The notes beneath the pieces were generated by a model. That model made no database searches. It was given only the letters and a program-made list of their open reading frames with translations, and was not told the origin of the DNA. A DNA stretch of 37,871 nucleotides from Candidatus Aquicultor sp. (GTDB lineage: Bacteria; Actinomycetota; Aquicultoria; Aquicultorales; Aquicultoraceae), in the NCBI GenBank assembly GCA_030682615.1, contig JAUXNY010000043.1, positions 1 to 37,871 of the forward strand, in the 5' to 3' direction. This document shows, one piece after another, positions 1 through 37,871 of this stretch. Position numbers and translations under genes: made by a program. How positions within the stretch are numbered: the stretch's first letter is position 1; each line of letters starts with the position of its first letter.

Positions 1-100
1 TCTTGCGAACGAGAACCCGCCCCCCATATATGGGCACACCGGCGGTGAGATCCAATATTTCGTGACCGTTGTCTGTGTTCGATATTTTATTCATACACAT
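1..100 (-). CDS. N-terminal part of an unidentified CDS running off the left edge (M C M N K I S N T D N G H E I L D L T A G V P I Y G G R V L V R K...)
   Basis: Reverse strand is open from ATG at 100 (or 94) to the window start with no stop; absent from the ORF track because it is truncated. Too short to assign a family. Confidence 0.4.
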   Translation of the reverse strand, partial: MCMNKISNTDNGHEILDLTAGVPIYGGRVLVRK

Positions 101-310
101 AAACTACCATTGCAGCCGGTATTTAGATAGCCGGGGCGCTAGAAGGTGGCGGAATACCGTAGGCTCTCGCCCCCTCAATATTTACAAAGTATATTCAAAC
201 TGCATTGAAATATTGCTTTATTATATAATAGGTATATCGCATGATTGACCAAACCATGAGATTTTCGGCTGAAGCTATGGAATATAGTCAGGGATTCGAG
301 AGAGGTGTTC

Positions 311-1165
311 GTGTTGGAGAACGATGACGTAAGGAAGATAGTGCGTGAAGGTTACGCGAAGATAGCACAGCTCGAGGAGTCATGCTGCGGGACGGCGCCG
401 GCGCCGGCGAAAAGCTCGGACGGTTGCGGCTGTGGCTGCGGAGACCCCCAAGAATCCATCAGCAAACAGGTGGGCTACACCGATGAGGATATAAACTCGG
501 TTCCCGATGGCGCAAATATGGGCTTGGGCTGCGGCAACCCGGTGGCGCTCGCGTCGCTCAAAGAGGGCGAGGTCGTGCTCGACCTCGGCTCCGGCGGGGG
601 CTTCGACTGCTTCCTCGCCGCACCGAGAGTGGGGGAGAGCGGCCGCGTCATCGGCGTCGATATGACCCCGGAGATGCTGGAAAAAGCACGCGCCAATGCG
701 CGGAAAAGCGGTTTCGCCAACGTCGAGTTCAGACTGGGCGAGATAGAGCACCTGCCGGTCGCCGACAACGAGGTCGATGTCATCATCTCGAACTGTGTCA
801 TCAATCTATCCCCCGACAAGCAGCGGGTCTTCGACGAGGCGTTGCGGGTTCTCAAACCGGGAGGTAGGCTGATGGTATCCGATATCGTCCTCCTCTCCGA
901 GCTGCCCGACTTTATCAAAGACAGCATCACCGGCTACGTGAGCTGCCTCTGCGGCGCGGTCATGCGCGACGAGTATCTCGCCTTGATGGAGAAGGCCGGT
1001 TTTACCGGTGTCGAAGTTCTAGAGGAGACCGCCTATCCGGTGGAGAAATTAATAAGCGGGCCGGCGATTCAGGCCATCATCGAAGACCTCGAGATAACCG
1101 ATGAGCGCCTCGCGTCGATTGCGGCGACAGTGCTCAGCGCCAAGGTCTGCGCGTATAAGAAATAG
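311..1165 (+). CDS. arsM: Arsenite S-adenosylmethionine methyltransferase (ArsM)
   Basis: SAM-binding motif VLDLGSGGGFDCFLAA, NCVINLSPDK, GRLMVSDIVL, GYVSCLCGA and conserved Cys residues typical of ArsM. The track start is 305; SD gagagg at about 299-305 favours GTG at 311. Confidence 0.9.
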   Translation: MLENDDVRKIVREGYAKIAQLEESCCGTAPAPAKSSDGCGCGCGDPQESISKQVGYTDEDINSVPDGANMGLGCGNPVALASLKEGEVVLDLGSGGGFDCFLAAPRVGESGRVIGVDMTPEMLEKARANARKSGFANVEFRLGEIEHLPVADNEVDVIISNCVINLSPDKQRVFDEALRVLKPGGRLMVSDIVLLSELPDFIKDSITGYVSCLCGAVMRDEYLALMEKAGFTGVEVLEETAYPVEKLISGPAIQAIIEDLEITDERLASIAATVLSAKVCAYKK

Positions 1166-1248
1166 CATGAAAGCATAGCCTTGTATCGTCTAGCTAAGCA
1201 AGGATTTTAGAACAATTACCGGATGAGGATTCTAAGAGGACTAATCAG

Positions 1249-2619
1249 ATGCCAGGAGTAGGTAGAAACGAGCCCTGCCCGTGCGGCAGCGGCAAGAAGT
1301 TCAAAAAGTGTTGCGGCGCGCGGCCGTTCGCGGAGATAAAACCGGAGGCGTCGACGAAGAAGCGCCAGGTTGATGCGATACTCACGTACCTGAGCAAACA
1401 GCACCGCGAGGCCATCGAGGACGCCTACGAGGTATTCTTTGAAGAATTCGACCCCGAAGAGCATCTCGACGGCGGACTGCAGAATATGGCGATGATAAAC
1501 TTCTGGGACTGGGTGGTCAGCGACGCTTTGGCCGACTACGACGACCCGGATAACAGAACAACCCTGCTAGACCTCTATATCGAAGACAACCGCGAACAAC
1601 TTACCGGCGACGATTTGAGCGTTCTCGGGAAGTTAAGAAACTCGTATTTAAGTCTCTACGAGGTCGCGGAGGTCTATCCCGAGGAGGGATTATTCTTTGA
1701 AGATCTGCTTCTCGGCGGGTCGTTTAGTGTGCGCGAGCGCACGGCCACCCGCTATCTTAACAAATGGGACATCATCGCCGTGCGCCTCCTGGAGATAGAC
1801 GGTGAGTGGGCTATGTCGGGGAGTATCTACTCGTACCACCGGCACCGCAAGGCTAAGCTAATCCAGGAGTTCAAGAGCGATTATGAGCTGCTCAAAGGGG
1901 ATTATCCCGATTTTACGATGCGTGACTCTCTCAAGGAGAACGGCGATTTGTTCATGTACCACTGGTATGAGCCTCTTCTCTACCCCGAGCCGCCGCAGCT
2001 GGCAACCTCCAGCGGCGAGCAGGTTCTCATCTCCAAAGCTCGTTTTGATGTTAACGACAAAGATGCGGTAATCGCCGCCCTCACCGCCATCGATGGTTTC
2101 GAGCGCGAAGATGAGAGCTTTGTCTGGCTCGGTGAGACTGAGCATATGAATGGCCTGGTCCTCCTGGGGCAGGTCGTCTTCGAAGGAGACCGGCTCGTTC
2201 TCGAGACCAACTCCAAAGAGCGACTCGAGAAGGGAAAAGCGCTCATTAGCGAGCATGCCGCTGGTCTGGTTATGCACAAGGCCGATGAGTTTCAAGATAT
2301 CCTGCAGGCGCTTGAGAACCAGAAACCCGGCGCGCGTGCGGCCAAAGATGACGCCGACGACATCCCGCCGGAGATGCGGCAGCAGATATACGAGCAGTTT
2401 ATGCAAGGATATTATGAGAATTGGCTCAACGATCGCATCCCGATGCTGGACGGCAAGACACCGCTTGAGGCGGTCAGGACCGAAGACGGGAAACATGGTG
2501 TCATCGAGACATTAAAATCCATCGAGAACAGCGAGCTTCGCAACAAAAAGCAGGGGCAGCCGCATGTCGATATCGCGTGGCTGTGGGAGCGTCTCGGCCT
2601 GGAGCGTCCGGAGGTTTAG
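1249..2619 (+). CDS. SEC-C zinc-binding motif protein with C-terminal MbcA/ParS/Xre-like toxin-binding-type segment
   Basis: N-terminus [19 protein letters not shown] is a SEC-C motif; C-terminal [28 protein letters not shown] resembles the DUF2384-like segment common in SEC-C proteins. SD agagga upstream of ATG. Confidence 0.75.
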
Positions 2620-2772
2620 CCCGTCTAAGCGTCCGGTTTTAGTGTTGACGGGGATGAGCTACAAAGATCTGCAACAGACGCCATCTTGTGTCAATCCCCT
2701 ATTATTGTGAGTCCCAAATCCCGCTAAAACCGGCTATAATAGTGGATAAGAATATAGATGAGGTTGATAGCA

Positions 2773-3378
2773 ATGTCGAGTGTTATAGACATCACCCATT
2801 ATCTAGATGACCGGGGTTTGCCGGTATTTGTCGGCTCAGCAGGCCGCTTGAGCAGGTTCTTTGGGAACATCGTCGCGGCCGCATCGCTTTTGCCTGTCGA
2901 GGGTACCGTCGTTTCGGCGGTACGCTGTGGCACGCGGCCCGGGCACAAGCGTTGCGAGGGCAGTATTCATATCTACCGGCGCTACGACGGCGTCATAGAA
3001 TGGACCTGTCCCGAATGTGACGATGAGGGCTTTGTCTACAATTGGGAGGCCACCTACTGGGATAAAAGCCGCTATTACGATTCGAACCTTGGCTTCGATG
3101 CCGTTACGCTTATCGTCTCGCGCGCAGAATACGACACGCTCGCCGGCCTCGACACGCTCTCCGAGGAGGGTGAGGCGATTCTTCACGCGGCAACCACCGT
3201 CGATGAGGGCATTGAGCTTGCGGCAGCGCCTGGCGCCTTCGACGATCTGGTAGGCTATATCGCTTTCGAGGCTAACCACGAATCGAACCACCGCAGCGAG
3301 CAGCTGCTGGGAAAACTATGCGAGCGCATTGAGATGTTACTGGAGTTCAACGAAATAGCGCAAGGGTTTTATGATTGA
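2773..3378 (+). CDS. Conserved hypothetical protein with a CxxC motif (WTCPECDDEGFVYNW)
   Basis: 206-aa ORF in the track; SD gaggt suits internal ATG 2773 better than 2758. No family recognised. Confidence 0.6.
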   Translation: MSSVIDITHYLDDRGLPVFVGSAGRLSRFFGNIVAAASLLPVEGTVVSAVRCGTRPGHKRCEGSIHIYRRYDGVIEWTCPECDDEGFVYNWEATYWDKSRYYDSNLGFDAVTLIVSRAEYDTLAGLDTLSEEGEAILHAATTVDEGIELAAAPGAFDDLVGYIAFEANHESNHRSEQLLGKLCERIEMLLEFNEIAQGFYD

Positions 3379-3503
3379 CCCAGCCGATATTCTGCCACCC
3401 CTAAAAGCGACCGACCGGTAAATGAATATAATAGCATTAAACCGGGTAGGAAATACTACATCGGGAACAAGCTTTTATGCGGTGAAGACGGCAACGGTAA
3501 AGA

Positions 3504-5288
3504 TTGCAAACGCAGGCTAGTGGAGAGGTTCTCGTGCTCGTAGCTGCCCGCAGGATTCTAGAGGTTGATAAAGTGACGGACGATAGTCGTAATAAGTTGT
3601 TACATAGCGATTTTAAGAACTCAGCCCGCGAGATATACGATGCGTGTAAAGATCTAATCGGCGCGACCGCCGGCTATGTAGCCTTGCTCAACGACGATGG
3701 AGACGAGAATGAACTCTTATTTCTCGATGCCGGAGGGCTGTCATGCAATGTAAACCCGTCGCTGCCGATACAATCCGGCGTTTGCGAAGAACGCTGCCAT
3801 AGCACTGCATAATAGCAGGCTATTGGGCTTATTGAGGAATAGCGAGGAGTGCTTCCGGTCGGTCGTACAGACTGCGAGCGATGCCGTTATTAGTATCAAT
3901 CGTTCAGGACACATAATCTTCTGGAATAAAGCAGCAGAAACGATATTTGGATATTCGGCCGAGGAAATGACCGGAAAAGCGCTTAGCACAATAATGCCGG
4001 AGCGGTTCAGAAAGTTTCACGAAGAGGGCTTATACAGGCTGCTTTCGACAGGAGAACAGCGCATCGTCGGTCAAGTAGTCGAAGTAGCCGGGCTTAAAAA
4101 AGAAAACATCGAATTTCCCATAGAGCTTTCTCTTGCAAGATGGGAGAGTAGCGAAGGAGCCTTTTTCACGGGTATTATTCGCGATACAACAGAGCGCAAG
4201 CATGTCGAGAAAGAGCTTAGAATCTCGAAAAGGTTGAGTGACGCCCTCAACGATATAAGCAAAGCGATAAATTCGACGCTCGATTTCGACGCCATCATGG
4301 AAAAAGTCGTCGTGGAATCCGCCGAGGCGATAGGCGCGGAAACCGCTGCCGTGGCACTGCGTGAAAGGGGCGGGTGGCAAGTAAAATACTTGCATGGGTT
4401 TATGCAAGAGCTGAAAGGCGTCAGGCTATCCGATACGCAGGCCAAAGGTTTGGTGTCCGCTGAAAAGACCAGGAATGTTGTGGTCATTAGCGACGCTGTA
4501 AATGACGAGCGCGTCAATGAACAGATGGTGCAAAGATACGGGATTCGTTCGGTCTTAATCATGCCTTTGATAGTCAGAAATGAGACTATCGGGGTGCTCT
4601 TTTTCACCTATCATTCAAAACAGGTGGAGTTTTCGAAGAGCCATGTCGATTTTGCGATAAAATTGGCGGCATCGCTCTCTTTGGCTCTCAAAAACGCCCG
4701 GCTATATGAGGCAGAGCGACATATAGCACATGCCCTGCAGGAAACCCTCCTTATGCTCCCCGAAAAGATAAAAGGCCTCGAATATGGCTATCTTTACCGT
4801 TCCGCGACCGAGGCGCCAACACTCGAGCGGGTGTTGGCGAAGACCAACAACTTCATTTGCCGCACCAACTCCCCATTTGCGTTTGTCACCATCTTTTTTG
4901 GCATACTGGATACCATGACCGGCAAGCTATTATATAGCTCCGCGGGGCATCCTCCCGCCGTGCTGAAAAGAAAATCGGGGCCGTTGAATTGCTCGACCGG
5001 CACTATCCAATGGTGGGAGCGTTTGAGGCGGTGAGCTATAAAAGCCACAGGCACAATCTAGACAGGGGAGACTTGCTTATCATCTATACCGATGGAATCA
5101 CCGAAGCAAGAGCCGGCCTCAATTTCTTTGGTGAAGAGGGACTGCTGGAGTTTGTGGAAAAAATGGGTCCGGCAAGGGCCAGAGAAGTGCCAAAGCGCAT
5201 ATTCGCGGCAGTAATGGAGCATACAGGCGGTAGGTTGTCTGACGATGCCGCCATTGTGGCTATCTGTGTTGCGGGCGAACCGGGCTAG
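3504..5288 (+). pseudogene. Degraded GAF-PAS-GAF-SpoIIE/PP2C phosphatase signalling protein
   Basis: Three track ORFs (3504-3812, 3823-5034, 4989-5288) are pieces of one architecture: GAF start (IGATAGYVALLNDDGDENELLFLDAGGL), GAF end in another frame (FAKNAAIALHNSRLL), PAS (VVQTASDAVISINRSGHIIFWNKAAETIFGYSAEEM), second GAF, SpoIIE start (LEYGYLYRSATEAP) and end (GDLLIIYTDGITEAR). The internal parts of the first GAF and of the SpoIIE domain are missing, and there is a frameshift near 4977-4980. Confidence 0.8.
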
Positions 5289-5462
5289 GGTTAAGCCTGG
5301 GCCAGGGACGCTCTTTACTTGCTAAACTTACGCTCGATCTACAATAACAATCGCGATCATTACAGGGTCTAAATAGAAGACATAACCTTTGACAGTACCG
5401 ACAAGCGTTGGAAAGAGGCGCTTGGGTAGAAGGGGAAGGGGCTACCATCCCCGTGGTAATGA

Positions 5463-5491
5463 TTGAACGTACCTTTTCTATAAGCTATAGT
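5463..5491 (+). promoter_or_regulatory. Candidate sigma-70-type promoter for the mntA-hepT unit (TTGAAC - 17 nt - TATAGT)
   Basis: TTGAAC at 5463-5468, TATAGT at 5486-5491, spacer exactly 17 nt, 24 nt upstream of ATG 5516. Confidence 0.5.
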
Positions 5492-5515
5492 TAGAAAACA
5501 GATAGGTGGTTAAGT

Positions 5516-5947
5516 ATGATTTCAATAGAAAAGATACGGACCAGCATAAAGGACTTGTTTGTCTCTGATGAGAATGTTGCATTGGCGTTTGTATTTGGCT
5601 CGATTGCGACAGGAAAGATGCATCCGGATAGCGATATCGACGTAGCCGTTCTGTTGAGTTCTTGCCGGGATAGGCATAAATGTGCGGAAATTTCGCTATC
5701 GCTCAGCGAGCAACTTGCGAAAATGTTGGGTACCGATAAAGTCGACCTTGTGATTTTAAATACCGCAAACCCGCTTTTGATGTTTGAGGTCGCCACCAAG
5801 GGCGTTTTAGTTTACGAAAGGCAAGCTGGGTTAGCGGATGACTTTAAATTAAAAGCAGTAAAAATGCGGATGGATGCGAAGAAGTTCTTTCAGCTCGACA
5901 AGCTTGCGATAAAAAAGTTCTTATCGGAGATGAAGCCCGGTGCTTAA
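5516..5947 (+). CDS. mntA: MntA-like minimal nucleotidyltransferase, antitoxin of a HepT/MntA system
   Basis: GSIATGKMHPDSDIDVAV matches the GSx10DxD nucleotidyltransferase signature, with a further Asp in KVDLVIL. Overlaps hepT by 8 nt. Confidence 0.85.
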   Translation: MISIEKIRTSIKDLFVSDENVALAFVFGSIATGKMHPDSDIDVAVLLSSCRDRHKCAEISLSLSEQLAKMLGTDKVDLVILNTANPLLMFEVATKGVLVYERQAGLADDFKLKAVKMRMDAKKFFQLDKLAIKKFLSEMKPGA

Positions 5948-6365
5948 CACAGACCTAGTAAGAAGGAAACTAGTTTCACTTCAGGGTTACCTAAAAGAGT
6001 TACAGCAACTTTCCGGTGTTACATTTGAAGAGTACAAAGCCGATTTTACCAAGCGAAGGGCGGTAGAGCGACTGATTCAACTTCTGGTAGAGACGGCTTC
6101 CGATATCAACGCGCATGTCGCTTTAGAAGTGACCGGCAATCCGCCAACCGATTATTATACATCTTTTATGCGGGCCGCCGACATCGGTCTTATTGCACGA
6201 GAGCTAGCAGACAAATTAGCTCCCTCTGCAGGCTTAAGGAACAGAATAGTGCACGAGTATGAAGCGATAAAGGATGAAATCGTGTACGAAAGCATAGGCC
6301 AAGCGGTTGATCAATATATAGAGTTCGTCCGGCAAGTCGAAGCCTTCCTAGAGAAAAGCGGTTAA
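5940..6365 (+). CDS. hepT: HepT-like RNase toxin (DUF86)
   Basis: DUF86-like helical protein with RNRIVHEYEAI, matching the Rx4-6HxY HEPN motif. Confidence 0.85.
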   Translation: MLNTDLVRRKLVSLQGYLKELQQLSGVTFEEYKADFTKRRAVERLIQLLVETASDINAHVALEVTGNPPTDYYTSFMRAADIGLIARELADKLAPSAGLRNRIVHEYEAIKDEIVYESIGQAVDQYIEFVRQVEAFLEKSG

Positions 6366-6373
6366 GTATCAAA

Positions 6374-7117
6374 ATGAAAATTTCCAGCTGGCAAATACGC
6401 ATGGGTTTGTCGTTGATTCTTCTGTCCGCCACCGTCTATACGATTCATTACTTGATTTTTAGAGACGCGCACCACATCTTCATCTATATGGTGGGAGACA
6501 TTGCATTTGTCTTTATCGAGGTATTGATGGTCAGCATGGTTCTACACCAGCTCATGGAAGCGAGGGCCAAGTCGGTTATGTTACAGAAGCTCAATATGCT
6601 TATCGGCGTGTTTTTCAGCGAGATAGGGACAAAGCTGATGGCTTACTTCTCCGACATCGACCCCGACCTCGACGCTATCAAAAGCGATCTTATTATTACA
6701 AACGACTGGGCCGAACAGAACTTCAAGGAGGTCGGTAACCTTCTTAAGAAGTATGATTATAAGGTCGAGGCCGACAGCATCGATTTGGATTACCTGCGCG
6801 AATTCTTCGCCGAGAAAAGCGATTTTTTATTGAGATTGCTGGAAAACCCAAACCTATTGGAACACGAATCGTTTACTGATCTTCTTCAGGCCATCTTCCA
6901 TTTGAGCCAAGAGCTTCAAGCTAGGAAGAATTTGAAGATATTGCCGGGTAGCGATCGCGAGCATTTAGCCATAGACATAGAGCGGATATACGGTCTAATC
7001 GTGTATCAGTGGCTCGATTATATGAGTCATCTGAAGAGCAACTACCCCTATCTGTTTTCGCTTGCCATGAGGGCAAATCCATTTGACCAGAGTGCATCTC
7101 CAGTGGTGCTTAAGTAG
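6374..7117 (+). CDS. Conserved hypothetical membrane protein with two N-terminal TM helices and a cytosolic helical domain
   Basis: Hydrophobic segments MGLSLILLSATVYTIHYLIF and IFIYMVGDIAFVFIEVLMVSMVL; starts 8 nt after the hepT stop. Confidence 0.75.
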   Translation: MKISSWQIRMGLSLILLSATVYTIHYLIFRDAHHIFIYMVGDIAFVFIEVLMVSMVLHQLMEARAKSVMLQKLNMLIGVFFSEIGTKLMAYFSDIDPDLDAIKSDLIITNDWAEQNFKEVGNLLKKYDYKVEADSIDLDYLREFFAEKSDFLLRLLENPNLLEHESFTDLLQAIFHLSQELQARKNLKILPGSDREHLAIDIERIYGLIVYQWLDYMSHLKSNYPYLFSLAMRANPFDQSASPVVLK

Positions 7118-7123
7118 TCTTTA

Positions 7124-8308
7124 TTAACGCGCCGTAGCGGCTCCGACCGAAATCGAGCGCTCACCGTGCTCCGCTATCGCCAGCTCATACGCCGCCAACA
7201 GTGTCGTTGTCGAGCTTTCTACGCCGAATCGAACCGCTCCAGCCTGAGCATTCTGCGCCATATTCTCCCGCAGTGCCGTATCGCCGAGCAGGCGGGCGAG
7301 TGCCGAGGTGAAATCTTCGAGAGTCTCTTCGGTAAGGAGGCCGTCCTCACCGTGTGTGATGATATCGCCGGTGCCCATTGCGGTGACCGCCACGACCGGC
7401 AGGCCCGATGCGAGAGCCTCCATGATGGTAAGCGGGTGGACCTCGGTCGTCGAAGCCGTAGCAAAGAGGTCTGCCGCCCGGTATACCTTCGGCATCTCGT
7501 CGTAGGCTATGGCACCGAGCATCACGACATTGTCATCGAGTTCTCGCGCCGTTACCATCTTGCGGAAGTTTTCCTCTTGCGGGCCGCTCCCCGCAACGAC
7601 CAGATTCACCTTAGAACCCGCCGTTTTACCGAGCAGCGCTTTGAAGCTGTCGAGCAAGAAATCGAGGTTTTTCTCGAGCGCGATACGCCCCGAATAGAGG
7701 ACAACCGCGGTATCCGGCTCCAGTCCGAGCCACACTTTCGCCTCGCGGCGGTCGAGTTTAATGCCGGTGAATTTAGCGGTATCTATGCCGTTTGGCACTA
7801 CGCTGATAGGCCGCGTGACGTGCTGTGCCCTAAGGTAGCGGCTGATACCCTCCGAGGGCGCCACGACGAGGTCGCATTGCTGAATAAAGCTGGTAACGTA
7901 ACTTTCGAGCGCTCCGCGCAACATGCCGCCCAGAAGCGGGATATAGTGAGAGTATTGGGTGTACTGCGTGTGGTTGGTAAAGACCAACGGCTTATTATGG
8001 CTGCGAGCCATGGTCAGCGCATGACGACCCATGACAAACGGGTGATGCGCATGTATCACATCAAGGTTGGCCGCAATGGCACGCTGACTTCTGGTCAAGG
8101 GTAAAGTAAGTCCATACCCCGGGTACGCTGGATGACCAATCGAACGGCAAGCAACAAGACCCTTTTCACCGTTTTCGTGCCCGGTAGCCGGGGTAAAAAC
8201 AAAAACTTCATGGCCCCTGCTCTCAAGGACGTCTTTAAAGTTAAGGATTGAAAACACGACCCCGTTAATGACGGGACGGTAACATTCCGTAACGATTCCT
8301 ATTTTCAT
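7124..8308 (-). CDS. GT4-family glycosyltransferase (PimB/diglucosyl-diacylglycerol synthase-like)
   Basis: MKIGIVTECYRPVINGVVFSI N-terminus, VVPNGIDTAKF, EVHPLTIMEALASGLPVVAV donor-binding region. Confidence 0.88.
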   Translation of the reverse strand: MKIGIVTECYRPVINGVVFSILNFKDVLESRGHEVFVFTPATGHENGEKGLVACRSIGHPAYPGYGLTLPLTRSQRAIAANLDVIHAHHPFVMGRHALTMARSHNKPLVFTNHTQYTQYSHYIPLLGGMLRGALESYVTSFIQQCDLVVAPSEGISRYLRAQHVTRPISVVPNGIDTAKFTGIKLDRREAKVWLGLEPDTAVVLYSGRIALEKNLDFLLDSFKALLGKTAGSKVNLVVAGSGPQEENFRKMVTARELDDNVVMLGAIAYDEMPKVYRAADLFATASTTEVHPLTIMEALASGLPVVAVTAMGTGDIITHGEDGLLTEETLEDFTSALARLLGDTALRENMAQNAQAGAVRFGVESSTTTLLAAYELAIAEHGERSISVGAATAR

Positions 8309-8473
8309 AGCTCCCTGAAGGTCTTGGATGTTTCGGCTTGCGGTCCTTACACAATTCAGGACCTGACAACATATATTCTAACACAGCTATTTTACCACAA
8401 CGGGACTGAAGGGTATTTTTATCGCACCAGTTTGCTTAGGGGTGCTTTGATGCGCATGCATTGGCCGCGCAAT

Positions 8474-8515
8474 AAAGACGCGGGACTCGCTCAGCGGAGC
8501 GAGTCCCGCGTCTTT
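8474..8515 (-). terminator. Intrinsic terminator hairpin, 19-bp perfect stem, 4-nt loop
   Basis: aaagacgcgggactcgctc / agcg / gagcgagtcccgcgtcttt, 28 nt past the stop of the minus-strand CDS at 8543; short T-rich flanks on both strands (could be bidirectional). Confidence 0.8.
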
Positions 8516-8542
8516 TCTTAGAAGCATTATGTTAAGCTTTGC

Positions 8543-9133
8543 CTATTTCCTGAAGTAAATTGTGAAGTTGGTGATAGGCGTTTTGTTTACATCGGCCACT
8601 TTGATAGGCTTGCCTTTTTCAACTTTGATTGTAATGGGGGCCGGCGGTGTGTATGCGATGCCATTAATAATAGCTCTGTGTAGTTCGTATCCCCTGGTTC
8701 TGGCTGTAAGCGTGTAGGTTCCCGGTTTAATGTTCTTGAACCTGAAAACCCCGCATCTGTTCGATTGCGCCGCGCGGACTATCTTGCCGTCGCTGTTCAA
8801 GAGCCGCAGGTGGACATTGGCTAGATGGGTCGTGGTAGTTTCACTGGCTGTAATAGTCGTCTCAAGGATTGTCAAACCTTCGAAGTTCCCGAATTTAGCC
8901 TTAGCCGATTTGTTCTCTTTACCCTTTGGACATGTGCAGGGAGTGTTGCATGCGGTTGGCGTAGAACATGTCGAACTTAGTGTTGATGGACACATACAGC
9001 GCGTCGTACTAGTCGTAGTCGGGCATGTCTTGCTAGTGTTTTGCTTTTTCGGGCCCGCAAGCGCGATGCCGGCAATGGCGAGGCTCGCGACGAGCGCCAG
9101 TGCGATGACTATCATCAAACGATGATTCTTCAT
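8543..9133 (-). CDS. Secreted protein with Thr/Cys-rich linker and C-terminal carboxypeptidase-regulatory-like (CNA-B type) domain
   Basis: Signal peptide LMIVIALALVASLAIAGIALA; TCPTTTSTTRCMCPSTLSSTCSTPTACNTPCTCPKG linker; GVFRFKNIKPGTYTLTARTRGYE typical of CarboxypepD_reg folds. Confidence 0.75.
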   Translation of the reverse strand: MKNHRLMIVIALALVASLAIAGIALAGPKKQNTSKTCPTTTSTTRCMCPSTLSSTCSTPTACNTPCTCPKGKENKSAKAKFGNFEGLTILETTITASETTTTHLANVHLRLLNSDGKIVRAAQSNRCGVFRFKNIKPGTYTLTARTRGYELHRAIINGIAYTPPAPITIKVEKGKPIKVADVNKTPITNFTIYFRK

Positions 9134-9266
9134 AGATTCCTCCTTCGTAATAGGTTTAAACTTATATTAGGATGCGACTGTCACATCATATATAACGATA
9201 GGGGAGATATCTAAGTTACGGATTAAAGCAAATAATTTTATCGATTTTTGCTCCAACAACCGCTCT

Positions 9267-9764
9267 CTAATCTATTTTCTTAAAGAATTTCTGCGGCCAG
9301 TTGCAAACCGGACACTTCTCCGGCGCCTCGTCGATGTGGACGTGCCCGCAGTTCTGGCAGACCCAGTATTCTACGGTAGGAGCACCTGCGAGGTTCGCCA
9401 GCATCTCGCCAAAGAGCCTGGAATGCTCTTTCTCAACGGCATTGGCGTTCTCGAAGCTCATTTTGGCGGCTTTTTCTTCCTCACCGGCAGCGGCCGCGAT
9501 CATTCTCGGATACATACTCTGGAACTCGTAGTTCTCGCCAGTGATAGCCTCCTTGAGGTTCTCTTCAGTGGTACCGACTTTGCCCGTGGCCGCGATATGC
9601 TTTAGGGCATGGACGGTCTCGCTGTCGGCGGCCGCCCGGAGAAGCTTTGCCGCTTGGCTAAAGCCCTCTTTTTCGGCTTGCTGCGCGAAGGCCAGATATG
9701 TCCGGTTGGCCTGCGACTCTCCCGCAAAGGCTTCCTTAAGGTTATCTCGGGTCTCTTCGTTCAT
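9267..9764 (-). CDS. rbr: Rubrerythrin
   Basis: Ferritin-like ExxH motifs (AFAGESQANRTYLAFAQQAEKEG, EKEHSRLF) and C-terminal rubredoxin CxxC pair (CQNCGHVHIDEAPEKCPVC). Confidence 0.93.
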   Translation of the reverse strand: MNEETRDNLKEAFAGESQANRTYLAFAQQAEKEGFSQAAKLLRAAADSETVHALKHIAATGKVGTTEENLKEAITGENYEFQSMYPRMIAAAAGEEEKAAKMSFENANAVEKEHSRLFGEMLANLAGAPTVEYWVCQNCGHVHIDEAPEKCPVCNWPQKFFKKID

Positions 9765-9810
9765 ACGTCCTCCTTGTCATGCGCTTGCTTTTCATACAAA
9801 TTATATGCGA

Positions 9811-9830
9811 TATGTCATGTTGTTGACATA
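9811..9830. promoter_or_regulatory. Perfect 7-bp inverted repeat upstream of rubrerythrin (TATGTCA-TGTTGT-TGACATA)
   Basis: Read directly; just upstream of a minus-strand TATAAT (complement of 9800-9805), about 50 nt before the rbr start. Confidence 0.5.
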
Positions 9831-10097
9831 ACCTTTGTGAGTGTCGTTTTCAGCGCGCCGGCTTCAAACCATATATTCTTTATTGCCGAGCAGCCGCAAA
9901 AATATGCTTTACGACTGGCTGTTCTTGAAACCCTTGTTTTACGTTTCGCTCATCGACCGCCCGGTATCTGTCACTTCGGCTGTTCTGGGTGCGAAAAAAA
10001 TACGACAACCGTGATATTGAGTATAAGGTTGTTGGTTAGCACTGCCGATATTATATATACACTGTCGAGCGAAAGCTCATTTCCAGAGGTACGCATT

Positions 10098-11621
10098 TTG
10101 AAGATAGATAAATTCGATGGGCAAAAACCGAAGATGTCGCTCAAGGCGAGGCTGATTATGCTTCTGACTTGGATGATACTTCCCTTCATAATTTTTTCAG
10201 TCTACAAAGCGTACGATATTAACAAGAAACTTGAAAGAGACGCGCAAGTGGAGAGCTTAAATCTGGCAAGGAGCATCTCACAGAGCATTGATGACTACAT
10301 CGGCGCGACAGGTGATTTACTCATATCCATCTCGAACCACAACGACGTGCGAACTCAAAACTATACCGCTATCAACGAATGGTTTAAGGAGATAGGGCCG
10401 GACTACCCGTATTATGTGAACATCATTTTTGTAGACACGAAGGGGGATATTAAGGCTTTTGTAAAGCAGACCAAAGGAGCGAAGCGGGGTACGGTCAACG
10501 TCAGCGATACAGTCTACTTTGAACGTGCGGCCACATCGCACGCCCTGTCCATCGGAGATTTTATGTACAGTAAGTTGACAGGCTTACCGGTCGTCCACGT
10601 CACGCATCCGGTTTTCAACATGGAAGGTGAAAGAGTAGGCTTAGTCGCCGCATCGTTCGACCTTACCAAGATACAGCATAAGCTCATGGTGTCTAACGTG
10701 CCGAAACACAGTGTGGTGTCGGTCTTTGACGATAAGGGTGTTGTTATCGCGCGGAGCAGCAACCCCGATAAATGGGTAGGTGCGGATGTTCACGACAAAC
10801 CGGTCTTCAAACTTATGAACGGCAAGTCGGAGGGCGATATCGAAGCAGTGGGCTTGGATGGAACCGGGCGCTTATTCGGTTATGCTTCGACGACGCGCGT
10901 GCCGTGGCGCGTGAGCGTTGGTGTCGATAACGAATATGTTTATTCGCAGCTAAAGAAAGAACTTGCTTATCATTTTATGGTATTCATACCGTTACTGCTT
11001 ATAGCCTTGTTCGGCTGGATATGGATTGGCCGGGATGTCAATAAGCTTCACGCCCGGACCGAGTATCTGACGCTTGTCGACGCGCTTACCGGATTGTACA
11101 ACTACCGCAAGCTCAGCCGCGATTTAGATTTCGAGTTTCAGCGGTCGAGCCGGACTAAAGGCGCGCTTGCTTTCGCGATGGTCGATATCGACCACTTTAA
11201 ACACTATAACGATAACAATGGACACCAGGAAGGCGATGAGGCGCTCAGGCGAATAGCGGGCATTATGACCACAACCGTTCGTGATACTGATACCGTCTAT
11301 CGTTGTGGCGGCGAAGAACTTTGCGTGCTGCTGCGAGATACTGATGCCAAAGGTGCCGTGACTGTAATGGAGCGCGTTCGCCACGAGGTGGAAGCCGCCA
11401 ATTTTGTCGGTCAAGAAAAGCAGCCGTTGGGTAATCTTACAATTTCGTTAGGTATCGCCGCATATCCTTCACATTCTATCTGCAAAGACGGTCTCATCAA
11501 GTGCTCGGATGTTGCCCTCTATAAGTCTAAGGGTGCCGGTAGGAATCGGTTGGAGGTATATTCAAGTGGTGAATCGACCCCGACCGAGCAGGAAACCTCG
11601 TATTCTAGCCAGTGCATCTAA
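10098..11621 (+). CDS. Sensor diguanylate cyclase: TM helix, dCACHE-like extracellular domain, TM helix, GGDEF domain
   Basis: GGDEF signature CGGEELCVLL with I-site RDTD five residues upstream; periplasmic region with FMYSKLTGLPVVHVTHPVF. SD cagaggt before TTG 10098; the track start 9609 is too far upstream. Confidence 0.88.
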   Translation: MKIDKFDGQKPKMSLKARLIMLLTWMILPFIIFSVYKAYDINKKLERDAQVESLNLARSISQSIDDYIGATGDLLISISNHNDVRTQNYTAINEWFKEIGPDYPYYVNIIFVDTKGDIKAFVKQTKGAKRGTVNVSDTVYFERAATSHALSIGDFMYSKLTGLPVVHVTHPVFNMEGERVGLVAASFDLTKIQHKLMVSNVPKHSVVSVFDDKGVVIARSSNPDKWVGADVHDKPVFKLMNGKSEGDIEAVGLDGTGRLFGYASTTRVPWRVSVGVDNEYVYSQLKKELAYHFMVFIPLLLIALFGWIWIGRDVNKLHARTEYLTLVDALTGLYNYRKLSRDLDFEFQRSSRTKGALAFAMVDIDHFKHYNDNNGHQEGDEALRRIAGIMTTTVRDTDTVYRCGGEELCVLLRDTDAKGAVTVMERVRHEVEAANFVGQEKQPLGNLTISLGIAAYPSHSICKDGLIKCSDVALYKSKGAGRNRLEVYSSGESTPTEQETSYSSQCI

Positions 11622-11826
11622 AGCCCCTTTCCGTGATTGCTGACATCGACTTATTAAACCGCACATATTGCAATTAACTCCGCCTGAACGCCTTTCGATA
11701 TCTTGATTTCGCATTCTGCGCCCAATATCTTACAATAGCACCAGGATGGTTTTACGGATGCGTCGGCAACGCGCAAGACGCTTTGCGACAGCGTACCTCG
11801 CCGTTAGTTATCTGGAGGTTTAGGAA

Positions 11827-12459
11827 TTGGACAACGAAAATGGCTTGCCGAGTGAGTTCGACAACGATGAAGAAAAGCCTAAGGCGCTGTTGAGCTGGCT
11901 CAAAACGACGTCCCCTGTCATCAAAATACTAGTTGTCGCGGGCGTTATCATCGTCTTAAGCAATGTGCTTATAATCGCCTACGTCAGCTCCGTGACGACA
12001 AACGTCAATGTCGATGCCGGCAGTCAAGACGGAGCTTCGGTCGATGGACAGCCCGCTGATTCGCGCAAGCCAATGAAAGAACTCGATTACGAAAAGCATT
12101 TTGTCGACTACTACGAGAAGTCGATGCTCTTAAGCGAGCGCTTGCTGCAGCTTGCGGATGTAGAAGTAGGGCGGGACGGCGCTTGGCACAAGGAGCTATC
12201 CGTAGACATAACACTCTTAAAGACACTTGCTAATAATGCACAAGAGGTTGTTCCGCCGGCCTCTCCCGGCTATCAAGCGATTCATAAAGCTTATCTCGAA
12301 GCCTTTGCCGATTTCAAGTGGGCCGCAGATAACTTGATCGCGGCTTCGGCGGAGAACGATAAAGTGCTTCAGGAAAGATGTATTCGGAGGCTGCATAGGG
12401 GCCGGGCGCGCATGAACGACGCAGTTACGAACCTGAAAGATGTGTACAGCCGAGACTAG
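11827..12459 (+). CDS. Hypothetical single-pass membrane protein
   Basis: TTG start preceded by ctggaggt; TM segment PVIKILVVAGVIIVLSNVLIIAYVSSV; helical C-terminal region. Confidence 0.65.
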   Translation: MDNENGLPSEFDNDEEKPKALLSWLKTTSPVIKILVVAGVIIVLSNVLIIAYVSSVTTNVNVDAGSQDGASVDGQPADSRKPMKELDYEKHFVDYYEKSMLLSERLLQLADVEVGRDGAWHKELSVDITLLKTLANNAQEVVPPASPGYQAIHKAYLEAFADFKWAADNLIAASAENDKVLQERCIRRLHRGRARMNDAVTNLKDVYSRD

Positions 12460-12558
12460 TCGTAATGCAGCTTTTTTACTGTCTCGGATTGGGTTGTTTG
12501 CGGCACGGCTTAGCCGAGCCTGAGACGCGCGCCGGAGCCGGATACACAGAGGAGTAGA

Positions 12559-12690
12559 TTGGGAGAAGTTATTGTGGCAGCAAATGAGACCGGCTGGCGA
12601 CCGGACGAGTTCGAGATTTGTATCGGCGGATGCTTCGAACGCTTCTTAGAAGCGCTCCGCATGCTGCTCGGTGGAGTCGATTTCTGGTAA
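12559..12690 (+). CDS. Candidate 43-aa small protein MGEVIVAANETGWRPDEFEICIGGCFERFLEALRMLLGGVDFW
   Basis: TTG start 4 nt after cagaggag SD; open to TAA at 12688; not in the ORF track. Confidence 0.4.
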   Translation: MGEVIVAANETGWRPDEFEICIGGCFERFLEALRMLLGGVDFW

Positions 12691-12695
12691 GGACC

Positions 12696-12918
12696 GGGGC
12701 TGAGCACGGCAGACAAGGCGATGTAGCCCCAACCGATAATCTTCAAATTAGTCCGTGTGTATTGCCGTGTTTTATGGTATATGCTAACTTAAAAGTTAAG
12801 CCCTTGTTTATGAGTGCGAGTGTTTCTAAAAGAACTTCAAGGGCTGTCTTGACGCAAAAACATGCCTCTGTTTTTGTCAACGCCTGGGAAATGACTGAAT
12901 CGAAGATTCGGTCATTTC
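12696..12918 (+). other. Cluster of five inverted repeats / predicted stem-loops in an otherwise unassigned intergenic region
   Basis: ggggct/agcccc (12696-12701/12725-12730); TAACTT/AAGTTA (12785-12798); AGCCCTTG/CAAGGGCT (12799-12806/12838-12845); TTGAC(gc)AAAAACA/TGTTTTTGTCAA (12849-12880); GAAATGACTGAATC/GATTCGGTCATTTC (12888-12918). Confidence 0.45.
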
Positions 12919-13145
12919 TGTTTATAGCCTACATGATAATGTTTGCCGGACCCACACATTTTAGGAAAGCGGCAGGAATAATAGACGGTCTCGCGAATAT
13001 AACGAATAGCCGCGCGTACGTTCGCTTACAAGCTGCGGATATAATGCTAAGGTGAGCGACGGGATTGTGTCGGACCTTGCGCCGGTTTTAGGAGCTAATA
13101 ATAGAAGGATTTTCAATATAGGGTAATTGAAGAATGGAGGAGTGT

Positions 13146-13661
13146 GTGGATTTAAAGAAAGTCGTGGTAGTGTTGGTCGCTTTGATGTTGGCGGTTATGG
13201 TGGCAGGCTGTGGCAGCGTCTCAGAAAAGGTCGGTGAGAAGGCCGCCGAGAAGATGATCGAGAAGGGAACCGGCGGCAAAGTCGACATTAAGGGCGATGA
13301 TGTCACGATTAAAACAAAAGAGGGCGACACCGAGGTTAGCATCGGCAGCAAGAAGCTCCCCGATGGCTTCCCGAAGAATTTCCCGCTCTATAAAGGAGCC
13401 GAGCTACAGGGCTCCATGTCGACAAAAGAGAACGGTAAGACATCGATGATCGTCACACTTACGAGCAAGGACGATTACGCCAAGGTCGTCGAGTTCTACA
13501 ATGGCAAGGATAAGTTGGGCGACTATGAGGTGTCGAGCACGCTCGACCTTAACGAAGCATTCACGCTAGGCCTTAAGAAAGGCGATGAAGATGTCGGCTC
13601 GGTCATGATTGCAAAGGACGAAGAGAATACGTCGTTAATTATAACGCTTAATGCGAAATAG
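13146..13661 (+). CDS. Lipoprotein of unknown function
   Basis: Lipobox VMVAGC after a hydrophobic signal; SD tggagga before GTG 13146 (track start 13134 less likely). Confidence 0.7.
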   Translation: MDLKKVVVVLVALMLAVMVAGCGSVSEKVGEKAAEKMIEKGTGGKVDIKGDDVTIKTKEGDTEVSIGSKKLPDGFPKNFPLYKGAELQGSMSTKENGKTSMIVTLTSKDDYAKVVEFYNGKDKLGDYEVSSTLDLNEAFTLGLKKGDEDVGSVMIAKDEENTSLIITLNAK

Positions 13662-13752
13662 TTGTCAGATATAGCTATTGGTTAATACTGTTATTTCAGG
13701 TGAGCATGCCTGAGTCGCGGTATAAATTGTCCGAGAACACAGAAAGCTCATG

Positions 13753-13786
13753 AATCAAAAGGCCGGCGGTTGCGGGCCTTTTGATT
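13753..13786. terminator. Bidirectional intrinsic terminator between convergent lipoprotein and rarA genes
   Basis: aatcaaaaggcc / ggcggttgcg / ggccttttgatt: 12-bp perfect stem with T-rich 3' flank on both strands. Confidence 0.75.
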
Positions 13787-15250
13787 TTACACTTGTTTCT
13801 TGCGCAGTTTATTAAGGCGCTCTTTTATTGTCCTCTCGTGCCCGTTGTCTGAGGGTTGGTAGTAGACCTTGTCTTTAAGATTATCGGGGAGGTAGGTCTC
13901 CTCGATGTAGTTCTCTTCAAAATCGTGCGGATATTTGTAGCCCTTGCCATGGCCGAGTTTCTTGGCGAGAGCGGTCGGCGCGTTTCGCAGGTGGTTGGGG
14001 ATGGGCTCGACCCGTTTATCCCGCAAGTCGGCGGTCGCGCCGAAAATCGCTGTCTTTGCCGAGTTCGATTTCGGGGCGCTCGCGAGGTAGGTCGCGCATT
14101 GCGTGAGCGCGAATTTCGCCTCGGGCATTCCGATGAAGGTGAGCGCATCGACGGTCGCCGTAGCCAGCACGAGCGCCTGAGGGTCGGCATTGCCGATGTC
14201 TTCAGAGGCGAAGATGACCATCCGGCGCGCAATGAATTTCGCGTCTTCTCCGCTCTCGAGCATTCGCGCAAGGTAATAGACTGCCGCATCCGGGTCGGTA
14301 CCGCGCAGGCTCTTGATGAACGCGCTGATGATGTCGTAGTGCGCGTCCCCCGCCCGATCATATGGGAGCTGCTTCTTGTTGATAGCCTCCTCGGCCATTG
14401 CGACTGTTATTACCATGGGACGTTGCCCCGATATCGCCGATTCCTCCCCCGTCTCGTTCTTACCGGCAGTCTCGCGGCTGGCAGGCGTAGGTACGACATC
14501 GCTCTCTGCTGAATCCCCTACCAGGCTATTAGCCGCAAGTTCGAGCGCGGTGAGAGCGACGCGCGCATCGCCGTTGGAGTTTTTCGCTATATGCTCAATC
14601 GCGTTATCCTCTACTTCGAGTCCCAGATTGCCCAGCCCGCGCTGAGCGTCGGCCAACGCCCGTTTGAGAATCGCGATTATGCCGTCATCCGAGAGCTGTT
14701 CCAGCCTGAAAAGACGCGAGCGCGAGAGTATCGGCGCGTTCACCTCAAAACCGGGGTTCTCCGTCGTCGCGCCAATCAATACAATCGTGCCGGCTTCGAT
14801 ATGAGGCAAAAAGGCGTCCTGCTGGGCTTTGTTGAAACGGTGTATCTCGTCGACGAAGAGGATTGTCTGCCTGCCCTCGAAGTCTCTCCTATCAGTCGCC
14901 TCTTTAACGACGTTTCGAATATCGGCGACGCCGCTGGTGACTGCGGAGAATTCGCTAAAGTATGCTTTAGTCATATGCGCGACTATCCGCGCAATCGTCG
15001 TCTTGCCGGTGCCGGGAGGGCCCCAGAGGATGATAGAACTGAGCCGGTCGTTCTCTATGAGGGCTCTCAGCAACCCCTTCGGACCGAGCAGGTGTTCCTG
15101 CCCGACAAACTCTTCGAGCGAACGCGGCCTCATCCGCTCGGCAAGCGGCGTCCTTTTACTGTTATGCATGGAATAGGAAAATAATGTATCCATATCTTGC
15201 ATTGTAGTGAGAATGCGTAAAAGTAACAACAAGCGGGAGACGTTCATCAT
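13787..15250 (-). CDS. rarA: Replication-associated recombination protein A (RarA/MgsA AAA+ ATPase)
   Basis: PLAERMRPRSLEEFVGQEHLLG, Walker A GPPGTGKTT, FVDEIHRFNKAQQDAFLPHIE, C-terminal YKYPHDFEENYIEETYLPD. True start may be a downstream Met (MDTLFSYS or MHNSKRTP). Confidence 0.93.
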   Translation of the reverse strand: MMNVSRLLLLLRILTTMQDMDTLFSYSMHNSKRTPLAERMRPRSLEEFVGQEHLLGPKGLLRALIENDRLSSIILWGPPGTGKTTIARIVAHMTKAYFSEFSAVTSGVADIRNVVKEATDRRDFEGRQTILFVDEIHRFNKAQQDAFLPHIEAGTIVLIGATTENPGFEVNAPILSRSRLFRLEQLSDDGIIAILKRALADAQRGLGNLGLEVEDNAIEHIAKNSNGDARVALTALELAANSLVGDSAESDVVPTPASRETAGKNETGEESAISGQRPMVITVAMAEEAINKKQLPYDRAGDAHYDIISAFIKSLRGTDPDAAVYYLARMLESGEDAKFIARRMVIFASEDIGNADPQALVLATATVDALTFIGMPEAKFALTQCATYLASAPKSNSAKTAIFGATADLRDKRVEPIPNHLRNAPTALAKKLGHGKGYKYPHDFEENYIEETYLPDNLKDKVYYQPSDNGHERTIKERLNKLRKKQV

Positions 15251-15372
15251 GCGCGTCGGGATGGCGCTAAGCTCTGGCCGGCCTGACCGAATCCGGGAAT
15301 TAAAGTCCGTGCACGTGTAGGTGTTGGGGGTGTATGATTAGAACAGCGGGGAGGATTTCTGAAGGGGTGCGT

Positions 15373-16041
15373 ATGAGTCTGAGCTTACGTCGAAAGCGAA
15401 ACGCCGTATATCTATTGTGCATAGTCGTGGCGATTGTATCTCTAATAGTGACAGGCTGCGATAGCTTACGTGTCGGGCAGGCCGGAAAAGAAACGGCGAC
15501 CGAGCGAGAAAAGCTCAAGACACGTGAAAGTGCCGAGCCCAGCGCAGAAGACACCGCCCGCATCAGGGATATCGAGCCGACAAAAGACACCGCCGATTTC
15601 TATAAGGCCGTGAAGGGCGCGAACAAGGTCGTCATTATCGCAGGCGATATGGGAGACCCTCTCGAAGACCGGGAACAGGTGCCGCTTAATGCTTTCAGCT
15701 CTCACGAGATAGAGTTCTGGCATATAATGGGCGCAATCACCTCGGCGATTGCCGGGAGCGAATCGCCTGAGCGGGAGAGCGATTACGTAATTCGCTGGTA
15801 TGACAAGTATAAGAAACTGGGCGAGGCTAAAATAAACAAAGAATCGGGGCTGACAGAGCTTAGGCATATAGTTTCAAAAAACGGAAGGCTTGAGCCGCAG
15901 AGTAACACAATATCCGGAAATGTCTTCATTCCAAAGAAAAAACTCGCCATCATCAAAGATACTGCGGCCGCTCTTTTGAACCAGCGCGAAAAGGAACTGG
16001 AGAAGGCCAAGAAAGGCGCCTCGCGAGGCGTAGAAATATAG
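15373..16041 (+). CDS. Lipoprotein of unknown function
   Basis: Signal VYLLCIVVAIVSLIVTGC with a lipobox-like Cys; no family recognised. Track start is 15334. Confidence 0.6.
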   Translation: MSLSLRRKRNAVYLLCIVVAIVSLIVTGCDSLRVGQAGKETATEREKLKTRESAEPSAEDTARIRDIEPTKDTADFYKAVKGANKVVIIAGDMGDPLEDREQVPLNAFSSHEIEFWHIMGAITSAIAGSESPERESDYVIRWYDKYKKLGEAKINKESGLTELRHIVSKNGRLEPQSNTISGNVFIPKKKLAIIKDTAAALLNQREKELEKAKKGASRGVEI

Positions 16042-16120
16042 AGCGGGAGATTGAGGCGCGTCTTAAATAGGGTTAGGAGCCACGCACTCGGACAACCAAG
16101 CGTTTGAACGTTGCTAACCC

Positions 16121-16129
16121 TGGTATAAT
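16121..16129 (+). promoter_or_regulatory. Extended -10 element TGGTATAAT upstream of uvrA
   Basis: Matches TGnTATAAT, 128 nt upstream of the ATG at 16257. Confidence 0.45.
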
Positions 16130-16256
16130 TAGGACGGAAAGTGATATTAGCTAGCTAGGAATGCGATAGGCGGAAGAGATTATCGATAGCTGTCCACGGA
16201 CAGCTTTAATCGTTGTGTTTCTAGGAGAAACAAGACAGTCTGGGACTGCGAGGATT

Positions 16257-19094
16257 ATGCAAGACGACAAGTTAATAATACGCGGTGCGCGTGAACATAA
16301 CTTAAAGAACATTAGTCTGGAACTACCCCGAAACAAACTGATCGTCATGACCGGCTTGAGCGGGTCGGGTAAGTCGTCACTGGCAATCGACACCATCTAT
16401 GCCGAAGGACAGCGACGTTACGTCGAGTCGCTCTCGTCCTATGCGCGCCAGTTTCTAGGGCAGATGGACAAGCCCGATGTCGACCACATCGACGGCCTCT
16501 CACCCGCTATCTGCATCGACCAGAAATCGACCTCGAAAAATCCGCGCTCGACGGTGGGGACCATCACCGAGATCTACGATTACCTGCGCCTGCTCTATGC
16601 GCGAATCGGCGTCCCGCACTGTCCGGATTGCGGCAAAGAGATAGCCCAGCAGACTTCACAGCAGATCGTCGAGCAAGTCTTGAGGCTGGAGCCGGGAACC
16701 AAGTTTCAAGTGCTCGCACCGGTCGTTCGCGGCCGCAAGGGCGAGTACCGCGAACTTCTGGAGCGCTTGAGAAAAGACGGGTTCGCCCGTGTTCAGATAG
16801 ACGGCAAAATCTTCGGCCTGGATGAAGATATTAAGCTCGACAAGAAAGAGCGGCACGATATCGATGTCGTCGTCGACCGGCTCGTGATGAAAGAGGGTAT
16901 TGAGCGCAGGCTTGCCGATTCGGTCGAGACGGCCTTAAGCCTTTCCGACGGCATCATATCTATCGATATCACCGATGGCGAAAGACAAGACTTCAGCACG
17001 TTTTTTGCTTGTATCGATTGCGGGATAAGTTTCGAGGACCTTGAGCCGAGGATGTTTTCGTTCAACAACCCTTACGGCGCTTGCCGTGAGTGCGCGGGGC
17101 TCGGCACCAGGATGGTGGTCGACCCGGAACTCGTCGTCCCAGACGCGAGCTTAAGCATAAATGAAGGGGCTATTCACCCCTATTTCTATACGCGCATCGA
17201 TTTTTATCCCAAGATAATCAAGGCGGTTTGCGAAGAGTACGATATCGACATGGACACGCCGTGGATAGACCTCCCCGAGGAAGCCCACCGGATTCTACTG
17301 CTCGGTACCGATAGGCCTGTCCATGTAAAGTACCGTACTCTTACGGGGCGGAGCCGCAGCTACAACTCGAAGTTTGACGGCGCCATCCAAAACTTGGCCC
17401 GCCGCTATCGCGACACCGAGAGCGACTATGTGCGCGAGCAAATCGCGCAATATATGACGATGCGGGCTTGTCCGGTCTGTGACGGGGCGAGGCTAAAACC
17501 GGAGAGCCTCGCGGTGACGGTCGGCGGTAGAAACATCCACCAGTTCAGCGAGATGTCGTCTAAGGCCTCGCACGAGTTCATAACCAATCTCACGCTGACC
17601 GAGCGCGAGCAGATGATCGGGCACCGAATTCTGAAAGAAGTCCGCGAGCGCCTGCAGTTTTTAATCGATGTCGGGCTCGACTACTTGACGATAAACCGTG
17701 CGGCAGGGACGCTCTCCGGCGGGGAGGCGCAGCGCATCCGCCTGGCTACCCAGATAGGCTCGGGTCTGGTCGGAGTGCTCTATGTGCTCGATGAGCCGAG
17801 TATCGGTCTTCACCAGCGGGATAACAAGCGTCTCATCCAGACCCTCAAGCGCCTGCGCGACCTCGGCAATACACTCATCGTCGTCGAGCACGATGAGGAG
17901 ACGATGCGCGAGGCCGACCACATCGTCGACATCGGTCCTTTCGCGGGTGAGCACGGCGGCCATATCGTGGCAAGCGGGACATTCGACGATATCTTGGCGG
18001 CGCCCGATTCGATCACCGGCCAGTTTTTAAGCGGCCGGCGTAAAATCGAGACGCCAAAGGAACGAAGGGTGCCCGGCGATGCATGGCTCAGCATCAAGGG
18101 TGCCGCCGAGCACAATTTGAAAAACATCGATGTCGAATTCCCCCTCGGTCTTCTCACGTGCGTAACCGGTGTTTCGGGGAGCGGAAAAAGCACGCTCGTC
18201 ACCGACATCTTGTCGAAGGTGCTGGCGCGCAAGTTATATCGCTCGCGGGAGCTTCCTGGAAAACACGAGGCGGTCTATGGGCTGGAGCATATCGACAAGG
18301 CAATCGAAATCGACCAATCACCCATCGGGCGCACACCGCGTTCAAATGCCGCGACCTACGTGAAGGTCTTCGACGACATCAGGAAACTCTTCAGCCAAGT
18401 GCCCGAGGCGCAGGTAAGGGGTTACAAGCCGGGGCGGTTTAGCTTCAACGTCAAAGGCGGGCGCTGTGAGGCCTGTAGCGGCGACGGCACCATCAAGATA
18501 GAGATGCACTTTCTGCCGGACATCTATATACCGTGCGAGGTCTGCAAGGGCTCTCGTTTCAATAAAGAGACGCTGGAGGTCAAATATAAAGGCAAGAACA
18601 TAGCGCACGTTCTGAACATGTCGATTGAGGAAGCACTCGGTTTCTTCGAGAACATACCGAAGATTCGCCGTAAGCTGCAGACGCTCTTCGACGTCGGCCT
18701 CGGCTATATCAAGCTCGGCCAGCCCGCGCCGACGCTCTCCGGAGGGGAAGCGCAGCGGGTGAAGCTCGCGGCTGAGCTGTGCAAGATAGCGACCGGCAGG
18801 ACGTTCTATATTCTCGACGAACCCACAACCGGCCTGCACTTCGCCGATATCGAGAAGCTGCTCGAGGTTTTGGGACGTCTCGTAGCCCAGGGCAACAGCG
18901 TTCTAGTCATCGAGCACAATCTCGACGTCATAAAGACGGCCGATTGGATAATCGACCTCGGTCCCGACGGCGGGGAGGCGGGCGGATTTGTGATCGCCGC
19001 CGGCTCGCCCGAGGCTATCGCGTCGAACAAATCCTCGTATACCGGGCAGTTCCTGAAGAAGGCTCTGCGCGATAGCGGAGTGTTGGTCGGCTAG
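16257..19094 (+). CDS. uvrA: Excinuclease ABC subunit A
   Basis: [13 protein letters not shown], two Walker A motifs ([20 protein letters not shown]), two ABC signatures ([24 protein letters not shown]) and CxxC zinc motifs. Start ATG 16257 with SD gagga. Confidence 0.97.
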
Positions 19095-19178
19095 CAACCG
19101 ATATCGAAAACCCTAGCACTCTAACACTTTAATGTGTTAAAATATCTTAATTAAACCGATATCAGTACGGGAGCTAAA

Positions 19179-20051
19179 ATGTTAAGCATCGCGCTACCAA
19201 AAGGAAGTCTCGAAGAGCAGACCCTCAAGCTCTTCGCGCAAGCGGACCTCGAGATAAAGAAGAGTGCCAGGGGCTACAATCCGACCACAAACGACCCCCG
19301 AATCAGCAAGGTCAAGGTTTTAAGGCCGCAAGAAATCCCTACATACGTCGCCGAAGGCTATTTCGACCTCGGAATCGGCGGTCACGACTGGATAGTAGAA
19401 ACGGGAGCGGATGTCATAGAGGTCGCCGATATGCCGTATGCTAAAACCGGCGCGGGCATAATGAAACTTGTCGTTGCGGTGCCTGAGGGCTCGCCGATCG
19501 AAAGGCCCGAAGACATCCCGCCGGGCAGTCGTGTCAGCACTGAACTTATGAATGTGACCCGAAAATATTTTGAGGATATAGGCGTCCCGGTCAAGTTGTC
19601 GTTTTCATACGGGGCGACGGAAGCCAAGATACCCGAGCTCGTCGATGTCGTCGTCGACCTAACCGAGACGGGCGAAACGCTTCGCCGCAATCGCTTGAAG
19701 ATCATAGGCACCGTTCTTGAATCGACCACACGGCTGATGGTCAACAAAGCGTCGTGGGCCGACCCGCAAAAGAGGCGGGCAATCGAGGAGATAAAGACGC
19801 TTCTTCTGGGCGTCATAGAAGCCCGTGGCAAGGTTCTTATCAGTATGAACGTACCCAAGGCGCAGCTCGATTCCATCGTCTCCGTGTTGCCGGCGCTCAA
19901 GAACCCGACCGTTTCCCAGCTCTACAACTCCGACTACTTTGCGGTAGAGACGGTTGTAGAAAAAGCATGCGTCAACACGCTCATTCCTGAACTCAAGGCC
20001 GCCGGGGCCGAAGATATTATCGAACTCGTAATTTCTAAAATAGTGCGCTAG
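19179..20051 (+). CDS. hisG: ATP phosphoribosyltransferase, long form (with C-terminal regulatory domain)
   Basis: LSIALPKGSLEEQTLKLF, GIGGHDWIVE, DLTETGETLRRNRL; length 290 aa fits HisG-L. Confidence 0.93.
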   Translation: MLSIALPKGSLEEQTLKLFAQADLEIKKSARGYNPTTNDPRISKVKVLRPQEIPTYVAEGYFDLGIGGHDWIVETGADVIEVADMPYAKTGAGIMKLVVAVPEGSPIERPEDIPPGSRVSTELMNVTRKYFEDIGVPVKLSFSYGATEAKIPELVDVVVDLTETGETLRRNRLKIIGTVLESTTRLMVNKASWADPQKRRAIEEIKTLLLGVIEARGKVLISMNVPKAQLDSIVSVLPALKNPTVSQLYNSDYFAVETVVEKACVNTLIPELKAAGAEDIIELVISKIVR

Positions 20052-20250
20052 TTGGTTGGTCGATAAACCGGCAAGTAGCTTGAGCAGACCGGTTATCAAG
20101 CCATTGCTTAGTTAGCAAGCAGGCCATGGCTCGGATCTGCTTGTAGTGTAAAATACCGCCTTCTGTCTTTTTCAGCGGCTCGGTAGAGAAGCGTTTACCA
20201 ATTAATAGGCTACAACCACCCGCTTTTTCTGCAAAAAGGCTCTAATAAAT

Positions 20251-20279
20251 ATGAAAAAGCGCCTGTATCGTGGTATAAT
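20251..20279 (+). promoter_or_regulatory. Candidate promoter ATGAAA - 17 nt - TATAAT with extended -10 (TGGTATAAT)
   Basis: 20251-20256 and 20274-20279, 12 nt before ATG 20292 (a very short leader). Confidence 0.4.
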
Positions 20280-20291
20280 TGAAGACGAATT

Positions 20292-21626
20292 ATGTTTACA
20301 GAAATTGTATTCGGGACCGGTACGCAGAATCTCATATTAGATATACTTGCTATCGTTATAAAGCTGGGCATCCTGCTTATCGCACTCATCTTCTTCCAGC
20401 GGCTATATGCAGAAATCTCAAAGAATTCAGCCGACGGTCATCCAGAAAAAACTATCTTGGTATTGAGGGCTACGTTAACGGCCTTTGCGTTCGCTGTTTT
20501 AGCTCTAAACTGGCTTCCTTGGCTTTACGGTGCCACAGGTTCGCAGAATGCCTATGACCTCATCGCCGGTGAAGGACAATACGCATTAGCCATACCCCTC
20601 GTCTTTATTCTTATGGTGATTCTCGCAGCTTGGCGACGCAGCCCGAATTCTCCCACATCGGCGGCACCTATGTTTGCCGCATATGCGCTATCGATTGTCG
20701 TCATCGGCCTGCCGTCGGCCGCTTATAGGGACGCGCATGCCGTAGGACCGGCATGGTTGAGCCTGATCGTCGCCGGAATAGCGATTTTCCCGGCGATTCT
20801 TTATGCGGAAGGAATGCCGCATCCAACCAATCGGTTGCTTTATCGCTTCATAAATCTGGGCAAGGTTCGTTATGATGAAGCCGTTCACTATGCCGCGCAA
20901 AATCTTCACATCAGCTACAAGGGCTCCAATGTTCCTATAGGTTTTTCTGCTGCAGAAGGCGAATACCAGGGGAAAGTAGTGCAAATATTTGGCGCGGAGG
21001 GGAGCCTCTCAAACAATAAGATTGCGGGCATTATGACGGGCGCTGACTTCAAAGTCGATGATACGATAATTAACAGGCCCCATGCATGGCCTGAGGTTTA
21101 TTTTAAAGCGCTTCGCCTCGAGTTGCCGCGTTGGTATGTGGAGCTAGCCGAGGACGAGGGCTGGGAGCCCGACTTAAAGCGCCTTGAAATCGAAATCGAC
21201 GGGATTCAGATAGAAGATGAATATGAGATAGCGTCGCCGAAAGTGAAGAAAGCCCTGGAGATAGTCGAGAAGCTGAGAGAAGAGATAATCGATTTGGACG
21301 CGGAATTCATCTTGCTGAACCAAGACGGCGTCTTTGTCGGCTATGATTTTTCGCGGATGCGCATGCCGGTAGAGTACCTATTTGACAAAACAAAATTGCA
21401 GCTTAGCATGGTCGAGCAAATCGGTAAAATATTGGCGCCGGCAAAAGCGGACAAGAAGCAGCCCGCATCGCAAAAAGCGGACAAAGAGAAGACAACCAAG
21501 GCTAAAGAGGCAAAGCCCAAACAAGCGCAAGATAAGACCGTCAAAAGCAAAGCCCGCAAGAAAGGGACAATAGCGCGCTCTGGCCAGAAGGATCCCGCGC
21601 CCAACTCAGTACCGAACAGCGTTTAA
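20292..21626 (+). CDS. Hypothetical multi-pass membrane protein with soluble domain and Lys-rich C-terminal tail
   Basis: Several N-terminal hydrophobic helices, soluble central domain, then a KADKKQPASQKADKEKTTKAKEAKPKQAQDKTVKSKARKK tail; no family recognised. Confidence 0.7.
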   Translation: MFTEIVFGTGTQNLILDILAIVIKLGILLIALIFFQRLYAEISKNSADGHPEKTILVLRATLTAFAFAVLALNWLPWLYGATGSQNAYDLIAGEGQYALAIPLVFILMVILAAWRRSPNSPTSAAPMFAAYALSIVVIGLPSAAYRDAHAVGPAWLSLIVAGIAIFPAILYAEGMPHPTNRLLYRFINLGKVRYDEAVHYAAQNLHISYKGSNVPIGFSAAEGEYQGKVVQIFGAEGSLSNNKIAGIMTGADFKVDDTIINRPHAWPEVYFKALRLELPRWYVELAEDEGWEPDLKRLEIEIDGIQIEDEYEIASPKVKKALEIVEKLREEIIDLDAEFILLNQDGVFVGYDFSRMRMPVEYLFDKTKLQLSMVEQIGKILAPAKADKKQPASQKADKEKTTKAKEAKPKQAQDKTVKSKARKKGTIARSGQKDPAPNSVPNSV

Positions 21627-21737
21627 GCGATTTGGTCTTAAGTTGCTCGACAAATCACTTGAAAAAATAGTCTCGGTGCTGCTAATCTAGTGTCGATCGT
21701 TAATATGTTGATTTAGAATTTGGTATGTCAGCCTGTA

Positions 21738-21773
21738 AACAGGCATCCCACCAAAGCGGATGCTTGTTTTTTT
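21738..21773 (+). terminator. Intrinsic terminator / possible attenuator just upstream of pabB
   Basis: aacaggcatcc / caccaaagc / ggatgcttgtt (11-bp stem with one G.U) with a run of seven Ts; overlapping alternative hairpin gcctg-taaa-caggc at 21731-21744. Confidence 0.6.
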
Positions 21774-21789
21774 GTGTGGATAGGGAGCC

Positions 21790-23229
21790 ATGATAAACAC
21801 AGCAGGTAGTGTTCTTGTTGAGGAAATCAAGCATATCGAGCGACCTGATATCGCGTTTTGCGGGCTGCTCCGCGACCATATGCCGTTTTTGCTTGAAAGC
21901 GCGCTTCAGATGGAGCGATACGGGCGCTACTCGATTCTCGGCAGCAATCCGGTCAGCTTCATCAAGTCCAAGAACGGCGTCACCGAGTATTCGGTCGGCG
22001 GCGCGGTGAATATCAGCCGCTTAGATCCATTGCGGGTCATTGACGAACAGATTAAGGAGTTCGGTCATGCCGACGATTCCGAACTCGCCTCGTTGCCTTT
22101 TACGGGCGGCGCGGTCGGCTATTTCGGGTATGACCTCAACAGGCAAATTGAGAGGCTTCCCAATATTGCCTTCGACGACCAAGGGATACCCGACGCTTAT
22201 CTCGGCTTCTACACAGAGGCTTTAGTCGTCGACCACAAGGACCGTCGAACATACGCGATTTCGTATATTCCCACTAACATATCTTTCACAGCGCGGGACG
22301 CGTCGGTCAGGTTGAAGGGGCTTATTACAAAAGCGACATCCCCAAATAGTGTCCAGTTTGGCAGGCTGGATTATGGCAGCAGAAACCGGCGAGTTGCGGA
22401 AAATCTTAGCTCGAACATGACGAAGGAACGGTATCGCGAGATTATCGAGCGTGCGCAGTCGTATATTTCCGAGGGAGACATCTTTCAAGTAAACCTGGCC
22501 CAGCGGTTTCAAGCGGACTTAAAAGTCGAGCACTATCACCTTTACGAGCAGCTCAGAGCATGCAACCCGGCCCCATTCGCCGCGTTTTTAGGGTATCGGG
22601 ATTTCTCGATATTGAGCTCTTCGCCGGAGCGGTTTATGCTGGTAGAAGACGGTTATGTCGAAACCAGGCCTATCAAAGGAACCAGGCCGCGCTTTACCGA
22701 CGAGCAAGAGGATGCCCGAGCCGCCGACGAACTCTCACGGAGCGAGAAAGATTCCGCCGAGCATGTGATGATAGTCGATGTCAAACGCAACGACCTGGGA
22801 CGGGTGTGCGAGTTCGGCAGTGTTCAAGTCCCGGAGCTGATGGTCGTAGAGAGTTATAAGGCTGTCCACCACCTGGTTTCGACGGTCGTAGGGCAGCTTC
22901 GGCCAGACGTTAGCGACTTGGATTTGGTGCGCGCCAGTTTTCCGGGCGGCTCTATCACCGGCGCACCGAAAATCAGGGCGATGGAGATAATAGAGGAACT
23001 CGAGCCCTGCAGGCGAAATATTTACACAGGAGCGATAGGGTATCTAAGCACAAACCACAAGATGGACACGAATATTGCCATCAGGACGATAGTCGCAATA
23101 GACGATAGGGCATACCTACACGTAGGCGGCGGTATTGTCGCAGACTCGAACGCGGAAGCCGAATACCAGGAGACGCTCGACAAGGGGCACGCTTTGTTTA
23201 ATGCGCTCGGTGTGCGCGTCGGCGGCTAG
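21790..23229 (+). CDS. pabB: Aminodeoxychorismate synthase component I (chorismate-binding enzyme)
   Basis: ETRPIKGTRPR (Lys motif typical of PabB), IVDVKRNDLGRVCEFGSVQVP, FPGGSITGAPKIRAMEII; followed by pabC. Confidence 0.87.
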   Translation: MINTAGSVLVEEIKHIERPDIAFCGLLRDHMPFLLESALQMERYGRYSILGSNPVSFIKSKNGVTEYSVGGAVNISRLDPLRVIDEQIKEFGHADDSELASLPFTGGAVGYFGYDLNRQIERLPNIAFDDQGIPDAYLGFYTEALVVDHKDRRTYAISYIPTNISFTARDASVRLKGLITKATSPNSVQFGRLDYGSRNRRVAENLSSNMTKERYREIIERAQSYISEGDIFQVNLAQRFQADLKVEHYHLYEQLRACNPAPFAAFLGYRDFSILSSSPERFMLVEDGYVETRPIKGTRPRFTDEQEDARAADELSRSEKDSAEHVMIVDVKRNDLGRVCEFGSVQVPELMVVESYKAVHHLVSTVVGQLRPDVSDLDLVRASFPGGSITGAPKIRAMEIIEELEPCRRNIYTGAIGYLSTNHKMDTNIAIRTIVAIDDRAYLHVGGGIVADSNAEAEYQETLDKGHALFNALGVRVGG

Positions 23230-23270
23230 TAATCCGGTTCTCAAACATCTTTGCGAAAGATAGGTACCAT

Positions 23271-24104
23271 ATGGAAGTCTACGTCAACGGCGAGTTTATG
23301 GATGAGTGTAAGGCCTCGGTAAGCGCGCTCGATAGGGGCCTGCTCCTGGGAGAGGGGCTCTTCGAGACGATGCGCGCCTACAGCGGCGCTATCTTCATGC
23401 TCGACAGGCACCTTGAGCGGATTGTTGCCGGGATGAAGACCTTAGGATTTAAGACCATGCCCGGGCATGATGTTCTGTCGCGCGCGTGTCGCAGCACGCT
23501 GGCAACGAACGGCTTTGACGACGCGAGAATCCGGTTGACCATCACAAGGGGAACCGTCACGGCGAAGCAGCCGACTGTGGTCGTGAGCGCGGAGCGATAC
23601 CATGGTTATGAGCCGGAGCTTTATGCGAGCGGCATGTCCGCAATTACATTGCACGGTTACCGCATCTCCGGAAGCCCGCTTCATCAGCTCAAATCCACGA
23701 GCTACCTACCATCGCTCATCGCCAGAGAAAAGGCGTTGGCCGAAGACTGTCACGAGGCACTTCTCGTCAATGAAAAAGGGGACGTCGCCGAAGGGTCTTT
23801 CACCAATATTTTCGCGATAGAAGCGGGGACTTTGTTTACACCGCCAATAGAAGACGGTCTGTTGCCCGGCATCACACGCGAGTGCGTCCTTGAGATGGCG
23901 GCAAACGCGGGACTCAAGGTGTTACAGGAGAGCGTTTCCGTGCCCCGTTTGCAGTCGGCGCTAGAAGTGTTTTTGACTAACTCCCTTTTAGAGATAATGC
24001 CGCTTACCAGGGTCGACCAAACCGACATCGGGGGCGGCAAGCCGGGCGAGATAACCCTGGAGTTGAGAGAACGGTATCATGAACGGATATCGATAAACTC
24101 TTGA
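23271..24104 (+). CDS. pabC: Class IV PLP-dependent aminotransferase-fold enzyme, probable aminodeoxychorismate lyase
   Basis: VNGEFMDECKASVSALDRGLLLGEGLFETMRAY, LKSTSYLPSLIAREKA, EALLVNEKGDVAEGSFTNIF; adjacent to pabB. Confidence 0.82.
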   Translation: MEVYVNGEFMDECKASVSALDRGLLLGEGLFETMRAYSGAIFMLDRHLERIVAGMKTLGFKTMPGHDVLSRACRSTLATNGFDDARIRLTITRGTVTAKQPTVVVSAERYHGYEPELYASGMSAITLHGYRISGSPLHQLKSTSYLPSLIAREKALAEDCHEALLVNEKGDVAEGSFTNIFAIEAGTLFTPPIEDGLLPGITRECVLEMAANAGLKVLQESVSVPRLQSALEVFLTNSLLEIMPLTRVDQTDIGGGKPGEITLELRERYHERISINS

Positions 24105-24107
24105 AAC

Positions 24108-24407
24108 TTAAGCCTTAGTTTCAAATTGCCAGCAACCTATCTCAACCCTCATCTCGTTCTCGAGTTTGCTCAAGACCAGGTTGTAATCGCTCGAGACCTC
24201 GGACGGGACAAGGTGGACAAGGATTTGCATTAGCTCGGAGCGGTTGTTCATGCGCACAACCTTCTGCTCGTTGGATACCTCGTATCCCTTGACGCCGACA
24301 TCCTCAAGGAGTTTCTCAACCTTGATAACGCTCCAACAGTCAGGATGCGCCTCTTGCGGAGCGCGTATTTTATCCAAAAAACCTGTTAAGATCGATGTTC
24401 TTGCCAT
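24108..24407 (-). CDS. Conserved hypothetical protein, 99 aa
   Basis: ATG preceded on the minus strand by ttgaggaggtggggtc SD; no family recognised. Confidence 0.6.
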   Translation of the reverse strand: MARTSILTGFLDKIRAPQEAHPDCWSVIKVEKLLEDVGVKGYEVSNEQKVVRMNNRSELMQILVHLVPSEVSSDYNLVLSKLENEMRVEIGCWQFETKA

Positions 24408-24604
24408 GACCCCACCTCCTCAACCTTCACCCTAGAGACACCTGGCCGCCGAGCCCGGATATCGGGCAAGGCGTTGATATAAGGCGCCTTCTTAAATTAT
24501 CCTACCTTTTCTGTAAAGTATGAATAATTATTCCGCTAATGCGCTAATCGCAAGTTCAATGGTTGATTTAGCACCGTAAGCGGTTCGGGCGAGACAGAGG
24601 TGCG

Positions 24605-27217
24605 CTAGGTTGTCACGTAGAGAACGACTTTTGCCCCGCGCTCAATCCGCGCCCGTGCTTTAGGCTCTTGTTTGGAGATGTTTCCGGCCCCGTACTTTTC
24701 GAAACTCTCTTTGTTGGAGTCGCTGTATGTCGTAATCTCAAATCCCTTGGACTCGAGTATATCGCGCGCTCGCGCTTCGCTTTTGCCGCGTACATCCGGC
24801 ATGATGACCTTACCGCTTTCGCCGCTAATAACGATAGTGATATTAGCACCCGGCTCTGCGATAAAACCCGCCGGCGGTCTTTGGCCTATGACTTGGTTCT
24901 GTGGCTCGTTGCTCAAGCGGTATTCACCTGTGACGACGAAACCGCGAGCCTCCAGTTCATCGACTGCCGTATCGATTGCGAGACCTATGACGTTTGGTAC
25001 AACCGTTCCATTCCCGTCTTCGGTTATGACGTCGCCGCCAGTGCTTATGGAAAGCGCTATGATAGCCTCTTTCCTCACTTCCGTTCCCGCCGCGGGGCTC
25101 TGCTCAAAGACCTGTCCCGGAGGGCCCGCAAACGGTTTGTTGACCAAAGTGTGGCCGAGCTTAAGCTCCGTGAGTTTCTTGATAGCTTCATCCTGGGTCA
25201 GGCCGATAAGGTCGGGCAGCGGTATGGGCTGGTGGACGTTGCATGTCTTTACATTACTCGGTTTATATTTTCGCACAAAGATATGATAGCTTGTCTTCGG
25301 GCACCACTCCGTGCTTAAGAGGTTGGTTTCGTCGCACATTTGAATTTGACTGAAACTGCCCCTCGGCGGTTTATCGAAGCTGTGTTCTCTTACGTCTTTG
25401 AGCGCCCGCTTCATGTGTGCCGCCCATATTTGAGCCGGAAACGAGCCTCCGGAAACCCTGATGCCGTGGACGTTCTTCATCGGCTTCGGCGGGTCGCCCG
25501 GCTCGCGCAAGTATCCGACCCATACCGCCGTAGCCAAGTCAGGCGTATAACCACAGAACCACGCGTCGACGTAATCCTGGCTCGTCCCTGTTTTTCCCGC
25601 AGACGGCCTTCCAATCGCGGCTCGTCGTCCTGTTCCACTCTGGATTACGCCTCGTAGCGCTTCAGTCACGAGGTAAGCCACAGCCTTGTCGACTACTTGC
25701 TCGGGTTCGGCCTTATGTTTATATATCAACTCACCTTGAGCGGTCGTGATTTTATCCACACCGTAGGCTTTATTATGCTTCCCGCCATTCGCGAGAGTGG
25801 CATAGGCGTTGGCCATTTCAAGCGGGGTCACGCCTCGCTCTAGACCGCCAAGCGTGATGGCCGGGTTTGCTTCGAGCTTGCTTGTAATGCCGAGGTCTTT
25901 CGCGACCTTGACGACATTGTTAGCGCCGATTTTCATGATTAGACCGGCATAGACTACATTTACCGACCATGCAGTCGCCCGCCGAAGGTCCATATAGCCG
26001 GCTCCGGATTCACCCGAAGAGTTATGTACTTTCCAGTTCGCGCTTCCCGCGACCTTGAATATCTTCGGCGAAGACGCTTCATACCCGTCGTCGGGAGAGA
26101 CGCCTTCCATCAAGGCCGCCGTCAGTGTGAACGGCTTAAATGCCGACCCCGGTTGTCTTCCCGGCCATTGTGCGGCAATATTGAATTTCTGTCTCGCAAA
26201 ATCCTTGCCTCCGACCATGGCCCGGACTGCTCCGCTCTTTGGCTCAATCGAGACGAGGGCGACGTCCGGGTCCGTCGAGCTGGGGAGATATTTCTTCCAG
26301 GCAAGCTCGGAGCTCTCCTGTATTTTCGGGTCTAGCGTAGTATGTATCCTAAAGCCTTGAGAGTATATCGCCTTTTCATCGTAGCCGAGCTCTTTCAGCT
26401 CGGTCTTTACCCATTCGGTGAAATATGGAGCGATGCCCTGATAACTTCGCTGCCTGGGTTGCAGGGCGAGCGGGCGCTCTTTTGCTATACCGGCCTCTTT
26501 CTCGTCGGCATAGCCTTGGTCGATCATAAGCCCGATTACCAGGTCGCGCCGCTTTACGGCACCCTCGGGATTCTTATATGGGTTATACGACTCGGGAGCT
26601 TTGATCATTCCCGCAAGGAGCGCGCTTTGCTCGAGGTTCAACTTGCTTGCCGGGACACCGAAGTATGACTGCGCTGCGGCCTCGATACCGTAAGCGCCGC
26701 TCCCAAAGTAGATAGTGTTCAAGTATTTTTCGAGAATCTCTTCTTTCTTATAAGTGCGTTCGAGTTTGGTGGCGAGAAAAGCCTCCCGTAATTTTCTCGA
26801 GACTGTCTTTTCGGGGCTGAAATAAGCGTTCTTTACGTATTGTTGAGTTATGGTCGAGCCACCCTGCGCCGTATCCATTTGGCGGACGTCCTTTATCAAA
26901 GCGCCGATGATTCTTATGTAATCGACGCCTCGATGCTGGTAATAGCGCTGGTCTTCAACAGAAATCACGGCTTTCTGTATGGTGGGCGAGATATCTTTGA
27001 GCGGGACGATAGTTCGGTTTTCCTGGAAAAGACGCGTGATCAGGGTGCCGTCGGCCGCATAAATATGCGTCGTCTGGGTCTTGATAACACTTTTTACATC
27101 TCCGATATCGGGCAGGTCTCTTGTTGCCTCGTAGACAAAGATGCCTCCGGCGATGCCGGTCAAGACGAACATCACCATTATGGTAGCTAGAAATTTGCGA
27201 CTAAAAATGCAACCCAC
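24605..27217 (-). CDS. Class A penicillin-binding protein (PBP1A family) with three C-terminal PASTA domains
   Basis: Transglycosylase motifs EDQRYYQHRGVDYIRI, QGGSTITQQYVKNAY; transpeptidase PGSAFKPFTLTAAL, KTGTSQDYVDAWFCGYTP; three PASTA repeats. GTG 27217 with SD ggagga is preferred over track start 27280. Confidence 0.92.
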   Translation of the reverse strand: MGCIFSRKFLATIMVMFVLTGIAGGIFVYEATRDLPDIGDVKSVIKTQTTHIYAADGTLITRLFQENRTIVPLKDISPTIQKAVISVEDQRYYQHRGVDYIRIIGALIKDVRQMDTAQGGSTITQQYVKNAYFSPEKTVSRKLREAFLATKLERTYKKEEILEKYLNTIYFGSGAYGIEAAAQSYFGVPASKLNLEQSALLAGMIKAPESYNPYKNPEGAVKRRDLVIGLMIDQGYADEKEAGIAKERPLALQPRQRSYQGIAPYFTEWVKTELKELGYDEKAIYSQGFRIHTTLDPKIQESSELAWKKYLPSSTDPDVALVSIEPKSGAVRAMVGGKDFARQKFNIAAQWPGRQPGSAFKPFTLTAALMEGVSPDDGYEASSPKIFKVAGSANWKVHNSSGESGAGYMDLRRATAWSVNVVYAGLIMKIGANNVVKVAKDLGITSKLEANPAITLGGLERGVTPLEMANAYATLANGGKHNKAYGVDKITTAQGELIYKHKAEPEQVVDKAVAYLVTEALRGVIQSGTGRRAAIGRPSAGKTGTSQDYVDAWFCGYTPDLATAVWVGYLREPGDPPKPMKNVHGIRVSGGSFPAQIWAAHMKRALKDVREHSFDKPPRGSFSQIQMCDETNLLSTEWCPKTSYHIFVRKYKPSNVKTCNVHQPIPLPDLIGLTQDEAIKKLTELKLGHTLVNKPFAGPPGQVFEQSPAAGTEVRKEAIIALSISTGGDVITEDGNGTVVPNVIGLAIDTAVDELEARGFVVTGEYRLSNEPQNQVIGQRPPAGFIAEPGANITIVISGESGKVIMPDVRGKSEARARDILESKGFEITTYSDSNKESFEKYGAGNISKQEPKARARIERGAKVVLYVTT

Positions 27218-27430
27218 TGTTGTTCCTCCAGTTGCCACGACTTCTTCAATAAATAATACTATTAAGAAATAGATTGCCACAAAAATGGCGATTTTGCCAT
27301 AGGTTTGTTTGACCCCCAGGTACCTGCCAGGCGAAGATGCACCCGATATACTACTAGAGTATCACAAGCAGTCGATTTGACCACTCTCTATATGCGCGCG
27401 GGCGTCATCAACATCCACTATATTATTTCA

Positions 27431-27449
27431 ATATCCTATGGTAGGATAT
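27431..27449. promoter_or_regulatory. Perfect 8-bp palindrome (ATATCCTA-TGG-TAGGATAT) upstream of nifU-like gene; candidate operator
   Basis: Read directly; ends 32 nt before the likely TTG start. Confidence 0.5.
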
Positions 27450-27481
27450 ACGGGTGTCAATAAATTCAGGAGGTGGAAGTA

Positions 27482-27703
27482 TTGAAAGAGAAGGTCGAAG
27501 AAGCACTCGCCCGTATTCGTCCTGCGTTGCAGGCGGACGGTGGAGATATTGAGTTGATCGATATCACGGATGACGGAATCGTAAAGGTAGCCCTGAGGGG
27601 CTCTTGCGCAGGATGTCCGATGTCGCAGATGACTCTGACGAATTACGTCGAGCAGACCATGAAAGAGATGGTTCCCGAGGTAAAAGCGGTTCAAGCAGTC
27701 TAG
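27482..27703 (+). CDS. NifU C-terminal-domain Fe-S scaffold protein
   Basis: RPALQADGGDIELIDI and LRGSCAGCPMSQMTL (CxxC) are typical of NifU C-terminal domains. SD caggaggt favours TTG 27482 over track start 27473. Confidence 0.9.
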   Translation: MKEKVEEALARIRPALQADGGDIELIDITDDGIVKVALRGSCAGCPMSQMTLTNYVEQTMKEMVPEVKAVQAV

Positions 27704-27915
27704 GTCTCTAGGCTTTAAGAACCTGAGCGAAAAAGGAATCGGATCGCGGGAGCAAGCAAATTGCAGGCGCTGCGTTCGAAATATGGCGGCCGAGGCTTAA
27801 GACCTCGGCTGTCGTGGTTTACCGTCCGAATTAGTCGATGTGCGCAAGTCGGCAAGGCAAACGCCCGTTAACTGGAGCAAGGCAGGGCACTTTTTAGGGT
27901 TATGAGGTTGATTTC

Positions 27916-29145
27916 ATGAAAAAGCCGGAGATATTATCACCGGCGGGAAATATGGAGCGGTTAGAGTACGCGCTGGCCTATGGAGCCGATGCGGTCTATA
28001 TCGGCGGCCGCGACTATAGTCTGCGGGCCAAAGCCGGCAATTTCACCGTAGAGGACATCAAGAAAGCCGCACAGATAGCGCATGCCGTCGGCCGGAAGCT
28101 CTATGTCACCATGAACATATTCGCGAGAAACAGCGATTTCAAAGATATGGCGGCGTACGTCCGCGAACTCGCCGAAGCACGAGTCGACGCCGTCATCGTC
28201 GCCGACCCGGGAGTCATGGCCGTCATCAGGGAAACAGCGCCCCAGATGCGCATACACGTTAGTACTCAGGCGAATATCACGAATACGGAGGCCGCGCGAT
28301 TCTGGGGCAACACCGGAGCCGCGCGCGTCGTGCTCGCCCGCGAGCTTTCCGAGACAGAAATTATTGAGATAGCCCGCGATAGCGGTGTCGAAACCGAGAT
28401 TTTCGTCCATGGCGCGATGTGTATCGCCTACTCGGGGCGTTGCCTGATGAGCAAGTTTCTAGCCGACAGAGATGCAAACAGGGGAGACTGTGCCCACTCA
28501 TGCCGCTGGAAGTATCATCTGGTAGAGGAGAAGCGACCCGGTCAGCCCCACGAGGTCGAGCAGGACCACAAGGGAATACATTTCTTTAACTCGAAGGATT
28601 TATCGCTGATTCGGCATATTCCTGAAATCGTTAAGACGGGTGTCGACAGCATCAAAATCGAGGGGCGCATGAAGAGCACCCATTACGTGGCCGCAATCAC
28701 CAAAATCTACCGGCAGGCAATCGACAGATACTGTGCCGACCCCGACGCATACGAGGTCGACCCGGAGTGGCTGGAAGAGATAGAAAAGGTCAGCCACCGC
28801 GAATATTCCACCGGTTTTTTTCTCGGTGGGGGAGGCGAGGAAGTCCTGGACTATGCCCGCTATGAGAAGACCCATGATTTTGTTGGTCTCGTGACCGGTT
28901 ATGACAAAAAGCGTGGCTTGGTCGAGGTCACGGTTAGAAATCGCTTGTCTTTGGATGAGCCGGTCGAGATATTAGGTCCTAGCTCATTGGTGAAGGATTT
29001 CATGATACCCGAGATGTTTGATTTGAAGAGGTATGATTCCGTCACGGTCTCACATGCGGGTTATCGCGTCGGCGTACCATCACCGGAGCCCTGGCCCGAG
29101 TTTGCGATTCTTAGACGCCACGTGCAAGGCGCCCCTATAGACTGA
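27916..29145 (+). CDS. Peptidase U32 family protein (collagenase-like; YegQ/TrhP-related)
   Basis: PEILSPAGNMERLEYALAYGADAVYIGG, IFVHGAMCIAYSGRCLMSKFLADRDANRGDCAHSCRWKY, IKIEGRMKS. Confidence 0.9.
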   Translation: MKKPEILSPAGNMERLEYALAYGADAVYIGGRDYSLRAKAGNFTVEDIKKAAQIAHAVGRKLYVTMNIFARNSDFKDMAAYVRELAEARVDAVIVADPGVMAVIRETAPQMRIHVSTQANITNTEAARFWGNTGAARVVLARELSETEIIEIARDSGVETEIFVHGAMCIAYSGRCLMSKFLADRDANRGDCAHSCRWKYHLVEEKRPGQPHEVEQDHKGIHFFNSKDLSLIRHIPEIVKTGVDSIKIEGRMKSTHYVAAITKIYRQAIDRYCADPDAYEVDPEWLEEIEKVSHREYSTGFFLGGGGEEVLDYARYEKTHDFVGLVTGYDKKRGLVEVTVRNRLSLDEPVEILGPSSLVKDFMIPEMFDLKRYDSVTVSHAGYRVGVPSPEPWPEFAILRRHVQGAPID

Positions 29146-29332
29146 AGAGACGCACTTTTATGCTAGAGATGCTATCATGCCTTTACCGGTGAACCGTTTT
29201 GTGGCAATATACGATTGTTCTACTATGGATTGGCTTGCTCGACATGACGGCAGAAGAAATCCCGCTCAGTTGGTCTTGGAGTAGGAGCGGGGAGAATATT
29301 CATGCGGCAGCGGCACAAAAAGAGGGGATCGA

Positions 29333-29845
29333 GTGCTTAAATTACTATATCCGGATAGTTTTGTAAAAACGATATTCGAAATCGACATAGAGGAACTAAA
29401 AGCCCGAGGCATTAGGGGCTTGATCCTAGACCTCGACAATACGATTGTCCCAAGAAACAGCGCTGTAGCCACCGACGAGCTTAAAGAATGGCTTAGCAGG
29501 TTAGAGCAACAAGGGATGAAGGCCTGCATATTGTCGAACAATTGGAAGCAACGAGTAAGCTCTATCGCGGCTCAGGTTGGATTACCGCTGGTGGCAAGGG
29601 CCGCAAAACCGAGGCGCGGCGCTTTCGCACAGGCGATGAAGGTCCTTGGGACAAGCAAAGAAGAGACCGTAGTCATCGGCGACCAGTTATTTACGGATGT
29701 GCTCGGTGGGAACCTGGCGGGCATCCATACCATTCTAGTCGTCCCGATGAGCAACCACGAAGCCCCGCACACCAAAATCTTAAGAAAACTCGAGCGCCGG
29801 ATAATGAAGCGCCGGACAACTCGAGAAGCGCCGAATTTGCGTTAA
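29333..29845 (+). CDS. YqeG-family HAD-IIIA phosphatase
   Basis: LLYPDSFVKTIFEIDIEELKARGIRGLILDLDNTIVP, ILSNNWKQRV, KPRRGAF, VVIGDQLFTDVLGGN. Confidence 0.88.
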   Translation: MLKLLYPDSFVKTIFEIDIEELKARGIRGLILDLDNTIVPRNSAVATDELKEWLSRLEQQGMKACILSNNWKQRVSSIAAQVGLPLVARAAKPRRGAFAQAMKVLGTSKEETVVIGDQLFTDVLGGNLAGIHTILVVPMSNHEAPHTKILRKLERRIMKRRTTREAPNLR

Positions 29846-30036
29846 GCAACGGGGTTTTTTGCAGGGGGCCGTAGCGTCCCCTCAACGGCACTTACGACCG
29901 CTATTGCGAGCTCTTCATCTTAATGCCAAAATTGCCGCTCGATCAGGAAACTCCTTAATATCCCTTATGCTATTTGCCGATGCTTCTATATACTCGTCTT
30001 AGTAGAAGACGACTTTTCGACATGGGGAGGTGGCGC

Positions 30037-30945
30037 ATGAACGAGATTACCGGTCAGACCAGAGTATTAGGGATAATTGGTTATCCTTTGACGTACACGC
30101 TCTCCCCGAAGATGCATAATGCCGCACTCAAAGACGTCGCGTTAGACTACCGCTACCTGCCCTTCGTGGTCTCACCCGAACATTTGGCGAGCGCTATCGC
30201 GGGTATTCGCGCGCTCGGCATCGCGGGCGTCAACGTTACCATGCCCCACAAAGAAACGGTCATCGAGTTTCTCGATGAAATATCACCCGAGGCTCGCATG
30301 ATCGGGGCGGTAAATACCGTACACAACGTCGATGGCCATCTTAAGGGTTATAATACCGATGGCACCGGTTTTATCAGGTCGCTCAGGGAAGAGTTGGTCA
30401 ACCCGGAGGGACGGCACGCGATAATTCTCGGGGCCGGCGGAGCCGCAAGAGCGGTCGCAGTTGCGCTGATAAACGAAGGCGTGGCGAGCATCATGCTGTT
30501 GGGGCGCACAGCGGAGAAGGTCGAGGCACTCAAAGCGCATCTATTGGGTAGCTTCGAAGGGTTTTCAATAAAAGCTCTCAGTTTTGACGATGATTTGGCC
30601 GATATCTTTGAAGTAGGAGACCTGGTAGTCAATGCAACGCCAGTCGGTATGAAAGAAAGTACAGACCTCCTACCGGTACCTTTAGAATATATAGATTCCA
30701 GGCACTTTATCTATGACCTCATCTATACACCGTCGGAAACGGCACTAATAAAAGCAGCCAAGGATAAGGGAGCTAAGGCGGTAAACGGACTAGGGATGCT
30801 ACTCTACCAGGCCGCCACGGCGTTCGAAATCTGGACTGGTACCCCCGCGCCTATAGCGATTATGCGTGACGCACTATTGATTGGATTAGAAGGCGGAGAT
30901 CGGTCGAAGCATGCTCAAAAGAAAGATAAGCGATTTTCTAGTTGA
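30037..30945 (+). CDS. aroE: Shikimate dehydrogenase
   Basis: GIIGYPLTYTLSPKMHNAAL, GVNVTMPHKE, ILGAGGAARAVAVAL, VNATPVGM. SD gggaggt before ATG 30037; track start 29974. Confidence 0.93.
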   Translation: MNEITGQTRVLGIIGYPLTYTLSPKMHNAALKDVALDYRYLPFVVSPEHLASAIAGIRALGIAGVNVTMPHKETVIEFLDEISPEARMIGAVNTVHNVDGHLKGYNTDGTGFIRSLREELVNPEGRHAIILGAGGAARAVAVALINEGVASIMLLGRTAEKVEALKAHLLGSFEGFSIKALSFDDDLADIFEVGDLVVNATPVGMKESTDLLPVPLEYIDSRHFIYDLIYTPSETALIKAAKDKGAKAVNGLGMLLYQAATAFEIWTGTPAPIAIMRDALLIGLEGGDRSKHAQKKDKRFSS

Positions 30946-32578
30946 TACCGGCATAATCACTAAAGATCAACTTAGTGAAGCCATTGAACGCTCCAGCGGC
31001 GATGACGTCGAGCGACAGCTGGTCGATTTAGGCTATATATCCGAGGCTGAAATTGCCAAGAATTTTGCCAAGCAGTTAAACCTTGGCTATGTCGACCTGG
31101 CAGGCTATGATATCAACCCGCAGGCGGCCGCCCTTATTTCAAACGAACATATTCGCCGCTATAATGTCCTTCCGATTAACCTTGAGGATGATTACCTGGT
31201 TGTGGCGATGGCCGACCCGACAAATATCTTCGCAATAGACGACCTTCATGTGATGACCGGTTTCGATATCACACCGGTTGTTACCGGCGAGACCGACCTT
31301 ATCAATGCGATAAACAAGTTCTGCACAAATGATGACGTCGTTGAAGAGGCCATTGAGAGTATAAGCGAGGATTTCGCGGATATCGCCGCGAGAAGTGGCG
31401 AGGAGCGCGATGCCGAGGAAGCACCGGTCGTAAAACTCGTCAAGCTCATAGTCACCGAAGCCGTCCGCGAACGGGCGAGCGATATCTTCATTGAGCCCCA
31501 GGAATATGATTTAAGGGTGCGCTACCGCATAGACGGTGTCCTCCATGAGATAATGCGTTCGCCAAAGCAAATCCAGGCCGGCATAATCTCGCGAATCAAA
31601 ATAATGTCCGGCATGGACATCGCCGAGCGCCGGCTTCCCCAGGATGGTCGCTTCGGTCTGGTCATCGATAAGAGGCCTATCGATTTTCGCGTGGCATCAT
31701 TGCCGACTATATATGGAGAGCAGCTTATACTGCGAGTCCTTGAGAAAGAAAGCATCTCGATGAACCTAGATGACCTGGGCTTTCTTCCTGAAGACCTCGA
31801 GCGCTTCAAGGAGTCGTTCACTAAGCCGTACGGGGCGATTCTCATAACCGGCCCGACCGGGAGCGGCAAGACGACCACTCTCTATGGTGTCCTTAATCTC
31901 ATTAACAGCGATGCGAGTAACCTCATCACCGTCGAAGACCCGGTTGAGTACCGGCTGCACGGTATCAACCAGGTGCAGGTGAACCCGAAGACCGGCTTGA
32001 CCTTCGCGAGCGCTCTCCGTTCGATTTTGCGCCAAGACCCGGATATCGTGATGATAGGAGAGATTAGGGACGAAGAGACGGCGACGATTGCGGTAGAATC
32101 GGCCCTCACAGGGCACCTGGTTCTATCGACACTACATACAAATGGTGCGCCCGCAGCGCTTACCAGGCTTGTAGAGATGGGGATAGAGCCATTTCTGGTT
32201 TCGTCCGCGGTAGACTGCATCGTCGCGCAAAGACTCGCCCGGAAGCTTTGCACGAAGTGCCGGGAGCAATTTGTCCCGACTGAGCCAGAGCTCGTAGGGG
32301 CCGGCTTTGTTATAGACGGGAATGAGCCGAAAGTCCTGTATCGCGCAAGAGGCTGCAAGTCGTGCGGCGAGACAGGCTATCACGGCCGTATCGGATTGTA
32401 TGAGGTTATGCGAATGTCGGAGACGATAGAGCGCCTGCTGGTAGGCGATGTAACTGCCGAGCAGATAGCGAAGGTTGCTGTAACGGAAGGCATGGGCACC
32501 TTACACCAGGACGGCCTAGCCAAGGTGAAATTAGGCTGGACTTCAATCGAAGAGGTCGAGCGCGTTACCATGAAATAG
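30911..32578 (+). CDS. pilB: Type IV pilus assembly ATPase, PilB/GspE family, with N-terminal MshEN-like domain
   Basis: Walker A GPTGSGKTTT, HGINQVQVNPKTGLTFASALRSILRQDPDIVMIGEIRDEET, C-terminal tetracysteine motif CTKC...CKSCGETGY. Confidence 0.93.
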   Translation: MLKRKISDFLVDTGIITKDQLSEAIERSSGDDVERQLVDLGYISEAEIAKNFAKQLNLGYVDLAGYDINPQAAALISNEHIRRYNVLPINLEDDYLVVAMADPTNIFAIDDLHVMTGFDITPVVTGETDLINAINKFCTNDDVVEEAIESISEDFADIAARSGEERDAEEAPVVKLVKLIVTEAVRERASDIFIEPQEYDLRVRYRIDGVLHEIMRSPKQIQAGIISRIKIMSGMDIAERRLPQDGRFGLVIDKRPIDFRVASLPTIYGEQLILRVLEKESISMNLDDLGFLPEDLERFKESFTKPYGAILITGPTGSGKTTTLYGVLNLINSDASNLITVEDPVEYRLHGINQVQVNPKTGLTFASALRSILRQDPDIVMIGEIRDEETATIAVESALTGHLVLSTLHTNGAPAALTRLVEMGIEPFLVSSAVDCIVAQRLARKLCTKCREQFVPTEPELVGAGFVIDGNEPKVLYRARGCKSCGETGYHGRIGLYEVMRMSETIERLLVGDVTAEQIAKVAVTEGMGTLHQDGLAKVKLGWTSIEEVERVTMK

Positions 32579-32601
32579 TCACTATCGGCGGAGGCCGTTA
32601 T

Positions 32602-34134
32602 ATGTTAGCTGAACATGCTGATGAGATGTTTCCAACTGAAGACACGAACAGGGTAGACCTAGCCGATTACAAGATCAATGGAGCGGCTGTTACGGCCTTG
32701 CCCGAGATGTTCGCGCGAAGGTATAATGTCGTGCCCGTCGATATCGACGGCGACGAGCTTACCGTAGCGGTCGAAGACACGGCGAACGTCGTCATCCTCG
32801 ATGACCTGCACATGATAACAGGCTTTCAAATCAGAACGGTTGTCGCCGAGAAAAAAGATATTCTTACCCTAATCAATCGCTTATATAAAGCGAGCGAAGC
32901 GGTTCAGAACGAGGCCTCCAGCTTCCGCGCGGACGAAGTCGATGACCGCATAGGTAATATGCGGGCGGTCTCAGAAGAAGCGCCTGTAATAAAGCTCGTA
33001 AACATGATAATAAATAAAGCGGTCAATGAGCGGGCGAGTGATATACACATCGAGCCGCACGAGCGGGATTTGCGCATCCGTTACCGGGTAGATGGTGTTT
33101 TGCACGAGGTGATGCGCTCGCCAAAGCATGTCCAGGCGGGCCTCATCTCCAGAATCAAGGTCATGGCAGGGCTCAATATCGCCGAAAATCGGATACCGCA
33201 GGATGGCCATTGCGATTTGAGCGTCGGCGGTAAGGTCATCGACTTTCGTGTCGCTACGCTGCCGACGATCTATGGCGAGCGTGTCGTCCTGAGGATTCTT
33301 AGAAAAGACAGCATCCTTCTAAGCTTAGATGACCTTGGTTTCTTGCCGGAGAGCCTCAGCAAGTTCAAGGCAGCCTTCTCCAAACCATATGGAGCCATCC
33401 TTGTTACCGGGCCGACCGGAAGCGGCAAGTCTACCACGCTCTACGGGGCGCTTAACGTCATCAACGATAGCGCTAAGAACATTATCACGGTCGAGGACCC
33501 TGTCGAATATCGCCTGCCCGGCATCAACCAGATACAGGTGAGCGGCAAGACCGGTATGACATTTTCGAAAGGGCTCAGGGCCATATTGCGGGCGTCTCCG
33601 GATATCGTGATGGTAGGCGAGATCCGGGATAGAGAAACGGCACAAATCGCCATTGAGGCGGCGCTCACCGGTCACCTGGTACTATCGACCCTGCACACAA
33701 ATGACGCGCCCGGCGCCGTGAGCCGGTTGAATGAGATGGGAATCGCCCCGTTTCTCACGGCTTCGGCCATACATTGCGTGCAAGCTCAACGTTTGGCCAG
33801 GCGCTTATGTCCCGAGTGTAAAGAGGAGTACAGGGTCGCCGTCGACGTTCTCAAAAGGGTGGCGTTCCCGCTCGATAGCGACGAGTCGCCGGCGCTTTAT
33901 AGGCCGAGGGGTTGCCATAAATGCAATAACACCGGTTACAAAGGTAGAATCGGTGTGTACGAGGTCATGCTTCTTAGCGACACCTTAAAGAGACTATGCG
34001 TCGAGCGCGCAACGGCTGACGACATAAGACGCGTTGCGGTCGATGAAGGAATGAAGACCCTTCGTCAAGATGGTTTCGAAAAAGTAAAGCTTGGGACGAC
34101 GTCCCTCGAAGAGATTCTCCGCGTAATCATTTAG
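32602..34134 (+). CDS. Second, paralogous PilB/GspE family ATPase with shortened N-terminal domain
   Basis: Walker A GPTGSGKSTT, PGINQIQVSGKTGMTFSKGLRAILRASPDIVMVGEIRD, tetracysteine CPEC...CHKCNNTGY; lacks the first ~50 residues present in the upstream copy. Confidence 0.92.
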   Translation: MLAEHADEMFPTEDTNRVDLADYKINGAAVTALPEMFARRYNVVPVDIDGDELTVAVEDTANVVILDDLHMITGFQIRTVVAEKKDILTLINRLYKASEAVQNEASSFRADEVDDRIGNMRAVSEEAPVIKLVNMIINKAVNERASDIHIEPHERDLRIRYRVDGVLHEVMRSPKHVQAGLISRIKVMAGLNIAENRIPQDGHCDLSVGGKVIDFRVATLPTIYGERVVLRILRKDSILLSLDDLGFLPESLSKFKAAFSKPYGAILVTGPTGSGKSTTLYGALNVINDSAKNIITVEDPVEYRLPGINQIQVSGKTGMTFSKGLRAILRASPDIVMVGEIRDRETAQIAIEAALTGHLVLSTLHTNDAPGAVSRLNEMGIAPFLTASAIHCVQAQRLARRLCPECKEEYRVAVDVLKRVAFPLDSDESPALYRPRGCHKCNNTGYKGRIGVYEVMLLSDTLKRLCVERATADDIRRVAVDEGMKTLRQDGFEKVKLGTTSLEEILRVII

Positions 34135-34217
34135 CAGTCGTTTCTCGACTCAAGCATGTCCAACTCGTCGCCGATATTCATTAAGACCCAGAAGACACTC
34201 GATTGGGAGGTTTAGCA

Positions 34218-35282
34218 TTGCTCGATATTAATGATCTTTTGATGCACGTCTTAGAGAAGGATGCATCCGACTTACACATAACCGTCGGCACGGCGCCAAT
34301 GGTGAGGGTTCATGGCGATTTGGTCGCACTCGATTATCCCGAACTGACCCCTCAGGACACAAAAGAACTCATATATAGCATACTCACCCAGGACCAGCGC
34401 GAGCAGCTTGAGCGAAATTGGGAATACGACTTTTCTTATTCTCTGACCGGGCATGCGCGTTTCAGGGTCAACACTTACTTCCAGCGCAACAGCGTCGGCG
34501 CCGCGTTTCGAATCATCCCTATGCAGATAAAGACCTTAGACGAGCTGGGCTTGCCGCAGTCGCTGGAGAACCTGGTGCGCAAGCCTCGGGGGCTGGTTCT
34601 AGTCACCGGCCCGACCGGAAGCGGTAAGTCGACGACTCTGGCAGCGCTCCTGAACATCGTCAACGAAACTCGTTCGTTTCACATCATAACCATCGAAGAC
34701 CCGATCGAGTATCTCCATAAACATAAGAAATCAATCGTAAACCAGCGTGAAGTCGGGACCGACACTAAATCGTTTGCGACCGCGCTCAAATATGTCTTGC
34801 GCCAAGACCCCGACGTTATATTGATCGGTGAGATGCGAGACATGGAGACGATATCGGCTGCGCTGACCGCCGCTGAGACAGGTCACTTGGTCTTTGCGAC
34901 ACTCCATACGCAGGACGCACCGCAGACCATCGACCGAATCATCGATGTCTTTCCATCACACCAGCAGCAGCAAATCAGGGTGCAGCTGGCCGGAACGCTC
35001 CAAGGCATTATGTGCCAGCAACTGTTACCGACACGTGACGGGCAAGCCAGGGTCGTAGCTTATGAGTGTCTAGTGCCGACGCCCGCCGTACGCAACATGA
35101 TAAGAGAGGCGAAGACGCACCAGATATGCAATGCCATGCAGACAGGTCATCAGCATGGCATGATGACAATGGATTATTGCCTAGCCGACCTATACAGGTG
35201 CGGCAAGATATCGTTTGAGATGGCGATGATGAAGGCGTCCGACCCGGCAGAGCTTAAGCAGCTCCTCGGAAAAGCCGCGTAA
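34218..35282 (+). CDS. pilT: Type IV pilus retraction ATPase PilT
   Basis: MHVLEKDASDLHITVGTAPMVRVHGDL, GPTGSGKSTTLA, DPDVILIGEMRD, QLAGTLQGIMCQQLLP. SD gggaggt favours TTG 34218. Confidence 0.94.
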   Translation: MLDINDLLMHVLEKDASDLHITVGTAPMVRVHGDLVALDYPELTPQDTKELIYSILTQDQREQLERNWEYDFSYSLTGHARFRVNTYFQRNSVGAAFRIIPMQIKTLDELGLPQSLENLVRKPRGLVLVTGPTGSGKSTTLAALLNIVNETRSFHIITIEDPIEYLHKHKKSIVNQREVGTDTKSFATALKYVLRQDPDVILIGEMRDMETISAALTAAETGHLVFATLHTQDAPQTIDRIIDVFPSHQQQQIRVQLAGTLQGIMCQQLLPTRDGQARVVAYECLVPTPAVRNMIREAKTHQICNAMQTGHQHGMMTMDYCLADLYRCGKISFEMAMMKASDPAELKQLLGKAA

Positions 35283-35297
35283 ACAGAGGAAACGACA

Positions 35298-36509
35298 ATG
35301 GCGAACACATTTGCGTATAAAGTAAGAGATAGCAAGGGGAATCTCCTGAAGGGGCAGATTGACGGCGATGGTGTGACCATGGTCGCGACTAAGCTGCGCC
35401 AGATGGGTTATGTTGTAATCGAGCTCAAAGAGAAGAGCCTCGCTCAGAAAGAGATAAACCTTCCTTTTTCAAACCGGGTGAAATCGAAAGACCTTACCAT
35501 TTTCAGCCGGCAGTTCGCCACGATGATAAACGCCGGCCTATCCCTGACCAGGTGCCTTAACATTCTAGCCGAACAGACCGAGAGCAAGGCCTTGAAGAAG
35601 GTAATCGCAAGCGTGCTGGAGGATGTCGAGCGAGGCAAGGCGCTCTCGGACGCCATGGCGAAACACACCTCGACTTTTCCACCGATATTTATCAATCTGG
35701 TTCGCGCTGGTGAAACGGGCGGCGTGCTTGATGTGGTCCTCATGCGGGTCGCGGATCATTTTGAAAAAGAGGCTTCGATAAAGTCGAAGATCAAGTCGGC
35801 GATGGCATATCCGGCTGCGATGTTTACATTTTCAATGGCGATAACGTTCGTCTTGATAACTTTCATAGTCCCGCTTTTTGTCGCGATGTTTGAGGATATG
35901 GGCGGCAACTTGCCTTTGCCGACGAAAGTTCTGCTCACACTAAGCAATTTCATTCGCTCATCCTGGTTTATAATAATCCCGGTTATAATTGCCGCTATCT
36001 ATTTATTGAGAGTCTACAGCAAGACCGAAAAGGGGAGGGAGAATATCGACAACCTAAAACTTCACCTGCCGATTGCGGGTGTTTTGGTGCGCAAGATGTC
36101 GATATCCCGCTTTACTAGAACCTTCGGCACATTGCTATCGAGCGGCGTGCCGATCCTGGTGGCACTCGATATTGTCGCTGAAAGCGCCGGCAACGCGATT
36201 GTGTCTGCCGCCGTCAAAAGGACGCGTATAAGCATCAAGGAGGGTGAGACGATAGCCAAACCGCTCGCTGAGGATAAAGTCTTTCCGCCGATGGTCGTTC
36301 AGATGATTGCGATAGGTGAGGAGACCGGCGCGCTTGACAGCATGTTGTCAAAGATAGCCGATTTCTACGACGAAGAGGTGTCCAATATGGTAGATGCGCT
36401 CACTTCGATCATCGAGCCGTTGATGATTATTGTGATGGGTCTTATCATCGGTGGCATCATTGTCGCTCTCTACATGCCGATGTTCCAAATCATAACACTC
36501 ATCAAATAA
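35298..36509 (+). CDS. pilC: Type IV pilus inner-membrane platform protein PilC (GspF family)
   Basis: FSRQFATMINAGLSLTRCLNIL, VRAGETGGVLDVVL, MIAIGEETGALDSMLSKIADFYDEEV. Confidence 0.94.
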   Translation: MANTFAYKVRDSKGNLLKGQIDGDGVTMVATKLRQMGYVVIELKEKSLAQKEINLPFSNRVKSKDLTIFSRQFATMINAGLSLTRCLNILAEQTESKALKKVIASVLEDVERGKALSDAMAKHTSTFPPIFINLVRAGETGGVLDVVLMRVADHFEKEASIKSKIKSAMAYPAAMFTFSMAITFVLITFIVPLFVAMFEDMGGNLPLPTKVLLTLSNFIRSSWFIIIPVIIAAIYLLRVYSKTEKGRENIDNLKLHLPIAGVLVRKMSISRFTRTFGTLLSSGVPILVALDIVAESAGNAIVSAAVKRTRISIKEGETIAKPLAEDKVFPPMVVQMIAIGEETGALDSMLSKIADFYDEEVSNMVDALTSIIEPLMIIVMGLIIGGIIVALYMPMFQIITLIK

Positions 36510-36558
36510 GAAATATTGCCAGAAACTGGCAGTATATTTCAAATTAAGCTAAAGTAAG

Positions 36559-36588
36559 TTGTTTTCAGACCGATAAATAACTTATAAA
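36559..36588 (+). promoter_or_regulatory. Candidate promoter for the riboswitch-pilin transcript (TTGTTT - 18 nt - TATAAA)
   Basis: TTGTTT 36559-36564 and TATAAA 36583-36588; predicted start just 5' of the riboswitch aptamer. Confidence 0.4.
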
Positions 36589-36600
36589 ACGGTCTTTTAC

Positions 36601-36673
36601 AACGATAAAGGCAAACCCGTCGTGAGGCGGGGACGCAAAGCCACGGGGCTCTTAAGAGTCGGCCGGGTTACCG
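36601..36673 (+). promoter_or_regulatory. Cyclic-di-GMP-I (GEMM-I) riboswitch aptamer
   Basis: AAAGGCAAACC-cgtc-GTGA-ggcg-GGGACGCAAAGCC-acggggctcttaagagtcggcc-GGGTTACCG: conserved GEMM-I core (GCAAACC, GNRA tetraloop hairpin, GACGCAAAGCC, GGGUUACCG) in order, upstream of a pilin gene. Confidence 0.9.
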
Positions 36674-36701
36674 TACAAATCGAACTCTAATCTTCAGGTA
36701 C

Positions 36702-36740
36702 AGGCGGTGGCGCAATTATGCACACGCCGTGCCTTTTTCT
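36702..36740 (+). terminator. Possible terminator forming the expression platform of the c-di-GMP riboswitch
   Basis: aggc-ggt-ggcg / caattatgcaca / cgcc-gt-gcct followed by TTTTTCTTT; imperfect stem with an internal loop. Confidence 0.4.
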
Positions 36741-36791
36741 TTGCTCAAAAAGATCGCCGCTTTTAAATCTCATAATAGGGAGGTGAATTGA

Positions 36792-37172
36792 ATGAATATG
36801 TTCCGCAATGAGAGGGGTTTTACCCTCATCGAGTTGATGGTCGTAATCCTTATTATCGGTATCTTAGTAGCTATCGCCGTCCCGGTGTTTAACGCCGCAA
36901 GGGAGAGCGCTTACAAATCTACTTGCCAGGCGAACTTAAGGACCATTGACGGCGCGGTCGAGACTTACAAAGCAAGTACCGGCAATGACTATCCGACCGC
37001 TGCTACTATACAAGCGACGCTAGAGCCGGCATATATGAAGAAATGGCCGGAATGCCCATCCGCAGGCGCCTATCTTATAGGTGCTGGTGGTGGCGCAGGT
37101 GCTACTGTTGCCCCTGTGGTCTCATGCCCAGGCAACGCTGGTGCTAATCCAAATGGTCATTCTTATCCGTAA
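36792..37172 (+). CDS. pilA: Type IV major pilin-like prepilin (PilA/GspG type)
   Basis: Class III prepilin signal MNMFRNERG|FTLIELMVVILIIGILVAIAVPVF with Glu5; SD gggaggtg upstream. Confidence 0.92.
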   Translation: MNMFRNERGFTLIELMVVILIIGILVAIAVPVFNAARESAYKSTCQANLRTIDGAVETYKASTGNDYPTAATIQATLEPAYMKKWPECPSAGAYLIGAGGGAGATVAPVVSCPGNAGANPNGHSYP

Positions 37173-37201
37173 AAATCCTGTTAAGCTTTGTGCTAGCAGG
37201 T

Positions 37202-37230
37202 GGGGCGGCGAAAGCCGCCCCTTATTTTTT
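37202..37230 (+). terminator. Intrinsic terminator after the pilin gene
   Basis: ggggcggc-gaaa-gccgcccc (8-bp GC stem, GAAA tetraloop) followed by ttattttttttt-type U tract. Confidence 0.92.
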
Positions 37231-37278
37231 TTGCATTCCCGCCGATAATAAAGAGAACATTTGTTATGGGAGACAGAC

Positions 37279-37871
37279 TTGATAAGCAGCCTAGATGTTG
37301 AAGAGAAAAAGCTAAAATCGCAGCTATCGCCGGAGGTTCTGGACAGAGCAATCGTGTTTCTCTTATATGGAACCGTCTTTCTCGTGCCGCTTGCGTTGTT
37401 CCCCTGGACACTAGACCAGGCGCTTGCCATAAAATACCTCATCCTCAAAGTGGGCACTCTCTTGGTGGTCGCGCTTTTTGCATGCCGCGTGTTTCTTTAC
37501 GGGATTAAACTAAGGGTTTCAGGGTTAGAGTGGCCGCTCGCCTTATTTCTCTTCTTCATTCTCTTATCCACATGGTCGTCGATACACTTGCCTACCAGCC
37601 TGGAAGGGGCGTTTCAGCGATATGACGGGCTTTATAGTTATCTCATATATTTCGCCCTGTTTTTCCTCGCGGTCCAGTATCTGGCGGAGGACGAACGGCG
37701 CGAGACTTTTCTTAAGCTCTTCGTTTTTTCGGCGTCCGTCGTGTCGCTCTACGGAATACTTCAGCAGTTCGGCATCGACCCGACGCCCTGGGGTTACATC
37801 GCGTTCGACACATCAAGAAGCTTCTCGACGTTTGGAAACCCGGTACTGCTAGGCGCATACCTTAGCATAAC
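37279..37871 (+). CDS. Partial O-antigen ligase / Wzy-like polytopic membrane protein, runs off the right edge
   Basis: From TTG 37279 the frame is open to the window end: LISSLDVEEKKLKSQLSPEVLDRAIVFLLYGTVFLVPLALFPW...LEWPLALFLFFILLSTWSSIHLPTSLEGAFQRYDGLYSYLIYFALFFLAVQYL...YGILQQFGIDPTPWG...RSFSTFGNPVLLGAYLSI. Absent from the ORF track because it has no stop. Confidence 0.8.
   Translation, partial: MISSLDVEEKKLKSQLSPEVLDRAIVFLLYGTVFLVPLALFPWTLDQALAIKYLILKVGTLLVVALFACRVFLYGIKLRVSGLEWPLALFLFFILLSTWSSIHLPTSLEGAFQRYDGLYSYLIYFALFFLAVQYLAEDERRETFLKLFVFSASVVSLYGILQQFGIDPTPWGYIAFDTSRSFSTFGNPVLLGAYLSI

Follow-up and report, generated by a model that had tools for sequence, protein, structure and literature searches.

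The type IV pilus locus of the uncultured Candidatus Aquicultor raises the question of how the gene for the pilin is controlled, and by which signal. In the window, i.e., the whole stretch of 37,871 nucleotides that was analysed, the genes run in the order pilB (two copies), pilT, pilC and pilA, with a riboswitch aptamer between the last two and a terminator at 37202. The last upstream pil gene, pilC (35298–36509, on the forward strand, as are all features of the pilA region given below), encodes a T2SSF platform protein (PF00482, 226 bits) with 96% identity to that of Ca. Aquicultor primus, and pilA (36792–37172) encodes a type IV pilin of 126 amino acids, GFTLIELMVVILIIGILVAIAVP, with an N-terminal methylation motif (PF07963). 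This agrees with the preliminary description of the DNA, which had placed a c-di-GMP riboswitch between pilC and pilA, had named a pilin as its target gene and had assumed a phylum other than that of Geobacter, the host being a member of the Actinomycetota. The identity of the pilC product assigns the window to Aquicultor or to a genus close to it. A ribosome-binding site, GGGAGGTG (36778–36785), is kept in relatives, and the terminator behind pilA is formed by GGGGCGGCGAAAGCCGCCCC and a T run (37202–37221). Since pilA has its own promoter (see below) and its own terminator, it is probably a separate one-gene unit, controlled apart from pilB-pilT-pilC, as had been suspected.

We lean towards the view that pilA is under two stacked c-di-GMP controls, one exerted on initiation through RsiG and WhiG and the other on elongation through the riboswitch, with the outcome OFF at both.

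The aptamer and its ligand

A cmscan of the whole window returned a single match above gathering, the c-di-GMP-I-GGC family (RF03167) at 36601–36676, with 69.9 bits (cut-off 59), an E-value of 1e-14 and all 80 model positions covered. The RF01051 covariance search that the preliminary description had suggested scored 70.5 bits at the same site (cut-off 35), and the conserved blocks it had read, i.e., the GTGA loop, GACGCAAAGCC and GGGTTACCG, were all found. The match identifies the element as a complete class-I c-di-GMP (GEMM-I) aptamer; the assignment to GEMM-I held, and was refined in that Rfam places the element in the GGC subtype (RF03167) rather than in RF01051. The aptamer starts 91 nt past the pilC stop, lies ~116 nt before the pilA start, and was the only copy found by the RF01051 search in the 2.14 Mb genome.

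The genome encodes 14 GGDEF domains, and all 12 with a readable motif carry the canonical Asp (G-D), and none the Ser of Hypr enzymes. In the aptamer, the position that matches nucleotide 20 in the numbering of Vc2 is the G of the AGGC block. The identity of nucleotide 20 sets the preference for c-di-GMP or cGAMP, an A giving cGAMP selectivity (PMC6456294). With G at this position and canonical GGDEF domains in the genome, c-di-GMP is the expected ligand, and the set of GGDEF domains also speaks for the stacked controls. An aptamer sensing 3′,3′-cGAMP was considered as well, since the RNA shares its architecture with the GEMM-Ib riboswitches of Geobacter, which are tied to pilus genes (PMC6456294), but both the G at nucleotide 20 and the Asp of the 12 readable GGDEF domains oppose this ligand, which we regard as highly improbable.

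Two aptamers elsewhere in the class have A at the nucleotide-20 position, namely L120:1501–1581 (genome G106, AGAGC) and L129:1501–1588 (genome G297, AAAGC). In Geobacter this change confers cGAMP selectivity; the first of the two aptamers precedes a pilin gene.

The promoter upstream of the aptamer

A sigma-28/WhiG-type promoter was located by pattern match at 36550–36576, with TAAAG as the −35 element (36550–36554) and ACCGATAA as the −10 element (36569–36576). The layout, TAAAG-N14-ACCGATAA (equivalent to TAAA-N15-ACCGATAA), has one mismatch to the consensus of TAAA, ~15 nt and GCCGATAA, and from this sequence transcription is predicted to start at about 36582. The consensus belongs to the sigma factors of the flagellar clade, WhiG included (PMC8325347). 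The preliminary description had been right that a promoter stands 5′ of the aptamer, and had not seen its type, which alters the view of how pilA is regulated. A scan for sigma-70-type promoters found none, and a sigma-70 promoter for pilA was discarded.

For the class-wide comparison the pattern was defined as TAAA or TTAA, 14–18 nt, and CCGATA or TCGATA, located 14–37 nt before the aptamer. It was found 5′ of every pilin-linked aptamer of the class (16 of 16, from six families) and of 6 of the 35 other aptamers (Fisher p 1e-8, a nominal value, as the 16 pilin-linked loci are not phylogenetically independent), with a chance rate of ~0.2–2% in shuffled 129-nt upstream regions. This bias favours the stacked controls, and the non-independence of the loci counts against them. 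In 55 actinobacterial loci pilC is immediately followed by a pilin gene, and 36 of these have the same promoter before that gene, where ~0.2 would be expected; many of the 36 belong to the Coriobacteriia, a class reported to be without flagellar genes (PMC10746217).

A single pattern search of both strands of the genome gave 54 exact sigma-28 matches, versus 24 for a reversed control pattern. A second match in the window (19138–19161, TAAAATATCTTAATTAAACCGATA), 18 nt before an ATP phosphoribosyltransferase-like ORF at 19179, is likely to be due to chance. The gene for a GGDEF and HD-domain protein (contig C141 of G000, L241:310–500) has a perfect TAAAG-N14-GCCGATAA promoter 58 nt before its start, which suggests feedback on c-di-GMP.

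WhiG, FliA and RsiG

The genome has two genes for sigma factors of the flagellar clade. One, beside xerC and rpsB, is a WhiG orthologue (FliA_WhiG profile, 283 bits), with the S. venezuelae WhiG structure (6pfj) as best PDB match (E 1e-90, compared with 4e-48 for FliA), and the other is FliA, whose gene lies in the flagellar cluster behind flhA, flhF and a MinD-like (FlhG-type) gene. As FliA would read the identical consensus (PMC8325347), and both FliA and flagellar genes are present, pilA could instead belong to the flagellar regulon, with RsiG uninvolved and the riboswitch as the sole sensor of c-di-GMP. This weakens the case for the stacked controls, but the occurrence of the same promoter before pilA in Coriobacteriia supports them and argues against FliA, as do some class genomes with the promoter (e.g., G213 and G181) in which only a single sigma factor exceeds the FliA_WhiG cut-off among the matches listed. 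We infer that WhiG would be the sigma factor acting here, and consider control by FliA unlikely.

The genome also encodes RsiG, a single-motif protein of 100 residues (PF22802, 62.7 bits) that matches the Rubrobacter and Streptomyces RsiG structures in the PDB (7lq2, 7lq3 and 7lq4). A regular expression for the motif gave no RsiG match in the subset of loci searched, and the PF22802 profile then located the protein. When loaded with c-di-GMP, RsiG binds WhiG, and a control of type IV pili by this pair was proposed in Rubrobacter (PMC8325347); the presence of a WhiG orthologue together with RsiG is in line with control at initiation. On the other side, RsiG was detectable in 33 of the 36 class genomes and not in the remaining three, and the motif, EERVSFRRRVLHGKID, reads E-S-R-H-D, with H at the Q position of E(X)3S(X)2R(X)3Q(X)3D. 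The H is common to most class members read, and Q is found in Rubrobacter and Streptomyces.

Terminator and direction of the switch

The T-tailed hairpin that had been noticed 3′ of the aptamer proved to be an intrinsic terminator by folding and covariation (36696–36738, with the stem at 36696–36734 and the T run to 36738). Its folding energy is −18 kcal/mol (z = −2.8 versus shuffles), and in an alignment of 7 same-family relatives 4 pairs were changed on both sides, a covariation score that 0 of 500 shuffles reached. This covarying terminator adds to the evidence for the stacked controls.

The aptamer and the terminator are separated by a gap of 19 nt and do not overlap. The P1 3′ strand with its flank (ACCGTAC, 36670–36676), the proposed 5′ half of an antiterminator, can pair with GTACAGGC in the terminator 5′ arm (36698–36705), the proposed 3′ half. 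This pairing is kept in 91.8% of the alignment cells of the 7 relatives, and in free-fold ensembles of truncated transcripts pairing of this kind was favoured over the aptamer by 5–8 kcal/mol, in the window as well as in the other three Aquicultor species. Termination would then be favoured by any ligand that stabilises P1, i.e., the switch would be OFF, and the 19-nt gap together with the pairing matches the layout of an OFF switch. However, the antiterminator helix showed no compensatory change among the 7 relatives, its duplex energy was no stronger than that of shuffled controls (fraction 0.11–0.90, not significant), and it is weak in G049. The OFF sign is for these reasons a moderate inference from the sequence, and the weakest step in the argument for the stacked controls.

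The opposite sign was weighed against it. If c-di-GMP prevented termination, the riboswitch would be ON and, combined with RsiG, would allow pilin synthesis only at middle c-di-GMP levels, as in a band-pass filter. The class II riboswitch before C. difficile pilA1 is ON (PMC6366702), which counts against the OFF reading here, the cGAMP-sensing GEMM-I riboswitch of Geobacter pgcA is predicted to be ON (PMC6456294), and a further pairing, between GAAAAAGGC in the 5′ part of the aptamer and GCCTTTTTC in the 3′ arm of the terminator, can form in three Aquicultor relatives. The terminator, however, has no overlap with the aptamer, and the visible alternative pairing, that of the P1 3′ strand with the terminator 5′ arm, has the OFF layout; we therefore rate an ON switch as rather doubtful, if somewhat less so than control by FliA.

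In the stacked arrangement with OFF at both steps, a WhiG-type sigma factor would start transcription at the 36550–36576 promoter, and at high c-di-GMP the small anti-sigma factor RsiG would bind WhiG and shut the promoter. Transcripts that had been started would carry the GEMM-I riboswitch. In the absence of ligand, the P1 3′ strand would pair with the terminator 5′ arm, resulting in readthrough into pilA, and with c-di-GMP bound, P1 would be kept in the aptamer, the terminator would form and transcription would stop before pilA. Both layers would thus turn the pilin off at high c-di-GMP.

The tandem PilB-type ATPases (30911–32578 and 32602–34134) both have MshEN domains with degenerate c-di-GMP motifs. 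Compared with the published motif, two RLGxx(L/V/I)... Q motifs (PMC5013675), the first PilB has no RLG in either motif and no Q in the first one, and the second PilB lacks the first motif. MshEN as a third c-di-GMP layer was dropped, the domain being there but its binding motifs degenerate.

Conservation across the class

RF03167 was found in 22 of the 36 class genomes, and judging by the downstream ORFs the aptamer stands 5′ of a pilin gene in 16 genomes from six families, a class-wide linkage that supports the stacked controls. Most of the other actinobacterial copies read precede non-pilin genes, and pilin-linked aptamers also occur beyond the class, e.g., in Candidatus Geothermincola (L058) and two unclassified Actinomycetota (L065 and L067). 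Three close relatives (Ca. Aquicultor secundus, L004, as well as L005 and L006) are missing the aptamer and have kept the promoter, the ribosome-binding site and pilA. We regard it as evenly balanced whether the two controls are old in basal Actinomycetota, with repeated loss or gain of the riboswitch while the WhiG promoter and the pilin gene on either side of it stayed in place.

At L004:6209–6450 of Ca. Aquicultor secundus, the WhiG-type promoter is accompanied by a short AAAAAGG...CCTTTTTC hairpin and no aptamer; from its sequence, the hairpin may be what is left of the riboswitch. In one family (f3: L088, L126 and L120) the aptamer precedes two successive pilin-like genes and there is no clear terminator, so that control may be translational there.

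Relation to known systems

The element resembles the known RF01051/RF03167 riboswitches in its full-length match, its conserved core, a terminator as expression platform and a surface-structure target gene, and differs in its promoter, which is of the sigma-28/WhiG type, and in its place immediately 5′ of a pilin gene, in Actinomycetota. The Geobacter GEMM-Ib riboswitches, whose targets are cytochrome, pilus assembly and polysaccharide genes, have the same RNA fold and pilus-linked genes, but cGAMP as ligand, A at nucleotide 20 and a host from another phylum (PMC6456294). In C. difficile, Cdi-2-4 before pilA1 likewise combines a c-di-GMP riboswitch with a terminator in direct control of a major pilin, although there the aptamer is of class II, the switch is ON and no anti-sigma layer is described (PMC6366702). 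The RsiG-(c-di-GMP)2-WhiG system of Rubrobacter radiotolerans (PMC8325347) shares with the present one a single-motif RsiG, a WhiG orthologue, pil genes with flagellar-type promoters and a c-di-GMP enzyme gene with such a promoter, comparable to the GGDEF/HD gene on C141; here, in contrast, the pilA leader additionally carries a c-di-GMP riboswitch and the RsiG motif has H for Q. The word "riboswitch" is absent from the main text of the Rubrobacter paper (PMC8325347).

Direct riboswitch control of a pilin was thus already known from C. difficile, and WhiG–RsiG control of pili had been proposed for Rubrobacter. Every part belongs to a known family, and the novelty, judged by the open-licence literature searched, is that one pilin gene has a WhiG-type promoter and a c-di-GMP riboswitch stacked in front of it, across a class of Actinomycetota. 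No description of both devices on one promoter-leader was found in that literature, and earlier reports elsewhere are possible.

If the stacked arrangement is true, one signal would be read twice in series, leading to a sharper response or, if the signs of the two layers differ, to a band-pass. WhiG-type control of pilin genes would reach well beyond Rubrobacter, which would support the view that the control of pili is an ancient function of the WhiG sigma factor in Actinomycetota. Within one family, species that have the riboswitch can be set beside species that lack it, as a natural comparison.
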